Part shown: positions 1 through 64,000 of the stretch, piece by piece
Position numbering within the stretch: the stretch's first letter is position 1
Layout of the letters: each line of letters starts with the position of its first letter
Assembly (NCBI GenBank): GCA_029975475.1
Contig: JARKPB010000008.1
Span: forward strand, 1,240,001 to 1,304,000
DNA length: 64,000 nucleotides
Direction of reading: 5' to 3'
Origin: Anaerolineaceae bacterium
GTDB lineage: Bacteria; Chloroflexota; Anaerolineae; Anaerolineales; Anaerolineaceae
Made by a program: the position numbers and the translations under genes
The notes under the pieces: generated by a model
The model's input: only the letters and a program-made list of their open reading frames with translations
Database searches by the model: none
What the model was told of the DNA's origin: nothing

Positions 1-1489
1 TGTCATCAAACACGATTTCTTCCGCTGCCCGGCCGCCCAGCAGGCTGATCATCTCGCTCATCAGTTTTTTGCGCGACATGAGGGTGATATCCTCGGACGG
101 GAGAGCGAGGGTGTAGCCTCCCGCCATCCCGCGAGCCACGATGGTGACCTTTTGAACCGGGTTTGCCAGCGGCAGGGCGTTCATGACCACCGCGTGACCG
201 GCTTCGTGGTAAGCCACAATCCGTTTTTCGTCCGCGGTTATCAGGCGGCTCTTCCGTTCTGGGCCGGCGATGACGCGCTCGATCGATTCCTCAAATTCTG
301 CCTGCCCAATGACCTTTTTGTTTCGGCGAGCGGCCAGAATGGCGGCTTCATTAACCAGATTTTCCAGATCCGCGCCGACAAAACCGGGGGTAGCGCGGGC
401 GAGCTGGGTTAAATCCACATTCGGCTCGAGGGGTTTACCTTTGACATGCACTTTGAGGATCATTTCACGGCCGCGAACATCCGGGCGGTCGAGCACCACA
501 CGGCGGTCAAAGCGGCCTGGCCGCAGAAGAGCGGGATCCAGGATATCAGGGCGGTTGGTGGCCGCCATGATGATGATATTGGTGTCGGTATCAAACCCAT
601 CCATCTCCACGAGCATCTGGTTGAGGGTCTGTTCGCGTTCATCGTGAGAGCCGCCCAGCCCGGCTCCTCGCTGGCGGCCGACCGCGTCAATCTCATCCAC
701 AAACACAATGCAGGGAGAGTGGCGTTTTGCCTGGTCAAAGAGATCGCGCACACGGCTGGCGCCAACACCCACAAACATCTCGACAAATTCAGAACCAGAA
801 ATGGAGAAGAAAGGAACACCGGCTTCGCCGGACACGGCTTTTGCCATCAGCGTCTTGCCGGTGCCCGGAGGCCCAACCAGTAAAACGCCTTTGGGAATAC
901 GCGCGCCGAGTTGAATAAATTTTTGCGGCTCGCGCAAGAACTCGACCACTTCGCGCAGCTCTTCTTTGGCTTCATCCACGCCGGCGACATCACTGAAAGT
1001 CACAGTCGGATGGTCGCCAGTAAACATGCGGGCGCGGGATTTGCCGAAAGACATGGCGGCGTTGTTGCTGCCCTGAGCCTGGCGGAAAATGAAGAAGAAC
1101 GCGCCAGCCAGGATAAGGAAAGGAAGAAGGTACGACAGAACCGATAAGATGCCGACCCAGGCGGAGGGCGGCTTGATTTCAATATTTATCCCTTTCTGGG
1201 GGGATAATTCTTCCGGCGTGACCCCCAGCGCCAACAGCTGCGTTACCAGGTCGCTATTCGGGTCTTTATTGGTCGTCCGCTCAATATTTTGATCCCCTTT
1301 GTACACCACCGTCAACCGGTTTTCATCAACGGTAATTCGGCTGACCTTCCCCTGCTGCACATCATAAGCAAGCTGATTGATCGTCAGCGGTTCGCTTGAT
1401 GCGGAACGGTTCATGTTGACGACAATCATGGCGATTATCGCCACAAAAAGCAGCAGGTAAATAATATACGATTGATTTCGCGAATTCAC
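1..1489 (-). CDS. ftsH: ATP-dependent zinc metalloprotease FtsH (3' end outside window)
   Basis: Membrane-anchored AAA+ protease that degrades damaged or short-lived membrane and cytosolic proteins as a hexamer. Translating the minus strand gives 496 codons: a membrane segment at about residues 8-24, an extracytoplasmic loop, a second membrane segment at about 111-135, Walker A GPPGTGKT at 206-213, Walker B IVFVDEID at 261-268, the SRH region near 310-330, and the zinc-binding HEAGH at 428-432. The family is normally about 600-640 residues, so the missing part is the rest of the peptidase domain, beyond the left edge. The start is GTG at 1489-1487, with TGGAGG five bases upstream; no ATG fits as well. 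An extended -10 promoter lies about 45 bases upstream. Function is very secure. Confidence 0.97.
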
Positions 1490-2034
1490 GAATACCTCCA
1501 GCCATTGGTCCGAAGTGGACTACTTAACAGGGATTATACCAATCTTATACCTGACCGGATAGAGAATATATAAGCAATCGCATGTTTCTAAGACGGTTCT
1601 TATAGACCGGGCAGGCGCGCCGGTAATAAGGAGGCAGGAATAACCCGTAAAGAAGCGCCAATCATTGACCGGAAATTCATTGGCAGCGAGAATGAGCTGA
1701 AGGGGGTCCCGCCGCGGGCAAATGGAGCCGCAGAAGCAGGTTAAGCGGATTTGCCCGCAGAGGTTTGGGGGAAGAAGAAATCCCGCTGCCGCCACCTGCG
1801 CGGCTGGCTGAGCCGGCAGCAGCCGGGCGGCTCGGGGTTCCTCTCCTTCAGGCTGGATTATTCTGATTAATAACTAAAGGGTAGTAATTTTACGCCGCGG
1901 CAGTACTATCGTTCACAACCTGAATTTTTCGGATCCGAGCAGAATGCGAATGAAGAAACCGGGCGCCGGATTCTGGATTCTTTTAGATGTGTTCCGCAAA
2001 AAGCGGCGGCGCAGAAAAACAGCCGGGAACGTGA
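1490..2034. other. 545-base intergenic region, no gene supported
   Basis: Between the ftsH start and the end of the HAD-DinB gene. Apart from the ftsH leader and promoter, I read all frames on both strands and found no stretch resembling a known protein, no tRNA and no repeat. A 91-codon open frame on the minus strand (1520-1795) lacks a ribosome binding site and is Cys/Arg-rich in the way chance frames are in GC-rich DNA. An AT-rich patch near 1856-1895 may be a promoter or terminator remnant. Confidence 0.5.
1533..1541 (-). promoter_or_regulatory. Extended -10 promoter of ftsH
   Basis: On the minus strand the bases read TGGTATAAT, an exact TGn-TATAAT extended -10 element, about 45 bases upstream of the GTG start of ftsH. 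No good -35 hexamer sits 16-18 bases further up, which fits the extended -10 class. Inferred from sequence only. Confidence 0.5.
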
Positions 2035-3231
2035 CTAACGGGGTTGCAACAGCGCGGCGATCTGTTGAATATGAGTCCGGTCGTGCAAGGTGATGAAGCC
2101 TGCCAGTTCAGCCAGCAACGTGGGACCAAAAATGGCGTGGCGGGCGGGACGGTACCATTCCTGAGCCGGCAGCGGTTCCAGCGTTTCCAGCAAGGTCTGG
2201 CGGGCGTGAATCATTCCCTGTAACGCCGCATGGCCGTCTTCATTCTGGCAGCCGCGGTCTTTCACCCAGCCGTCAGTCTCGATCCCGGGCAGGAAGGGGC
2301 TGTCCTGGGTCAAAATCTTTTGAAAACGGGGGATGTTAACTTCGAGATCCACATCGCGGATATGGCAAAGAATTTCCGTCAGGCTCCAGTCGGCAGCTGA
2401 TGGACGAAATTTCAGATCGGGCGAGGCGGTTTTCCGAATCAAGGTATCCGCGGCCGCCGGGAAGGCGCGCAGGCGAGCCAGCAGGGACGCTGGCGAGGCA
2501 GGTAGTTCCGGCGGTTTTTCAGCCGAGCGCTGCAGCAGCCAGGGCCAAATCTGGTCTGCCCGACCGGCAGCCGCCAGAGAAGGAAGCGGGGCGGGCGCGT
2601 GAGCATCCTGCGCAAGGAGGAGAAAGGCCGGCAGCCCCAGCGTGACCGCCGGGAGGATGTCATCTTCAAGGTCGTTGCCAATCATGACAGCCGGTTCTTC
2701 GGGCCAGCCCAGTTGGTAAAGCATTTCAGCGAAGAAGGCAGGGTTGGGTTTGCTGAAATGAAAAAACTCGTAAGTTGAAATCTGCGAAAAACGGCCGGTT
2801 TCCGCCGTCAACCCGGCCCAGCCGAGGCGCTGGACCACGGCTGTGCGCGGAAAGAGCGGTTTGGTGGCCACTGCCACCTTCCAACCCCGGGCGAACATCT
2901 GTTGAACCAGCGCTGCCATATCAGGCCGCGGGGAAGTCAGCGTCTGGAGGGTGGGAAACACCTCGGTGTAGAAGCGGTCAATGGCTGGCTGCAGCGCAGC
3001 CCGGGTGGTATTCAGAGCGGGATAAAACGCGCGGTCAAAGACTTCCTCCAGCGTGCCGGCAACGGCCGTCTTGGTCACCATTTTACGGGTGGCATCCAAA
3101 ACCTGCGGAACAACATCGCTGGCAGGCACCAGCGCGCCGAGCGCGTCCGCCAGCAATTTCAGGTAGAAGCCCTGAAAACGGCTCATATCATTGGTGAGGA
3201 GGGTGTCATCCAGGTCAATCAGGACAATCAT
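2035..3231 (-). CDS. HAD-superfamily hydrolase fused to a DinB-like domain
   Basis: 398 residues. The N-terminal half is a haloacid-dehalogenase-type phosphatase: motif I is DLDDTL at residues 6-11, a helical cap follows, a lysine-containing motif III region (ATKP) comes next, and motif IV is GNDLEDD. From about residue 250 to the end it changes to a DinB/YfiT-like four-helix bundle: a histidine in LCHIRDVD and a second pair in LHDRTHIQQ are the usual metal ligands of that fold. HAD enzymes act on small phosphorylated substrates; DinB-like proteins are metal-dependent transferases or unknown. The combination in one chain is unusual and no substrate can be named. It lies 6 bases downstream of the Cys-rich gene, probably co-transcribed. 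Confidence 0.85.
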   Translation of the reverse strand: MIVLIDLDDTLLTNDMSRFQGFYLKLLADALGALVPASDVVPQVLDATRKMVTKTAVAGTLEEVFDRAFYPALNTTRAALQPAIDRFYTEVFPTLQTLTSPRPDMAALVQQMFARGWKVAVATKPLFPRTAVVQRLGWAGLTAETGRFSQISTYEFFHFSKPNPAFFAEMLYQLGWPEEPAVMIGNDLEDDILPAVTLGLPAFLLLAQDAHAPAPLPSLAAAGRADQIWPWLLQRSAEKPPELPASPASLLARLRAFPAAADTLIRKTASPDLKFRPSAADWSLTEILCHIRDVDLEVNIPRFQKILTQDSPFLPGIETDGWVKDRGCQNEDGHAALQGMIHARQTLLETLEPLPAQEWYRPARHAIFGPTLLAELAGFITLHDRTHIQQIAALLQPR

Positions 3232-3237
3232 GGGCGG

Positions 3238-3567
3238 TTATGACTCCCCGGGCGGCTCAAATTCCAGGTGACACTCTCCGCAGCCGATTTCTGGCTCAGC
3301 CACCGGAGCGGCAGTTTTCAGGCAGTAGGCGGTAACCGCAACGCCGCGGCTTAACCCAAAAAATCGGCGGTTGACCCTGGCTTCAAGGACCAGATTTTTG
3401 CAGGCGTTTGCCCGGGAAATTGCAGGAACCCGGCAGGTCTTACACAGATCGGGGGTCCAGTGATTGGGAGGTGCCGCTTTGCCGATCAGGCGGCATTCTT
3501 CGCGTTTTCTTCCGCGGTAATAATCCCCGTAAAAATAAGGGCACTCAACGCCCGCTGGCGTGCGCAT
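3238..3567 (-). CDS. Small cysteine-rich protein of unknown function
   Basis: 109 residues; I do not recognise a named family. Eight cysteines fall at 9, 25, 42, 45, 56, 82, 96 and 99, including two CxxC pairs (42/45 and 96/99), which points to zinc or Fe-S binding. The N-terminal stretch CPYFYGDYYRGRKREEC is rich in aromatic and basic residues. It has no signal peptide or membrane segment. It sits between efp and the HAD-DinB gene on the same strand and is likely translated from the same message. The ordered cysteine spacing argues that it is a real gene; a chance frame would not give that pattern. Confidence 0.7.
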   Translation of the reverse strand: MRTPAGVECPYFYGDYYRGRKREECRLIGKAAPPNHWTPDLCKTCRVPAISRANACKNLVLEARVNRRFFGLSRGVAVTAYCLKTAAPVAEPEIGCGECHLEFEPPGES

Positions 3568-3586
3568 AATCGCTCCTGTTACAGTG

Positions 3587-3610
3587 CGGGCTGTCTTCTC
3601 AGACAGCCCG
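3587..3610 (-). terminator. Perfect hairpin after efp (attenuator or 3'-end structure)
   Basis: A 10-bp perfect stem (CGGGCTGTCT with AGACAGCCCG) closed by a 4-base loop, 28 bases after the efp stop and 20 bases before the next start. On the minus strand no U-tract follows, so it is more likely an mRNA-stabilising or partial-termination structure than a full intrinsic terminator. Confidence 0.5.
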
Positions 3611-3637
3611 TCCCGGTTTGCTTTTCGATCCGTCCGC

Positions 3638-4201
3638 CTAGTTTTGCACGCGGGTTACGTAAGCACCCGTGCGGGTATCCACGCGGATGATATCGCCGGC
3701 GGTAACAAAGTAAGGAGTATCCACCTGCATACCGGTCTCAACAATAACCTTTTTGGTAACGCCGGTGGCGGTATCACCGCGCACAGCATTTTCAGCCTCG
3801 GTTACCAGTAAGTCCACCGTGGTCGGAAGTTCGATATCAATCGGCTCATTCTGGTAATAGGTGATTTTAACTTCCATACCTTCTTTCAAGAAACCAGCGG
3901 AGCTGCCCATGGCTTCCTTGCTAACACCGGGCTGATCAAAAGTCTCCTGATTCATGAAATAGTAGGTTTCGCCGTCGTTGTAAAGATACTGGGCGTTAAT
4001 AAACTCAAGGCGGGCCTCCTGGACACTCTGACCGGACTGGAATGTTTTCTCAATGGTGGCGCCGGTGCGCAGGTTGCGAGCCTTGACGCGGATGGTGGCG
4101 TTCCCGCGGCCGGGTTTGTGATGGGAGTAATCCAGCACCTTGAACAGATTACCTTCCAGCTCAAAGGTCACGCCTTTACGAAGATCATTTACATCTATCA
4201 T
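3638..4201 (-). CDS. efp: Translation elongation factor P
   Basis: EF-P binds between the P and E sites of the ribosome and relieves stalling on proline runs. The 187-residue length and all three beta-barrel domains match the family (KOW-like N-terminal domain, and a C-terminal OB region ending DIIRVDTRTGAYVTRV). The loop that carries the post-translational modification reads KPGRGNA, so the tip residue is Arg32, where the E. coli type has a lysine that is beta-lysylated. Arginine at this site is rhamnosylated in Pseudomonas-type EF-P by EarP, but no EarP-like gene is visible here, so the modification state is open. The start is ATG with AGGAAGG upstream. Confidence 0.97.
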   Translation of the reverse strand: MIDVNDLRKGVTFELEGNLFKVLDYSHHKPGRGNATIRVKARNLRTGATIEKTFQSGQSVQEARLEFINAQYLYNDGETYYFMNQETFDQPGVSKEAMGSSAGFLKEGMEVKITYYQNEPIDIELPTTVDLLVTEAENAVRGDTATGVTKKVIVETGMQVDTPYFVTAGDIIRVDTRTGAYVTRVQN

Positions 4202-4280
4202 GTTTTGCCTTCCTGAAGTGCTGATTCAACCCGTGAATTATAGCCTCTCCCGTACCTGATGACAAGACGGCAATTCAACC

Positions 4281-5108
4281 CTATTCAGGCAGGGTTTTCG
4301 ACGGGTGGGATCGGCGCAGGAGCAGCGGCCCGAGGCGATCAATCAGCCAGCCAAAGGTAAGTTCCAGCCAGGGAACAGCACCCAGCAGCGCGGGCACATT
4401 TGTGACGCGGCGGGGATACGGCAGCAAGCGCACCGCCCGGGCGGCCACCCGTTCTGCTGAAACGGCAAAGCGCTCGGCAGGAACGCGCCGCCCGCCCTCC
4501 CTTGAAGCGGATCTGGCATAGAACTCGCTGGTCACGGGGCCGGGGCGGACCTCACAGACAGAGACGCCGTTGCCGCGCAGCTCGCGGTGGAGAGAAGTGG
4601 TAAAAGAATCAAGGAATGCTTTTGATGCGCCGTACAGCACGATGCCCTGGCTGGGAATGGCCGCGGAGATGGACGAGATGTTGATAATTCTGCCGCAACG
4701 ACGCTGGATCATCGGAGGCAGCAGGAGACGGGTGAGTAAAACTGGCGCATAAACGTTGACCGCCATCAATTCGTTCAAAACCGCCAACGGCATGTCCGAA
4801 TAATAACCGTACCAACCCAAACCCGCGTTGTTAATCAGAACATCCACGCCGCCCGGATGAGCCAGAGCAGCCTCAGCCAGACGGGCAACATCCTCCACGC
4901 GGGAGAGATCCGCGGGAATCACCGATACCTGGCAGCCCTCCGCCTCAAGGCTGCGCGCCAGGACGGCGAGGCGGTCTTCGCGGCGGGCGGTGAGGATCAG
5001 ATTCAATCCGCGCGCTGCCAGGGCGCGCGCGATCTGCAGCCCGATCCCCGCAGAAGCGCCAGTAACCAGGGCAGTTTTACCCTGCCAGAAGCTCCAGGAG
5101 GCGGTCAC
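4281..5108 (-). CDS. Short-chain dehydrogenase/reductase (classical SDR)
   Basis: 275 residues. It has the Rossmann cofactor motif TGASAGIG near residue 17, NNAGLG in the middle, and the catalytic Ser with YGASK (Tyr-x-x-x-Lys). The extended C-terminus carries hydrophobic patches (LLGAVPWLELTFGWLI), as in membrane-associated SDRs of the DltE/YqjQ type, which act on lipid or ketone substrates. It is the last gene of a TetR-controlled operon, 6 bases after the epimerase-like gene. The substrate is unknown; an arginine within the early turn (RREDR) suggests NADP preference, which is inference. Confidence 0.9.
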   Translation of the reverse strand: MTASWSFWQGKTALVTGASAGIGLQIARALAARGLNLILTARREDRLAVLARSLEAEGCQVSVIPADLSRVEDVARLAEAALAHPGGVDVLINNAGLGWYGYYSDMPLAVLNELMAVNVYAPVLLTRLLLPPMIQRRCGRIINISSISAAIPSQGIVLYGASKAFLDSFTTSLHRELRGNGVSVCEVRPGPVTSEFYARSASREGGRRVPAERFAVSAERVAARAVRLLPYPRRVTNVPALLGAVPWLELTFGWLIDRLGPLLLRRSHPSKTLPE

Positions 5109-5114
5109 AGGCGT

Positions 5115-6119
5115 TTACCGGCCGCGCAGTTTCACGCTGGCCAGCGCGCGGTGATTTTTCCACCACTCGACGGTATCAGCGATGGTCACCGCCAGCGAGC
5201 GCGGGTTATAGCCAAGCTGCAGGCGCGCTTTTTCCCGACTGACCGGGGTTGAATCCGCCACGGTTTCCACCGAATAAGGCGTAAAGCGCGGTTTCGTGCG
5301 CGTAATTTTGTAATACCACAGGGCTAAATGCGCAAAAAGGCGCGCCAGCGGCAGGGGGATTTTCACCAGCCGCACCGGCAGGCGCAGCAGGGCTTTTACG
5401 ATTTTCATCATCGTCACCAGGCTGATCTGCTCGCCGGAGAGGATGTATAAATCGCCCGGCACCCCTTTTTCGGCGGCCAGGATCATGCCGGCAGCCACAT
5501 CCCGGACATCCACAAAATCAAACGCGCCGTCAATCAAGACATTGGGCTTGTCTTCCATCCAGTCAACAAACAGCAAGCCCATCTCAGATCCGCGGTAATC
5601 ATAGGGCCCAACCACTCCGGTGGGGCAAACCACCACCGCTTCCAGTCCGTCGCGGACGGCGCGCATCACTTCCAGAGAGGCTTCCGCTTTGGAGCGGTCG
5701 TACTCTCCGAGGGGATTATTCGGGTCAAAGGGAACATTTTCATCAATATACCCGCGGTGATCCGTCCGTGAAAGCGCGTGGATCGAACTGGTGTAGAGCA
5801 GCCGGCGCACACCGGCTGCCCGGGCAGCCTGAAGGACATTCTGGGTCCCCAGAATATTAATTTTCCGAACAATGTCGTCTTTTCCGGGAAGGATGGAAAT
5901 GACCCCGGCCAGGTGGTAGACCACACTGACTCCCTGCATGACCCGATCCAGCGCCTGACGGTCGAGGATATCCGCCTCGACGATTTCAACCGGCAGCCCT
6001 TCCAGCGAGGCGCGGTCTTCGCCGGGCATCACCATAGCGCGCACCGTTTTGCCCCGGGCGACCAATTCGCGGACAAGGACGTTGCCGATATGGCCGGTGG
6101 CACCAGTTACCAGATTCAT
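5115..6119 (-). CDS. NAD-dependent epimerase/dehydratase, dihydroflavonol-reductase-like
   Basis: 334 residues, an extended SDR. The N-terminal Rossmann motif is TGATGHIGN at 5-13, and the catalytic motif is Tyr-x-x-x-Lys in YDRSK. Overall it resembles the HpnA/dihydroflavonol-4-reductase group (NAD-dependent sugar or sterol-like substrates; HpnA homologues occur in hopanoid clusters). No hopanoid genes are nearby, so the substrate is not assigned. Its ATG overlaps the tetR stop by four bases (ATGA), indicating translational coupling and control by that repressor. Confidence 0.88.
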   Translation of the reverse strand: MNLVTGATGHIGNVLVRELVARGKTVRAMVMPGEDRASLEGLPVEIVEADILDRQALDRVMQGVSVVYHLAGVISILPGKDDIVRKINILGTQNVLQAARAAGVRRLLYTSSIHALSRTDHRGYIDENVPFDPNNPLGEYDRSKAEASLEVMRAVRDGLEAVVVCPTGVVGPYDYRGSEMGLLFVDWMEDKPNVLIDGAFDFVDVRDVAAGMILAAEKGVPGDLYILSGEQISLVTMMKIVKALLRLPVRLVKIPLPLARLFAHLALWYYKITRTKPRFTPYSVETVADSTPVSREKARLQLGYNPRSLAVTIADTVEWWKNHRALASVKLRGR

Positions 6120-6712
6120 ATTTTCCTCCTGCTCATTCCTTCAAGAAGATCAACCAGAGCGCCGCGCAGGACCTGATCCCAGCGAGCAGCGCCGGGGTCC
6201 AGCAAGCCCTGGAGTAAAATCCCCACCGCGAGGGCGACGATCGCCCGGGAGGCTGCGCGCGCATCTAGCGGCTGGAGCGAACCTTCACGGATCCCCTGCT
6301 CGAGCAGCCCAGCGAAATATTCCTGAAAGCGGTGGTACGGCTCAATCGTCATCTGCCAGATGGCCGGGTCGCGCTGAGCCTGGATCCAGAATTCCAAAAA
6401 CATGGGCAAACGGCCATCCGCGGCCTGGAACACCGGGCCAAACTGATCAACCATGGCCAGCAGACGCTGGGGAACGGTCAAGTCCGGCCGATCGAGTTGA
6501 TTGAGCGACCGGGTAATCTCAGCCAGCCAGTCATCCAGCAGGGCGGTAAACAAAGCCTGCTTTGAGGGGAAATGGTGATAAAACGCGCCCTTGCTTACTT
6601 TGGCGGCGCGGCAAATTTCAGCCACGCCTGTGGCGTCATAACCGTTTTGAGAAAAAAGGGTCAGGGCGGAAGAGAGGATCTGGCGGTGGGTTTCTTCGCT
6701 GCGCGGCTGCAT
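6116..6712 (-). CDS. TetR/AcrR family transcriptional regulator
   Basis: 198 residues. The N-terminal helix-turn-helix (about residues 8-55) includes the typical ILSSALTLFSQNGYDATG and SKGAFYHHFPSKQALF patterns. The C-terminal ligand-binding region is all-helical, of the TetR_C type seen in YbiH/CprB-like proteins. It is the first gene of an operon with the two dehydrogenases, and a perfect 14-base palindrome lies just upstream of its start, so autoregulation plus control of the two enzymes is likely. The ligand is unknown; the enzymes suggest a hydrophobic carbonyl compound or lipid (inference). Confidence 0.93.
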   Translation of the reverse strand: MQPRSEETHRQILSSALTLFSQNGYDATGVAEICRAAKVSKGAFYHHFPSKQALFTALLDDWLAEITRSLNQLDRPDLTVPQRLLAMVDQFGPVFQAADGRLPMFLEFWIQAQRDPAIWQMTIEPYHRFQEYFAGLLEQGIREGSLQPLDARAASRAIVALAVGILLQGLLDPGAARWDQVLRGALVDLLEGMSRRKI

Positions 6713-6730
6713 GTTTGCTCCTAAAATTAG

Positions 6731-6744
6731 ACCGACCGGTCGGT
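6731..6744. promoter_or_regulatory. Palindromic TetR-type operator
   Basis: ACCGACCGGTCGGT is a perfect 14-base inverted repeat, 19 bases upstream of the tetR start codon. Palindromes of the form ACCGACCGGTCGGT are classic TetR-family operators. Its position overlaps where the operon's core promoter should be, which fits repression. Confidence 0.85.
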
Positions 6745-6827
6745 TTTATCTTATCACGACTGCCGCGCAGTTTCAAGAGAATTCTGAAAGACTCATGCGG
6801 ATTTAATCATGAGGGCCGGCTGTACCC

Positions 6828-6862
6828 GAAAAAGATCAGGCGGTCTGCCCCGGCAGACCGCC
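6828..6862 (-). terminator. Rho-independent terminator after hpf
   Basis: Inverted repeat GGCGGTCTGCC / GGCAGACCGCC at 6839-6862. On the minus strand it is followed within a few bases by TGATCTTTTTC. It lies 34 bases beyond the hpf stop and ends the hpf transcript. Confidence 0.8.
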
Positions 6863-6895
6863 AGACGGTTCGGTTAAAAACGATTGGCTGGGCGA

Positions 6896-7459
6896 TTAAC
6901 CAATATTGGGTTCAATCAACCCGTAGGTGCCGTCGCGCCGGGTATAAAGCACATTGATTTTACTGGTATTGGCGTTAAAAAAGATGAAGAAATCTTCGTG
7001 GCCCAGCAGCTGCATTTGCTCGATGGCTTCCATCTCGTCCATGGGAACAAGGGTGAACTGCTTGCGGCGGGCGATGACCGGGCCGCTTTCGACTTCAACC
7101 GGCGCCTCGCTGATGGGGGCAACTTCGGACGCGGGAGTGCCATCGCCGCGGCCGCGGGCGCGCTTCCCTTTCAGGCGTTCCACCTGGCGCTGCATCTTTT
7201 CAACAGCCAGGTCAATCGCAGCGAAGATATCCGCAGCGCGTTCCTCGACCCTGAGGATATAACCTTTTCCACGCATAGTGATCTGCGCGACCTGGCGGTC
7301 ATTTGAGCTGCGCGCTGATTTCACATAGGCCAGATCCACCCTGGTTTCATCAATGTCGGAGATGAAACGGTCGAGCTTGGAAAGTTTCTTCTCCACGTAC
7401 TCCTTAATGCGGTCGGTCACTTCCATACTCTTTGCGTAGATGTCAATTTTGACTGCCAT
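6896..7459 (-). CDS. hpf: Long-form ribosome hibernation-promoting factor
   Basis: 187 residues, the long HPF form that dimerises 70S ribosomes into inactive 100S particles in starvation or stationary phase. The N-terminal S30AE domain (residues 1-100) has the pattern VTDRIKEYVEKKLSKLDRF; a charged linker follows, and the C-terminal dimerisation domain (about 130-187) carries MDEMEAIEQMQLLGHEDFFIFF and ends in RRDGTYGLIEPN. Its start ATG has AGGAGG at the right spacing. It has its own promoter (7477-7504) and terminator, so it is a single-gene unit between the tad-comF operon and tetR. Confidence 0.96.
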   Translation of the reverse strand: MAVKIDIYAKSMEVTDRIKEYVEKKLSKLDRFISDIDETRVDLAYVKSARSSNDRQVAQITMRGKGYILRVEERAADIFAAIDLAVEKMQRQVERLKGKRARGRGDGTPASEVAPISEAPVEVESGPVIARRKQFTLVPMDEMEAIEQMQLLGHEDFFIFFNANTSKINVLYTRRDGTYGLIEPNIG

Positions 7460-7476
7460 AGGATCCTCCTGTTCTT

Positions 7477-7504
7477 ATGATACATCAGGCTGGAGAATTT
7501 TCAA
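7477..7504 (-). promoter_or_regulatory. Sigma70-type promoter of hpf
   Basis: On the minus strand: -35 TTGAAA, a 16-base spacer, -10 TATCAT; each hexamer differs from consensus at one base. Transcription would begin about 10 bases before the hpf ribosome binding site. A small inverted repeat (AAATCCTT / AAGGATTT, 7503-7522) overlaps the -35 end and could be an operator. Confidence 0.55.
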
Positions 7505-7564
7505 ATCCTTCTTCAAGGATTTATTCGTTCTCCGACCTGGACAAACCTGAATGATTCGCGCATT

Positions 7565-8308
7565 TCAAACCTGCTGTTCTCTGCGCAGCGCATGGGCCAG
7601 GGTGAGGGCATAGACGCTGTCCGCTCCGGCGTGCAGCAGGGCGGCGGCGCAGGCATCCATGGTCGCGCCTGTGGTAGCCACGTCATCAATCAGCAAGATC
7701 TTCTTCCCGACCGTCAGCGGCGCCCTGGCGGTAAACGCTCCGCGCACATTTTCGCGGCGCGCGGAAATGGACAATCCAACCTGAGAAGCGGTCGAGCGCG
7801 AGCGCCGCAGGATGGACGGCTGATAGGGAAGACCGCAGCGCAGAGCGAACGGGAGCGCGAGGAAAGCGGCCTGGTTATACCCGCGCTGCCGCAGATGTGC
7901 TGATGAAAGCGGCACCGGAACCACCACATCCACCTGCCAGTCAAGGGTCTGGTATTTGCGAACCAGGTATTCCGACAGCATCTCAGCGGCGCCAAGGTCG
8001 CGGTGGTACTTAAGGCGGTGAATCGCCTGACGCACAACCCCGCTAAAAAACAGGCAGGAGCGCAGGGCTGTGTAACGCGGCGCGTCCGTCTGGCAGTTGG
8101 CGCATAAAGAAAACCCTGTTTGCGGCTGGCCGCAAACAGGGCAAACGGGCTGATGTATTTCCTTGGCCGCCGCACGGCATTCCTGACACCAGCGCACGCC
8201 AGGCTGGCCGCAGCCAGCGCAGTGTGGCGGATAGAGCAGGTCGATCACCCACCAGGCGGACCGGTAAAATTTTGAAAGCGTTGGCGGACCCGGGGCAGCC
8301 AGCCTCAA
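7565..8308 (-). CDS. comF: ComF family phosphoribosyltransferase-like protein
   Basis: 247 residues. The N-terminus holds a double zinc finger (CxxC pairs at 30/33, 41/44, 56/59 and 69/72) and the C-terminus a type I phosphoribosyltransferase fold with the PRPP-binding motif LLIDDVATTGAT. ComF proteins are required for DNA uptake in transformable bacteria and interact with replication-restart factors such as PriA. It is 19 bases behind tadC in the Tad pilus operon, which fits a link between surface pili and DNA uptake, though that role here is inference. Confidence 0.92.
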   Translation of the reverse strand: MRLAAPGPPTLSKFYRSAWWVIDLLYPPHCAGCGQPGVRWCQECRAAAKEIHQPVCPVCGQPQTGFSLCANCQTDAPRYTALRSCLFFSGVVRQAIHRLKYHRDLGAAEMLSEYLVRKYQTLDWQVDVVVPVPLSSAHLRQRGYNQAAFLALPFALRCGLPYQPSILRRSRSTASQVGLSISARRENVRGAFTARAPLTVGKKILLIDDVATTGATMDACAAALLHAGADSVYALTLAHALRREQQV

Positions 8309-8327
8309 CGTTTGACCTCCTGCGGAA

Positions 8328-9284
8328 TCAGGGGACCAGGGCGCTTAACACATCCGAACGAATCAGCCGCAACGCAGCTGGCGAGAGCAGGGTTACCATT
8401 AAAGCCGGGAAGATCAACAGCGCCATGGGGATCAGCATTTTTAAGGGCGCCTTATGGGCTTCTTCCTCAGCGTGCTGGCGGCGTTTGACGCGCATTTGAT
8501 CGGACTGAACCCGCAATACGCGCGCCATGGAGACGCCGAGCAATTCAGACTGGATGACCGCGGCCACAAATGAGGTTAATTCGGGAATGCCGATGCGGTC
8601 AGCCATATCCCGCAGCGCTTCGCGGCGCAGCTTCCCCAGCTGAACTTCGCGAATGACGCGGGCGAACATCAAAGAGAGATCCGTCTGCCATTTTTCGGAC
8701 ACTTTCGCCATGGCAGCGTCAAACCCCAGACCGGCCTCGACGCAGATGGTGAGCAGGTCAAGGGCATCCGGCATTGCTTTGCGCACTTCACGCTGACGCC
8801 GGCTGATTTTGGAACGGATATACAGTTCCGGGAAGAAGAAGCCAAGTACCGTCAGGCCCAGCCCAAGGATCAGTTTAAGGGCAGGGCTCCAGCTCATCCG
8901 TCCGAAGGTGAAAACCAGCAGCATTAAACCGCCAAACACGCCCGCCATGATAAATTGACCGGCGAGAAAGATGGTGGGGTCAATGTTGCCGGGGCTGCCG
9001 GCCAGTTCAAGCTTTCTGTTAATTGATTGCAGGGCGTTCTGGGGGGTGAACCGGATGGCGATTTCACCCAGTTTCCGCGCGATCGGGTAAATGACGCGCT
9101 CGGTGAAAGGCTGAGCCATCTCGATCTTTTCCAGGTCAACCTGTTCGCCGCGCTGGGCGAATTCTTCCAGGCGGGCGATCAATTCGGTATCATCCTGGGT
9201 GGACTGGGGATTGCGCAGCCCGATTGCGACCAGCACCCCCGCGCCGATGATGACGATTAAGGCGATGATTATGATCACGACCAT
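8328..9284 (-). CDS. tadC: Tad pilus inner-membrane protein TadC
   Basis: 318 residues, type II secretion F-domain protein. It has an N-terminal membrane segment (residues 2-22), paired membrane helices at about 105-150, the F domain (RKAMPDALDLLTICVEAGLG is its signature start) and a C-terminal hydrophobic pair ending IPMALLIFPALMVTLLSPA. TadB and TadC form the membrane platform that the CpaF ATPase acts on during Flp pilus assembly. The gene follows tadB by 12 bases. Confidence 0.93.
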   Translation of the reverse strand: MVVIIIIALIVIIGAGVLVAIGLRNPQSTQDDTELIARLEEFAQRGEQVDLEKIEMAQPFTERVIYPIARKLGEIAIRFTPQNALQSINRKLELAGSPGNIDPTIFLAGQFIMAGVFGGLMLLVFTFGRMSWSPALKLILGLGLTVLGFFFPELYIRSKISRRQREVRKAMPDALDLLTICVEAGLGFDAAMAKVSEKWQTDLSLMFARVIREVQLGKLRREALRDMADRIGIPELTSFVAAVIQSELLGVSMARVLRVQSDQMRVKRRQHAEEEAHKAPLKMLIPMALLIFPALMVTLLSPAALRLIRSDVLSALVP

Positions 9285-9296
9285 TGGAATGCCTCG

Positions 9297-10286
9297 TTAA
9301 ATCTCGACTTCGCCAACTTTCTGCATGACAAAATAGCCAATAATAATGAGCAGACCCGCCACCCCGAGGGCTAAATACCCGCAGGGGAAGTTTTTATTCA
9401 CATCCGGGTGCCAGAATTCGCTAATATAATCGCGGTTCAGCAGGTAAAGGATGCCGATCACGATCAGCGGCAGGAGGGAGAGAAATTTGCCCGAGTAGGA
9501 AACCTGAGAGGTCAGGACGCGAATTTCGCCTTTAATTCGAACCCGCTCGCGAATGGTGAAGGAGATCGTATCCAGAATTTCGGCGAGGTTGCCGCCAACC
9601 TCGCGCTGGACATTGATCGCGGTAATCACCAGATCGAGATCCGGAGAGGGGATGCGGCGGAGCAGGTTCTCCAGGGCGCGCTCCATCGGCACGCCGAGCT
9701 GCATTTCCTGAACAACGCGGCGGAATTCATCGCAAATCGGGGGCGGGAGCTCCTTGCTGATGGCTTCCATCGCCTGCATGGTCGAGTATCCGGCGCGCAA
9801 ACCGTTGACCATCAGGTTGAGCATATCCCCGAGCTGTTCGTCAAATTTATGCAGCCGTTTTTCCTGCTGCCTTTTTACATAGCCGCCAGGCAAGATGAGG
9901 CCGATGACCACACCCACCAAACCGAAGAGGACAGACTGGCCGCCAATGTACCAGGCGACGAACCCAACCCCGATGGCAGCGATGATCATTGTGGCGACAT
10001 ATTCGCCCGGCTTCAATTTCAGGTCCGCCCGGGCAAGGTCGCGGGCGATGCGTTCGCCAAAGGAAGAACCGGCGACCTTGGAGTTAAGCCAGGTAGTCAG
10101 CGGAGTGCTGCGCACCCGCTCTGTTTCCGCGCTGGCCTTCTGTTTGGCGGGTTCAACATAACGACCCATACGTTCTTCGACTTCTGTGCGGCTGCTGGAG
10201 ACGGTAACCGCAATACCGATCAGCAATAGAAGAACCGCTACAACGCCGCCGACGATGAGTACGAGTGTCAGGTTCATAAGCAGCAC
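9297..10286 (-). CDS. tadB: Tad pilus inner-membrane protein TadB
   Basis: 329 residues, the partner of TadC. An N-terminal membrane helix (7-28) is followed by a soluble segment, a membrane pair near 95-135, and an F domain with the signature FDEQLGDMLNLMVNGLRAGYS and the EVGGNLAEIL motif, then two C-terminal membrane helices. It lies between cpaF (18 bases) and tadC (12 bases). Order and lengths match Tad loci of Actinobacteria and Chloroflexota. Confidence 0.94.
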   Translation of the reverse strand: MLLMNLTLVLIVGGVVAVLLLLIGIAVTVSSSRTEVEERMGRYVEPAKQKASAETERVRSTPLTTWLNSKVAGSSFGERIARDLARADLKLKPGEYVATMIIAAIGVGFVAWYIGGQSVLFGLVGVVIGLILPGGYVKRQQEKRLHKFDEQLGDMLNLMVNGLRAGYSTMQAMEAISKELPPPICDEFRRVVQEMQLGVPMERALENLLRRIPSPDLDLVITAINVQREVGGNLAEILDTISFTIRERVRIKGEIRVLTSQVSYSGKFLSLLPLIVIGILYLLNRDYISEFWHPDVNKNFPCGYLALGVAGLLIIIGYFVMQKVGEVEI

Positions 10287-10304
10287 CTATTTGATCAAGC
10301 CGAT

Positions 10305-11693
10305 TTACCGACGCCCTGCCCCAAAGACAGTAATCGGCAGGTGAATACCGGCATCCTCGATTCGATCCATAAATTTAGGACGCAGGCCCGTGGGCCGCAG
10401 GCGCCCGATCACTTTGCCGTTCTCCATGCCCTGCTGTTCAAAGACGAAGATGTCGGTCATGGTAATCACTTCGCCTTCCATGCCGGTCACTTCAGTGATG
10501 TTGGTGACCTTGCGGGTACCGTCGCGCATACGCTCCTGGTGAATCACCAGGTTGATGGCGGAAGCGATCTGTTCGCGGATCGCCCGGATGGGAAGTTCCA
10601 TCCCCGCCATCATGGTCATGGTTTCCAGACGGGCGAGGGTATCGCGCGGGCTGTTGGAGTGGCAGGTGGTCATGGAACCATCATGACCGGTATTCATCGC
10701 CTGGAGCATATCCAGGGCGGCTTCATCACGAATTTCACCGACGATAATGCGGTCGGGGCGCATTCGGAGGGCATTGACCACCAAGGCGCGGATGGTGATT
10801 TCACCCTTGCCTTCAATGTTCATCGGGCGCGATTCCAGCGTGACGACGTGCTCCTGGCGAAGCTGGAGTTCGGCCGCGTTCTCAATGGTCAAAATGCGTT
10901 CATCAGCGGGGATAAACCCGGAGAGGACATTCAGAAGGGTGGTTTTCCCGGAACCGGTACCGCCGGAAATCACGATGTTCAGGCGAGCCTTGACACAGGC
11001 ATCCAGAAATTGGACCGCCTCAGGTGTAATGGATCCAAACTGGATCATCTGGTCCACCGTAATTGGGTTGCGGGCAAATTTACGGATGGTGATCACCGGT
11101 CCAACCAGTGAGATGGGCGGAATGACGGCATTCACACGCGAGCCGTCCGGCAAACGGGCGTCCACGTAAGGGCTGCTCTCATCTACACGGCGGCCGAGAG
11201 GAGAAACGATCCTCTCAATGATGCGCATGACGTGTTCATTTGATTCAAAAGTCAGCGGTACCCGCGCAATTTTCCCGCGCCGTTCCACGTAGATGTTTTT
11301 GGCGCCGTTGACCATAATTTCTGTGATGGTATCGTCTTCCAGAAGGGGCTGGAGCGGGCCAAAGCCGAGGATTTCAGCGGCGATCTGCTCAAACAAACGG
11401 GCTCGCTCTGGCCTTGAGAGGACGATGTTTTCTTCGTTGAGAATTTGTTCAAATAATTCCTGGATGGTGCGGCGGACTTCATTGGTGCGCGAGACATCCA
11501 TGGTTGGGTCCAACCCGGCGAGCAGCTTAGCCTGAACCCGATTCTTCAGGTCAGCGTAAGCGCTTTGCATTTGCGGCTGAGTAGGCATCGCGATGCGGCG
11601 GGCCGGCACATTCTGCGCCGCTGAGGCGCCGTCGCGCTGGCTGTTATCGACCGGGGCTTCCCCCCCTGCCTGGATCCTTTTCAAAATCGACAT
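10305..11693 (-). CDS. cpaF: Tad pilus assembly ATPase CpaF/TadA
   Basis: 462 residues, secretion-superfamily hexameric ATPase that powers Flp pilus assembly. The N-terminal domain is followed by GFGPLQPLLEDDTITEIMVNG (110-130, typical of CpaF), Walker A GGTGSGKTT at 244-252, the Asp box, Walker B IIVGEIRDEAALD, and the His box TGHDGSMTTCHS. The linker before the core is proline/glutamine-rich. Complete, with no missing catalytic residue. Confidence 0.96.
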   Translation of the reverse strand: MSILKRIQAGGEAPVDNSQRDGASAAQNVPARRIAMPTQPQMQSAYADLKNRVQAKLLAGLDPTMDVSRTNEVRRTIQELFEQILNEENIVLSRPERARLFEQIAAEILGFGPLQPLLEDDTITEIMVNGAKNIYVERRGKIARVPLTFESNEHVMRIIERIVSPLGRRVDESSPYVDARLPDGSRVNAVIPPISLVGPVITIRKFARNPITVDQMIQFGSITPEAVQFLDACVKARLNIVISGGTGSGKTTLLNVLSGFIPADERILTIENAAELQLRQEHVVTLESRPMNIEGKGEITIRALVVNALRMRPDRIIVGEIRDEAALDMLQAMNTGHDGSMTTCHSNSPRDTLARLETMTMMAGMELPIRAIREQIASAINLVIHQERMRDGTRKVTNITEVTGMEGEVITMTDIFVFEQQGMENGKVIGRLRPTGLRPKFMDRIEDAGIHLPITVFGAGRR

Positions 11694-11724
11694 AACCTTA
11701 CACTCCTAAACGAGTTTACCGTTA

Positions 11725-12951
11725 TCACTTTTTGGGAGTTTCCACACCGGCTTCCTGCTTGCTGATGCGTTCTTTAACATATTCAGCGATTTTTTGAACG
11801 GCTTTGGCGGTCTGAGACTCGCGGTTGCTGATCATGAGCGGTACCCCGCGGTTGATTGATTCGGTGACGATGCGGTCTTCAAAGGGGATGGTGAGCGGGA
11901 TCTCCTGTTTGAGCGATTCGGCCACCCGCTCGGGAGAAATCCCCACGCGGCGGTCAAATTTGTTCATGATGAAAGTAACGCGCTCTTTGGTCGGTATCCC
12001 GCCCATGTTTAACAACTTCAGGAAGGTATTGGCGTTCTTAATGGCCGGAATTTCCTGGGTGGTCAGCAAGATGATCTGATCAGCCACATCCAGCGCACCG
12101 GAAACAGCATCCGTCAGATAGGAAGACGTATCGACCACGACGTAAGCAAAAACCTGACGCAGAAATTGAAGCAATTTGGTGAACTGCTCACCGGTTACCC
12201 GCAGCGCGTCTTCAGGTGTTGGGGGGGCGATGAGCAGAAATAGACCGGAGGACGGGTGTTTAACCGCCACTTCACGAACAACTTCACCGTCCAGTTCGTC
12301 TACCCGGGGCGTCAGGTCCACGATCGAGTTTTTACCCTGTTCGTTGAGGAAAACCGCAACATCGCCAAACTGGAGGTTGCCGTCCACCAGGATGGTCTCG
12401 CTTTCCGGGGTATGCAGGGCTAAGGCGAGGTTGGTGGCGAGGGTGGTCACGCCGTTTCCACCTTTCGGACTGTAAACGACAATCACCTTGCCGTTTGGCG
12501 CGAGCGAACGCAGCCCACCCAGGCCGCCCGCTCCAGCGCCAGCGGCTGTGGTCTTCTTGCGCTCCTCCTGAGCCATCGCTCCCGCGCGTTTTATGGCGGA
12601 GGTCAAATCATCGATCATGGGAGGTTTGGTCAGGAAGTCGCGCGCGCCGGCGAGCATGGCGCGGCGCATATAGTTTGAATCATTCTGAACAGACAGGATG
12701 ACAACCTGCACGAAGGGAACTTTCTTGCGGATTCCTTCGGTCGCCGCGATGCCGTCCATGTCCGGCATGTTGATGTCCATGATGGCCACATCCGGCTTGA
12801 GCTTATCGGTGATGTCTATCGCTTCCCGTCCCGTGCGGGCTGTGCCCACCACTTCGATGCTGGCGTCGAAGGAAAGCATACGCTGGATCATTTCGCGGGT
12901 TTCCGCGATATCATCCACGATAAGCACTCGGATTTTATCCTGCGTCACCAT
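11725..12951 (-). CDS. cpaE: CpaE-like pilus localisation ATPase with N-terminal receiver domain
   Basis: 408 residues. Residues 5-122 form a response-regulator receiver domain with phospho-acceptor Asp59 (VAIMDINMPDMDG) and a conserved TKP lysine. After a linker, residues 153-385 form a ParA/MinD-type ATPase with deviant Walker A KGGNGVTT (163-170). CpaE places the pilus machine at the cell pole. Many CpaE proteins have a degenerate receiver; here the acceptor Asp and the acidic pocket are intact, so phosphorylation could control pilus assembly. No dedicated kinase lies in the locus. Confidence 0.9.
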   Translation of the reverse strand: MVTQDKIRVLIVDDIAETREMIQRMLSFDASIEVVGTARTGREAIDITDKLKPDVAIMDINMPDMDGIAATEGIRKKVPFVQVVILSVQNDSNYMRRAMLAGARDFLTKPPMIDDLTSAIKRAGAMAQEERKKTTAAGAGAGGLGGLRSLAPNGKVIVVYSPKGGNGVTTLATNLALALHTPESETILVDGNLQFGDVAVFLNEQGKNSIVDLTPRVDELDGEVVREVAVKHPSSGLFLLIAPPTPEDALRVTGEQFTKLLQFLRQVFAYVVVDTSSYLTDAVSGALDVADQIILLTTQEIPAIKNANTFLKLLNMGGIPTKERVTFIMNKFDRRVGISPERVAESLKQEIPLTIPFEDRIVTESINRGVPLMISNRESQTAKAVQKIAEYVKERISKQEAGVETPKK

Positions 12952-12991
12952 TTGCCATCCTGTCTGTTGCGATTCTATCGGTTATCTGCGG

Positions 12992-14107
12992 TTACGGCTG
13001 CGGCTGCTGCGGATTGGTTACCACAGGCGAGGTAGTGCGGGGATACGCCGGATAGATCAGTTCATTGATCCGGGTATCAAAGGCATAGGGCAGCTTGGCA
13101 GGGAGGGCAATATTGCGCTGATCCATCACAAACTGCATGGTCACCGGTTCGGTCACGATTTGTTGATTATCGCCGGCCGAGCGCAGCGCCAGATTGATGT
13201 TCGCCCCGGACTGCATCAGGTAATACATCATGACCGCGTCCTGCGGGGTGACCACCAGGGTAATGGAAGTTGGGTCAGGCGGCGGTTCAGCGCCTTCCTG
13301 CGGTTGGGCAACGGTTTGCTGGGTCTGAGCCTGGTCAGGGTTATCGCTGGTATTGATGGGGAATTTCCCGAGACGGAGGACGGCGGCATCCTGCACGACC
13401 GTCTGGCAGACCAGGCGCGGCCGGCCCGTCTCGGAGGGCAAAACATAGACCGGCTGATTAAAAGCAGTATCCAGTTCAAACCGGCCCTGAGATGAGAGCG
13501 CCCCCCCACTGGTGATGGTCGTGGAAGCGGTGACGCCGGTTTCGGTCGCCCCGGGAGCCATAACCGTGGCAGTGTAGTTTGGCAGGCGGGATTGGAAGGT
13601 CGGGTCGACGTCAATGAAGGTCATACAGGCGATGATCATGACGTGATCTCCGGGCTGGGGGGCAAAATTAACCCCCGTGGTGGCGTTAATCGGCACCGCG
13701 ATGGCAGCTTTGCCCGGATCAATCTGGAAGGCGGTTTTTGAACCCGGGGAAGAATCGGTCACCAGATTGCGGGTGAGGAAGATCTGAGCCTCCAGATCAT
13801 ACTTGGCGCGCATGCCGATGACATCGTTGATATCCTGGAAATAGAGATTCTGGGGAACTTTTTCCGCGGGCAGTTCCACCGTTTGAAGCACGTCCGCGGT
13901 GATGATGGCGCCGCGGGGAATATACTGCACGGTGATCACCACCGGGACCAGGTTTTGTTGCACCTGGCTGCCGCCTTCATTGGGCATTGGCAAGGGTGAG
14001 GCGGCCTGATTGCGGAAAAATATGAAATAAAACGCAGCCAGTGCGATGATCAGGATCAACGCGATGATGATGAAAATTGTTCCGGTACGACGTCTGCCTC
14101 CAGCCAT
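12992..14107 (-). CDS. cpaB: Flp pilus assembly protein CpaB/RcpC
   Basis: 371 residues. A single N-terminal membrane helix (about 10-30) anchors an extracytoplasmic SAF-type domain (PRGAIITADVLQTVELPAEKV), followed by a RcpC/CpaB domain with PGKAAIAVPINATTGVNFAP and a proline/glutamine-rich stretch. In diderms CpaB works with the outer-membrane secretin; no secretin gene is present here, so in this probably single-membrane cell it must span the wall in another way. First gene after a terminator-like hairpin downstream of the pilin genes. Confidence 0.85.
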   Translation of the reverse strand: MAGGRRRTGTIFIIIALILIIALAAFYFIFFRNQAASPLPMPNEGGSQVQQNLVPVVITVQYIPRGAIITADVLQTVELPAEKVPQNLYFQDINDVIGMRAKYDLEAQIFLTRNLVTDSSPGSKTAFQIDPGKAAIAVPINATTGVNFAPQPGDHVMIIACMTFIDVDPTFQSRLPNYTATVMAPGATETGVTASTTITSGGALSSQGRFELDTAFNQPVYVLPSETGRPRLVCQTVVQDAAVLRLGKFPINTSDNPDQAQTQQTVAQPQEGAEPPPDPTSITLVVTPQDAVMMYYLMQSGANINLALRSAGDNQQIVTEPVTMQFVMDQRNIALPAKLPYAFDTRINELIYPAYPRTTSPVVTNPQQPQP

Positions 14108-14143
14108 AGGAGCCTCCTGTTATTTCTTTGGAACCTGATATTT

Positions 14144-14149
14144 ATTATA
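14144..14149 (-). promoter_or_regulatory. Possible -10 box before cpaB
   Basis: An exact TATAAT on the minus strand 36 bases upstream of the cpaB start, downstream of the pilin terminator. No convincing -35 box, so a separate promoter for the assembly genes is possible but unproven. Confidence 0.3.
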
Positions 14150-14236
14150 CGGCAATCCTTTCTCAGGACACCTTGCGCGGGCTTTACAATTTGGTAATCC
14201 CCACAGATCAGGGTTGCAAGGTTCAGGCCAGCCTGA

Positions 14237-14271
14237 GGAAAAGTAAGAGCCGCTGCGATACCGAGCGGCTC
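14237..14271 (-). terminator. Terminator after the pilin genes
   Basis: Stem GAGCCGCT / AGCGGCTC (14247-14271, 9-base loop), followed on the minus strand by the T-rich TTACTTTTCC. It lies 31 bases after the second pilin stop and before cpaB. This would let pilin mRNA be made in excess over the assembly genes. Confidence 0.6.
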
Positions 14272-14302
14272 CTGTGTTCCTGTGGTTTAAAGGGTCAGAT
14301 GG

Positions 14303-14449
14303 CTATATCGTCGCGGTGATCCGACTGAAAACCTCACCCAGCGAGGTCCCCAGCAAGGTCAAGATGACTAAAATAACAAGGGCGATCAAAACGATCACAA
14401 AGGCGTATTCCACCAGACCCTGGCCGCGGTACTTTATGAAGAGATCCAT
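14303..14449 (-). CDS. flp: Flp-family type IVb pilin (second copy)
   Basis: 48 residues from the ATG at 14449, chosen because AGGAGG stands 9 bases upstream; a longer frame runs further up but has no ribosome binding site. It shows the Flp signature: a short basic leader ending in Gly (MDLFIKYRGQG), then LVEYAFVIV and an all-hydrophobic helix. Glu13 of the mature-start motif and Tyr are conserved. It would be processed by a prepilin peptidase and polymerised into the Tad pilus. Paralogue of the gene just upstream. Confidence 0.9.
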   Translation of the reverse strand: MDLFIKYRGQGLVEYAFVIVLIALVILVILTLLGTSLGEVFSRITATI

Positions 14450-14503
14450 AGCCCGGTCCCTCCTGCGCAAACCCTGGCGAAGCGATTTGGCTCCTTTTAT
14501 GAA

Positions 14504-14536
14504 AGAATGGCTCCTGAAAAAAACTGGAGCCATTCT
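14504..14536 (-). other. Perfect hairpin between the two pilin genes
   Basis: An 11-bp perfect stem (AGAATGGCTCC / GGAGCCATTCT) with an 11-base loop, midway between the two flp genes. On the minus strand there is no U-tract after it, so a role as mRNA 3'-end stabiliser or RNase barrier for the upstream pilin message is more likely than termination. Confidence 0.6.
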
Positions 14537-14589
14537 CGCTTGGTTTTTTGACGATGGAGTGTCAAGCACTCATGATAGGAGGTCTGGTT

Positions 14590-14736
14590 TTAGATAGCGC
14601 CAGTGATGCGGCTGAAAATAGCGCCAATGGTCGGGCCGAGGATAGCCAGAATGACAATCACGACAACGGCAACCAAAACAAGGATCAATGCATACTCAAC
14701 CAAACCCTGACCTTTCTCTTTCGGAGCGAACAACAT
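14590..14736 (-). CDS. flp: Flp-family type IVb pilin (first copy)
   Basis: 48 residues from the ATG at 14736. AAGGAGGTG, a near-perfect anti-16S match, stands 6 bases before this ATG, so upstream in-frame ATGs are rejected. The sequence has the short leader MLFAPKEKGQG, then LVEYALILV and a hydrophobic helix ending IFSRITGAI; the last residues resemble the second pilin (VFSRITATI). First gene of the Tad operon, with its own strong promoter. Likely the major pilin. Confidence 0.93.
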   Translation of the reverse strand: MLFAPKEKGQGLVEYALILVLVAVVVIVILAILGPTIGAIFSRITGAI

Positions 14737-14787
14737 GTTTTTCACCTCCTTCCTGTTCATAAAATGGTTAGTTAATAACCTAAGCAT

Positions 14788-14815
14788 ATTATAAGCAGCA
14801 CCTGCAAGATTACAA
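14788..14815 (-). promoter_or_regulatory. Promoter of the flp-tad operon
   Basis: On the minus strand: -35 TTGTAA (4 of 6), a 16-base spacer, -10 TATAAT (6 of 6). It gives a 5' leader of about 45 bases ahead of the first pilin. Confidence 0.6.
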
Positions 14816-14839
14816 TATCCTTAAAATTACAATTACCTT
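14809..14839. repeat. Direct repeats upstream of the flp promoter
   Basis: ATTACAATATCCTT (14809-14822) and ATTACAATTACCTT (14826-14839) are tandem copies with two differences, 17 bases apart, overlapping and just above the -35 box. Spacing and location suit an activator binding site (inference). Confidence 0.5.
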
Positions 14840-14850
14840 ACAAACTGGTT

Positions 14851-15651
14851 TCAGCTTTGTTGTAAAACGGCGAGCAAGTTCGTCTGCATTTGCGGTGAAA
14901 ACGAAGGAAGCGAGCGGCGTAAAAAGCGTTTAACCGCAGGGGCGGGATGGAGGTGGATCGTCTGGCGAAGGAAAAAGAGGGTTTCGTTCTCAGATTTTCG
15001 CGCCAGCAGAATTAATACCTCCAACAAATCGGGCTGTAATTCAGAGGTCAGGCGGTTAAACAACGGAGCAATGAGATTAAAGACCGCCGGCAAATTTTCA
15101 AAATTATCTTCTCTAACCAGGCGAATTAATAATTGCAAACCCGTGCGTTTATGAAGACTGGATTCTCGCAGCAGGAAGGAGGCGGACAGATCCAGCATGC
15201 GCGCCGGGCGGTCGCGCCGCAGCTGGGCTGTGCCTTCATCCAGCAGCATCTGGCGCACCGAGGCATCCTGGATGGCGGTCAGATTGTCCGTCAGGCGCGT
15301 TTCCAGCCATTCAGGGGGATCCAGCGGGAGGTAGCGGAGCAAACCGGCGCCAAGTAACTTAACTTCAAAATGCGGGTCAGCCAGGAGGACATCCACAACG
15401 CCCAGGGCAGCCTGGGGGTTTTCAAGGCACAGCTGACCGATTTGCAGACGCATCTGACGCACCACCAGCGGCGGCACATGATAAATTTCAAGCAAGGAGA
15501 CAGGTTTTACGGCCTTACCTTCGTGGAAAAGCACATCCGCATAGGTCTGCATCAGCCGGTTGACCGCAGCGCAGAATTCTTCCGGTCGGGTGAAAAGCCA
15601 GGAAATCTCATCAACCTGGATTTTTAGCCGGGCGAGCTGGACGGCGGGCAT
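14851..15651 (-). CDS. Alpha-helical repeat protein of unknown function
   Basis: 266 residues with no recognised motif. It is made almost wholly of amphipathic helices with leucine-rich pairs about 35-40 residues apart (for example VVDVLLADPHFEVKLLGAGL and LVREDNFENLPAVFNLIAPL), as in HEAT or DNA-alkylation-repeat proteins. No signal peptide or membrane helix. It follows proS by 18 bases on the same strand, so it is probably co-transcribed with it. A scaffold or binding role is a guess. Confidence 0.75.
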   Translation of the reverse strand: MPAVQLARLKIQVDEISWLFTRPEEFCAAVNRLMQTYADVLFHEGKAVKPVSLLEIYHVPPLVVRQMRLQIGQLCLENPQAALGVVDVLLADPHFEVKLLGAGLLRYLPLDPPEWLETRLTDNLTAIQDASVRQMLLDEGTAQLRRDRPARMLDLSASFLLRESSLHKRTGLQLLIRLVREDNFENLPAVFNLIAPLFNRLTSELQPDLLEVLILLARKSENETLFFLRQTIHLHPAPAVKRFLRRSLPSFSPQMQTNLLAVLQQS

Positions 15652-15669
15652 GAAAGCTGGCGAACCCTC

Positions 15670-17109
<1,440 letters not shown>

Positions 17110-17231
17110 TCAGGTTCTCTCGATATGTTTTTGATTGGCTGAATTATAAACGCTATCCAGCGCTTTTGCGCGGTTGAAACTGGTACGCTAATTGCAACAA
17201 TTTTCCCAACCAAACAGGAAAGGGGCACGCT

Positions 17232-18179
17232 ATGGACCAAGGCGCAGAAAATAAAGCACTGATTAAGAAACATGTGCTGGGTGTGGATGTCAGCCGCTGG
17301 CAGGCGAAGGTGGACTGGAAGCTGCTGAAACAGAACGGGGTTGAATTTGCGATTATCAAAGCCTCGCAGGGCAACTATCTGAGCGACGTGAAGCTAAAAG
17401 AACACCTGGAAGGCGCCAGCAAAGCCGGTTTGATCACCGCGCTGTATCACTGGCTTGACCCCTTGATCGGCGGCGAACAACAGGCGCAGTATTTTCTCAA
17501 TGTTACCAAAGGGCTCAAGTACAGTTTTATCGCCGCGGATGTGGAGCAGTACTGGGCGGACTGGTCGCAATGGGGCAAGGGAGCCATTACCAGCATCCTT
17601 TCGCCAAACCGGATCGCCAACTGTTTGAAAATTTTCCTGGATTATCTTGACACCCGCAAAGACTGCAAGCTGGTGGTCTACACGCGCGCGAATTTTATCA
17701 ACAATTACGCCGCCCCCGCGACTGCCTGGATCGGCGCTTATCCGCTCTGGCTGGCGTATTACCCGTTTAGCGCGGCGAGGGTGAAAATCACCTGGGATCA
17801 GTTAAAGGAACAATACAATCTGCCAGCCGCTCCTCCCCTGCCGCGCGGGGCGAGCAAGTGGACATTCTGGCAGTTTTCTGGCGATAAATTCAGCCTTCCG
17901 GGCGTATCCGGGGCGATCGATCTAAATGTTTTTAACGGCACCCGGGCAGAATTATTCAAGTTCGCCGGTCTGCCAGCCCCGGCTGAACCGCCCAAACCAG
18001 AAGAACCAAAGCCCGAACCGCCCAATCCTACCCCCACCCCGGAACCCACTCCGCCGCCAGACAACCCCGGCGACAGCGGAAGCGGCGGCATTCCGCCCGC
18101 GGATAACGGGTCATTAACGATAGAAGCCAGGCTGGCGCGTCTGGAAGCCGAAGCCAGGAAAAACGGCTGGCAAATTTAA
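17232..18179 (+). CDS. Glycoside hydrolase family 25 lysozyme-like protein
   Basis: 315 residues. Residues 15-240 form a GH25 muramidase barrel: VLGVDVSRWQ at the start of the barrel, an acidic DxE pair in AADVEQYW (catalytic region), and YHW in between. GH25 enzymes cleave the N-acetylmuramic acid to N-acetylglucosamine bond of peptidoglycan. A proline-rich linker (about 250-290) follows, then a short charged helix (IEARLARLEAEARKNGWQ). There is no signal peptide, so export would need a holin-like or other route. No other phage genes flank it. The ribosome binding site AGGAAAGG precedes the ATG. Confidence 0.88.
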   Translation: MDQGAENKALIKKHVLGVDVSRWQAKVDWKLLKQNGVEFAIIKASQGNYLSDVKLKEHLEGASKAGLITALYHWLDPLIGGEQQAQYFLNVTKGLKYSFIAADVEQYWADWSQWGKGAITSILSPNRIANCLKIFLDYLDTRKDCKLVVYTRANFINNYAAPATAWIGAYPLWLAYYPFSAARVKITWDQLKEQYNLPAAPPLPRGASKWTFWQFSGDKFSLPGVSGAIDLNVFNGTRAELFKFAGLPAPAEPPKPEEPKPEPPNPTPTPEPTPPPDNPGDSGSGGIPPADNGSLTIEARLARLEAEARKNGWQI

Positions 18180-18187
18180 AGGGATGG

Positions 18188-18215
18188 AAAACCGCCCGTT
18201 CAAACGGGCGGTTTT
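18188..18215. terminator. Bidirectional terminator between GH25 gene and recJ
   Basis: AAAACCGCCCGTT / AACGGGCGGTTTT forms a long GC-rich stem with A-tract before and T-tract after, so it works in both directions. The recJ stop codon (18214-18216) overlaps its right edge. Confidence 0.9.
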
Positions 18216-20544
18216 ATTTGTTTTCACTGAGAGCGGCGGATATCGCCGCCAGATCCGCGCGGGCATAATACAACCGGAAAGCATTGGTTTCTGCGACCAG
18301 CCGGGAAAAGCGTCCCCAGGCCAATTTTTTTTTGCCTTCGTCGCTGCCCGCGGCCGAAGCGAGAAGCACCTCCCCGGTGTCTCTCAGGTAAACCTGTAAA
18401 CTCCCGTTAGCCTGCAGCCAGTAAAGGCCTTCCACCACGGTCTGCTCGGTTTGCGCGCAGGCCGCAGCCAGTTCCGCCAGACTTGCCAGTCCGCTGCGCT
18501 GGTTGAGGATGAATTTAGCCAGACCGGCCAGGCGGTTCATCACCGCTGGGGGGTCAAGCCAGGGAACCGGCAGGTTATACAGCCAGATTTCCTTCGGCTG
18601 GACCAGCTGAACGACCCGGCGGAAAATATCCAGCGCGGGCGGCGCGCAGCCGACCGCGAGGCGGACGGCGGGGCCGAGTTCAAAACGGCGCAGGGCGCCG
18701 GGTAAATCCCGACCGTCTTCCAGCCAGAGTAGCAGATCGGGTCTGGCGGCCAGCTCAACCAGCTGAAGTTCGGTCGCGATGTCAGCCCGCAGGTCCTTCA
18801 GCAGCGGACTGGTTGACACAGACGGAACGCGCTCCTCCACTTCCAGCGGGCGGGCATCCACCCATTCCAACTGGATCTGATGCGCTCCGCGGTAAACGCT
18901 GGCGCGCAGCGAAAAGGCGAGGTCAAATTTACCCTGAGGCCGGGCAAGACCGACGCTATTCCACCAGAGGAGCTCCCGGGTGCTGCCTTCCTCGTCGGTC
19001 ACCTGGGCGAGCTGATGCTCGCCCGAGCGGCCGAGCGGGCGCAGGGCATTGAGGGTTAAATTTCGCGCGGCAAATATGAAGGCGGGATTGCCGGCGCCAA
19101 ATGGCGAAAGGCGCTCTATCGCCGCGACCAGGTCAAAGTTGATCTGGTCGAGCGTCAGGTAAGCGTCCACGGTTAATGTTTTTTCCGGAAGAATTCCGCC
19201 GACCTGCCGTTCGATGCTTTTTGCCAGAGCGCGTTCAAAGGCAGGCAGGTTCTCTGGTAGCAGCGACAAACCGGCTGCCATCGGGTGACCGCCGAAACCA
19301 ATCAGCAATGAGCTGTTCTCGGCGATCGCGGCGGTGATATCCACCCCATCAATTGAGCGGGCTGAACCGCGCGCGGGTTGATCCGGCGGGGCATTCAGCA
19401 AGATGACCGGGCGGTGAAGAATTTCAGCCAGACGGCTGGCAACAATCCCTACCACGCCTCCGGGCCAGCCAGGATGGCTCAAGATGACCACCGGACGTAT
19501 TGCCCGCTCCGGTTCGCGCTCGAGGGCAGCCAGCGCGGCCTGAAACACCTGATCAACAAGCATTTTGCGGTGCGCGTTTAACCCTTCCAGACGTGCGGCG
19601 GTCGTTCTGGCATTGTAGATGTCGGGCTCCAGCAAAAACTCGACCATCGGGTTGGAATCACCCAGACGGCCGACCGCATTCAGCCGCGGAGCGATGGTAA
19701 AGCCGATCACTTCATCCAACGGCGAGGCAGGTGAAACGCCAGCCTGTTCCAGAAGCGCCTGAAACGCCGGGCGCAGCTGGCCGCGCATGCGCTGCAGCCC
19801 AAGCTGAACCAGCGCGCGGTTGTCGCCGGAGAGTTCAGCCACATCCGCGATGGTTCCCAGGGCGACCAGATCCAGCAGGTCATCAGCCCGATCCTGTTTT
19901 CCAAATTCGCTGAGGAGAGCCAGGGCGAGCTGGTAAGCCGTCCCAACCCCGCACAGGGAGCGCAGCGGATGGCCGGTCGGGAGGAACTGCGGATTAACCA
20001 GGGCATCCGCGCGCGGAAGCGCCTCGGGCAGTTGATGATGATCCGTCACCACATACGGGACGCCGGCATCCCGCATCGCTGCCGCGGCATCCAGCGCGCC
20101 AATGCCTGTATCACAGGTGAGCACCAGCTCGACTCCGCGGGAGAGGAATTTTTGCAGCCCCGGCAGGTGGACGCCATGGCTGTCAGTCTGGCGCACCGGG
20201 ATCACGTATTCAACCCGCGCGCCCAGCCAGCGGAGGGTTTGAACCAGCAGGGCTGTAGCCGTCTGCCCGTCCACATCAAAATCACCCCACACGCCGATAC
20301 ATTTATCCGCGCGCAGCGCGCCCTTTAATACGGCCACCGCCTTATCCAGCCCGGGTAAATCATAGGGATTCGCGAACGAATAACCGCCAGGATCAAGGAA
20401 GCGCTGGATTTGATCGGGGTCGCGCAGTCCGCGGTGGAACAAAATGGCCAGCACCAGATCGGGCAAATCGGCCCTGCTGCGCAGGCTTTCTGGCAGCGGG
20501 TCAGTCGGGGGTTCAATCCAGCGGGTGGGAATTTGCAGATTCAC
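18214..20544 (-). CDS. recJ: Single-stranded-DNA-specific exonuclease RecJ
   Basis: 776 residues, a 5'-3' single-strand exonuclease for recombination and repair. DHH-family motifs are present: GDFDVDGQTA near residue 105, a catalytic Asp in TCDTGIG, DHHQLPE, and the later DHHA1 domain with GFGGHPMAAG (about 435). An OB-fold and a long C-terminal extension follow (E. coli RecJ is 577 residues), the last ~200 residues being of no assigned function. Its ATG overlaps the rluE-like stop by 4 bases. Last gene of the yraN-to-recJ operon. Confidence 0.95.
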   Translation of the reverse strand: MNLQIPTRWIEPPTDPLPESLRSRADLPDLVLAILFHRGLRDPDQIQRFLDPGGYSFANPYDLPGLDKAVAVLKGALRADKCIGVWGDFDVDGQTATALLVQTLRWLGARVEYVIPVRQTDSHGVHLPGLQKFLSRGVELVLTCDTGIGALDAAAAMRDAGVPYVVTDHHQLPEALPRADALVNPQFLPTGHPLRSLCGVGTAYQLALALLSEFGKQDRADDLLDLVALGTIADVAELSGDNRALVQLGLQRMRGQLRPAFQALLEQAGVSPASPLDEVIGFTIAPRLNAVGRLGDSNPMVEFLLEPDIYNARTTAARLEGLNAHRKMLVDQVFQAALAALEREPERAIRPVVILSHPGWPGGVVGIVASRLAEILHRPVILLNAPPDQPARGSARSIDGVDITAAIAENSSLLIGFGGHPMAAGLSLLPENLPAFERALAKSIERQVGGILPEKTLTVDAYLTLDQINFDLVAAIERLSPFGAGNPAFIFAARNLTLNALRPLGRSGEHQLAQVTDEEGSTRELLWWNSVGLARPQGKFDLAFSLRASVYRGAHQIQLEWVDARPLEVEERVPSVSTSPLLKDLRADIATELQLVELAARPDLLLWLEDGRDLPGALRRFELGPAVRLAVGCAPPALDIFRRVVQLVQPKEIWLYNLPVPWLDPPAVMNRLAGLAKFILNQRSGLASLAELAAACAQTEQTVVEGLYWLQANGSLQVYLRDTGEVLLASAAGSDEGKKKLAWGRFSRLVAETNAFRLYYARADLAAISAALSENK

Positions 20545-21137
20545 AGGCGAATCCCGAGAATGATTTGAATTTCGCGGGGATCGAGATCGCGGAACTGGCC
20601 GGGCTGAAGCGCCCCGAGCGCCACAGGTCCAACGGCTACGCGAATTATCCGTAAGGTCGGCAGACCGACCGCTGCCGTCATGTGGCGGATCTGGCGCTTG
20701 CGGCCTTCGGTCAGCACTAGCCGCAGCCAGGCGGTCGGGCCGTGCGGGGTGATTGGCTTTTCACGCGGCGGCAGCTGCGGTTCCGGAATCAGCAGCGCCT
20801 GACAGGGTCTGGCCTGAATATTCTGGTAACGCACCCCGCAGCGCAAGGCGCCGAGCTGGCTTTCAGCCACCTCTCCTTCCACCTGCACCAGATAGGTTTT
20901 CGGGAGGTGGTGGCGCGGGTCGGTCAGACGGTGAAGGAACCGGCCGTCATCGCTGATTAACAACAGCCCTTCACTGTCATAATCCAGACGCCCGGCGGAG
21001 TACACACCGGGGAAATCAAGATAGTCTTTAAGGGTTTTGCGGCCCGCCGAATCGGTGAACTGAGACAGCACACCGTACGGCTTGAAAAAAGCCAGGTAGC
21101 GGCGGCTGTTCAGGTCAGGCGGGCTGGTTTTACTCAT
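20541..21137 (-). CDS. RsuA/RluE-type rRNA pseudouridine synthase
   Basis: 198 residues. It has the catalytic motif [14 protein letters not shown], with the nucleophilic Asp in GRLDYDSEG, and the [17 protein letters not shown] motif near the C-terminus. There is no N-terminal S4 domain, so length and layout match RluE (which modifies U2457 of 23S rRNA in E. coli) rather than RluB or RsuA; the exact target here is inferred. Overlaps the panD end by 8 bases. Confidence 0.9.
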
Positions 21138-21492
21138 CTTTGATTTCTACAATTCGGTTGACCTCATCCACAATCACCACCCGCGGGCGGTGAGCTTTGA
21201 TTTCATCATCATTGAATAGGCCGTAAGCCATCACAATGACTTTATCCCCCACTTCCACCAGATGAGCAGCAGCGCCGTTTAGCTGGATCTCCCCCTTCCC
21301 GCGTTCGCCCGGGATGACATAAGTTTCCAGACGGGCGCCGTTATTGACATCCACGACCTGAACGCGTTCCCAGGGAACGATTCCGGCCGCATCGGTCAGC
21401 AAGGGATCAATGGTGATGGATCCTGGGTAATGAATATCGCGGGCGGTTACCGTCGCGCGGTGAATTTTTGCGGTTAACAACTGCCGATACAT
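21130..21492 (-). CDS. panD: Aspartate 1-decarboxylase precursor
   Basis: 120 residues. It makes beta-alanine for pantothenate and CoA. The self-cleavage site Gly24-Ser25 (YPGSIT) yields the pyruvoyl group on the alpha chain; Lys9, Arg54-type and Tyr residues of the active site (AKIHRATVT, the GARLETYVI region) are in place. GGAGG precedes its ATG. It lies downstream of the acyl-CoA ligase gene, a loose CoA-metabolism pairing. Confidence 0.97.
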
Positions 21493-21518
21493 GGTCAGCC
21501 TCCATCCAAAATCTGGGG

Positions 21519-23198
21519 TTATTGTACTGCGGAACGCGCGGCTCCGGCGGAATTTTCCTCATGCTGGCGGACCAGTTCGCGCCGCAGCAGCTTGCCAACG
21601 GTGGTTCGGGGAAATTCACCGCGCACCTCCAGCATGGCGGGCAATTTGTATCCAGCCAGTTCCTGGCGGCACCAGTCGCGCGCCTCCTGCAGGGTAAGGG
21701 CTGCGCCTGGTTTCAGGATCACCCAGGCTTTGACCGCTTCTCCTTCTTCCGGGTCGCTGACACCGGCTACCGCCACATCCGCAACCGCGGGATGGCGGGA
21801 GAGAACCGCTTCGACTTCTGCAGGCCAGACCTGAAAGCCGCCAATTTTTATCATCTCCTTTTTCCGCCCCACCAGGTAAAAATAGCCGTCCGCGTCCATC
21901 CGGGCGATATCCCCGGTGTGCAGCCAGCCATCCCGCAGGGTCAGGGCGGTCTCCTGCGGCATGGCATGATAGCCGGCCATGATTTGCGGTCCGCGAATCA
22001 GCAATTCGCCCGCCTCGCCAACAGGGAGCTCCCGCGCCGGGTCTTCCAGGTCCACAATGCGGCATTCCACATCCGGCAAGGGCAGGCCGATGGAACCCGG
22101 CCGGTTTTCGCCCCACATGGGGTTGCAATGCGTGGCAGTGGGCGCTTCGGAAAGGCCGTAACCTTCGAGCAGTTTTCCGCCGGTGAGGTGCTCAAATGTT
22201 TGTTTGACTTCCACTCTTAACGGCGCCGAACCCGAGATGCACGCTTTTATAGAGCGCAAATCATACCGTCCGGCCTGGACATCCGGGTGTTGATTGATCG
22301 CCTGATACATGCCGGGCACGCCGGGGAACAAGGTGGCTTTATAGGCGGATATTGCGCCGAGGATTTCATGAAAGTCGCGCGGATTGGGGATCAATACCAG
22401 ACTGGCGCCCAGCATGACGCCCATGTTCATGGCGATGACCATGCCGTAGACGTGGTACAGGGGAATGGCCGCCAGAACCACTTCGCGCCCGCGCTGCAGA
22501 CCGGAGAGCCAGGTGGAAAATTGCAGCGTGTTGGCAGTCAGGTTGCGGTGCAATCCCACGGCGGCTTTCGGTATCCCGGTTGTGCCGCCAGAGTACTGAA
22601 AAATAGCCGCGTCCTGCGGATCGAGCTGCGGCAGAGGTCGCGGCTGCGCTTTAACAAGGAGAGTCAGAAGGTTATCCGCGCCGCGAGATTCCAGACCGGC
22701 TTGGGTCAGCGCCACCGTATCGGTCAGACAGACCGCATCCGCTGCGGCTGTGAAAATGATCTGCTGCGGATCAACAGGATCGGATAACCGGGACAGGGTC
22801 TCGCGTGCATCTTCAACCGCCAGCAGAACGCGCAGCCCTGAATCCTGAATCTGGTGGGAGAGTTCAGCCGGCCGATAGAGCGGATTCATCGCCACCACCA
22901 CCCCGCCGGCTTTGAGGATGGCATAAAAGGCGAGGATGAATTGCGGGATATTGGGCATCAGCAAACCAACCCGATCCCCTTTTTTCACCCCCCTCTCGAT
23001 CAGCGCCCAGGCCAGGCGCGTGCTTAAATCATCCATGCGTTCATAGCTGACCGCCTGATCGCGAAATATGGTGCACGCCCGCCGGGGGTAATCGCGCACT
23101 GCTGCTGCGAGGGTGTCCACCAGAGTCCAGGACGGGTAGGACAGGCTCGGCGGGACACCGGGATCGTACATCTTCAGCCAGGGTTTTCTTTCGCTCAT
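21519..23198 (-). CDS. Long-chain fatty-acid--CoA ligase (AMP-forming)
   Basis: 559 residues from the ATG at 23198; a longer in-frame start at 23255 lies inside miaA and has no better ribosome binding site. It has the ANL-superfamily motifs: P-loop [12 protein letters not shown], the motif [15 protein letters not shown], the hinge region [22 protein letters not shown] and the C-terminal catalytic lysine region ending [11 protein letters not shown]. It resembles FadD-type long-chain acyl-CoA ligases that activate fatty acids with ATP. It is one base after miaA. Confidence 0.92.
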
Positions 23199-23199
23199 T

Positions 23200-24129
23200 T
23201 TATTCTCTGCTTTCCAACCAGTTACGGATAAAGGTTGTGATTTCAGGCTCGCCAACAGGATCAGCCTGAAACCAGTGGATTTGGGGATCGTTTAGCGAAA
23301 ACCAGTTCGCCTGACGGCGAACAAAAATCCGCGTCAGGCGGCGAATCTGGGCAACCGCCTCTTCCAGACTGGTTTTGCCCTGCAGCGCATCCATGATCTG
23401 CCGGTATCCGATTGCTGAAAAAGCGGGCAGATCGGCCGGGTAACGGGCGAGCAGACCGCGAACCTCTTCCACCAGGCCGTCTGCGAGCATGCGGTCAATG
23501 CGGGCGTCAATACGCGCGTACAGCTGCGGACGCGGCATGGTCAGACCAATTTGAAGCAAATCGTAAGGGCTTTCCGTCTGACCGCGCTGTTCAGAAAACC
23601 TCCTGCCGGTTGTGAGGATCACTTCCAGAGCGCGGACGGTGCGGCGCAGATTGCGATAATCAATGATTCGCGCGGCGGGCGGGTCCAGCCGCTGCAGCCA
23701 GGCGTGCAGCCCCGCGGGTGAAATCCGGGCAGCCTCAGCTTCCAGGGCAGCGCGCAGCCGAGGGTCAGGGGGAAGTCCGGGGGGCAGCCAGCCGCGGGTA
23801 ACGGCGCGGACATACTGACCGGTGCCGCCGACCAGGATGGGCAGGTTTCCGCGGTCGGCGACCGCCTGAACGGCTGCGGCCGCCCGCTCTTGAAAGAGCG
23901 CCAGGCTCCATGTTTCATCCGGTTCTGCCACATCGATCAAGTGGTGGGGGACCTGGGCGCGTTCGGTCAGAGTCGGCTTGGCAGTTCCGATATCCATGCC
24001 GCGGTAGAAAAGGCGCGAATCAGCCGAAATAATTTCCGCGCCAAACGCCCGCGCCAGAGACAGAGAAAGGGCGGTTTTTCCCACCGCCGTCGGACCCACC
24101 AGGACCAGCAAAGGTGTTTTAGCCGCCAT
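23200..24129 (-). CDS. miaA: tRNA dimethylallyltransferase MiaA
   Basis: 309 residues from the ATG at 24129. Longer frames upstream are the shadow of yraN and are rejected. The P-loop GPTAVGKT falls at 12-19, followed by ISADSRLFYRGMDIGTAKP (substrate recognition), DVAEPDETWS and GGTGQYVRAVTRGW. It adds the dimethylallyl group to A37 of tRNAs that read UNN codons. Its start overlaps the last 11 bases of yraN. Confidence 0.96.
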   Translation of the reverse strand: MAAKTPLLVLVGPTAVGKTALSLSLARAFGAEIISADSRLFYRGMDIGTAKPTLTERAQVPHHLIDVAEPDETWSLALFQERAAAAVQAVADRGNLPILVGGTGQYVRAVTRGWLPPGLPPDPRLRAALEAEAARISPAGLHAWLQRLDPPAARIIDYRNLRRTVRALEVILTTGRRFSEQRGQTESPYDLLQIGLTMPRPQLYARIDARIDRMLADGLVEEVRGLLARYPADLPAFSAIGYRQIMDALQGKTSLEEAVAQIRRLTRIFVRRQANWFSLNDPQIHWFQADPVGEPEITTFIRNWLESRE

Positions 24130-24529
24130 GGACCGCGTCCTCAAACCATTCCAGCTGCGCCTGACCGGTCGCCGGATCGAGGCTGACGGAAACAACATCG
24201 ATGCGCCAGTCCTGTCCCAGTTCCGGGTGGGAGAACATAAAGTGCTGGGCAGATTGCAGCAGGTGAAGCTGTTTTCGGGGTGTGACGGAGATTTCCGGCG
24301 CGCCGAGGCTCGCGGTAGCGCGGGTCTTGACTTCAAGCACCACCAGTTCTTGAGCGCGGCGCAGGACGAGGTCCAGTTCACCAAAAGGCGTGCGAACGTT
24401 GCGGGCGATGATTTCATACCCGAGGGCAGCGGCGCGGTTGGCGGCGGCCTGCTCTCCCCAGCTTCCAAGCGCCTGGCGGCGGTCTGCCAGGCGGGATAAA
24501 CCGGGAGAAGTTTTCGAAGTGGATTTCAT
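24119..24529 (-). CDS. yraN: UPF0102 family endonuclease-like protein YraN
   Basis: 136 residues. Restriction-endonuclease-like fold: LGSWGEQAAANRAAALGYEI, NVRTPFGELDLVL with the Glu-x-Asp pair, and LVVLEVKTRA with the catalytic E-x-K. This is the UPF0102/YraN family, often next to rnhB or comM; its exact DNA role is unclear. First gene of the operon running down to recJ. Confidence 0.92.
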   Translation of the reverse strand: MKSTSKTSPGLSRLADRRQALGSWGEQAAANRAAALGYEIIARNVRTPFGELDLVLRRAQELVVLEVKTRATASLGAPEISVTPRKQLHLLQSAQHFMFSHPELGQDWRIDVVSVSLDPATGQAQLEWFEDAVHGG

Positions 24530-24559
24530 TGCATCTGTTTATTAATCATCCGCAGCGGT

Positions 24560-25014
24560 AGCACAGGAAATAGAGTAAGTATCGGGATTTTTTCGCCTTT
24601 TCATACAGACACCGATCTTTTCTTTAATCTTACCAATTCTCAACTGGAAATGGTAGAGAACATCGGCATTGAAGAGCGTTTTAATCAAGAAGATACGTTT
24701 GTTATGGAAAACACCCCCGGGGGCGGAACTTTTCCTGGATCTGGTAGGAGAGTTCTAAGAAGGGGTCAACCCGGGGCTGGTTTCTCCTGACCCTAAAAAG
24801 CTGGGTGCGCCGCGGGGCGACCTTTGGCGAAATCGCGAGTGTGGATGAAGAGATTTGAACCGCACCCGTGCGCAGCGCGGCGAAGATGACCCGCGGGCTG
24901 CGAAATAACCGATCGCAACCGCTCGCGCTGCGCAGCAGCAGGCCGGGGTTGAGATACCGGGTGGTGTACAACTTCGCAGCGGATCCCGGTTTGAATATCC
25001 GCGGGGAAGATTGA
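24560..25014 (+). pseudogene. Decayed cyclic-nucleotide-binding-domain protein gene
   Basis: Not visible as one frame. Reading the plus strand gives three pieces in different frames that line up with a CRP-like cNMP-binding domain. Frame one, from about 24581: LFFNLTNSQLEMVENIGIEE and FNQEDTFVMENTPGG, typical of the N-terminal helix and first strands. Frame two, from 24726: ELFLDLVGEF, a stop (TAA at 24756), then EGVNPGLVSPDPKK. Frame three, from 24802: WVRRGATFGEIASVDEEI (the phosphate-binding cassette region), a stop (TGA at 24856), then TAPVRSAAKMTRGLRNNRSQ and RYRVVYNFAADPGLNIRGED, ending at 25014. Two stops and two frame shifts make it non-functional. No DNA-binding domain follows. The exact 5' end is uncertain. 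Confidence 0.7.
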
Positions 25015-25057
25015 TCCATTTAAGAAGTGCTTTTGAACTTTTGTGTAAGAAAGCGGA

Positions 25058-25087
25058 TTGATTAACCGCCGGATTATCCCGTACAAT
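25058..25087 (+). promoter_or_regulatory. Promoter of the cinA-like operon, leaderless type
   Basis: -35 TTGATT, an 18-base spacer, -10 TACAAT, then only six bases to the ATG at 25094. A transcript starting about 7 bases after the -10 would begin at or next to the ATG. GGAG lies only one base from the ATG, too close to serve as a ribosome binding site. Confidence 0.55.
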
Positions 25088-25093
25088 TGGAGC

Positions 25094-26251
25094 ATGACAA
25101 GCGCAGAAATCATTGCCATTGGAACCGAGCTCCTGCTGGGGGAAATTCAGGACACCAATACCCGCTTTCTGGCCCGTCAGCTGCGCGATCAGGGTGTGGA
25201 TCTGTTCCGCGCCACCCTGGTCGGTGACAACCCGCAGCGGATCGCCCAGGCCATCCGCGAAGCGGCTGAACGCAGCCAGATCATTTTCACCACGGGCGGG
25301 CTGGGACCAACGGTGGACGACCCGACCCGTCAGGCCGTCGCACTGGCCGCCGGGCGCGAGCTGGAATTTCGGGCTGATTTGTGGCAGGAAATCTGCAACC
25401 GCTTTGAACGCCTGGGCCGCCAGCCGAGTGAAAATAACCGCCGTCAGGCTTATCTGCCCGCCGGCGCGGCGGCGATATCCAATCCGGTGGGAACCGCGCC
25501 GGGCTTCCTGTGCGAACTGGAGGGGGGAGCCGTGGTCATCAGCCTGCCGGGCGTGCCTAAAGAAATGGAGTATCTCTTCCAGCACGCCGTGCTGCCCATG
25601 CTGAGAGAACGCTTTGATATTCATGGGATCATCCTGGCGCGGGTACTGCATTCCGCCGGCCTGCCGGAAAGCAGCATCGACGAACAAATCGGGGTTTATG
25701 AACAGCTTTCTAACCCGACGGTCGGTCTGGCCGCGCATTCCGGCCAAATTGACATCCGCATCACGGCCAAAGCGGATACGCGGGCTGAAGCCGAGGCGAT
25801 GATCGCCCGGCTGGAAGCCGAAATCCGCGAAAAACTGGGTGAAGCGATCTACGGGGCGGATGACGAGACCCTGGAAGGCGCGGTAAACCGATTACTGATG
25901 GAACTGGGCTGGGATCTCGCCGTCCGGGAGAGCTGCGCCGCGGCCGGGCTGGGCGAGCGCCTGCGCGCGGCCGGCGTGAAGACGCTGGATGTGGATTTTG
26001 AAGCCTGGGAAGAAGAGCGGCAGTATTTCCGCCAGCGCCAAACGGCGGGGCTGGAAATTTGCCTGGAGGATGACAACCAGGGTCAGCGTCTGCGGTTGCG
26101 CTTTATTTGCCCGCGCGGCAGCCGGCAGGCGGAGCGAAAATTCCTGAATGCGCCCGGAGCCATGAGCAGCTGGACGCCCGTTCTGGCGCTGGACTTCCTG
26201 CGGCGGTCGCTGCTGGATGCCCGCAGGGATGTGCTGGGCGGTCGGGTATAA
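25094..26251 (+). CDS. CinA-like protein with degenerate C-terminal domain
   Basis: 385 residues from the ATG at 25094 (an upstream in-frame start at 25058 would lie within the promoter). Residues 1-170 form the MoaB/Mog-like COG1058 domain: EIIAIGTELLLGEIQDTN, FTTGGLGPTVDDPTR and GAAAISNPVGTAPGF, with PGVPKEMEYLFQ. It hydrolyses ADP-ribose or similar pyrophosphates in characterised CinA. The usual C-terminal NMN deamidase (PncC) domain has the AESCTGG motif; here that spot reads RESCAAAGL, and the region is short and otherwise unlike PncC, so the deamidase is probably lost. Full CinA proteins are about 410-420 residues. First gene of an operon with the deaminase and glgA. Confidence 0.85.
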   Translation: MTSAEIIAIGTELLLGEIQDTNTRFLARQLRDQGVDLFRATLVGDNPQRIAQAIREAAERSQIIFTTGGLGPTVDDPTRQAVALAAGRELEFRADLWQEICNRFERLGRQPSENNRRQAYLPAGAAAISNPVGTAPGFLCELEGGAVVISLPGVPKEMEYLFQHAVLPMLRERFDIHGIILARVLHSAGLPESSIDEQIGVYEQLSNPTVGLAAHSGQIDIRITAKADTRAEAEAMIARLEAEIREKLGEAIYGADDETLEGAVNRLLMELGWDLAVRESCAAAGLGERLRAAGVKTLDVDFEAWEEERQYFRQRQTAGLEICLEDDNQGQRLRLRFICPRGSRQAERKFLNAPGAMSSWTPVLALDFLRRSLLDARRDVLGGRV

Positions 26252-26278
26252 TTAGAGAAATTAACTGCCGAGGCATGA

Positions 26279-28252
26279 ATGAAAAAAGTTGATCTGTTAC
26301 TCACCAACGCCATTGTTCTCACCATGGATGAAGCCTTTCATCAATACGAACCGGGAGCGGTGGCGGTGGAAGGCGGCAAAATCGCCGCGGTCGGGCAAGA
26401 ACAGGAACTGCGCAATCAATTCCAGGCGGTAAACGAAATCGACTGCGGCGGCAAGGTATTGATGCCCGGCCTGGTGAACGCGCACACGCATGTCCCGATG
26501 ACCCTGCTGCGCGGGCTGGCGGACGACCTGCGCCTGGACGTGTGGCTGCTGGGGTATATGATGCCGGTGGAACGCGAATACGTTTCACCGGATTTTGTCA
26601 GTCTGGGCACCAAACTGGCCTGCGCAGAGATGATTCGTTCAGGGATCACCACCTTCGCGGACATGTATTATTTTGAAGAGGATATCGCCAAAGCGACCGC
26701 CGAGGTGGGTATGCGGGCGCTTTGCGCCCAGACGGTGCTTAAATTCCCCACCCCAGACGCTCAATTTTATGAAGAATCGCTTGCCATGGCGCGCGACTTT
26801 ATTCAGCGCTGGAAAGACCACGAGCTGATCGTTCCATCCGTCGCGCCGCACGCGCCTTACACCTGCACGGCTGAGATTTTGCGCGCCACAGCAGCCCTGG
26901 CGGCGGAATTTGACGTGCCGCTGCATACCCATCTTTCTGAAACCGCGCTGGAAGTCGAAAATATGCGCCGCGAACAGGGGATGCCGGTGATACCGTATGT
27001 TAAGAAACAGGGATTGTTCGAGGCAAAAGTGCTGGCTGCTCACTGCGTGCATATTGATGAAGGTGAGATGCGCACCATGCTGCACGCTGGAGCCGGCGTT
27101 GCCCACAACCCGTCCTCAAACATGAAACTGGCTTCCGGCGCGGCGCCGGTGCGCAAGATGCTGGAAGTTGGCCTGAATGTGGGTATTGGCACAGACGGAC
27201 CGGCTTCGAACAACGACCTGGATATGTTTGAAGAGATTCGGCTGGCGACCTTTCTTGCCAAAGTCTCCACCAGCGACCCGACCACCCTGCCGGCGCGCAC
27301 CGCGCTGGCGATGGGCACCCGCCTGGGGGCGCAGGCAATGCACATCGGAGATAAAACCGGCAGTCTCGAACCCGGCAAGCAGGCTGACCTGATCCTGGTG
27401 GATCTCAGCCCGGTTTACAACGCTCCCCGCTTCCGCCGCGACCCCAACGGCGTGTATGCCCAGCTGGTGTACGCCAGCAAATCGCACGACGTCAGCGACG
27501 TGATGGTTAACGGACGCTGGCTGATGCGGAATCGGGTTTTGCTGACCGTGGATGAAGCCGCCCTGTTGAAAGCCAGCGAGGAATATTCGCACAAGATTGA
27601 CCTGTTCTTAATGCGCCGCGAAACCTCTGTGCTGTCAAAATTGATTGCGATCGGCGGGGCGATGGAAGAAGAATCTTTCGAGGTTCAGGTCAAGGTCAAG
27701 ATTAAAGACCGCGAGAAAGCCCTGCAGAAACTGGAAGAAGCCGGGCTGCAAATCCTTTACAAGAAACATTACCGGCAGTATGACAATTATTTCCTGTTTG
27801 ATGATCCGGAAATGGGGATCCTGCGCTACCGGGAAGATGATTTGATTGATGATAAAGAGAACGTCAGCATGGTGCGCACCCGGTTGACCCTGCTCGGGCC
27901 CACGGTTGAAGACCAGTTCCCGTCCAAAGTGCTGCTTTCGCGCAGCCGTTACCTGGCGCCGGCAGCCCAGTCCCTGCGCTTCTACAGGGAGTATTTCAAG
28001 CCCGTTCGCGAGCTGGAGATTAACAAAGACCGCCTGCGCTATCAGGTTCGATTTGAAGGAATTGAGTTTTACATCAACCTGGACGACGTCACCCTGCCGA
28101 AGGTGGGACATTTCCTGGAAATCAAATCACGCACCTGGAGCCGTCAGGACGCTGAAAAGAAATCCCGCCTGGCCAGCCGCCTGGTCGAGATTCTGGGTGA
28201 ATCGGTCGAGCAAACCACAACCGACGATTATTTTCAGATGACCAACAATTAA
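26279..28252 (+). CDS. MtaD-like amidohydrolase (5'-methylthioadenosine/SAH deaminase family) fused to a CYTH domain
   Basis: 657 residues, two domains. Residues 1-440 are an amidohydrolase of the 5'-methylthioadenosine/S-adenosylhomocysteine deaminase family: metal ligands in NAHTHVPM, the histidine of LHTHLSETALEVE, LAAHCVHIDEGE and the aspartate in GTDGPASNNDLDM. Residues 460-657 match a CYTH triphosphate-tunnel domain: EVQVKVKIK at the start (E-x-Q-x-K instead of the usual E-x-E-x-K), then LRYREDD, RTRLTL, and YINLDDVTLPKVGHFLEIKS, as in class IV adenylyl cyclases and thiamine-triphosphatases. The fusion is unusual. 27 bases after the cinA-like gene. The deaminase call is secure; the CYTH substrate is unknown. 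Confidence 0.9.
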   Translation: MKKVDLLLTNAIVLTMDEAFHQYEPGAVAVEGGKIAAVGQEQELRNQFQAVNEIDCGGKVLMPGLVNAHTHVPMTLLRGLADDLRLDVWLLGYMMPVEREYVSPDFVSLGTKLACAEMIRSGITTFADMYYFEEDIAKATAEVGMRALCAQTVLKFPTPDAQFYEESLAMARDFIQRWKDHELIVPSVAPHAPYTCTAEILRATAALAAEFDVPLHTHLSETALEVENMRREQGMPVIPYVKKQGLFEAKVLAAHCVHIDEGEMRTMLHAGAGVAHNPSSNMKLASGAAPVRKMLEVGLNVGIGTDGPASNNDLDMFEEIRLATFLAKVSTSDPTTLPARTALAMGTRLGAQAMHIGDKTGSLEPGKQADLILVDLSPVYNAPRFRRDPNGVYAQLVYASKSHDVSDVMVNGRWLMRNRVLLTVDEAALLKASEEYSHKIDLFLMRRETSVLSKLIAIGGAMEEESFEVQVKVKIKDREKALQKLEEAGLQILYKKHYRQYDNYFLFDDPEMGILRYREDDLIDDKENVSMVRTRLTLLGPTVEDQFPSKVLLSRSRYLAPAAQSLRFYREYFKPVRELEINKDRLRYQVRFEGIEFYINLDDVTLPKVGHFLEIKSRTWSRQDAEKKSRLASRLVEILGESVEQTTTDDYFQMTNN

Positions 28253-28279
28253 GAAATTCAAACCAAAAGGAAGAAGCCA

Positions 28280-29755
28280 TTGCCAATCAGTAAAATTTCC
28301 CGCGGATCCATTAAAGTCCTCTTTCTAGCCGCAGAAGTCGATCCATTGATTAAAGTCGGCGGGCTGGGAGATGTGGCCGGATCGCTGCCGAAAGCGATGT
28401 TGACCCTCTCACCCGCCAACCTGCACGGCCAGCATCTGGACTTGCGCCTGGCGATCCCGTTTCACGCCGGGATGAACATTGACCGCTGGAATCCTGAGCT
28501 GGCCGCCACGTTTGAAATTCCCGCTCCCTGCGGCATGCTCAAAGCCCAGGCTTACCAGATCGACCTGGACGGGCTGACGGTGTACGTGATCCAGGCCGGG
28601 CCGATTGGAAGACCCGGGCCCGTCTATTCGATGATCACCCAGGAAGACGGGGAGAAATTCACGGTATTTTCTCTGGCCGCTCTGGAACTTGCCAAAGCAT
28701 TGAACTGGCAGCCGGATATCCTGCATGCCAACGACTGGCACACAGCGGCTGCGGTCTACGCGCTGGCGTTGCGGAAAGAACGCGACCCGTTTTTCGCCCA
28801 CACCCATTCTGTTTTGACCCTGCACAATCTGCCCTTTATGGGAGCGGGGGTTGAAGAAGCGCTGGAAAAATACGGGCTGCCGGCTTCAAACGACCCGCGT
28901 CTGCCAACCTGGGCAAGGCAATACCCGCTGCCTCTGGGTTTGCTGAGCGCCGACCGGATTGTGGCGGTTTCGCCATCCTACGCCCGCGAGATCCTGACCC
29001 CGGAATTTGGCTGCGGTCTGGAAAACTTTCTGCTCACCCGCCAGGATGCCATTATGGGCATTTTAAACGGGCTGGATCAGGAAGTCTGGGACCCGCGGCA
29101 TGATGCCGCGCTGGCGGCGCCATATTCTGACGAGGACTTCAGCGGAAAAGCGGTCTGCCGCAAAGCCTTGCACGAGGAGTTTGGTCTGGTCGAAGATCCG
29201 CAGGAAGCACTGCTGACCGTGGTCAGCCGGATGGATCAGCAGAAAGGGATTGATCTGGTGGTGGAAGGTCTGCGCCAGTCGCTTGACCTGCCGTGGAAAG
29301 CCATCATCCTCGGCTCGGGCGACCCAACCCTGGAACGCGCCTGTTTACAATTGCAGGAAGAGTACCCCGGGCGCATTCGCGCCGCGATTCGGTTTGATTC
29401 GCGCTTATCTCACCGCATGTATGCCGGGGCGGATTTGCTGCTGATGCCGTCACGGTACGAACCCTGCGGCCTGTCACAGATGATCGCCATGCGCTACGGC
29501 ACGCTGCCGGTCGCGAGCGAAGTGGGCGGGTTAAAGGACACCATCCAGGTACGGCAGGGAAACCGCGAAGGGACCGGTTTTCTTTTCCACCCGGTGAGCG
29601 TGCCCGCCTTCCGCAAAGCGCTGGAAGACGCCCTGGCAGCTTACCAGAGCCGCTCCAGGTGGAAGACCATGCAAACCCTGGCCATGCGCCAGGATTTCTC
29701 ATGGGCGCGTTCTGCCCTTGATTACGCTTTGCTATATCTTAAATTAAAGGGGTGA
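28280..29755 (+). CDS. glgA: Glycogen synthase (ADP-glucose type, GT5)
   Basis: 491 residues. It extends glycogen chains with ADP-glucose. It has the KVGGLGDV substrate loop near residue 25, [18 protein letters not shown] (C-terminal Rossmann start) and the [20 protein letters not shown] signature. The start is TTG at 28280, with AAGGAAG six bases upstream; no ATG fits before the conserved N-terminus. 27 bases behind the deaminase-CYTH gene, and 3 bases before glgC. Confidence 0.95.
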
Positions 29756-29758
29756 TAT

Positions 29759-31018
29759 ATGAAAACCCGCGCAATCATCCTGGCCGGGGGCGAAGGGACC
29801 CGATTGGGCGTGTTGACATCCAAGCGAGCCAAACCGGCGGTGCCTTTCGCCGGAAAATACCGCATCATTGACTTCGCCTTATCCAACTGCGTCAATTCCA
29901 ACCTGTTTGACCTGTTTTTAATCGCCCAGTATCGGCCGCATTCGCTGATTGAACACATCGGGGCGGGCGGTCCCTGGGATTTGAACCGCGACTTCACCGG
30001 CGGGGTGCGGATTTACACCCCGTACCGCTCGCCAACGGCTGACTGGTTTGTCGGCACGGCGGATGCCATTCAGCAGAATTTTTCTTTTGTGAAACGCGGC
30101 AGCCCGGACACAATCCTGATCCTTTCTGGAGACCATGTGTATTCGATGGACTACCGCCCGATGATCGAATTCCATGAACAGAGCGGCGCGGATATCACCC
30201 TGGCCGCGATTGTCGTCCCGCTGGAAGAAGCGCCGCGTTACGGCATTCTTGGAATTGGCGAGGACGGGCAGGTGACATCGTTTGTAGAGAAACCAGAGCA
30301 GCCGCCTTCCAATCTGGCCAATATGGGCATTTATCTGTTTAAGTTAGATGTGCTCAATCAATTATTGTGGGAAGACCACCTGGAAAAGAACTCCTCCCAC
30401 GACTTTGGCAAGGACATTCTGCCAAAAGCCGTCCATGATGACCGCTATAAAGTATTTGCGTATCCATACCACGGTTACTGGATGGATGTTGGAACAGTGC
30501 GGTCTTACTGGCAGGCGCACATGGATTTACTCAGCGAGCGGCCAGCCTTCAACCTTTTTGACCGCAGCTGGATCATCCACACCCGCACGGAAGAACGGCC
30601 GCCGGTTAAGATCCACAACGGCGGGATCGTGGAAGACAGTCTGATCTGCGACGGCTGTGTGATCGAAGCAGGCGCAGTGGTTCGCAGCAGCGTGTTATCC
30701 CCCGGGGTGGTGGTGCGCTCGGGCGCGTTGATTGAACAGTCCATCGTCCTGACCGACGTGAACGTTGGAGAGGGAGCAATCCTCAAACAGTGTATTGTTG
30801 ACAAACGCGTGCGCCTGGGCGAGAAGGTCCGAGTTGGCAGCCAGAACGCGGATGAACCGCGGATCGCCATGATTGGGCGGAACTCGATCATCCCCGGCGG
30901 TGCTGTGATCCAGGCCGGAGCCATGATCGGGACAGATGTGATCGAAAGCGATTTCAGCGATCTTGAAATAAAAACCGGTGAGTACCTGCTGACCAGGAGG
31001 TTACCGAATGAAATTTAA
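29759..31018 (+). CDS. glgC: Glucose-1-phosphate adenylyltransferase
   Basis: 419 residues. It makes ADP-glucose, the donor for glgA. The N-terminal nucleotidyl motif is [20 protein letters not shown], followed by [17 protein letters not shown] and the substrate region [12 protein letters not shown]. The C-terminal left-handed beta-helix domain is seen as repeating Val/Ile-rich turns ([20 protein letters not shown]). It lies between glgA and malQ with an 11-base overlap into malQ. Confidence 0.96.
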
Positions 31019-32522
31019 ACGCAGTGCGGGCATTATTTTACATCCCAGCAGCCTGCCGGGACCGGACGGCATCGGCGATCTGGGTCCGGAAGCCTACCGC
31101 TGGGTGGATTTTTTGGCTGACGCGGGCTGCAGCCTGTGGCAGGTGCTGCCGCTCGGTCCGACGGGCTACGGCGATTCGCCCTATCAGTGTTTTTCAGCCT
31201 TCGCCGGAAATCCTTATCTGGTCAGCCCGGCGCTGCTGCTGGCCGATGAGCTTTTACAGCGGGCCGACCTGGCCGACCGGCCTGATTTTTCGAACGAACA
31301 GGTGGATTACGGAGCAGTAATACCCTGGAAGGTCGCCGTGCTGGATCGTGCCTGCGGGCGTTTCCGCGAAAATGCCAGCCCAAAATTAAAAAAGGAATAC
31401 GCTGTTTTTCTAAAGGAAAACCAGTACTGGCTGCCCGACTTCGCTTTGTTTATGGCCTTGAAGGAACATTTTGGGGGCGGCGCATGGAATGAGTGGCCAA
31501 AGGAGATCCGCAGCAGAGAGCCCAATTCTCTGACCGAGATGGGCCGCCGGCTGGCGGATCTGATCGAGAAGCACAGCCTGCGCCAATTCTTTTTCTTTCG
31601 CCAGTGGAAAGAGCTGCGCGAGTATGCCCACCAGCGCGGAATACAGATCATCGGCGACATTCCGATCTTTGTGGCCAATGATTCCTCTGACGCCTGGTCG
31701 CATCCTGAACTATTCTTCATGGACGATCAGGGCCATCCCACCGTGGTCGCCGGGGTTCCGCCAGATTACTTTTCTCCCACCGGGCAGCTGTGGGGCAACC
31801 CGCTTTACAACTGGAAAGTGCACAAAGCCAGCGGCTATTCGTGGTGGATTGAACGGTTCAAGGCGACCTTGCGCCTGGTGGATATTCCGCGTCTGGATCA
31901 CTTCCGCGGCTTCGCGGGCTACTGGGAGGTTCCCGGCGGGGCGGTCACCGCGGAAAAAGGACGCTGGGTGAAAGGCCCGGGCGCTGATTTCTTCAAGAGC
32001 ATTCAGAAGGCGCTGGGAGACTTCCCGATCATCGCGGAAGACCTGGGAGAGATCACCCCGGATGTGGTCGCGCTGCGCGATCAGTTCCACCTTCCGGGGA
32101 TGAAGATCCTGCAATTTGCCTTCGCGGATGACCCGGGGAACGACTTCCTGCCGCATCATTATCCGGTAAACTGCGTGGCGTACACCGGCACGCATGACAA
32201 TGACACGGTCAAAGGCTGGTATGAGAGCGCGGCTGAGCACGAAAGGGATATGGCGCGCCGCTATCTGGCGCGATCTGGTGACGACATCGCCTGGGATTTT
32301 ATCCGCGCTGTGTTCTCATCCACCGCTGTCTTCGCGCTGACCACCATGCAGGATGTGCTCAGTCTTGGCGCGGAGGCGCGAATGAATTTCCCCGGCCGTC
32401 TGGGAGGAAACTGGTCCTGGCGGCTGCTGCCCGAGCAGCTGGATGCCTCTTTGAGCCGCAGGTTGAGGGAGATGAACTATCTCTACTCACGGGTCGAGAC
32501 AGAAAACGACGAACAACCCTGA
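31008..32522 (+). CDS. malQ: 4-alpha-glucanotransferase (GH77)
   Basis: 504 residues. It transfers glucan segments between alpha-1,4-glucans (disproportionating enzyme), matching its place behind glgA and glgC. It has the N-terminal GH77 pattern SAGIILHPSSLPGPDGIGDLG, GDIPIFVANDSSDAW, RLDHFRGFAGYW (catalytic Asp), IIAEDLGEITPDV (acid/base Glu) and YTGTHDNDTVKGW. It starts inside the last 11 bases of glgC. A terminator follows. Confidence 0.96.
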   Translation: MKFKRSAGIILHPSSLPGPDGIGDLGPEAYRWVDFLADAGCSLWQVLPLGPTGYGDSPYQCFSAFAGNPYLVSPALLLADELLQRADLADRPDFSNEQVDYGAVIPWKVAVLDRACGRFRENASPKLKKEYAVFLKENQYWLPDFALFMALKEHFGGGAWNEWPKEIRSREPNSLTEMGRRLADLIEKHSLRQFFFFRQWKELREYAHQRGIQIIGDIPIFVANDSSDAWSHPELFFMDDQGHPTVVAGVPPDYFSPTGQLWGNPLYNWKVHKASGYSWWIERFKATLRLVDIPRLDHFRGFAGYWEVPGGAVTAEKGRWVKGPGADFFKSIQKALGDFPIIAEDLGEITPDVVALRDQFHLPGMKILQFAFADDPGNDFLPHHYPVNCVAYTGTHDNDTVKGWYESAAEHERDMARRYLARSGDDIAWDFIRAVFSSTAVFALTTMQDVLSLGAEARMNFPGRLGGNWSWRLLPEQLDASLSRRLREMNYLYSRVETENDEQP

Positions 32523-32567
32523 GGGGAGGATGAACCGCAGTTGCGGTGACACCGGGAGATCAGGTCG

Positions 32568-32600
32568 CCAGGCGGGAGAAAACCCGCCTGGGATTTTATT
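32568..32600 (+). terminator. Terminator of the glycogen operon
   Basis: CCAGGCGGG / CCCGCCTGG with a 6-base loop, followed by GATTTTATT, 46 bases after the malQ stop. The stop of the convergent transporter gene falls just inside it. Confidence 0.85.
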
Positions 32601-33540
32601 CCGCGCGTTCTGCCCGGGAGGTCAGATAGATCCCGGTGAGGATAAAAATACCCCCGCCAAGTTCGATCAGGCTGGGGGATTCGCGTAAAAACAGATAAGC
32701 CAGGATCATCGTCCCGACCGGTTCGCCCAGTAAAGCCACCGAGACATAAGCGGCGCGCAAATAACGCAGGGCCCAATTGAAGGAAGAATGACCTAACAAC
32801 TGCGGGATCAAAGCCAGCAGGGCAAACCAGAGGTAGGTGATTGGCGGATAACCCAGAAAAGACTGCCGGTTAAGGGTTACCAGCAGGAGCAAGGTCAGCG
32901 CGGCCACCCCGTAGACCACAAAGGTGTAACCCAGCAAAGACAGCGAAGCGCGCACGCGGTGGCCAACCATCAGGTAGGAGGCGGAGAGCAACGCGCCTGC
33001 CAGAGCCAGCAAGTTGCCGGTAAAAACGCGCCCCAGGAAGAAATTCGCCATTCCAGGGCAGGAAATCCCCTGGTCGATCTGACAGCCCTGGCCAAGACCG
33101 ACTACTACCCCGCCGATGAAGGCGATCAGCAGCCCCAGGGCTGCAGAGGCGGGAAGACGCTCGCGCAGGAAGATTGGAGAGAGCAGCGCCACCCACAGCG
33201 GGGCAGTGGTGACCAGAACAACCGAAGAGGCGATGGTGGTGAACTCCAGGGAAGTGATCCAGGCAGCGAAATGCAGCCCCAGAAAGACGCCAGCCAGACC
33301 AAGAAGTAACAACTGACGGCGGCTTAACCGGGCCAGCTCGCTGCGGGCGCGGATCAGGGCAAACGGCGCCAGGATCAAAACTGCCAGGGCTAGGCGCGCT
33401 GCGGCGATCACCAGCGAGGGAGCGTCTTGCTGGGCGTAGCGGATCAATAGAGAAGCCGTAGAAACCGCCAGAATGCCAATAACCAGACCGGCGACCGGCG
33501 GGAAGGCGGGTTTTACGGGGTTTTCAGCATCGGCCGACAT
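32596..33540 (-). CDS. EamA/DMT superfamily transporter
   Basis: 314 residues from the ATG at 33540 (a longer frame from 33603 runs across the sod promoter and is rejected). Ten predicted membrane helices in two five-helix EamA repeats, for example GLVIGILAVSTASLLI, LLLLGLAGVFLGLHFAAW and the second repeat around VSVALLGEPVGTMILAYLFL. Metabolite exporter family; the substrate cannot be read from sequence. Convergent with malQ and divergent from sod. Confidence 0.9.
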   Translation of the reverse strand: MSADAENPVKPAFPPVAGLVIGILAVSTASLLIRYAQQDAPSLVIAAARLALAVLILAPFALIRARSELARLSRRQLLLLGLAGVFLGLHFAAWITSLEFTTIASSVVLVTTAPLWVALLSPIFLRERLPASAALGLLIAFIGGVVVGLGQGCQIDQGISCPGMANFFLGRVFTGNLLALAGALLSASYLMVGHRVRASLSLLGYTFVVYGVAALTLLLLVTLNRQSFLGYPPITYLWFALLALIPQLLGHSSFNWALRYLRAAYVSVALLGEPVGTMILAYLFLRESPSLIELGGGIFILTGIYLTSRAERAE

Positions 33541-33587
33541 AAATCTGCTATTTTTCCTCTGATTGCTAAGAAATAGCCCCGCAGCGC

Positions 33588-33616
33588 TTGACAAAGAAAT
33601 CACCGGGGGCTAGAAT
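33588..33616 (+). promoter_or_regulatory. Near-consensus sigma70 promoter of sod
   Basis: -35 TTGACA (6 of 6), a 17-base spacer and -10 TAGAAT (5 of 6). It starts transcription about 65 bases before the sod start. The best promoter in the window. Confidence 0.85.
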
Positions 33617-33689
33617 TTTTATGCGGTTACCCCTTAATGGTAGCTTTCAAATACAGGCAGATAAACCATCTCACGCTGTGGAGGAAAAT

Positions 33690-34298
33690 ATGCCGTTTGA
33701 AATGATCCCATTAAGCTACGCGTTTGACGCCCTGGAACCAGTCATTGACGCCCGAACGGTAGAAATTCATTATACCAGGCATCACGCCACCTACCTGAAG
33801 AACTTTAACAGCGCACTGGAAAAATACCCCGAACTCTATCAAAAAAGCCCGGAAGCCATTCTGACGAACCTGGAACAGGTGCCGGAGGACATCCGCACAG
33901 CCGTGCGTAATAACGGCGGCGGATTTGTCAATCACAACCTGTACTGGGCGTCCATGAGTCCGGACGGCGGCGGAGAGCCGCAGGGAAAACTGGCGGAAGC
34001 GATCCAGAAAGAATTTGGCAGCCTGAGCACATTCAAAGAAGCGCTGGAAAAAGCCGGCCTGGGGCGCTTTGGCAGCGGATACGCCTGGCTTTCCCGCCGG
34101 GCGGACGGCAGTCTGCTGGTTCACAGCACTGCCAACCAGGATTCCCCCCTTTCCGAGGGGCTGACCCCCCTGCTGGTGGTAGATGTCTGGGAACACGCGT
34201 ATTACCTCAAGTATCAAAACCGCAGGGCAGACTACCTGAAAGACTGGTGGGACGTGGTGGACTGGAAAGGTGCTGCCCGGCGCTTTGAGGCGGAATAA
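33690..34298 (+). CDS. sod: Fe/Mn superoxide dismutase
   Basis: 202 residues from the ATG at 33690, with GGAGGAAA upstream; longer frames are rejected. It dismutates superoxide. The metal ligands are His27 (EIHYTRHH), a histidine in FVNHNLYW, then Asp and His in DVWEHAYYLKY. Iron or manganese specificity cannot be set from motifs alone. A strong promoter and the ferredoxin downstream (32 bases) suggest a small oxygen-defence unit in an anaerobe or facultative cell. Confidence 0.95.
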   Translation: MPFEMIPLSYAFDALEPVIDARTVEIHYTRHHATYLKNFNSALEKYPELYQKSPEAILTNLEQVPEDIRTAVRNNGGGFVNHNLYWASMSPDGGGEPQGKLAEAIQKEFGSLSTFKEALEKAGLGRFGSGYAWLSRRADGSLLVHSTANQDSPLSEGLTPLLVVDVWEHAYYLKYQNRRADYLKDWWDVVDWKGAARRFEAE

Positions 34299-34330
34299 CC
34301 AATCGGTTTTAACTTTATTATGGAGGAAAC

Positions 34331-34741
34331 ATGACCCACGTAATCACCAGTTTGTGCCTGCGCGACGGCGGATGCGCCACGGTTTGCCCGGTAGAATGCA
34401 TCGTCCCGGGAAAGCCGGAAGATAAGTATCCCTGGTACTACATTGACCCAGACACCTGTATCGATTGCGGCGCCTGCGTTCCGGAATGTCCGTGGGCAGC
34501 CATCTTCCCGGAAGATGAAGTCCCGGCGGCTTACAAAGCCAAGGGTGGGGAGAAACTCTCCATGCCGGTTGGCACCCCCGGTTTCACCGAGGTGTATGAC
34601 GGCAAGAACCACAACGGCGAAGCTGTGCATCTTACCGCCACGCGCACACTGGCTGCCGGAGAAGTTGTTGACCTGACCAAAGACATCCAGGCTAACGCGG
34701 CCTTCTTCAAAGACGGCCCCGGCTACAGCGCAGCCGGTTAG
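34331..34741 (+). CDS. Ferredoxin with two Fe-S clusters (7Fe/8Fe type)
   Basis: 136 residues. Cysteines occur in CLRDGGCATVCPVECI (N-terminal cluster) and CIDCGACVPECP (a standard 4Fe-4S motif), so it binds two clusters, the first probably 3Fe-4S or a modified 4Fe-4S because its spacing (C-x5-C-x3-C-x3-C) is unusual. About 70 residues of extra C-terminal sequence follow, an extension seen in some 7Fe ferredoxins. Electron carrier; partner unknown. Same strand as sod and ends at a terminator. Confidence 0.9.
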   Translation: MTHVITSLCLRDGGCATVCPVECIVPGKPEDKYPWYYIDPDTCIDCGACVPECPWAAIFPEDEVPAAYKAKGGEKLSMPVGTPGFTEVYDGKNHNGEAVHLTATRTLAAGEVVDLTKDIQANAAFFKDGPGYSAAG

Positions 34742-34759
34742 AAGAGCTGATAACAAATG

Positions 34760-34786
34760 GAGGAAGCCTGAGGGCTTCCTCTTTTT
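34760..34786 (+). terminator. Terminator after ferredoxin
   Basis: GAGGAAGCC / GGCTTCCTC with a 4-base loop, then TTTTT: a textbook intrinsic terminator, 18 bases after the stop. Confidence 0.95.
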
Positions 34787-34802
34787 ATCTCTGGAGGCGA
34801 AG

Positions 34803-36254
34803 ATGGCTGAATTTCGAATGGAAAAAGACTCGCTGGGCGAGCTGGCTGTTCCGGCCAACGCCCTGTACGGCATTCAAACCCAGAGGGCGGTTCAGAATTT
34901 CCCCGTGTCCGGCATGAAACCGTGGAGAGCCTTTATCTGGTCGGTGGCTGCGGTGAAACGCGCAGCAGCGAAGGTCAACAGCGAGCTGGGACTGCTTGAC
35001 CGATCCGCGGCCGCGGCCATCCGCGCGGCTGCCCAGGAGGTCATGGACGGGGGCCTGGATGATCAGTTTGTGGTGGATCCTTTTCAGGCCGGGGCCGGCA
35101 CCAGCCACAACATGAACGCCAACGAAGTGATCGCCAACCGCGCGACGGTGCTGCTGGGCGGGCGCCCGGGCGAGTACCGGGTTCACCCCAACGATCATGT
35201 GAATATGTCGCAGTCAACCAACGACGTCATCCCCACGGCGATCCGGCTGGGCTGCCTCTGGCGGCTGGAGGAGCTGCTGGGGGTTAGCGCCGAACTGGCT
35301 GAAGCCCTGCGTCTGAAAGCGCGCGAATTTGACGGAATTGTCAAATCCGGCAGGACCCACCTGCAGGACGCCGTTCCGGTGCGGATGGGGCAGGAATTTG
35401 GCGGGTATGCCCGGGCAGTCGAGCGCGACCGGGAACGAATCGCGCGGGCAGCGGACGGGTTGAGGCGGCTGGGGATCGGGGGAACCGCAGCGGGCACAGG
35501 GTTGAACGCGCACCCCGAATATCACGCCCGTATGGTGGCTGAACTCACCCGGCTGACCGGGTTGAAGCTCTACGAGTCTGACGACCTGTTTGAATCCATG
35601 CAAAGCATGGCGGACGCGCTGGATTTTTCCGCCGCCCTGCGCACACTGGCCGGCACATTGGTGCGCATCGCGAACGATTTTCGGCTGTTAGCCTCCGGTC
35701 CTTCGACCGGGCTGGATGAAGTCCGCCTGCCGCCCGTGCAGCCGGGTTCAAGCATCATGCCGGGCAAAGTGAACCCGGTGATGGCAGAGATGCTTAACAT
35801 GGCGATGTTCCACGTGCAGGGCTGTGATTTGACGGTTCAACTGGCCGCTCAGGCCGGCCAGCTTGAGCTGAATGTGATGATGCCAATTATCGCCCATAAC
35901 CTCTTTGAAGCCATGCAGGTCATGATTGGCAGTATCCGGGCTTTCACCGAAAAATGCGTGCGCGGGATGAGCGCCAACCCAGCCAAAGCCGAAGGCTGGC
36001 TCGCTCGAAACACGATCATCGTAACAGCGTTAAACCCGTTGATCGGCTATGCGGCCGGAGCCGCGCTGGTCAAAGAAGCGCTCTCGCGGGATATCCCCAT
36101 CCGGGAACTGGCGCTGGAAAAAGCGAAGAACCGCGAACTGGAAAGACTGGGCGGTGGAGATAAGATCAGTCCGGCGGAAATTGAAGCTGTGCTGGGCGAT
36201 TTGCGCCGTTTCACCGAAGGCGGGCTGCTCGGCAGCGGATCCGGCGGCGGTTAG
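34803..36254 (+). CDS. Aspartate ammonia-lyase / class II fumarase family enzyme
   Basis: 483 residues. Fumarase/aspartase superfamily with the signature GSSIMPGKVNPV (the catalytic loop). The N-terminus (ALYGIQTQRAVQNFPVSG), the AGAGTSHNMNANEVIANR block and HVNMSQSTNDVIPTAIRL resemble aspartases (AspA usually has GxGTS), while MPGKVNP is fumarase-like, so activity as aspartase or fumarase is undecided. The Gly-rich C-terminal tail is short. Own ribosome binding site (CTGGAGG) after the ferredoxin terminator. The last bases overlap the convergent CopD-like gene. Confidence 0.85.
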   Translation: MAEFRMEKDSLGELAVPANALYGIQTQRAVQNFPVSGMKPWRAFIWSVAAVKRAAAKVNSELGLLDRSAAAAIRAAAQEVMDGGLDDQFVVDPFQAGAGTSHNMNANEVIANRATVLLGGRPGEYRVHPNDHVNMSQSTNDVIPTAIRLGCLWRLEELLGVSAELAEALRLKAREFDGIVKSGRTHLQDAVPVRMGQEFGGYARAVERDRERIARAADGLRRLGIGGTAAGTGLNAHPEYHARMVAELTRLTGLKLYESDDLFESMQSMADALDFSAALRTLAGTLVRIANDFRLLASGPSTGLDEVRLPPVQPGSSIMPGKVNPVMAEMLNMAMFHVQGCDLTVQLAAQAGQLELNVMMPIIAHNLFEAMQVMIGSIRAFTEKCVRGMSANPAKAEGWLARNTIIVTALNPLIGYAAGAALVKEALSRDIPIRELALEKAKNRELERLGGGDKISPAEIEAVLGDLRRFTEGGLLGSGSGGG

Positions 36255-36760
36255 CTGGCGCGCGCCAGGGCGGTAAACGCCAGCACCAGAACCGAGAGGC
36301 CAAGATTGGCTGCCAGAAGCCGGGCTTCCAGCGTGTTCAGGCGTTGCAAACGTTCCGCAGTATCTTCCCGGCGGTTTTGGCGCCCGCCGGTCAGGCGGCG
36401 GATTTCCGGGAGGAGGCCCCAGGACAGCCAGGCGTTCACCAGAATCATCAGCAGGATGAGGCCGTGCTTTACCAGCAGCGCCCAGGCCCACAGGGAGGTC
36501 ACCGCGAGGAAGCCCTGATACTGCGGGTGGGCGCTCATCTGAAACAGTCCGGTTAAAGCGAGGAGCGCCAGGCAAAACCAACCCAGCGATTGCAGGCGGC
36601 GGGAATATTCCAGCATATACGGTAGGCGGTCGCCTTCAGGCAGGACTTTGCGGGCGGCCGGCAGGGCGAGCAAGGTTTGCGAAAGCAAACCGCCAAGCCA
36701 CACAACCGTGGCGAGCATGTGCAGCCAGTAAACCACAGCCAGAAGGTACGGGCTGTTCAT
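36251..36760 (-). CDS. CopD-like four-helix membrane protein
   Basis: 169 residues. Four membrane helices with conserved His in YWLHMLATVVWLGGL and HGLILLMILVNAW, as in the CopD/copper-resistance D domain or heme-less cytochrome-like proteins. Likely a metal or redox membrane protein; the substrate is unknown. It is 5 bases behind the TPR-like gene and shares its stop region with the convergent aspartase gene (3 bases of overlap). Confidence 0.8.
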   Translation of the reverse strand: MNSPYLLAVVYWLHMLATVVWLGGLLSQTLLALPAARKVLPEGDRLPYMLEYSRRLQSLGWFCLALLALTGLFQMSAHPQYQGFLAVTSLWAWALLVKHGLILLMILVNAWLSWGLLPEIRRLTGGRQNRREDTAERLQRLNTLEARLLAANLGLSVLVLAFTALARAS

Positions 36761-36765
36761 CGGGA

Positions 36766-37830
36766 TCAGGGAGTAGGTGTTTCAGCGGGCGGCGGCTCGG
36801 TGGTGGCCTCGGTGGGCAATTCGGTCACCGTCTCGGTCAGCGTGATCGCGGGCGTGGGGGTCTTCGTCGGGCCCTGACATTTAATATAAGCGTTGGTCGC
36901 CGTGGCCTGCAGGTTGCCGTCCGAAGCAATGGTTAGAGCCAGCTGATAATTGTTGTTTGCATCGCACCATTTGCCTTTATCCGCGAGCAGATCGCCGTAT
37001 TTGATCAGGCTGATGCGGTAGCGTTCCTGAGCGGTCATGTTGCTGTCGCGCAGATTGGGGAAGGATTCGTAAATCAGGCGCAGGTTCTGAACGGCGAGTT
37101 CCCAGTTGACCCCGTAAAATGAAGCCGCGTAAATGTAGTTTTCAGCCCATTCGCGGTAGCTTAGGGCTTCACGGTCCACCGGGGCGTACGTTTCCGCCTG
37201 GGAAATATCGTAAGAGCCCCCCATCAGATCGCCTTCGAGGGTGATTTTCTGAATTCCGCGGTTGCGCAGCACCAGATAAAACATCCCGTCAACTTCCACC
37301 GCGCGGTAGGCGGGGTTGTTATTGCGCAGAACCACCAGGCTGTTGTAGGCATCCGCCCACTGTTTATTCTGAATGTAGGCGACAATCTGGTTAAAGATCT
37401 CTTCATCCCCGCGCGTATCCGGTGTGGGGGTCATTTCAGGTGTGGGGGTGAAGGCCGGGGTCGGGGTGCGCTGAATGGATATTTGCACCATGATTTCGGT
37501 CAACTTATCCGCCGCGCCGGGAAAATCGGGCACGATGCCGATGATGTATTCAAGCCGCTGGCGCGCCTGTTCCAGGCGGCCGTCGTTAATATCTTTAAGG
37601 GCAAGCTCATACTGATCCGTAGCGTAGGCGATCTTCTGGGATTCCTCGGCCGCCAGGCGGGAGCGGATGGCAGCGTTGTACCCAAACCAGGCGGCGATGG
37701 CAACGATGATCAGACCGGCGAGGAAAAACAGGAGGATCTTTCCAAAGCGGCTCAGGCAGCCGGCGCCCTTTTTTCCGGGCTGAGAGGTAACAGCAGAAGG
37801 CTGAGTTTGTTCCAGTTCATTGATTTCCAT
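36766..37830 (-). CDS. Membrane-anchored TPR-like protein with TPTP linkers
   Basis: 354 residues from the ATG at 37830. It has a cytoplasmic N-terminus of about 35 residues, one membrane helix (about 34-58), a helical repeat region (YELALKDINDGRLEQARQRL), a TPTP-rich linker, a second repeat region (WADAYNSLVVLRNNNPAYRA) and a Thr/Pro-rich tail. This architecture is common in Chloroflexota surface or wall-associated proteins of unknown role. A TATAAT ends 7 bases before ATG, so the message is probably leaderless, with no ribosome binding site. Confidence 0.75.
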   Translation of the reverse strand: MEINELEQTQPSAVTSQPGKKGAGCLSRFGKILLFFLAGLIIVAIAAWFGYNAAIRSRLAAEESQKIAYATDQYELALKDINDGRLEQARQRLEYIIGIVPDFPGAADKLTEIMVQISIQRTPTPAFTPTPEMTPTPDTRGDEEIFNQIVAYIQNKQWADAYNSLVVLRNNNPAYRAVEVDGMFYLVLRNRGIQKITLEGDLMGGSYDISQAETYAPVDREALSYREWAENYIYAASFYGVNWELAVQNLRLIYESFPNLRDSNMTAQERYRISLIKYGDLLADKGKWCDANNNYQLALTIASDGNLQATATNAYIKCQGPTKTPTPAITLTETVTELPTEATTEPPPAETPTP

Positions 37831-37837
37831 GGGGGCA

Positions 37838-37843
37838 ATTATA
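37838..37843 (-). promoter_or_regulatory. -10 box giving a leaderless mRNA for the TPR-like gene
   Basis: TATAAT on the minus strand, followed by TGCCCCC and then ATG (37830). The expected start point 7 bases after the -10 is the A of ATG itself. No ribosome binding site is present. Confidence 0.5.
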
Positions 37844-37876
37844 CCGTAAGAAAACAGCAAAAATTTTAATGCCAGA

Positions 37877-39286
37877 TTAGAAGGCGCCGCGGGCTTTGAT
37901 CACCGCGGATACCGTGCGGGCCAGGATATAGAGATCCAGCCAGATGGAATAATGCTGAACATAATAGAGGTCATCCTGGGTGTTCAGGTGCATCGGACGG
38001 TCAGAGCGGCCGTTAATCTGCCACCAGCCGGTAATGCCCTGCGGCACAGCAAATCGCTTCCGCTGCCAGGGCTCATAGCGTTCCACAAGCTCGGGCATCT
38101 CAGGGCGCGGGCCGACCAGGCTCATCTCGCCGATCAGGACATTCCATAATTGCGGGAGTTCATCCAGGCTGGCGCGGCGCAGGAAGCGGCCCACACGGGT
38201 CACGCGGGGATCATCACGAACTTTATGCATGATGTTCCCGTGATAATCCCGCGGCCACAGCGAGACAGCCAGACGATCCGCATCGACAATCATGGTGCGG
38301 AATTTCATCATATTAAACAGCCTGCCGTTTTCCCCCACCCGGCGGGCGCGGTAGAAAACCGGCCCGGGGCTGTCCAGCCTGACCAGCAGGGCGATCAGGC
38401 CAATCAACGGTAAAGCCAGCGGGGCGATCAGCAGGCACACCGTCAGGTCAAAGGCGCGTTTCACCATGCGCTGATACTCGCTCAATGCCGGCGCGCGTAA
38501 GTCCAGCAAGGGGATGCCGGCAAACTCATCCACGGAAGCGCGGTGAAGTGTCAGAGAGAAATAATCCGGGATGACCCAGACCCTCACGGGTAGATCGTGA
38601 AGTTCAGCCACAATCTGGTTGAGGCGCTGGTGGGCAGAAAGAGGCAGCGCGATGACCGCGTCATCAATTTTCTGTTCAAGCAAGACGGCGCGAGCCTGGT
38701 CCAGACTGCCGAGAACGTCGGGAGCGGCCTGTTTCAGCGGGTCGTCATCGAGAAATCCGACCAGGTTTAACCCCAGTTCGCGCTGGCGGTGAATTTCAGC
38801 GGCGAGCTTCCGCCCAACCTGACCGGCGCCGAGGATGATGACCCTGCGCTGGGATAATTCAGGCAGCACGCTGGTGCGCAGCGCCAGACGCACAGCGAGA
38901 CGCCAGAAGATCAGCAGGAAAGTGCCAAAAAACCAGAAGGAGAGGAAGAGAAAACGGGAAATGTCGCGGACAGTGAGGTAAAGAATACCAGCCAGCGCCA
39001 CACCCGCCAGCAGCGACCCCAGAAAAATCGCCCCCGCCTCCTGACGCAGGCGGGTGTACCGGCGGCCGTCGTAGACCGCGAAGACCAGCAGCACCATCAC
39101 CCAGGTAAGCGGGAAGATCAGGTACAGCCAGACAGGGACGTTGACCGGCTCATCGATGGTTTTAACCCATGGGAGGAAATTGAGCAGCGGCCGGGATAGA
39201 ACCGCCAGCCTGAGCGCCAGGCCGACCAGGAGGGCATCAAAGGCGATCGAGAAAAGGGCGAAATTGACAGAAAAGCGGCGGAACAT
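37877..39286 (-). CDS. Polyprenyl-phosphate sugar-1-phosphate transferase (WbaP/WcaJ type)
   Basis: 469 residues. Five membrane helices, then a Rossmann-like CoA-binding-3 domain ([20 protein letters not shown]) and a C-terminal bacterial sugar-transferase domain with [49 protein letters not shown] and [17 protein letters not shown]. It starts polysaccharide repeat units by moving a sugar phosphate onto undecaprenyl phosphate. Last enzyme of the minus-strand glycan block, 1 base after the WecG-like gene. Confidence 0.95.
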
Positions 39287-39287
39287 G

Positions 39288-40058
39288 TTATTCCCCGGGT
39301 AATTTTAGCATACCCAGACGCTGGGCAAAAACGCGCAGGAGAAAAAGCGGATTTCCGATCAGATACCGCTGCCACAGGCGGGCCGGTTCGATCCACAGGC
39401 GGCCAAGCCATTCCAGGCCGCGGCGATTCATCCAGTCCGGGGCGCGCCTTACGCGGCCGGAAATGTAGTCAAAGACCGCGCCGCCGGTTAAACCCAGCCG
39501 GGCCGTCAGATTCGGCCAGTTTTCCATCAGCCAGCGTTCCTGAAGCGGCATACCCATTCCCAGGACGAGGATATCCACATTCAACCGGTTAATTTCAGCG
39601 ACAATGCGACCGTTTTCCGGCGAACCGGGGGAACGGTCAAAAAAGCCGTGCTGGCAGCCCACGACCTGCAGAGCCGGAAAACGCCGGGTTAATGCCCGGG
39701 CAGCCTCTTCAGCCACACCGGGCCGCGCGCCAAGGAAGTACAGGCGGTAAGCGCGGGCAGACGCATGCTCCGCCAGCTGCCACATCCAGTCAGCGTAGGT
39801 GATTCGTTCTGGGATCCGCCGGCCCAGGATGCGCGCGGCCAGGATCACCCCGGCCCCGTCGCAGAACACCAGCGGCGCCCGGCGGAAAAAATCGCGCAAC
39901 CAGGGATGAGCGTAAGCCAGATTTAACGCATGCGCATTGACATTTGGAATGACCGCGCGCTGGTTGGATTGCAGGCGCGCGTCCATCCAGGCATGTAAAT
40001 CGGCTACACGCAAGGGTGTCACCGGAACCCCCAGGATCTCAACCGGCGCGGGCAGCAT
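39288..40058 (-). CDS. WecG/TagA/CpsF family glycosyltransferase
   Basis: 256 residues from the ATG at 40058 (a longer frame overlaps the neighbour). GT26 family: PNVNAHALNLAYAHPWLRD, FCDGAGVILAARILG, RLYFLGARPGVAEEAA and DILVLGMGMPLQERW are typical. TagA and WecG add N-acetylmannosamine(uronic acid) to lipid carriers; here the sugar is not determined. Overlaps the preceding GT4 gene by 20 bases. Confidence 0.94.
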   Translation of the reverse strand: MLPAPVEILGVPVTPLRVADLHAWMDARLQSNQRAVIPNVNAHALNLAYAHPWLRDFFRRAPLVFCDGAGVILAARILGRRIPERITYADWMWQLAEHASARAYRLYFLGARPGVAEEAARALTRRFPALQVVGCQHGFFDRSPGSPENGRIVAEINRLNVDILVLGMGMPLQERWLMENWPNLTARLGLTGGAVFDYISGRVRRAPDWMNRRGLEWLGRLWIEPARLWQRYLIGNPLFLLRVFAQRLGMLKLPGE

Positions 40059-41160
40059 CAAAATACACCTCCTCGACCCGGCGGGCGATCTCCGACCAGG
40101 TATACTGTGAAGCGTAAACGCGGGCCGCCTCCACCACCCCGCCTGCCGCTCGAGCAGCTGGATCCAAAGCCGCTTCCAATACCCGCGCGGCAGCTTCCGG
40201 TGATGAAAAATCCGCAATTAACGCGTATTTTCCCCCGCCGGACAATTCACGGTAGGCGGGAATATCCGCGAGGACCGAATAGCAACCAGCGGCCATCGCC
40301 TCCAGCGCGGCGATGCCAAACGATTCATATTCTGAAGCGCTGACAAAGACCGCGGCGCGGCGGTACCAGTCCAGCAGCCGGGGCGCGAGCACTTCGCCGG
40401 TGAAGATTACGCGATCATCAATCCCTAATGAAGCTGCCAGACGGCGCAGCTCCGGCAGCTCGCCATAGTCGCCGCCCACCAGCGCCAGACGGGCCCCGTC
40501 CTGGCGGCTCGCCAGATGGGCGAAAGCGCGCAGCAGGCGAGCGTGTCCCTTGTTGGCGGCCAGACGCCCGACCGACAGGATCAAACCGCTTTCTCGCGGC
40601 CCGGCGGGGAGATCCAGAAAACGAGGGTCAATCCCATTGGGAATAACCGTTAATTTTTCAGGCGGCAGGATCACGGCAGCCCGGCGGGCATCACTCTGGC
40701 TGACGCAAATCACCCGGCGCAGCGATCGGGCAGCCAGACGGGTCAGGGTGCGAAAAACCAGCGGTTTGAGCACGCCCGCAAAACGGGTGTGAAAATAAAA
40801 TCCATGGCTGGTGAGGACAACCGGCAGCCGGCGGCTGACCCCGCTCCAGTAGACCGCGTCGAGGAAATAATCGGATGAATGCAGGTGGATCAGGTCATAG
40901 CCGTTGAGATACTTGAGGAATTGCGGCGCAACAGCGTACTGGCGCGGACCGCGGTAGGGAACCCGCAATACGCGCAGACCGTTGATCCATTCTTCTGAAG
41001 GCAGGACGCGGGCTGGCTGATCCCAGGTGCGGTTAAGGGTGAGGATATCGCAGGTATGTCCGCGGGCTGACAGCGCGCAGGCGAGCGCGTTAAGCGCGTT
41101 TTCAATCCCTCCCACAGCGGGAAAAAACTGACGGGTAATGTGCAGGACGCGCATGCTCAC
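40039..41160 (-). CDS. Glycosyltransferase family 4 protein
   Basis: 373 residues. GT-B fold: N-terminal FFPAVGGIENALNALACAL (donor/acceptor loop), VIPNGIDPRFL, LSVGRLAANKGHARLL at the start of the C-terminal domain, and E-x7-E as SEYESFGIAALEAMAAGC. Retaining transferase using an NDP-sugar; substrate unknown. Overlaps the GT2 gene stop by 4 bases. Confidence 0.94.
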   Translation of the reverse strand: MSMRVLHITRQFFPAVGGIENALNALACALSARGHTCDILTLNRTWDQPARVLPSEEWINGLRVLRVPYRGPRQYAVAPQFLKYLNGYDLIHLHSSDYFLDAVYWSGVSRRLPVVLTSHGFYFHTRFAGVLKPLVFRTLTRLAARSLRRVICVSQSDARRAAVILPPEKLTVIPNGIDPRFLDLPAGPRESGLILSVGRLAANKGHARLLRAFAHLASRQDGARLALVGGDYGELPELRRLAASLGIDDRVIFTGEVLAPRLLDWYRRAAVFVSASEYESFGIAALEAMAAGCYSVLADIPAYRELSGGGKYALIADFSSPEAAARVLEAALDPAARAAGGVVEAARVYASQYTWSEIARRVEEVYFDAARAG

Positions 41161-41996
41161 GGGCGGCGGAGATAACCGCGCAGCCTCCCTTTGAAAATCG
41201 CGAGATGATAACCGGCCTTGCCAGGGTTTCCGCGCAGCAAAGACAGAAACGTGGCGGCTGTCGAGCGGAGCAGTTTATACAACAGAAACCAGAGCGGGTA
41301 GCGGTGCTTGCGCAGGACGTAACCGCAGCCCAGGGCGTACCGGTAGGCTTTCAAGTTTTCGGCGCGGTCGTAGCGCTGAATTGAATCATGACAGGTGATC
41401 AGCTCCGGCTGGTAATACACCGGCGCAACCGCAAGCGCGCGCAGCAGCAGGTCGGTTTCCTCCCCCGACTGCCAGGGCGTAGCGCTGCCGACGCCCAGGT
41501 CTTCATCAAAAGCGCCGACCGCGTCCAGGACCTCGCGGCGCAGGAAGATGGTCACCGCGACTCCCCGCTCCCAGACATTAAAGCGGGTGATCCTTCCCGG
41601 CGGATCGCGCCAGACGCCGACCGCCGGGCGGCCAAGGGCATCCCGCGCGGACCCGGTCACCCCGCCCCAGGATGGGTTGGCTTCCAGTTTTTCACGCACA
41701 GAGCGCAGCAGACCGGGGGGATACCAGCAGTCATCATCCGGAAACGCGACCACATCGCCGCGGACTTCCAGCAGACCAATATTTCTGGCACGGGCAGCGC
41801 CTTTGAGGGAACGAACGATTTTCAGCGGAAAACGCTCCCGGTAAGGGGCGGTCCAGCGCTGCAAACGGTCGTCGGGGTTTTGGTCCACCAGAATGAGATC
41901 AAAGTCTTCGGGCTGCTGGGCATCCAGGCTTTCCAGAAAACGCGTCAGCTCAGCTTCATCGGTATCCAGAGTGGCAAGAACCAGGGAAAATTTCAT
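41157..41996 (-). CDS. Glycosyltransferase family 2 protein
   Basis: 279 residues. GT-A fold: FSLVLATLDTDEAELTRFLE at the start, LILVDQNPDDR, ARNIGLLEVRGDVVAFPDDDCWYP (D-x-D metal site in PDDDC), then EETDLLLRAL (catalytic Asp region). Probably adds a hexose to the growing glycan. Within the minus-strand polysaccharide operon. Confidence 0.94.
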   Translation of the reverse strand: MKFSLVLATLDTDEAELTRFLESLDAQQPEDFDLILVDQNPDDRLQRWTAPYRERFPLKIVRSLKGAARARNIGLLEVRGDVVAFPDDDCWYPPGLLRSVREKLEANPSWGGVTGSARDALGRPAVGVWRDPPGRITRFNVWERGVAVTIFLRREVLDAVGAFDEDLGVGSATPWQSGEETDLLLRALAVAPVYYQPELITCHDSIQRYDRAENLKAYRYALGCGYVLRKHRYPLWFLLYKLLRSTAATFLSLLRGNPGKAGYHLAIFKGRLRGYLRRP

Positions 41997-42013
41997 CAGG
42001 AATTCCTTACCGT

Positions 42014-44332
42014 TTACGGCAGCGGCAAATCAGGGGAGCGAGTTCGCAGGACAGCCCGCACCTGGCTGCTGCAGGACGGCTGGTTCAACGCCTGACACCA
42101 GTCCATCAATTTCAGGAAGCGGGCCTCCCAAAAACCTGGGATCGGGTAAGGCATCTGCGGAACCAGGTCAACCGGCGCAGCCGGAACCCGGAAGGCCGAT
42201 TGAATGTAATATGCGCCGTCGCGGTTGCCGGGACCCATTGACCCGGGGTCAGCAAACTGGGCGAGTAATTCGAGACCGTTGGAAGCCGCCAACGCGAGAT
42301 CCCCGCGAGCAGCAGCCAGGCTGGATTTTTGCCACTGCAGGTCAGCCAGCCAGTATGGGCGGTCGCTGCCAGCCAGTTCAGCCAGGGTAATGGACGTCTG
42401 GGCTTCCTCCAGGCGGTTGGTCTGAATCAGGCGCTCGATGAGGGCATTACGCGCGCGCAGGTCGAAAGGATTTTCAGCCAGCCTGGCGCGTAAATCCGCT
42501 TCAGCCGGTTCAGCAGCCTGCTCCTGGCCGGCCTGCCAGTCAGCCAGGGTTTTCTGGCGAAAGGAATTGGAGCGCCAGAAGGAAGAGGAAGCATTCAGCG
42601 GTTCAAGGCGCAGGGCTTCAGCATACGCACGCCTTGCCAGATCACGGTCGCCAATCCTTTCCGCTGCCAGGCCAAGGTTGAACTGGAACAGCCAGGACTG
42701 CGGGGCTTTTTGCACCGCTGCCTGCCAGGAAGACAGAGAAGCCTGATCGTCGCCGCTGGCATCCAGCAGCGCGGCCAGGTTGGCGCGGTGCAGCGCCCAA
42801 TCCGGGTCAAGTTCGACTGCGCGGCGAAATTCAGCCACAGCCAGGGGCAAAGCGTCCTGGCTTCCGCTGGCAGCCAGCCGTGCATAGGCCATTCCCAGCT
42901 GCTGATGAGAAGCGGCTGAAAAGGCGTCCCGTTTCACCGCCAGGCGGTAAGCGGCCACAGCGCCCTGCCAGTCACCGCGGGAAGCCAGCTGCCGGGCAGC
43001 CGCGTAAGGAGACATCAGCCAGGCGGCCACCGCCAGGGCGAGAACAATTAAAAGCGTCCACCACGGGCGCGCACGGGGTATCGATCCGGTCTGCGGCCGG
43101 CTGCCGAGCAGGGCGCCCGCAGCGATCACCAGCGCCCAGAGGCCGAGGGTTTTGCCGATCAAGGTGTCAAACAAGGAATGAACCGAGGCGGCCGTCAGCG
43201 CCGCCAGCAGCCCGGCGATCAGGAGGCGCAGGTCTGGTCCGGCCTCTTGATATGCGCGCCAGAGTTGACGAACCGCAGCGGCGAACAAGAACAGAAAGGC
43301 GGCCAGGCCGATGAATCCCGTCTCAGCCGTCAGGGTGAGCGGCAGCGAATGGCTGTGGAGGTAGATACCGAACACCGGGATGGACTGGGTGCGGGCGAGC
43401 GCGGTGGCGAAAGTAAACGGTCCCTGACCCAGGAGCGGATCAGCGCGGATGGTTAAAATTGCGGATTTCCAGAATCCCTGACGGGATTCAATAAAAGACG
43501 AATGGCTGGGATGGACAGCCTGTTGATAGAGAAGAAAACCCAGACCGATGATGAACAGGAAGCCGGCAGCCGCCGCCAGCAGCGCCAGCAGGCGGCGGGA
43601 ACGGAGATACCCCGCCGCAGCACGCAGGGATATTCCCTTTTGGCGAAGAAAAAGCAGGCCAAGCAACGCCATCCCCGCGGCCGTTCCGAGCCAGCCTGAA
43701 CGGGAAGAGGAGAAAAAAAGCAGAGCCAGGCCGGATAAGATATACCCCGCGAGAACGAACCGGGTCAGACGCACACGGGTATTGAGCAGCCAGCCCGCCG
43801 CCAGCAGAATCAGGACGTTCAGGTTCCAGGCCTGGACATTCGGAGCGGACAGGCGGTAAGCGAAGTCGGGCCAAAAACCGCTGCCCGGCAGCGCCCAGTA
43901 ACGCTGGAAGAAATCAGCCACACCAATCCAGGAGAACCCCATCGCCACCCCGCCCACAATCAAGACAGCCTGCAGGATGAGTTTGAAGGGCCACCCGCGC
44001 GCAGTCAGATCATGCGCCAGGCTAAAGAGAAACAGCGTGAGGGACAGGAAGAGGAATTCTGTAAGCGAGCGGCGGGGGTCAACGGAAAAGACCACCGCCA
44101 AAGCGTAAACAGCCAGATAGATACCGACCGGTAAGGCCAAAGGGGTGGGACGGCGCTGACCGGCGATCAGCCATGCCAGGCTGACCATGCCAAAAAAAAC
44201 CGCGGACGCGATATTCAGCCACTGCAGGCCGAAATCACGGTTGGAGGCATCCAGTATCAGCAGGAAACTTAACCCGAAGATCAGCGCTGTCAGCCGAATT
44301 AAACGAGAAATGACGGGTTTTCCATTCTCCAA
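42014..44332 (-). CDS. O-antigen ligase/polymerase-like membrane protein with TPR tail
   Basis: 772 residues. N-terminal half: about 11-12 membrane helices with a long extracytoplasmic loop containing the Wzy_C/ligase motif around HPSHSSFIESRQGFW and DPLLGQGPFTF, and GIYLHSHSLPLTLTAETG with paired histidines. Residues 450-770 are tetratricopeptide repeats (AVAEFRRAVELDPDWALHRA and similar). It may polymerise or transfer the glycan repeat onto a wall or protein acceptor (family-based inference). First gene of the minus-strand block. Confidence 0.9.
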   Translation of the reverse strand: MENGKPVISRLIRLTALIFGLSFLLILDASNRDFGLQWLNIASAVFFGMVSLAWLIAGQRRPTPLALPVGIYLAVYALAVVFSVDPRRSLTEFLFLSLTLFLFSLAHDLTARGWPFKLILQAVLIVGGVAMGFSWIGVADFFQRYWALPGSGFWPDFAYRLSAPNVQAWNLNVLILLAAGWLLNTRVRLTRFVLAGYILSGLALLFFSSSRSGWLGTAAGMALLGLLFLRQKGISLRAAAGYLRSRRLLALLAAAAGFLFIIGLGFLLYQQAVHPSHSSFIESRQGFWKSAILTIRADPLLGQGPFTFATALARTQSIPVFGIYLHSHSLPLTLTAETGFIGLAAFLFLFAAAVRQLWRAYQEAGPDLRLLIAGLLAALTAASVHSLFDTLIGKTLGLWALVIAAGALLGSRPQTGSIPRARPWWTLLIVLALAVAAWLMSPYAAARQLASRGDWQGAVAAYRLAVKRDAFSAASHQQLGMAYARLAASGSQDALPLAVAEFRRAVELDPDWALHRANLAALLDASGDDQASLSSWQAAVQKAPQSWLFQFNLGLAAERIGDRDLARRAYAEALRLEPLNASSSFWRSNSFRQKTLADWQAGQEQAAEPAEADLRARLAENPFDLRARNALIERLIQTNRLEEAQTSITLAELAGSDRPYWLADLQWQKSSLAAARGDLALAASNGLELLAQFADPGSMGPGNRDGAYYIQSAFRVPAAPVDLVPQMPYPIPGFWEARFLKLMDWCQALNQPSCSSQVRAVLRTRSPDLPLP

Positions 44333-44377
44333 TCATCACCACCGCAGTAAACTGGAAGTTCTTTTTCGGGCAGATTT

Positions 44378-44392
44378 ATTATAGTGTATACT
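44378..44392. promoter_or_regulatory. Two divergent -10 boxes between the glycan blocks
   Basis: ATTATA at 44378-44383 is TATAAT on the minus strand (O-antigen-ligase block), and TATACT at 44387-44392 faces the plus-strand block. Only three bases separate them, so a single factor could control both. No good -35 boxes are visible. Confidence 0.45.
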
Positions 44393-44400
44393 TTTCGATG

Positions 44401-44441
44401 GCAGGTTAACAATCCTGCAAGACCGCAATCGCGGTCCTTTT
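44401..44441 (+). promoter_or_regulatory. Tandem hairpins in the 5' leader, possible attenuator
   Basis: GCAGG / CCTGC (44401-44418) followed by GACCGC-AATC-GCGGTC (44421-44436) and CTTTT. The second is shaped like an intrinsic terminator and ends 3 bases before GGGAGG, the ribosome binding site of the next gene. Could attenuate the plus-strand glycan operon. Confidence 0.5.
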
Positions 44442-44454
44442 CGGGAGGATTTTC

Positions 44455-46611
44455 ATGAAACAACTGCTCCAGAATATCCGCAGCGGAGAAACCAGCGTGG
44501 TCGAGGTACCGGTGCCGGCTGTCAGAGCGGGTACCGCCCTGGTTCGCGTACACGCTTCGCTGGTTTCCGCCGGGACAGAACGGATGGTGGTCGAATTTGC
44601 GGAAAAAAGTCTGGTTGGCAAGGCGCGGTCTCGCCCAGATCTGGTGCGGCAGGTGCTGGATAAAGCCCGGCGCGAAGGTTTGATCCCGACGATTGAGGCG
44701 GCCTTCAACCGGCTGGATCAGCCAATGACGCTGGGATATTCATCCGCCGGCGAGATCGTGGCCGTTGGCGAGGGCCTGAAAGGCTTTCAGGTCGGCGATC
44801 GGGTGGCCTGCAGCGGAGGCGGATTCGCAGCGCATGCCGAATACAACCTGGTCCCGCAAAACCTGCTGACCCGCCTGCCGGATTCAGTCGGGTACGAAGC
44901 GGCTGCGTTTACAACCCTGGGATCGATTGCCCTGCACGGCTTTCGCCTGGCGCGGCCGCAGGTGGGCGAACGGGTGGCGGTGATTGGGATGGGGCTGCTG
45001 GGTCTGCTGACCGCCGGGATCGCCAGGGCGGCCGGCTGCGAGGTGATGGGGGTGGAGCTGAATCCAGCCCGGATTGAACTTGCCCGCCGACTTGGATACA
45101 CCGCGGTGACCCCGGAGGCAGCGGTTGAAATCGGCGCGGCCATCACCCGCCAGATGGGTTTTGACGCGGTGTTGATCTGCGCGGACGCCCGCGGCAACCA
45201 GACGGTTGAGCTGGCCGGGCTGCTGGCTCGGGACCGCGCTGCAGTTGTGGCGGTTGGCGCGGTCGGAATGGATCTGCCACGGAAAATCTATTACGAAAAA
45301 GAACTGCAATTTCTGATTTCACGCTCTTACGGCCCCGGGCGCTATGACCCGCAGTATGAAGAACGCGGTCTGGATTACCCGCCGGGTTACGTGCGCTGGA
45401 CCGAAGGGCGTAATTTTGAGGCATTTCTTCAACTGCTGGGCAGCGGCAAACTGGATATCGAGCCTTTAATCAGCCACCGCTTCCCGATTGACCAGGCTGC
45501 TGACGCCTACCGCCTGATCACCGGAAAAACGGGCGAAGCTTTTCTGGGGGTGCTGCTGACCTACCCGGGCGAAGCCAGTTTTGAACGAACCATACGGCTG
45601 CTGCCAGAGACGGCGGCCGCGCCCGCTTCCGCGCTGCGGGGGCTGGGCGTGCTGGGGGCCGGTAATTATGCCAGCGCGGTTTTCCTGCCTGTGGTTCGTA
45701 AAGTCGGGCGTATACCGCGCCGGGCGGTGGCGACAAGCAGCGGATTAACCGCCCGACACGCCGCCGACCGGCACGGCTTTGAAACCGCCAGTTCAGATGA
45801 AAATAATATCTTTAACGACCCGGAAATTGATGTAGTCGCCATCCTGACCCGCCACAACCAACACGCCCGCCAGATCCTTCAGGGACTGCAGCGCGGCAAA
45901 GCGGTCTTTTGCGAAAAGCCGCTGGCCATCAGCGCAGAGGAGGTGGAATCCATCGCCGCCGCGCTGGCAGAGAACCCGCAGGCGCGCCTGATGGTCGGGT
46001 TCAACCGCCGGTTCGCCCCGCTCTCCACCCGGTTGAAAGCCTGGCTGGAGAATCGTTCAGAACCGCTCTACGCTCATTACCGCGTCAACGCGGGGTATCT
46101 GCCGCCCAGCCACTGGCTGCACGACCCGGCTCAGGGCGGCGGGCGGTTAATCGGCGAAGGCTGTCATTTTGTGGATTACCTGACATTCCTGACCGGACAG
46201 CTGCCCTTGAGCGTCAGCGCGTCAGCCCTGCCGGATCAAGACCGCTACCGCCAGGATAATTTTCAAATCACATTCACCTACCCGGACGGTTCAGTGGGCA
46301 CCCTGACGTATCTGGCAAACGGAGATAAAGCCTTCCCGAAGGAGCGGGTAGAAGTTTTTTGCGGCGGTAAAGTCGCGGTGCTGGATGATTTCCGCAGTCT
46401 GGAATGCGTTTCCGGCGGGCGTAAAAACCGCTACCGGCATGCTTTCAGCCAGGAAAAGGGTCACAGACAGGGCTGGCAGGCATTTTTAGATTTTGTTGAA
46501 AAAGGCGGTCAACCTCCGATCCCTTACGCGGAGCTGATCGGGGTGGCGCGCGCCTGCCTGGCCGCCCAGGACGCCCTCACCAGCCGAAATTCCGTCCAGC
46601 TCACGGAGTGA
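44455..46611 (+). CDS. Bi-domain oxidoreductase: zinc-type alcohol dehydrogenase plus Gfo/Idh/MocA
   Basis: 718 residues. Residues 1-360 are a medium-chain alcohol dehydrogenase with a Rossmann site (AVIGMGLLGLLTAGIARAAG); residues 395-718 are a Gfo/Idh/MocA dehydrogenase (LGVLGAGNYASAVFLP, then CEKPLAIS, the usual EKP motif, and GGRLIGEGCHFVDYLTFLTG). Together they probably oxidise and reduce a nucleotide sugar; such fusions occur in polysaccharide loci. Immediately followed by a heparinase-like gene with one base between them. Confidence 0.93.
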   Translation: MKQLLQNIRSGETSVVEVPVPAVRAGTALVRVHASLVSAGTERMVVEFAEKSLVGKARSRPDLVRQVLDKARREGLIPTIEAAFNRLDQPMTLGYSSAGEIVAVGEGLKGFQVGDRVACSGGGFAAHAEYNLVPQNLLTRLPDSVGYEAAAFTTLGSIALHGFRLARPQVGERVAVIGMGLLGLLTAGIARAAGCEVMGVELNPARIELARRLGYTAVTPEAAVEIGAAITRQMGFDAVLICADARGNQTVELAGLLARDRAAVVAVGAVGMDLPRKIYYEKELQFLISRSYGPGRYDPQYEERGLDYPPGYVRWTEGRNFEAFLQLLGSGKLDIEPLISHRFPIDQAADAYRLITGKTGEAFLGVLLTYPGEASFERTIRLLPETAAAPASALRGLGVLGAGNYASAVFLPVVRKVGRIPRRAVATSSGLTARHAADRHGFETASSDENNIFNDPEIDVVAILTRHNQHARQILQGLQRGKAVFCEKPLAISAEEVESIAAALAENPQARLMVGFNRRFAPLSTRLKAWLENRSEPLYAHYRVNAGYLPPSHWLHDPAQGGGRLIGEGCHFVDYLTFLTGQLPLSVSASALPDQDRYRQDNFQITFTYPDGSVGTLTYLANGDKAFPKERVEVFCGGKVAVLDDFRSLECVSGGRKNRYRHAFSQEKGHRQGWQAFLDFVEKGGQPPIPYAELIGVARACLAAQDALTSRNSVQLTE

Positions 46612-46612
46612 G

Positions 46613-48517
46613 ATGCGCCTTGCGACTTTCCTAAAAACGATGACCCAGCTGCCGGCGGAAGAGCTGTTTTATCTGGCGAACTACCGGCTGGGGCTGCGCA
46701 GCGGGAAAATTGACCAAGCCGTTCGGCAGGCGGTCCAGGGATCACCGGCGGGCAGCTTCCGCAATCCGTGGCCCGAACCCGGCGGAAAGCTGCATCTGGG
46801 GCTCTTTCTGGGATCGGATGCGCAGGTTCTTTCGCACGCCGAGGAAATCCTTTCCGGTATGACCCGGCGTTACGGCGGCGCGCCGACTGCGCTGCGGCTT
46901 GAGGCTCCCCTTCCCCTGCGTTCCTGGCAGGCGTACGGAGACACCCTCGAGGGGGAAGACATCAAGGATTACTGGGAAGACGCGCGTTTTGGCTGGGCTG
47001 TGCCGCTGGCGCGGGCTTACCGTTTATCCGGCGATGCGCGTTTCGCGGCTTTTTTTTGGACCAGGGCGCGCGCGTTTATCGAGGCAAATCCCCTGGGAAT
47101 GGGTCCCCACTGGGCTTCCGCTCAAGAGGCCGCCCTGCGGTTAATCACCTGGCTGTTCTGTCTGCGCGCGTTTGAACCCGCCGAAACTCCCCGGCCGGAC
47201 GACCGCGAGATGCTGATCGAATCCATTTACCGCCATGCCGCGCGCATCCCGCCAACCCTGGCGTATTCACGGGCGCAGAACAACAATCATCTGCTGAGCG
47301 AAGCGGTGGGCTTGCTGGCGGCCGGGCTTGCCTTTCCCGAGGATGAGCAGGCGCGCGGCTGGAAAAAGCTGGGCTGGTCGCTTTTTAACCGCTGCCTGAA
47401 CACCCAGTTTTCTGAAGACGGAGAATATATTCAGCATTCCAGCAACTACCAGCGTCTCGCGCTGATGCTGTCCCTGCTGGGGTGTCTGCTGGGAGCAGGC
47501 GCCGGTTACCGGCTGGATCCCTGGCCGCGCCGGGCTCTGACTTCAGGCTGTAAATGGCTGCTGGCGCGCTGCGACCCGGTCAGCGGGCAGATGGCGCTGA
47601 CCGGTCACCACGACGGTGCTGATTTCCTGCCGCTCCACGGGCTGGGGCTAAACCAGCCCACGCCGGTGATCAACGCCCTGCTGGCCTGGCTGGGACAACC
47701 TTCTCCCGTCCCGCCCGGAGCGGCGGATGAACTTTGCTGCTGGCTGGCGATTGACCCGCCAGTTTACGCGCCCGCGGGGGAATGGCTGGAAGCTGGCCTT
47801 AACCTGGGAACAGCGCACAGCTGGGCCAGCCTGCGCGTGTGGCGCGGAAACAGCCGGCCAGCCCACGCGGATATGCTGCAGGTCGATATCTGGCGGAAGG
47901 GCGTGAATGTCGTCTCAGACTCGGGGACATACCGCTACAACGCCCCCCCGCCCTGGGAAAACGGCCTGGCCGGGACCCGCAGCCACAACACGGTCAGCGT
48001 CAATAACCTGGATCAGGCTCAGCGCGCGGGTAAATTTTTATGGCTCGATTGGCTGCACGGCGAAATTTTGGAAAGAACCGCCCGGGTCATCCACGCGCGG
48101 CACGACGGATACCGGCGGTGGGGCATCGAACACCGCCGCCGGCTGGAGCTGGCGGATGAGAATACCTGGCGGGTGGTGGACACGCTGACCGGACCGGCCG
48201 GAAAGTCGGCTCTCGTCTGCCTGCGCTGGCTGCTGCGCGATTATCCCTTTCAAATCGAACCATACGGGTTGACCCTGGACCTGGGCAGCGAACTGCTTTC
48301 GCTGGAGGTCAAGAGCGAAAGCAGCCTGAGGCGGCGCGTAACGCGCGCCGGGCAGATCATCGCCGGTGAAGGCGAAGCTGTGGAGACCGACGGCTGGATC
48401 TCGCCAACCTATGGACTGCGTCAGGCGGCGGTTCAATACTGCGTTGAAGCAAACGAACGGCTGCCGGTTCAGTTGATCACCACCATCCAGTTCCGGCCAG
48501 CGAAGAAAGCGGAGTAA
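46613..48517 (+). CDS. Heparinase II/III family protein
   Basis: 634 residues. N-terminal (alpha/alpha)6 toroid with SRAQNNNHLLSEAVGLLAAGLAF and NTQFSEDGEYIQHSSNYQRL (catalytic Asn, His, Tyr positions of this fold), and a C-terminal beta-sandwich with WRKGVNVVSDSGTYRYN and GTRSHNTVSVNN. Family enzymes cleave uronic-acid polysaccharides by beta-elimination; in glycan loci they are thought to trim or modify the polymer. No signal peptide is visible, so a cytoplasmic or non-classical role is possible. Confidence 0.9.
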   Translation: MRLATFLKTMTQLPAEELFYLANYRLGLRSGKIDQAVRQAVQGSPAGSFRNPWPEPGGKLHLGLFLGSDAQVLSHAEEILSGMTRRYGGAPTALRLEAPLPLRSWQAYGDTLEGEDIKDYWEDARFGWAVPLARAYRLSGDARFAAFFWTRARAFIEANPLGMGPHWASAQEAALRLITWLFCLRAFEPAETPRPDDREMLIESIYRHAARIPPTLAYSRAQNNNHLLSEAVGLLAAGLAFPEDEQARGWKKLGWSLFNRCLNTQFSEDGEYIQHSSNYQRLALMLSLLGCLLGAGAGYRLDPWPRRALTSGCKWLLARCDPVSGQMALTGHHDGADFLPLHGLGLNQPTPVINALLAWLGQPSPVPPGAADELCCWLAIDPPVYAPAGEWLEAGLNLGTAHSWASLRVWRGNSRPAHADMLQVDIWRKGVNVVSDSGTYRYNAPPPWENGLAGTRSHNTVSVNNLDQAQRAGKFLWLDWLHGEILERTARVIHARHDGYRRWGIEHRRRLELADENTWRVVDTLTGPAGKSALVCLRWLLRDYPFQIEPYGLTLDLGSELLSLEVKSESSLRRRVTRAGQIIAGEGEAVETDGWISPTYGLRQAAVQYCVEANERLPVQLITTIQFRPAKKAE

Positions 48518-48526
48518 AATCCTGGT

Positions 48527-49747
48527 ATGCATATCCTCTTAATTCACCAGGCCTTCGCCGCGCTGGATGAAGCCGGCGGTACGCGCCATATCGAGATGGC
48601 CCGCCGCCTTGCCGCCAGCGGCCACCAGATCACCATTGTCGCCAGCCCGGTCAGCTACCTGACGGGTTCAGCCAACCGGCGGCGGATCCCGTGGGTGGAG
48701 CGGACCCGGCTGGAGGACGGCATCACATTAATCCGAACCTACACCCTGCCGGCGCTGCATAAAGGCTTCGCAGCGCGGGTGATCAGTTTTTTCAGTTTCA
48801 TGGTTTCCTCGCTGTGGGCCGCGCTGGGCGTGCGGCAGGTGGATATCGTCTGGGGTACTACCCCGCCAATTTTTCAGGCAGCAACCGCCTGGCTGACCGC
48901 GCGCATCAAGAAAGCGCGCTTTTTGCTGGAAGTTCGCGATCTCTGGCCGGCATTTGCCATCGCGGTGGGGGCGCTGCGCAGCCCGCTGCTGATCCGCCTT
49001 TCGGAATGGCTGGAAAGGTTCTTATACCGCCACGCTGACCGCATCATCGTGAACTCACCAGGGTTTATCGAGCACATTGAAGCGCGCGGCGGTAAGGAAA
49101 TTGACCTGGTACCAAACGGTGTGGACACGGCCATGTTTGAAACAGCCGACGGGGGAGCGGCCTTCCGCGAAGCGCACGGCCTGGAAGACCGATTTGTGGT
49201 GCTGTATGCCGGAGCCCACGGACCTTCGAACGACCTGGATGTGCTTCTGGAGGCTGCCGACCGGCTGCGCGAGCTGCCCGAGGTGTGTTTTTTGCTGGTT
49301 GGCGATGGAAAAGAAAAAGCCCGGCTGATGGAAAAAGCGGCGCAGCTTCATCTGCAGTCGGTAGTTTTTTTACCCCCGGTTGCCAAACAGGATATGGCCG
49401 GAGTGACCGCAGCCGCTGACGCCGGGGTCGCCATCTTGAAACCAATCGAGATGTATAAGACCACCTACCCCAACAAAGTGTTTGACTACATGGCGGCTGG
49501 CAAACCCGTGCTGCTGGCGATTGACGGAGTCATTCGCAGGCTGGTGGAAAAAGCCGGCGCGGGAATTTTCTGCGTTCCCGGAGACGCCCAGGTGCTGGCT
49601 GAGGGTGTGAGAAGGCTGTACAACGACCGCGAAACCGCCAAAGCCATGGGCGCAGCGGGCAAAAGGTATGTACAATTGAATTACGACCGCGCGAAAATCA
49701 CAGCGCAGCTGGAAGCGATTTTTCTACAACTGGCAGGCAAGCGATGA
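48527..49747 (+). CDS. Glycosyltransferase family 4 protein, WbuB-like
   Basis: 406 residues. GT-B fold: [20 protein letters not shown] at the start, [66 protein letters not shown] and [16 protein letters not shown]. These match WbuB (an N-acetyl-fucosamine transferase in E. coli O26). Its stop overlaps the phoP start by 4 bases, so the glycan genes and the phosphate sensor may share one message. Confidence 0.93.
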
Positions 49748-50454
49748 CTGAAAAGATCTTGATTGTCGAAGATGAAGCCGCGCTGCAGGAAGCGCTGGCG
49801 TATAACCTCAAACGCGAAGGCTACCAGGTTGAAGTCGCCGGAGACGGGCTGACCGCCCTGGAGCTGGCCCGCAGCCTGCACCCGGATATTATTCTGCTGG
49901 ATATCATGCTGCCGGGGATGGATGGGTTTGAGGTTTGCCGAACCCTGCGCAAGGAGATGTCCACGCCGGTGTTGATGTTGACCGCGCGGGATGATGAAAT
50001 TGACCGCGTGGTTGGTCTGGAAGTCGGCGCGGATGATTACCTGACCAAACCGTTCAGCATGCGCGAATTGATGGCGCGGGTGAAGGCCATGCTGCGGCGG
50101 GTACGCCTGATCCGCGAAGAAATCAGCGCCGCCAGCCCGGAGCCAGAGGCGCCGAAATTGATGAAGTTCGACAATCTGACCATTAACCTGACCCGCCACG
50201 AGGTGCGGTTGAATGATCAACCCATTCCGATGAAACCCAAAGAATATGAATTGCTGGTCTATCTGGCCAATCACCGCGGAATGGTGCTGACCCGGGATTC
50301 TCTGCTGGAGAAGTTGTGGGGGTGGGATTACGTCGGAGACAGCCGCACGGTGGATGTGCATATCCGCTGGCTGCGGGAAAAAATTGAAGCTGACCCGCAA
50401 AAGCCGCAGCGCATCATCACCGTGCGGGGAGCCGGTTACCGGTTTGAGGGTTAA
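49744..50454 (+). CDS. phoP: Phosphate response regulator PhoP/PhoB
   Basis: 236 residues, OmpR type. Receiver domain with acidic pocket EDE (9-11), phospho-acceptor Asp53 ([11 protein letters not shown]) and the TKPFS lysine; C-terminal winged helix (ending [14 protein letters not shown] and RGAGYRFEG). It begins ATGA, overlapping the stop of the glycosyltransferase. Position ahead of phoR and pst makes it the phosphate regulator with good confidence. Confidence 0.94.
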
Positions 50455-50459
50455 AGCAG

Positions 50460-52214
50460 ATGCCGCGGCGGTCGCTGATCTGGAACATCCTTTTGCCGTT
50501 CAGCCTGCTCCTGGCGCTGGCGGTGGTAGCGCTGGATTTGTATTTTTCGTCCAGCGTGCGCCAGAACCTGATTGAAACCTGGCAAAAAAACTTAACCACC
50601 GAAGCCGAAGTGGTCGAGCAGCTGGTCAGCCCGCTGGTTGCCGCGGGAGAACCCTACACCGATTTGAAACAATGGGTCGAAGATTACGCCAGACAATCGG
50701 GCATCCGCGTCACGGTGATCCTGCGGGACGGTACCGTGGTAGCCGAATCAGCCTTCGACCCGGGATTGCTGGAAAATCACGCCGGCCGTCCGGAAGTTCA
50801 GGCTGCCTTTGCGGGCAGGCTGTCTGCAGATATCCGCTACAGCGAAACCACAAAACGCGAGCGCCTGTACGTCGCGAACCCGATCCTGATCAATGGTGAG
50901 ATTCCGGCGGTGGTTCGTTTATCGGTCGCGCTGGAAGACGTGGACCGCCAGATCGCCAGCCTGCGCGGGAATGTCAACCTGGTTCTGTTCCTGGTTATCC
51001 TGCTCTCCACCGGCCTGGCATACCTGATCGCCCGCCGCTCGATCCAACCCCTTGGCCAGCTGGCGGACCGGGTGGATGAAATCAGCCGGGGGAATTTTAC
51101 CCCGCTGCCCGAAAGCAAACGCCGCGACGAACTGGGTCAGCTCTCTCGGGCGATTAACCGCATGACGGCTCAGATCCACGGCCAGCTGGAAGCCATTCGC
51201 AGCGAACAAACCAAAGCTTCGGCGATCCTGGACAATATGTCCGACGGCGTGCTGATTATCTCCGCGGACGAGCGCGTGCAATATCTCAACCAGGCGGCGC
51301 GCAGAATGTTTCATTACCGCGACGCGCTGGATCATCCCACGCTGATTGAAGTGGTCAGACTGCACCAGCTGGTTGAACTCTGGCGTAAGACGCGCAGCAC
51401 CCGTCAGGCGCAAAGCCAGACCCTGGAAGTCCCCGCCGAGAAGCTCTTCCTTCAGGCGGCCGCCTCTCCGCTGGAACCCGCGCTTCCCGGCAGCACCTTG
51501 CTGGTGCTGCAAGACCTGACGCGCACGCGCAGGCTGGAAACTGTGCGGCGGGATTTCATCAGCAATGTCTCGCATGAATTGCGCACGCCGCTGGCTTCGC
51601 TAAAAGCGCTTTCGGAGACCCTGAAAGAAGGCGCGCTGGAGGATCCCCCGGCCGCCCGCCGCTTCGTTGAACGTATGGAAACCGAAATTGACAATTTGAT
51701 CCAGCTGGTGAGCGAACTGCTCGAGTTATCGCGGATTGAGTCGGGAAGGCTGCCGCTCAACATCACCCGCGCCAACCCGCTGGAGATCCTTCAAAGCGCG
51801 GGCGAACGGATGCGCCTGCAGGCGGAGCGAGCCAGGCTGAATCTGCTAATCGCCGATGGTCCCGGAGACCTGGTGATCCTGGGAGACCCGGACCGGCTGG
51901 AACAGGTCTTGATCAATTTGATCCACAACGCGATCAAGTTCACCCCGCCAGGCGGCGAGATTCGCCTGAGTCTGGAAGAACGCGAGCGCGTGGTTGTCTT
52001 TTCGGTTCAAGACAGCGGAGTGGGGATTCCGGCGGAAGACCTGCAGCGGATATTTGAACGGTTTTACAAGGTCGACCGCGCGCGCGCGACCAGCGGGACC
52101 GGTCTGGGATTGTCTATTTCGCGCCATCTGGTAGAGGCTCACAACGGTGAAATATGGGCTGAATCCAACCCCGGTCAGGGGAGCCGGTTTTCGTTCTCCA
52201 TTCCAAAAGCCTGA
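50460..52214 (+). CDS. phoR: Phosphate sensor histidine kinase PhoR
   Basis: 584 residues. N-terminal membrane helix (8-30), an extracytoplasmic domain of about 140 residues, a second helix (about 172-194), HAMP, PAS (about 245-350), HisKA with phospho-acceptor His372 (SNVSHELRTPL), and HATPase_c with NLIHNAIKFTPPGG and DSGVGIPAEDL. Extra sensing domains match PhoR of Gram-positives. It follows phoP by 5 bases. Signals phosphate starvation. Confidence 0.93.
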   Translation: MPRRSLIWNILLPFSLLLALAVVALDLYFSSSVRQNLIETWQKNLTTEAEVVEQLVSPLVAAGEPYTDLKQWVEDYARQSGIRVTVILRDGTVVAESAFDPGLLENHAGRPEVQAAFAGRLSADIRYSETTKRERLYVANPILINGEIPAVVRLSVALEDVDRQIASLRGNVNLVLFLVILLSTGLAYLIARRSIQPLGQLADRVDEISRGNFTPLPESKRRDELGQLSRAINRMTAQIHGQLEAIRSEQTKASAILDNMSDGVLIISADERVQYLNQAARRMFHYRDALDHPTLIEVVRLHQLVELWRKTRSTRQAQSQTLEVPAEKLFLQAAASPLEPALPGSTLLVLQDLTRTRRLETVRRDFISNVSHELRTPLASLKALSETLKEGALEDPPAARRFVERMETEIDNLIQLVSELLELSRIESGRLPLNITRANPLEILQSAGERMRLQAERARLNLLIADGPGDLVILGDPDRLEQVLINLIHNAIKFTPPGGEIRLSLEERERVVVFSVQDSGVGIPAEDLQRIFERFYKVDRARATSGTGLGLSISRHLVEAHNGEIWAESNPGQGSRFSFSIPKA

Positions 52215-52227
52215 CCGATTCAACCGC

Positions 52228-52291
52228 TTAACTTCTGTTTACGAAACGTTAACCTGACATTGCCAGGCGGTTAAACTGGGGATGCTATCCT
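52228..52291 (+). promoter_or_regulatory. Pho box and -10 of pstS
   Basis: TTAAC-like direct repeats begin at 52228, 52238, 52249, 52260 (weaker) and 52271, spaced 10-11 bases like PhoB/PhoP sites (one helical turn each). A -10 TATCCT (52286-52291), preceded by TGC, follows 15 bases after the last repeat starts. Strong candidate for PhoP control of the pst operon. Confidence 0.75.
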
Positions 52292-52323
52292 TTGGGAGCA
52301 ATATCTCAAAAGGAGAAGAAGTA

Positions 52324-53367
52324 ATGAAACTCAGTTTAATTCGTTTGATGAGCCTGGTGATCGTGTTGAGCTTTGCGCTGGCAGCCTGCGGCCAGGCGGC
52401 CACCCCCGCGCCGGCGACCCAAGCCCCCACGGAGGTTGTCACCGAAGCCCCCACCGAGAAACCCCTGGCGGAAGGCGAGCTTCCGGAAGTCAACCCCGCT
52501 GAGGTAACCGGTGATTTCTACGCGGCCGGTTCCTCCACCGTGTACCCCCTGTCGGAAGCCATCTATGCCCTGTTTGTGGCTGAAGGGTACACCGGCAACG
52601 GCAAGACCGACTCGATCGGCAGCGGCGGCGGTTTTGAGCGCTTCTGCAAGACCGGCGAAAGCGACATCTCCAATGCTTCCCGCAAGATTAAGGACAGCGA
52701 AGTCGAAGCCTGCCGCGCCATTGGCCGCGAGCCGATTGAATTCCGCGTCGGCACGGATGCCATCGCAGTGGTGGTGAGCAAGGAAAACACCTTTGTAAAG
52801 AACCTGACCCTAGAGCAGTTGGGCATGATCTTCAGCGACAAGGTTGAAAAATGGTCGGATGTCGACCCCACCTGGCCGGCCGAACCCATCCAGCGGTTTA
52901 TCCCCGGCACCGACAGCGGCACATTTGACTTTTTTGTAGAGGTGGTTATCCAGAAACCGAACAAGATTGAAAAACTGGATGATGCCAAGAAGATCGCCCT
53001 CTCCGCCAAGAATCAGCAAGCTTCCGAAGATGACAACGTGCTGGTTCAGGGTGTGGAAGGTTCGCCCTACGCGATCGGTTACTTTGGCTTCGCCTACTTC
53101 AATGAGCAAAAGGACAGACTGACCGCTGTCTCAATCGATGGTGTGGAACCCAAATTTGAAACCGCTGAAGATGGTTCCTACAAACTCTCCCGCCCGCTGT
53201 TCATCTACTCCGATGCCAAAATCATGAAGGAAAAACCGCAGGTGGCCGCTTTCATCAACTTCTACCTGACCAATGTCAATGATGTGATCGGCGATGTTGG
53301 CTACTTCCCGGCCTCCGAAGAAGCCCTCAAGGCTTCCCGCATGGCCTGGCTTGAAGCGATGAAATAA
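52324..53367 (+). CDS. pstS: Phosphate-binding lipoprotein PstS
   Basis: 347 residues from the ATG at 52324 (AGGAGAAG upstream; a longer frame is rejected as it runs into the promoter). Signal peptide with lipobox LAAC, lipid anchor Cys22. A Pro/Thr-rich linker follows, then the phosphate-binding fold: AAGSSTVYPLSEAIY, SIGSGGGFERFC, GESDISNASRKIKDSE and PGTDSGTFDFF. High-affinity phosphate binding feeding PstCAB. Under the Pho box. Confidence 0.96.
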   Translation: MKLSLIRLMSLVIVLSFALAACGQAATPAPATQAPTEVVTEAPTEKPLAEGELPEVNPAEVTGDFYAAGSSTVYPLSEAIYALFVAEGYTGNGKTDSIGSGGGFERFCKTGESDISNASRKIKDSEVEACRAIGREPIEFRVGTDAIAVVVSKENTFVKNLTLEQLGMIFSDKVEKWSDVDPTWPAEPIQRFIPGTDSGTFDFFVEVVIQKPNKIEKLDDAKKIALSAKNQQASEDDNVLVQGVEGSPYAIGYFGFAYFNEQKDRLTAVSIDGVEPKFETAEDGSYKLSRPLFIYSDAKIMKEKPQVAAFINFYLTNVNDVIGDVGYFPASEEALKASRMAWLEAMK

Positions 53368-53391
53368 ACCAATCCATCCAATGATCGCCTG

Positions 53392-53423
53392 GGAGGCTGG
53401 TTGTGATCGTCCGACCAGCCTCC
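53392..53423 (+). other. Perfect hairpin between pstS and pstC
   Basis: 10-bp perfect stem GGAGGCTGGT / ACCAGCCTCC, 12-base loop, 24 bases after the pstS stop. No U-tract follows. Such structures often protect the 3' end of a binding-protein message, so pstS is made in excess over the permeases. Confidence 0.65.
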
Positions 53424-53448
53424 ATAACAGTCTCACGGTTCAGGTGAA

Positions 53449-54408
53449 ATGAGAGGGAAAATGACCTCAATAGCGCGCGAAAATCTTTTCAAAGCACCTT
53501 CTCGAATGGAATTTCTGAAAAAACGTTTCCGAAAACTGGAATTTGGTATTCAGGCATTTCTATTTTTCTGCGGTTTTGTTTCGATTCTAACCACCATCGG
53601 TATTGTTTTTGAGTTAGGAAAAGAATCCCTGCTTTTTTTTCAAACCCCGGGTGTGAACCTGGTTGAATTTTTTACCACCACAACCTGGCAGCCGTCCATC
53701 GGCCAGTACGGGGTGCTGCCTCTGGTAACCTCGACTTTGATGACCAGCACATTTGCCATGTTGATCGCGCTGCCGCTCGGGCTGGCCGCGGCGATTTACT
53801 TGAGCGAATACGCTGACCCAAAGGTGAGAAAAGTTCTCAAACCAATCCTGGAAATTCTGGCCGGCATCCCGACTGTGGTGTACGGCTATTTTGCATTAAC
53901 CTTCATGACTCCTTTGCTGCGTGGTATTTTTGGGCAGCAAACGGTTCAGATTTACAACACGCTTTCCGCCGGTCTGGTGATGGGCATCATGATCCTGCCG
54001 CTGGTGGCGTCAATGAGCGAAGACGCGCTGCGGGCAGTTCCTCGGGCGCTGCGCGAAGCGGCTTACGGGGTCGGGGCAACCAAACTGGAGACTTCCATCC
54101 AGGTGGTTTTGCCCGCAGCCCTGTCTGGCATCGTGGCCGCATTTATTATTGGGATATCCCGGGCGGTCGGCGAGACGATGATCGTGGCGGTGGCCGCGGG
54201 CGCAGGGCCAAAATTCACCTTCAATCCGTTTGAAGGGGCTGAAACCATGACCGGTTATATCGCCCGCATCAGCGGGGGCGATCTATCTTACGACACGCCG
54301 GATTACAATTCCATTTTCGCGATCGGGCTGCTGTTGTTTGTGATCACCCTGGGCTTAAATATTATCAGCCGCACGATTTCACGGCGCTTCCGCGAGGTGT
54401 ATGAATGA
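53449..54408 (+). CDS. pstC: Phosphate ABC transporter permease PstC
   Basis: 319 residues. Six membrane helices. It has the permease loops [14 protein letters not shown] and [20 protein letters not shown] with the EAA motif, and [13 protein letters not shown]. Start either 53449 or 53461 (both ATG, weak sites). Overlaps pstA by 4 bases. Confidence 0.96.
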
Positions 54409-55637
54409 TCAACGGCCATGAAACCCTGCTTTCCAGTCAGACGCCGGAGATGACGCGCCGCAACCGCAGCGCGAGCCTGTGGCAGGCGATTTTCTTTGGC
54501 GCCATCGTGATCGGCATCATCATGTTGATGGTCCTGCTGGCAACCATCGTCAATCAAGCTTTCGGGCTGGTGATTATTGTGGATAAGGTTCCGGCGGCCG
54601 CCCTGTCAGATCGGCCTTTAGAGGAATTAAGCCGGGAAGAATTAACCACCATTTTGCAGAACCGGCTCAGTAAAAACCGATTCAAAACCATTCAACGCGA
54701 TCACGCCATCGAGACCATGCCGCTCAGCGACCTGGTAAACCTGGTGATTGATAACGTCGTGCAGCCGCAGGTGAAGAAGAGTTACCCCTTGCTGCAAAGT
54801 ATATTGAATCGTTCTGAGATCCTTGAACTGGCGAAGAGCGACTATCCCGATGCGCGGGTTGAATTCCGTTCCTGGTTAAACCGCAGATTTTTGACTTCCA
54901 CCATGTCGCCCCGGCCGGAGACCGCCGGGGTGCGCACGGCGATCATGGGATCAGCGCTGTTAATCTTAATCACCATCGTGGTCGCGTTTCCGCTGGGCGT
55001 AGGCGCTGCCATCTATCTGGAAGAATACGCCGATTCCCGGCGCTGGATCAACCGCGTGATTCAAACCAATATTGACAACCTGGCCGGGGTCCCCAGTATT
55101 ATCTACGGCATTCTCGGCCTGGCGATCTTTGTTCGCGCGCTGGAACCGCTGACCAGCGGTGCTGCTTTCGGGGTGGTCGGGCAGAACGGGCGCACAGTTT
55201 TATCCGCCGGGCTGACCATGGCACTGCTCATCCTGCCGATTCTGATCATCAACGCCCAGGAAGCCATCCGGGCCGTGCCGAACAGTTTGCGCCAGGCCAG
55301 TTACGGTCTGGGCGCGACCAAATGGCAGACCATCTGGTTCCATGTTTTGCCCGTGGCTCTGCCGGGGATTCTGACCGGGACAATCCTGGCCGTCTCGCGC
55401 GCAATTGGCGAAACAGCCCCGCTGATTATTGTGGGCGCATCCACATTGATTATGAAAGACCCGGATGGAGTTTTCTCAAGCTTCACAGCCCTGCCCATCC
55501 AGATTTATAATTGGACCACACGACCGCAGGATACCTTCCGCAACATCGCGGCCGCGGCCATTCTCGTTCTTCTCGCGCTGCTGCTCTCCCTCAACGCAGC
55601 TGCCATTCTCCTGAGAAACCGCTTTAGCAGGCAGTAA
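54405..55637 (+). CDS. pstA: Phosphate ABC transporter permease PstA with a large extracytoplasmic insert
   Basis: 410 residues, against about 280-300 usual for PstA. After the first membrane helix (about 28-55) comes a ~110-residue soluble insert ([20 protein letters not shown] and onward), then the normal permease core from about residue 175: [53 protein letters not shown] (EAA loop) and [13 protein letters not shown]. The insert may touch PstS or the cell wall. Confidence 0.95.
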
Positions 55638-55638
55638 A

Positions 55639-56436
55639 ATGGAAAATCAAATGAATCATCAACCGCAAGACGGCCAGTTCGCCATCCAGGCCAGCCACAT
55701 GGATATCTATTACGGAAATTTTCGGGCAGTAAAAGATTGCAGCCTGGAAGTCCTGCCGCGCAAGATCACGGCCATCATCGGCCCTTCGGGATGCGGAAAA
55801 AGCACCGTGTTGAGGGCGTTTAACCGCATGAACGACTTTATCCCCGGCTGCCGGGTGGAAGGCGGGATTCTCTTTCACGGCCAGAATATCTACGCCCCGG
55901 ATGTCGATCCGGTCCAGGTGCGGAAATTGATCGGCATGGTGTTTCAAAAGCCGAATCCTTTTCCAAAAAGCATCTATGAAAACGTGGCCTGGGGGGCGCG
56001 AATCAATGGATACACCGGAAACATGGATGATCTTGTGGAAGAGACGCTGGTGAAAGCCGCCTTGTGGGATGAAGTCAAGGACAACCTCAAAAAAAGCGCG
56101 CTGGCGCTTTCCGGCGGTCAGCAGCAGCGCCTGTGCATCGCGCGCGCGCTGGCGGTGAAGCCGGAGATCATCTTGATGGATGAACCCTGTTCTGCCCTGG
56201 ACCCCATCGCGACATTAAAGATTGAAGATTTGATGCGGGAACTCTCCTCGAACTACACGATCATCATCGTCACGCATAATATGCAGCAGGCCGCGCGTGC
56301 ATCGGATTACACAGCCTTTTTCACGATGGACCCTGACCGCTCAGGTATAATGGTGGAATACGGAGAAACCAGCCAGCTGTTCACCCGTCCGCGCGACCAG
56401 CGCACAGAAGATTACATAACCGGCCGGTTCGGATAA
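55639..56436 (+). CDS. pstB: Phosphate ABC transporter ATP-binding protein PstB
   Basis: 265 residues. Walker [11 protein letters not shown]-loop in [11 protein letters not shown], signature LSGGQQQRL, Walker [14 protein letters not shown], His switch THNMQQA. Drives phosphate import through PstCA. One base after pstA; ATG at 55639 or 55651. Confidence 0.97.
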
Positions 56437-56448
56437 TAGAGAGGAACC

Positions 56449-57135
56449 ATGACGCGCGAAACCCTCGACCGACAATTGCATCACATCCAGGATGAGATCT
56501 TGCTGCTGGGCAGCTTGGTGGAACAGGCGATGCTGAACGCTGTTCAAAGCCTGAAAAACCGCGACCGGGCCGCGGCCCATAAAATTTACCAGGCTGACCA
56601 GGACATCAACGAAAAACGCTTCGCGATTGAAAACGCGATCCTGATTTTGATGGCCACCCAGCAGCCGATGGCCCGCGACCTGCGCATGCTGGCTGCCATG
56701 CTGGAGGTCAACACCGAACTGGAGCGTATGGGCGATTACGCCAAAGGGATCGCCAAGGTTACCCAGCGGCTGGGGGATGTGGAGATTAAAATCCCGATTC
56801 AAGAAATCGAACAGATGGCTTCAATCGCCACTTCCATGCTTCACCGCGCCCTGGGTTGTTTTATCAGTGAAAATGCGATGGTCGCTTCCCAGATCCCGGC
56901 AGAAGACGATCAGGTTGACCGCCTGTACGAAGAAATTTACCGCCAGATCGTGCATACCATGATCGAAAATCCCGACTTGATTGACCACACCAACCTCTTG
57001 CTGTGGGTGGCGCACAACCTGGAGCGCATGGCGGACCGGGTCACCAATATTTGCGAAAGGACAGTTTTCATTAACACTGGCGAGTTGCTGGAAATGGATA
57101 CCACGGATGACGAAGAGGAATTAGATTCGGAGTAA
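56449..57135 (+). CDS. phoU: Phosphate regulator PhoU
   Basis: 228 residues of two three-helix repeats with the metal-binding E-x-x-x-D-type patterns (ELERMGDYAKGIAKV, then NLERMADRVTNICERT). PhoU links Pst transport to PhoR signalling and restrains phosphate uptake. The message ends at a terminator 8 bases downstream. Confidence 0.96.
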   Translation: MTRETLDRQLHHIQDEILLLGSLVEQAMLNAVQSLKNRDRAAAHKIYQADQDINEKRFAIENAILILMATQQPMARDLRMLAAMLEVNTELERMGDYAKGIAKVTQRLGDVEIKIPIQEIEQMASIATSMLHRALGCFISENAMVASQIPAEDDQVDRLYEEIYRQIVHTMIENPDLIDHTNLLLWVAHNLERMADRVTNICERTVFINTGELLEMDTTDDEEELDSE

Positions 57136-57142
57136 ACAGCAT

Positions 57143-57170
57143 AAATCCACCTTTTCAGGTGGATTTTTAT
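57143..57170 (+). terminator. Terminator of the pst operon
   Basis: AAATCCACC / GGTGGATTT with a 6-base loop, followed by TTATTTG. Ends the pst-phoU message. Confidence 0.85.
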
Positions 57171-57180
57171 TTGCTCAGGA

Positions 57181-57189
57181 TGCTATAAT
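57181..57189 (+). promoter_or_regulatory. Extended -10 promoter of the polyphosphate-related operon
   Basis: TGCTATAAT is an exact extended -10 (TGn-TATAAT), 38 bases before the first start. No clear -35 or Pho box near it, so this operon may be expressed independently of phosphate. Confidence 0.6.
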
Positions 57190-57227
57190 TTTGTTGTCTG
57201 TACCATTCTGAATTCAGGGAGATGCCT

Positions 57228-57959
57228 GTGTTAATTCCGAATCCATACAAAGGTAAATTGATCGTTGTTGAGGGCATTGATGGCTCCGGCAAATCGACTC
57301 AGATTGACCTGTTGTACAAATGGCTGCTGGCTCAGGGAAAATCGGTTTACTTTTCTGAATGGAATTCTTCAAACCTGGTAAAAAGCACCACCCGCCAGGG
57401 GAAAAAAGAAAAAATGTTTACCCCGACGACCTTCAGCCTGCTGCAGGCCACCGATTTTGCTGACCGCTGGGAAAACCATATTCTCCCGATGCTGAAAGCC
57501 GGAGTGATTGTCCTGGCTGACCGCTACGCTTTTACCGGTTTCGCCCGCGACGTCGCCCGCGGGGTTGACCCGGCCTGGGTGCGCAATCTGTATTCCTTCG
57601 CGCTGCAGCCCGACCTGGCCTTTTATTTCAAGGTTCCGCTGGATGTGGCGGTCGAGCGCATCCTGAGCGCGCGGACGAACCTGAAATACTACGAAGCCGG
57701 TATGGATCTGGGTCTGTCGGATAACAAGGTTACCAGTTTCCGTTTGTTTCAGCAAAGAATCATCAACGAATATGACAAAATGGTGGATGAACTCGGTCTG
57801 GTTGTCGTGGACGGGACCATGCCGGTTCAAAAGCAGCAAAAGGTCGTGCGCCGGGAGGTCAACCGCATCCTGGAAGGCTGGGAAGGCCTGCCCAATCCGC
57901 TCGCTCCTCGCCCCGCCCGCCGCCGAGCCGCCGCTGGCAAGCAGAATGTCGAGGAGTAA
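57228..57959 (+). CDS. Thymidylate-kinase-like P-loop protein 1
   Basis: 243 residues from GTG at 57228; ATG at 57222 directly abuts AGGGAG and so cannot use it, while GTG is at correct spacing. Full P-loop EGIDGSGKSTQ, LADRYAFTGFARDVARG (DRY motif), LDVAVERIL. True dTMP kinases have an AYQ-type motif after DR(Y/H); here that position reads FARDVARG, so dTMP is doubtful. A basic tail (RPARRRAAAG) is present. First of a four-gene operon with a paralogue, CHAD and HD genes. Annotated by most as dTMP kinase; substrate uncertain. Confidence 0.85.
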   Translation: MLIPNPYKGKLIVVEGIDGSGKSTQIDLLYKWLLAQGKSVYFSEWNSSNLVKSTTRQGKKEKMFTPTTFSLLQATDFADRWENHILPMLKAGVIVLADRYAFTGFARDVARGVDPAWVRNLYSFALQPDLAFYFKVPLDVAVERILSARTNLKYYEAGMDLGLSDNKVTSFRLFQQRIINEYDKMVDELGLVVVDGTMPVQKQQKVVRREVNRILEGWEGLPNPLAPRPARRRAAAGKQNVEE

Positions 57960-57962
57960 ACC

Positions 57963-58661
57963 ATGAGCAAACCTGAATTTTACGGCGCTGGGTTTCCCTA
58001 CCGCAAGATAAAAGACCTGAGCGGGAAATTAATTGTCCTGGAAGGCACAGACGGGGTCGGACGTTCCACCCAGGTTGGACTGCTGCGCAAATGGCTGGAG
58101 GATGAAGGCTTCGCGGTTACCGACACAGGGCTTCGGCGCTCTCCGCTTTGTAATGAGGGGCTGGAAAGCGCGAAAAACGGGCACACCTTTAGCCCGCTGA
58201 CGATGAGCCTGTTTTACGCCACTGATTTTGCTGACCGGCTGGAAAATCAGATCATCCCGGCTTTAAAAGCGGGTTTTATTGTCCTGTCTGACCGTTATTT
58301 TTATTCAATCATCGCGCGGAATGTGGTGCGCGGCGCCGATCCATTGCGCGAACGGCACATTTACGGCTTCGCGCTGAAACCGGACATTGTGATTTATCTC
58401 AAGACCGATGTGCCCACCCTGGTATCGCGGATGGTTCAGGGGCGCGGCTTTAATTTCTGGGAATCCGGTATGGATATTCGCTGCGCTGATAATCTTTATG
58501 ACAGTTTTTGCGCTTACCAGAAAGCCTTGTTAGAAGAATTTGACCGCATGGCGGTCGAATATAACTTCACGATTGTGAACGCCAGTAAAACCACCAACGA
58601 AGTGTTCAATGACCTCAAGCGTAAAATCAGACCGCTGCTGGTAAAAGAGGGAACCGGATGA
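57963..58661 (+). CDS. Thymidylate-kinase-like P-loop protein 2, with altered P-loop
   Basis: 232 residues, a diverged paralogue of the preceding gene (shared FAL-PD, LSDRYFYSIIARNVVRG, FWESGMD like YYEAGMD). The P-loop reads GTDGVGRST: the invariant Lys is Arg34 (codon CGT, 58062-58064). Lysine-to-arginine usually kills or changes NTP hydrolysis, so it may be regulatory or use another donor. The rest of the fold is intact and the gene is not otherwise damaged. Three bases after the first. Confidence 0.85.
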   Translation: MSKPEFYGAGFPYRKIKDLSGKLIVLEGTDGVGRSTQVGLLRKWLEDEGFAVTDTGLRRSPLCNEGLESAKNGHTFSPLTMSLFYATDFADRLENQIIPALKAGFIVLSDRYFYSIIARNVVRGADPLRERHIYGFALKPDIVIYLKTDVPTLVSRMVQGRGFNFWESGMDIRCADNLYDSFCAYQKALLEEFDRMAVEYNFTIVNASKTTNEVFNDLKRKIRPLLVKEGTG

Positions 58662-59695
58662 CAGTCAAAGGCAGCCGGGACGCGATTGTTTGTTCCTTTG
58701 CGGCGCAGGCGGCGCTGGTGCAGCTGCGGCGCTTGACCGCGGAAATCGCTGCCGTTCGGTTGAATGAGGACCTCGAAGCGATCCACCGCAGCAGGGTGGC
58801 GTCCCGCCGGTTGAGGGCGGTGCTGGAAGTCTTTCAGGACGTTTTTAACAAGAAAAAGGTCCTGCGCTGGTTAAAGCAGGTACGCTCGATTACCCGATCC
58901 CTGGGAGCGGCCAGGGACACGGATGTTCAAATCTTATTCCTCGAGGAGCAGCTGAACAGCCAGCCGGAGCCTGTGGTTCACTGGGCGGTCAAGCGCCTTC
59001 ATTTGCGCTGGCGGCAGAAGCGCGCCAAACTTCAGAAAAAAGTCCTGAAAGCGCTGGATGCGTTTGAACACTCTGAAGCCGCCATCGAAATGGCCACGGA
59101 ATTTTCGCCGTACACCATTTACCCCGCGCCCGGTTCCCCCGGCGAATCCAGGGTAATGCGTTCACTGGCCCGCGAACAAATTATCGAGCGCCTGAACGCG
59201 TTTCTGAGTCTGCAAGACTGTCTGGAACATCCAGAAGACCAGGTAAGGCTGCACGCCATGCGGATCGCGGGGAAAAAACTGCGCTACACGATCGAGATTT
59301 TTAGCCCGCTGTTTTCCGAAGAAAGTTCGGGACGATGGCTGACAGAGTTGAAACAGATCCAGGACATCCTTGGCAGTCTGCATGACCTGGACGTGTGGCA
59401 GCACATGCTGCCGCAGGCGATGGAACGAGAAGCGCGCTGGACGGAGCGTTTTTTTGGGACCAACCGGCCGTTTATCCGCATACAAAAAGGCGTTTCCATA
59501 TTTCAGGAAGCGCTGCTGCGCCAGCGTGAGAGTCAGTTCGCTGAATTTCGGAAGAGATGGCAAAAAGAGAAAACACAGGCTCTGTGGCGGGAAATTGAAT
59601 CAGCCGCGACAGGCTTGATCCCAGAAGATGAGGTAAAGTCGGACGATGACGAAACAGGAACCAACCCGGACGGAGAAAACAAGCCATTCTCTTGA
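58658..59695 (+). CDS. CHAD domain protein
   Basis: 345 residues. Conserved histidine/arginine helical pattern: IHRSRVASRRLRAVLEVFQD, RSITRSLGAARDTDVQILFL, then HAMRIAGKKLRYTIEIF and ELKQIQDILGSLHDLDVW. CHAD domains bind polyphosphate through basic surfaces. The start ATGA overlaps the upstream stop. No CYTH domain is attached, although CHAD often occurs with one. Confidence 0.93.
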   Translation: MTVKGSRDAIVCSFAAQAALVQLRRLTAEIAAVRLNEDLEAIHRSRVASRRLRAVLEVFQDVFNKKKVLRWLKQVRSITRSLGAARDTDVQILFLEEQLNSQPEPVVHWAVKRLHLRWRQKRAKLQKKVLKALDAFEHSEAAIEMATEFSPYTIYPAPGSPGESRVMRSLAREQIIERLNAFLSLQDCLEHPEDQVRLHAMRIAGKKLRYTIEIFSPLFSEESSGRWLTELKQIQDILGSLHDLDVWQHMLPQAMEREARWTERFFGTNRPFIRIQKGVSIFQEALLRQRESQFAEFRKRWQKEKTQALWREIESAATGLIPEDEVKSDDDETGTNPDGENKPFS

Positions 59696-60269
59696 TGAAA
59701 TCCAGCAGCTGGTGACCGAAAAAATTGGCGGGGACGCGCACACAGTCCAGGTGGTGCGGTTCAGCCTGATGCTGTTTGACCAGCTGGTGCCCATCCACGG
59801 CCTCGATCAGCAGGCTCGTGGTTACCTTGAAGCGGCGGCCTGGCTGCACGACATTGGCTACGCGGAAGGGTATAAAGGGCACCACAAAAAGGCGCTTGAA
59901 TTTATCCTGAACACGCCCGAACTATCACTGGATAACAAAGAGCGCCTGATCATCGGCTCCATCGCCCGTTATCACCGCAAGGCGCTGCCCTCTGTTGCTC
60001 ACGATCATTTCGCAGCCCTCAGCCCGGTCGAACGTCAGCTGGTGTCCCGTCTGGCCGCGCTGCTGCGCATCGCCGACGGTCTGGATCGAACTCACCAGGG
60101 AAAAATCGACAACTTCCGGGTTGAAATTGGCGAGAAAAAGGTAATCCTGTACTGCGAAGCAGAAGGAAGCGCCCTGCTGGAGGAAGATACCGCCTTGAAA
60201 AAGGCTGACCTGTTTGAAAAGACCTTCAGGCGTAAACTAAAAATCCGCTGGGAAAAAGCGTCAGACTAG
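59646..60269 (+). CDS. Stand-alone HD domain like the C-terminus of Ppx/GppA
   Basis: 207 residues. It matches the HD domain III of exopolyphosphatase Ppx/GppA: HTVQVVRFSLMLFDQL, AAWLHDIGYAEGYKGHHKKA (HD pair), IGSIARYHRKALPSVAHDHF and LLRIADGLDRTHQGKIDNF. It lacks the actin-like catalytic half of Ppx. It begins 50 bases inside the CHAD frame; the first ~28 residues are unusual, so a later start is possible. Last gene of the operon. Role in polyphosphate or nucleotide signalling is inferred. Confidence 0.85.
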   Translation: MTKQEPTRTEKTSHSLDEIQQLVTEKIGGDAHTVQVVRFSLMLFDQLVPIHGLDQQARGYLEAAAWLHDIGYAEGYKGHHKKALEFILNTPELSLDNKERLIIGSIARYHRKALPSVAHDHFAALSPVERQLVSRLAALLRIADGLDRTHQGKIDNFRVEIGEKKVILYCEAEGSALLEEDTALKKADLFEKTFRRKLKIRWEKASD

Positions 60270-60288
60270 GGTCCTTTCCAGTATCAGC

Positions 60289-61071
60289 CTAATGGTTCGC
60301 CTGGTTTAATTGCGCCATAGCCGCCGCCAGAATCCAGCCGAGCATGACAAACGCGCCGACAAAACCCGGACCCGGCAGGCCGGCGATGATATCAATGGCA
60401 GCCGTTGAAAGGCCGGCAACCGCATAAAACAAAAGCGCCAGCCAGACGGGCTGCTGTTTATCTGGATTTTCTCTTTTTGCAGACAGCGCCTGATACAGCA
60501 AAACAGCCGTGAACGCCGTCAGCCACCAGCCAAGATAGTTATGGATGGGAATACCAAAATATTCCCCGGGACGTTCCCACACCCAGTGACCCCCGGCGAC
60601 CATCATCGGATCCATAGCAAGATCCCATGAGGTCATGATCAAAGCAGAAATCGCTGCGATCAGCAGCGCCCTGCCCCAGCGCGGCAGCCGTGAGGGAACC
60701 AGCCGCTCCGCCAGCGCCATAGACGGCGCGCCCATCATGAACCAGGCCAGCGGGATCATCAGCGGGACCAGACCAAAAACTTTATAACCCAGCAAACCGG
60801 TATAGTGATAAGGACCGTAGACCAGCCCTGTGGCTACCCCCAGGACCTCTAACCCCAGACCGACACCCGCGGTACAGAGGAAGAGAAGAAAAGCGGATGT
60901 CCAGCCGCCGCGCCAGGCTTGATACAGCAAAGCAAAAGCGAAGCCGAGGAGTGTGCTGAATGCCAGCAACACCATCGGCCGCGGCCACAACCAGGCGATC
61001 GCCAGAGTTGAATACACAACGATGGCAATGTAGATCGCCAGCAATAGGCCCAGCAGTCGTTTTAAGTTCAT
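60289..61071 (-). CDS. cruF: CruF-like carotenoid biosynthesis protein (DUF422)
   Basis: 260 residues. Seven or eight membrane helices with the CruF motifs VLGVATGLVYGPYHYTGLLG, TSWDLAMDPMM and WVWERPGEYFGIPIHNYLGW. CruF is a carotenoid 1',2'-hydratase in cyanobacteria and related bacteria. The gene is single and convergent with the HD gene; no crt genes lie in the window, so exact activity is inferred. Confidence 0.88.
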   Translation of the reverse strand: MNLKRLLGLLLAIYIAIVVYSTLAIAWLWPRPMVLLAFSTLLGFAFALLYQAWRGGWTSAFLLFLCTAGVGLGLEVLGVATGLVYGPYHYTGLLGYKVFGLVPLMIPLAWFMMGAPSMALAERLVPSRLPRWGRALLIAAISALIMTSWDLAMDPMMVAGGHWVWERPGEYFGIPIHNYLGWWLTAFTAVLLYQALSAKRENPDKQQPVWLALLFYAVAGLSTAAIDIIAGLPGPGFVGAFVMLGWILAAAMAQLNQANH

Positions 61072-61133
61072 GAGTTATCCCTGTTAAGCACGGTCTTCGG
61101 TAACAATCAATTTATAAAGTCATGATGGCAAAT

Positions 61134-61163
61134 TTTACACAATTGTGAAATATATGTTATGAT
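61134..61163 (+). promoter_or_regulatory. Promoter of the small peptide, with palindrome
   Basis: -35 TTTACA (5 of 6), 18-base spacer, -10 TATGAT (5 of 6). The spacer holds the palindrome CACAATTGTG (61138-61147), and CAATTG recurs at 61186-61191, so an operator between -35 and -10 is plausible. Confidence 0.55.
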
Positions 61164-61221
61164 TCAGTTGTCATACAATTGACGCCACGCCACCTTATTA
61201 ATTCGCAAATGGAGAAGAAAA

Positions 61222-61299
61222 ATGAACAAAGAGCGTATCGCGGCCGTGATTATCGTTGTCATCTTGATCGTCGTTGTCGTCGTCCTCGGCACCAACTAA
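61222..61299 (+). CDS. 25-residue single-pass membrane peptide
   Basis: Too short for usual gene calling. Ribosome binding site GGAGAAG precedes ATG at 61222; MNKERIAAVI followed by an unbroken Ile/Val/Leu helix and GTN at the C-terminus. Lys-Glu-Arg at the N-terminus gives a positive-inside membrane helix. A promoter lies upstream and a terminator about 75 bases downstream, forming a self-contained unit. No known family; such peptides include regulators of membrane enzymes and type I toxins (inference only). Confidence 0.6.
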   Translation: MNKERIAAVIIVVILIVVVVVLGTN

Positions 61300-61372
61300 G
61301 CAAGACCCCTTTTTACCGGCCGCGCGGGTCGTGCTTGCGTGATTTGTTCAGCAATTATTCCTTGCGCGGTAG

Positions 61373-61399
61373 CGCGCCGATCCTTCGGCGCGTTTTTTT
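61373..61399 (+). terminator. Terminator of the small-peptide transcript
   Basis: CGCGCCGA / TCGGCGCG with a 4-base loop, followed by seven T. The transcript from 61134-61163 would be about 230 bases, with a 73-base 3' untranslated part. Confidence 0.9.
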
Positions 61400-61467
61400 A
61401 TTTAACCGCAGCGCGCGCAGCAGGCTACCATCTAACCTATTCATCTTCCGGCGATGCTTCAAGCAGA

Positions 61468-63066
61468 TCAAATCTTGGGCCGGGGATCTGCTTTGCTTTT
61501 GGCATCTTTGCTGAGATACATGGCGCGGTCCGCTTCCGCAATGGCTTCTTCCAGGCTATTCTGGACCGGGGCGACGCCGAATGAAAAGCCCAGCGGAAAT
61601 GCCGTATACAGGTCAGCGCATTGTTTTTGAATTCGGTCAATGATCAAAACAACCTCATCCATTTTTGGTTGCTGAGTGTTCTGCGTGCTCAAGAGAAGCA
61701 CAAATTCATCGCCCCCATACCGGATCACCAGATCATTCTGGCGGAGGTTGGCTTTAACCAGCCGGGTGAAATCTTTCAAAACCTGATCGCCAAACTGGTG
61801 CCCAAAGCGGTCATTAATATTCTTAAATTCGTCAAGATCCACCATGACCACATACCCGTAATTTTGCTGCTCTACCTCGGATAAAATATTGCGATTCAAC
61901 GCGCCGGTAAGCGGATCCAGGTTTTTCATCCGCTGCAGGTTCAGGTTCTGGAACAACAGCTGGTTGTAATCCAGGAGTAATTGAACCCCGACCATCATGA
62001 CGGTGAAGATAAACGCGGTGGGGATCATGGTTGGCCAGGTCAACCTGAGAGGTATTGAGATAAGCAAAAGCATGATGGATAGTAACAATAATGTGGCCGG
62101 GAAGAGCAGCCAGGTCGGTCTTTCCTTGCGAAAAAGGATCAAACCGACCACAATCGTGAGAAAAATCGTTAAGCCCGTGTTGGTATAGTTCTGAACCACA
62201 GCGATCGTTTTGATATCCGAAGAGAGGAGCAGGGCAATCACCGCGGCCAGGGTATACAAAGACAGCCAGCGGCCGATGCGGATTTTCTGCCAGTACTGCA
62301 GTTCAATTCCCCACAGCAGCCAAAGCGCTGCCAGGTATCCTGAAATAAGAAAAACCTTCTTCGCCCACAGGAATGTCGCCACCGTGCCCGTGGTCAGGCG
62401 AAAAGGCAGATCCTGCAAGAAGACGATGCCGAAGATCAGAGCCAGACCGATAAACAATTCTGGACTTTTTCTCTTCTTGCGGATAATCGACATGGCGATT
62501 AACACAAACCCGACTAGAACCCCTGCCCCGATGAGGGCGTTCGAGGTACCCGAATACATGGCATTTAACAACCCAACCCGGGCAGCGCAATCCTGATAGC
62601 GGCACAGGTAAGGGACGCTGTTAAAACCGTACCCGTAATAACGGCTGGCAATACGGACTTCCAGAAGATTTTCCGCCTGCAAGGGTTCGGGAAGCTGGAT
62701 TATCTGGATGTAATTCCAAAGATTGGCCGTCGGCTGGGAGAAATCACCGAGCCGGTAAATGAGACGATGATTCAAGCGAATTTCCAACGCGTTGCCCGAC
62801 ATGCGCGGGATCACCAGGGTATCCGCATCCACGCGGTTGAAAACCGCGCGCATTTCAAGGTCCTGCCGGTCTGGTTGAAACATCTCCACCCAGGGCATTT
62901 CGACCGATTTCCAGCTCGCGCCTTCTTTTACCTGCCATTGTTGTAGAGGTAAGCCAACTGGCTGGAGGGGGAAAACAAGGATAAGCAGTAAAATCAGGAA
63001 AAATAAGATTGCCAGTAAAACATAGGCAAAGCTCTTAACCGATACTTTGAAAGCGTTGCTCATCAT
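61468..63066 (-). CDS. Membrane diguanylate cyclase (GGDEF)
   Basis: 532 residues. An N-terminal membrane helix (about 12-34) and an extracytoplasmic beta-rich domain (35-180), then seven membrane helices (about 190-375) as in 7TMR-DISM sensors, and a C-terminal GGDEF domain with DPLTGALNR and YGGDEF (about 450-455), which makes cyclic di-GMP. The I-site RxxD is not obvious. The cue is unknown. An ATG pair at 63066/63063 gives the start. Confidence 0.93.
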   Translation of the reverse strand: MMSNAFKVSVKSFAYVLLAILFFLILLLILVFPLQPVGLPLQQWQVKEGASWKSVEMPWVEMFQPDRQDLEMRAVFNRVDADTLVIPRMSGNALEIRLNHRLIYRLGDFSQPTANLWNYIQIIQLPEPLQAENLLEVRIASRYYGYGFNSVPYLCRYQDCAARVGLLNAMYSGTSNALIGAGVLVGFVLIAMSIIRKKRKSPELFIGLALIFGIVFLQDLPFRLTTGTVATFLWAKKVFLISGYLAALWLLWGIELQYWQKIRIGRWLSLYTLAAVIALLLSSDIKTIAVVQNYTNTGLTIFLTIVVGLILFRKERPTWLLFPATLLLLSIMLLLISIPLRLTWPTMIPTAFIFTVMMVGVQLLLDYNQLLFQNLNLQRMKNLDPLTGALNRNILSEVEQQNYGYVVMVDLDEFKNINDRFGHQFGDQVLKDFTRLVKANLRQNDLVIRYGGDEFVLLLSTQNTQQPKMDEVVLIIDRIQKQCADLYTAFPLGFSFGVAPVQNSLEEAIAEADRAMYLSKDAKSKADPRPKI

Positions 63067-63085
63067 GGTTTCGATTTATTTCTTT

Positions 63086-63208
63086 TCAAGTGGTCAGACG
63101 CTGCTTCCCCAATCCCAAAATGGGTTGAAAAGCCGATACAGTATCGTTGGCCTTTACTGCCGCGCCGAGACGAGAGACAACGGTGAAGAAAATGGACGCC
63201 TGTTCCAT
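63086..63208 (-). CDS. Possible 40-residue leaderless peptide
   Basis: Frame MEQASIFFTVVSRLGAAVKA and onward, ending 19 bases before the diguanylate cyclase start. A minus-strand TATAAT (63216-63221) ends 7 bases before its ATG, like the other leaderless cases. No homology I recognise. It may instead be just the cyclase 5' leader. Confidence 0.25.
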   Translation of the reverse strand: MEQASIFFTVVSRLGAAVKANDTVSAFQPILGLGKQRLTT

Positions 63209-63330
63209 AATCTTTATTATAGCCCAGCCGAGACGGGGCAAATTATGGAATGCACAAGAAATGGTGAAAGGTTTTACCAAATCAGAAGTATCTTAAAGAT
63301 TGAAGCGGGGGCGCGGTGATGAATTTCAAA

Positions 63331-63368
63331 TAAAAAAAGATGGGTTGAGTCGGGCTCTACCCATCTTT
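63331..63368 (-). terminator. Terminator after tRNA-Glu
   Basis: Minus strand AAAGATGGGT / ACCCATCTTT with a 13-base loop, followed by a run of T. Ends the tRNA transcript. Confidence 0.9.
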
Positions 63369-63375
63369 CTGCCAG

Positions 63376-63447
63376 TGCCCCCAAGGGGACTCGAACCCCT
63401 GTTATAGCCTTGAAAGGGCTGTGTCCTAACCGCTAGACCATGGGGGC
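63376..63447 (-). tRNA. tRNA-Glu (anticodon UUC)
   Basis: 72 bases on the minus strand. Acceptor stem GCCCCCA / TGGGGGC, D arm TCTAGCGGTTAGGA, anticodon loop CTTTCAA giving UUC, T arm AGGGGTTCGAGTCCCCT, discriminator A. CCA is not encoded. Fold is complete. Confidence 0.95.
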
Positions 63448-63507
63448 GGGGCGGTTTGTATTTTAACACAGCAATAGAAGGGGGTCAAGAAATTGATGCG
63501 GCAATTT

Positions 63508-64000
63508 TCAGGTTTTTCGAAGCTGGCGCAGCGCCGATTCGACGCGCAGATATTCCGCTTCGACCCGCGGGAGGCGTTCCAGCGCAGCAGTCAGATCACC
63601 ATCCACGATCAATTTCTCCACCTCGCCGCACAGCTGGGCAAAATTGCGAGCGCCAAGATTACCGCTGGTTCCTTTTAGACTGTGAATTCCCTGGCGCATC
63701 ATGGCAGGGTCGCCAGCGCGCTGCCCTTCACGGATTTTTTCCATCAACCGTGGGGAATCCTGAAGATAGATATCAATCAATTCTGTTAAGAAGTCCGGTT
63801 CTCCTTCAAGCTGCAATTCGCGGATTCCGTTGATGAGGCTCTCATCCAGCACGGGATCAATGGACAGGCTGGCCTGGCGGTTATCATTCTCGCCTTCCTT
63901 TGTGTCTTTGCGCAGCCATTTTTCCAGCATGGTCTTTAACGCGTCTTTGGTTACCGGTTTGCTCAAATAATCATCCATACCGGCATCCACGCAGGCGTCC
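63508..64000 (-). CDS. Receiver-Hpt protein, C-terminal end (5' part outside window)
   Basis: The first visible residues, DACVDAGMDDYLSKPV, are the end of a response-regulator receiver domain (conserved KP lysine). A charged linker follows, then an Hpt domain with phospho-acceptor His in RQGIHSLKGTSGNLGARNF. It therefore passes phosphate in a multistep relay and is likely the C-terminus of a hybrid histidine kinase or multi-domain relay protein. Confidence 0.85.
   Translation of the reverse strand, partial: DACVDAGMDDYLSKPVTKDALKTMLEKWLRKDTKEGENDNRQASLSIDPVLDESLINGIRELQLEGEPDFLTELIDIYLQDSPRLMEKIREGQRAGDPAMMRQGIHSLKGTSGNLGARNFAQLCGEVEKLIVDGDLTAALERLPRVEAEYLRVESALRQLRKT

Follow-up and report, generated by a model that had tools for sequence, protein, structure and literature searches.

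What does a bacterium do with two thymidylate kinase (TMK)-like proteins encoded in tandem, directly beside its phosphate import genes and followed by two genes that point to polyphosphate? The question is raised by an operon on the forward strand of an Anaerolineaceae contig, at positions 57228-60269 of the 64,000-nucleotide stretch analysed here (the window). It lies downstream of pst-phoU and holds four ORFs, for P1, P2, a CHAD protein and an HD protein. We consider it very probable, judging from sequence, that P1 and P2 together act as the TMK-like kind of polyphosphate kinase described from archaea (PPK3), which would substitute for PPK1 in this organism. The features of the region are as follows.

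53449, 54405 and 55639, upstream of phoU: ORFs read as pstC, pstA and pstB, respectively.
56449 to 57135, forward strand: phoU, the last gene of the pst-phoU operon (Pfam PhoU, 5e-40).
57143 to 57166, forward strand: site resembling an intrinsic terminator, separating phoU from the P1 operon (10-pair stem, 4-nt loop, T-run).
57181 to 57189, forward strand: putative promoter, extended -10 TGCTATAAT, read from the sequence.
57217 to 57221, forward strand: ribosome-binding site GGGAG, read from the sequence, preceding the GTG at 57228.
57228 to 57959, forward strand: P1, TMK-like kinase of PPK3 type, putatively catalytic (Walker A GIDGSGKST, EWNSS, DRYxxTxxARD).
57963 to 58661, forward strand: P2, TMK-like, putative second subunit of the pair (Walker A GTDGVGRST, with Arg in place of Lys).
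58658 to 59695, forward strand: CHAD protein, with a polyphosphate-binding domain (Pfam CHAD, 6e-48).
59646 to 60269, forward strand: stand-alone Ppx/GppA domain III (HD) protein (Pfam PF21447, 5e-16).

The four-gene operon beside pst-phoU that the first-pass annotation described is confirmed, with ORFs that nearly touch or overlap (a 3 nt gap between P1 and P2, then overlaps of 4 nt between P2 and CHAD and 50 nt between CHAD and HD). Its start for P1 also stands: of the two candidates, ATG at 57222 and GTG at 57228, the latter is preferred because GGGAG ends 6 nt before it. The terminator and extended -10 that it placed after phoU are both visible, but the stem is weak evidence when taken alone, since the region holds 8 terminator-like sites against 5.5 expected from shuffles, and the -10, though visible by eye, was not flagged by a two-hexamer promoter scan. 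A search of Rfam gave tRNA as the sole match. The arrangement of the operon is not due to chance, because the order P1-P2-CHAD is found again in all 13 family relatives having the pair (in 10 of them phoU lies immediately upstream). The cluster is thus conserved in relatives, as had been predicted, but it is no speciality of the Chloroflexota and has a relative in Sulfolobus. At all the best loci (80/80), which span about 20 phylum-level groups, P2 directly follows P1. Among the loci analysed, two (L103/L062 and L118/L063) are apparently contigs entered twice, their lengths being equal. A Chloroflexota-only system was rejected, since other groups supply most of these 80 named loci, every one of which has the pair. 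The P1-P2 tandem is ancient and cross-domain, occurring in bacteria and archaea.

The two downstream genes are of particular interest. The CHAD protein scores 164 bits against PF05235 (cut-off 25.6), and the HD protein matches Ppx-GppA_III (PF21447, 5e-16) and HD (2.7e-5) with no Ppx catalytic domain (PF02541) found in the Pfam search. The fourth gene was accordingly rejected as an ordinary Ppx and is, as first proposed, a copy of the C-terminal Ppx/GppA domain only; it is 30% identical to residues 317-515 of the 516 in a full Ppx that adjoins the pair at locus L098. Ppx, CHAD, HD or PPK2 genes lie near the pair at 53/80 named loci, 15/28 loci of the class and 15/15 further loci, compared with 0/20 TMK-type control loci of the class (two of which, L181 and L184, are divergent TMK-like proteins and not plain TMKs). 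No such gene was seen near the pair at 27/80 named and 13/28 class loci, many of them on short contigs. The linkage is not universal in the class loci: ten neighbour genes tested at unlinked-looking loci comprised two PPK2 genes and others that were of MFS, DUF362, ParB, helicase, GDPD, URO-D or mutase type or were unmatched.

PPK1 usually serves as the marker for polyphosphate synthesis, and PPK2 is a P-loop kinase that works with polyphosphate. The genome that holds the window has two PPK2s and one CHAD protein (the only CHAD match found), and a search of it found no match to PF02503 (PPK1) or PF02541 (full Ppx). Across 199 genomes of the class, in raw counts uncontrolled for genome size or lifestyle, PPK2 and CHAD are nearly confined to genomes that have PPK1 or the P1-P2 pair. 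PPK2 is present in 18/23 genomes with the pair only, 73/81 with PPK1 only, 6/6 with both and 3/89 with neither; the corresponding figures for CHAD are 17/23, 66/81, 5/6 and 2/89. Among the 25 genomes of the bacterium's own family, PPK1 is found in 9/11 without the pair versus 3/14 with it (Fisher p 0.005), and PPK2 in 9/11 with the pair only. In one genus (g64), two species (G071, G171) carry PPK1 and the third (G184) carries the pair in its place. In the named set, only 4/39 pair-bearing genomes have a PPK1 that was found, and some of these genomes may be incomplete. PPK1 and the pair are both kept in the 3/14 family genomes and in 6/29 pair-bearing genomes of the class, which counts against the proposed reading; of the 23 pair-only genomes, 5 are without PPK2 and 6 without CHAD, which also counts against it.

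PPK1 would share its function with the pair, which tends to replace it, yet neither P1 nor P2 matches PF02503 in a Pfam search. Our analysis shows which genes are present, their conservation, pairing and co-occurrence and the Lys/Arg split; the substrate, the direction of the reaction, the heteromer and the roles of P2, CHAD and HD we infer as follows. P1 would be the catalytic P-loop subunit, exchanging phosphate between Mg-ATP/ADP and the terminus of a polyphosphate chain that would sit where TMKs hold dTMP; P2 would be a partner that by itself transfers little or no phosphate, holding the chain or tuning P1. The CHAD protein may dock the enzyme to polyphosphate, and the lone Ppx domain-III/HD protein could be a polyphosphate-binding or phosphohydrolase accessory. 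The operon would in this way store phosphate imported by the adjacent Pst system, and the two PPK2 enzymes encoded elsewhere in the genome would spend the polymer. The first-pass annotation had envisaged a polyphosphate-sensing or polyphosphate-using nucleotide kinase system. The link of the operon to polyphosphate holds, but the role with the best support is polyphosphate synthesis or mobilisation in place of PPK1. That P1 and P2 phosphorylate NMPs or NDPs with polyphosphate, no polymer being made in vivo, is unlikely: they have the same fold class as NMP kinases, they are linked to polyphosphate genes and a PPK2-like chemistry would fit too, but PPK2s could already serve in 24/29 pair genomes of the class, and a pair that only consumed polyphosphate would leave 23 pair-only genomes without a PPK1-type maker. 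PPK2 (PF03976) co-occurs with the pair and is sometimes adjacent to it (L040; G131); both are P-loop kinases, but a PF03976 match is absent from P1 and P2 in the Pfam search.

A second dTMP kinase, or another NMP kinase in a coincidental polyphosphate operon, is what the databases would suggest. Both proteins exceed the cut-off of Pfam PF02223 (Thymidylate_kin; P1 1e-23, P2 3.5e-19), and P1 passes that of the NCBIfam dTMP kinase TIGR00041 (95.0 against 83.25 bits). P2 does not (74.2); the predicted misleading annotation thus holds at least for P1. The fold, the P-loop and DRY are common to TMKs and the pair, and the predicted folds of P1 and P2 are TMK folds (for P1, Z is about 22-24 to other TMKs and 27 to S. 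tokodaii ST1543). TMK-type chains are among the 50 matches listed for P1 by VIA-align; PPK2 is not, which excludes nothing. P1 and P2 are nevertheless not the cell's ordinary dTMP kinase, because an ordinary tmk is present elsewhere in the genome (C17:13035) and motifs with roles at the dTMP site have been replaced. REPGGT (or EPT/EPS) and DRY/F..S..AYQ are found in neither protein: the ordinary TMK of this genome reads REPGGT and DRYADSTLAYQ, at which places P1 has EWNSS and DRYAFTGFARD, and the family-wide motifs are EWNSS and DRY.(Y/F)T.FARD in P1 and GL.RS and DRY in P2. The lack of an AYQ-type motif after DRY had been pointed out earlier, along with the check for a true tmk; the replacement of REPGGT is added here. 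In a tree, P1 (64 rows), P2 (64) and TMK (34) are each set off by a branch of their own (SH-aLRT 79, 99 and 91, that of P1 being only 79%), so the TMK rows stand apart from the 128 P1/P2 rows. The PDB entries for ST1543 are titled dTMP kinase, but no title among the four listed mentions TMP, and one gives the protein as ADP-bound. With other neighbours (the 0/20 above) and a tandem arrangement as further differences from TMKs, a plain dTMP kinase was rejected, and we regard this explanation as very improbable.

Hofmann et al. (JBC 2026, 302:111283; preprint 10.1101/2024.08.28.610084; cited in PMC13318637 and PMC11677633) reportedly found a polyphosphate kinase of a distinct family in Sulfolobus, where Saci_2018 is ppx (PMC7831078). 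The P1 of the window is 46% identical to ST1543 (1e-57 in a PDB search) and thus kin to the TMK-like gene that Sulfolobus has in its ppx operon. Ten genomes, which we took as Sulfolobales, have a P1 with 67-100% identity to ST1543; in them P1-P2 come after a ppx homologue and before a CHAD-sized ORF, and all ten rows fall on the P1 side of the tree. P1 and P2 are, as we read them, the bacterial form of this tandem pair. The published Sulfolobus PPK3 is presumably the P1/P2-type gene of the ppx operon, going by operon position. PPK3 loci share with the window a linkage to ppx/CHAD genes (here the CHAD and Ppx domain III genes that come straight after P2), and the bacterial operon is distinguished by its pst-phoU context and the lone Ppx domain III. 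The family is therefore probably already known as PPK3. Among the matches listed in literature searches, Saci_2019, Saci_2020 and the word Anaerolineae did not appear, and ST1543 occurred only in those titled on bacterial sequence types. What may be newer is the obligate pairing and the replacement of PPK1 in bacteria, though they cannot be called unpublished. We lean slightly towards a third way of making polyphosphate, present in both domains, by an obligate heteromer of a catalytic TMK-like subunit and a conserved partner with Arg for the Walker A Lys, which arose from one duplication, is carried as a unit through bacteria and archaea and replaces PPK1 in many bacteria with PPK2 and CHAD that otherwise have no known polyphosphate maker. 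Should the pair prove to be a polyphosphate kinase, many bacteria and archaea scored as polyphosphate-negative can make the polymer and many proteins named dTMP kinase are misnamed, and the source of polymer in PPK1-less organisms with PPK2 and CHAD would have a testable answer.

The two copies differ at the key lysine of Walker A. P1 has 51 columns conserved at at least 95% and an intact Walker A, with Lys in 130/131 alignment rows that have a letter there (the sole exception, L100 from G211, is a TMK-like protein placed in this set by mistake). P2 has Arg in 128/132 rows, as read from the alignment column (a simple pattern left 26 P2s unread and misread L121). Lys occurs in 4/10 Sulfolobales-type rows, whereas every P2 elsewhere, including the bacterial ones, has Arg. 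The loss of this Lys makes the pair unequal, and its presence in those four means that P2 is not dead everywhere. A regulatory ATPase that reads polyphosphate or ATP for Pst, and is no metabolic enzyme, would suit the altered Walker A of P2, the adjoining pst-phoU and the helix-turn-helix domains on CHAD proteins near the pair in several relatives, but is highly unlikely given the intact, strongly conserved P1 and the substitution pattern with PPK1. P1 and P2 as a polyphosphate kinase would probably form a heteromer in which a catalytic subunit is joined by a partner with an altered Walker A, an unusual kinase pair in that the second copy has its key lysine replaced in all rows outside some Sulfolobales-type genomes. 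A fused ORF was observed at one locus (L058).

The four-gene operon, in which the thymidylate-kinase-like tandem proteins P1 and P2 (the pair) precede a CHAD protein and a lone Ppx/GppA domain III protein (HD), is real, well conserved and open to functional interpretation. Its source genome (3.15 Mb; completeness 98.9%, contamination 3.8%) carries upstream of it genes read as pstC-pstA-pstB, then phoU, and the layout described in the first-pass annotation, a terminator-like site and an extended -10 (visible by eye between that site and P1) followed by four tightly packed genes, is all present. A convergent cruF-like gene marks the end of the operon; further on, a membrane protein resembling GGDEF diguanylate cyclase was read from the sequence (61468-63066, minus strand).

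Features flanking the operon in the window
57143-57166, terminator-like site between phoU and P1
60289-61071, minus strand, CruF-like carotenoid hydratase gene, scoring under NCBIfam cut-offs
63376-63447, minus strand, tRNA gene (Rfam)

A named-genome scan was queried with the P1 alignment alone; in all 80 of the best 80 loci P2 follows P1. Between them these loci represent a minimum of some 20 phylum-level names, among them Acidobacteria, Verrucomicrobia, Nitrososphaerota, Thermoplasmata, Poribacteria and Sumerlaeota. The two also occur together in 28/28 class loci found through P2, 15/15 family and order loci found through P1 and 10/10 Sulfolobales-type loci. In one of the class loci, L058:4260-5582, they form a single 440-codon frame, in a fragmentary, 70% complete assembly and with an apparently frameshifted C-terminus. 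The neighbourhood search proposed at first pass found CHAD next to the pair in 13/13 family relatives having it (weak in L097, truncated at the contig end in L091), with the lone HD protein after CHAD in 7. phoU lies directly upstream of the pair in 10 of the 13, 1.1 kb away in L096 and on the opposite side in L095; none was seen at the pair locus of L092.

Pfam assigns both proteins to the thymidylate kinase family, and P1 scores above the NCBIfam dTMP-kinase cut-off, P2 below it. dTMP kinase (TMK) was rejected as their identity: the true tmk whose existence had been in question is present on another contig (179 bits, with REPGGT and AYQG), P1 has EWNSS and DRYxxTxxARD in place of REPGGT/AYQ, much as the first-pass annotation had noticed, and in a tree of 162 rows (P1 64, P2 64, TMK 34; quick method, support by SH-aLRT only) P1, P2 and TMK rows each fall on one side of a branch, with SH-aLRT of 79, 99 and 91, the P1 value being modest. 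Topologies of the P1 and P2 parts resemble one another (the window family with Poribacteria; G026, another genome, with Ignavibacteria), and their pairwise identities correlate over 133 loci (r 0.83, species phylogeny not accounted for). The AlphaFold models (pLDDT 92 for P1, 91 for P2) both match the TMK-like S. tokodaii protein ST1543 best (identity ~45% and ~35%), TMKs coming next; the listed entries for ST1543 bear the title 'dTMP kinase', with ADP given as bound in one title and TMP mentioned in none.

The distribution of the usual polyphosphate maker, PPK1, bears on what the pair does. Among 199 class genomes the pair is found in 29, PPK1 in 87 and both in 6, all of one family (f32). PPK2 accompanies the pair alone in 18/23, PPK1 alone in 73/81, both in 6/6 and neither in 3/89; for CHAD the figures are 17/23, 66/81, 5/6 and 2/89. 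Fisher tests of pair-only genomes, which spread over 14 families (counted by eye), against those with neither give p ~1e-13 (PPK2) and ~3e-13 (CHAD), kinship ignored. Full or partial Ppx (PF02541) occurs in 2/29 class pair genomes (G058 and G086). Within the 25 own-family genomes PPK1 is present in 9/11 without the pair and 3/14 with it, PPK2 being found in 9/11 pair-only, 9/9 PPK1-only, 3/3 with both and 1/2 with neither; one genus (g64) has PPK1 in two species and the pair in a third. No PPK1 was seen in 35 of 39 named-set genomes searched, which were drawn from 40 of the 80 loci, include one Chloroflexi and are assemblies of unstated completeness. The window's genome has two PPK2 and one CHAD, and neither PPK1 nor Ppx found a match in it. 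Polyphosphate users and binders thus occur there and no known maker was found, unless, on this reading, the pair is one. A polyphosphate kinase function of the pair is likely.

Ppx, CHAD/HD or PPK2 lie near the pair in 53/80 named, 15/28 class and 15/15 family/order loci; the same profiles found none near 20 TMK-type loci of the class, of which two carry divergent TMK-like proteins. These counts span contigs of unequal length, and the class set has an advantage, since its own pair loci supplied the training data for the CHAD/HD profiles. Such neighbours uphold the earlier link to polyphosphate; a sensing or NMP-kinase role is less likely than that of a polyphosphate kinase replacing PPK1. Of nine CHAD proteins from class loci, all encoded near the pair and scanned for further domains, four have CYTH, five Ppx domain III (one slightly under its cut-off) and six a helix-turn-helix of the HTH_23/28 kind (not every one reaching the cut-off). 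In two order relatives CHAD and Ppx domain III share one protein. Because relatives' CHAD proteins carry Ppx domain III, CHAD and HD, two separate genes in the window, match domains that are fused elsewhere. Large CYTH + CHAD fusions adjoin the pair at L040:3900-6800, L048:10418-13132, L049:8722-11232 and L053:3120-4841, some adding helix-turn-helix and Ppx domain III/HD, with not every domain in each; these proteins are possibly polyphosphate-responsive regulators. Two consecutive PPK2 genes sit beside the pair in G131:C116 (L048) and G149:C109 (L040). A calcineurin-type phosphoesterase homologue, a candidate endopolyphosphatase, occurs in 5/15 family/order loci, and in all three inspected (Pfam on one) its gene lies between CHAD and HD. 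Homologues near the pair were also seen in L160, L161, L172 and L177.

Calcineurin-like phosphoesterase genes in family relatives
L085:1095-1835
L088:9024-9920
L095:8904-9665

Walker A was compared across 134 aligned P1-type rows and 133 P2-type ones. Its lysine is kept in 130/131 P1 rows with a letter at that column, the sole exception being a misfiled TMK-like protein (L100:6598-7263, from a family relative; Walker A GAGTTT), which is not P1, P2 or an ordinary TMK. P2 has arginine in 128/132 and lysine in four, all from Sulfolobales-type genomes (L233, L234, L236, L238); residues flanking that lysine are altered, and the other P2s seen differ. Exchange of this lysine for arginine usually abolishes catalysis in P-loop kinases. 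As the arginine is kept in nearly all P2s despite that usual loss, P2 is likely a phosphate-binding support for P1, and a heteromer with an altered partner is somewhat more likely than not. Columns conserved at >=95% number 51 in P1 (10 basic; 134 rows) and 22 in the TMK set (4 basic; 31 rows). Most simply, a polyphosphate chain would take the place of dTMP in P1, which would exchange phosphate between the end of that chain and ATP/ADP; P2 would bind phosphate and aid P1.

For archaea the catalytic family is very probably already in the literature; PPK3, the polyphosphate kinase of Hofmann et al., is reportedly a TMK family member. L234 is presumably S. acidocaldarius; in that case its pair would correspond to Saci_2019 (P1) and Saci_2020 (P2). 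A sample of 250 archaeal genomes was taken from the phylum to which a Nitrosopumilales record belongs; in 19 of them a P1 is at least 50% identical to ST1543. Ten of the 19, at 67-100% identity, are taken as Sulfolobales, and one of the ten, G449, contains ST1543 itself. Passages of PMC7831078 name ppx as Saci_2018 and state that, as of 2021, Crenarchaeota had no known PPK homologue; passages of PMC11677633 and PMC13318637 cite Hofmann et al. for the Sulfolobus polyphosphate-making enzyme. An archaeal CHAD from S. solfataricus binds polyphosphate (PMC6537752), and passages of PMC10892726 describe a cluster of SixA, PPX, 'dTMP kinase' and CHAD in biomining archaea, giving the 'dTMP kinase' no role there. 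All ten Sulfolobales-type loci have a ppx homologue upstream of P1-P2 (two frames make up the L238 copy, and the L240 copy stands 0.3 kb off). Downstream of P1-P2 comes an ORF of 199-216 codons, which the CHAD profile matches weakly in five; in L231 the Pfam CHAD score is 21.5 bits, under the cut-off of 25.6. Upstream of ppx in that same locus, the only one so tested, lies a histidine phosphatase gene.
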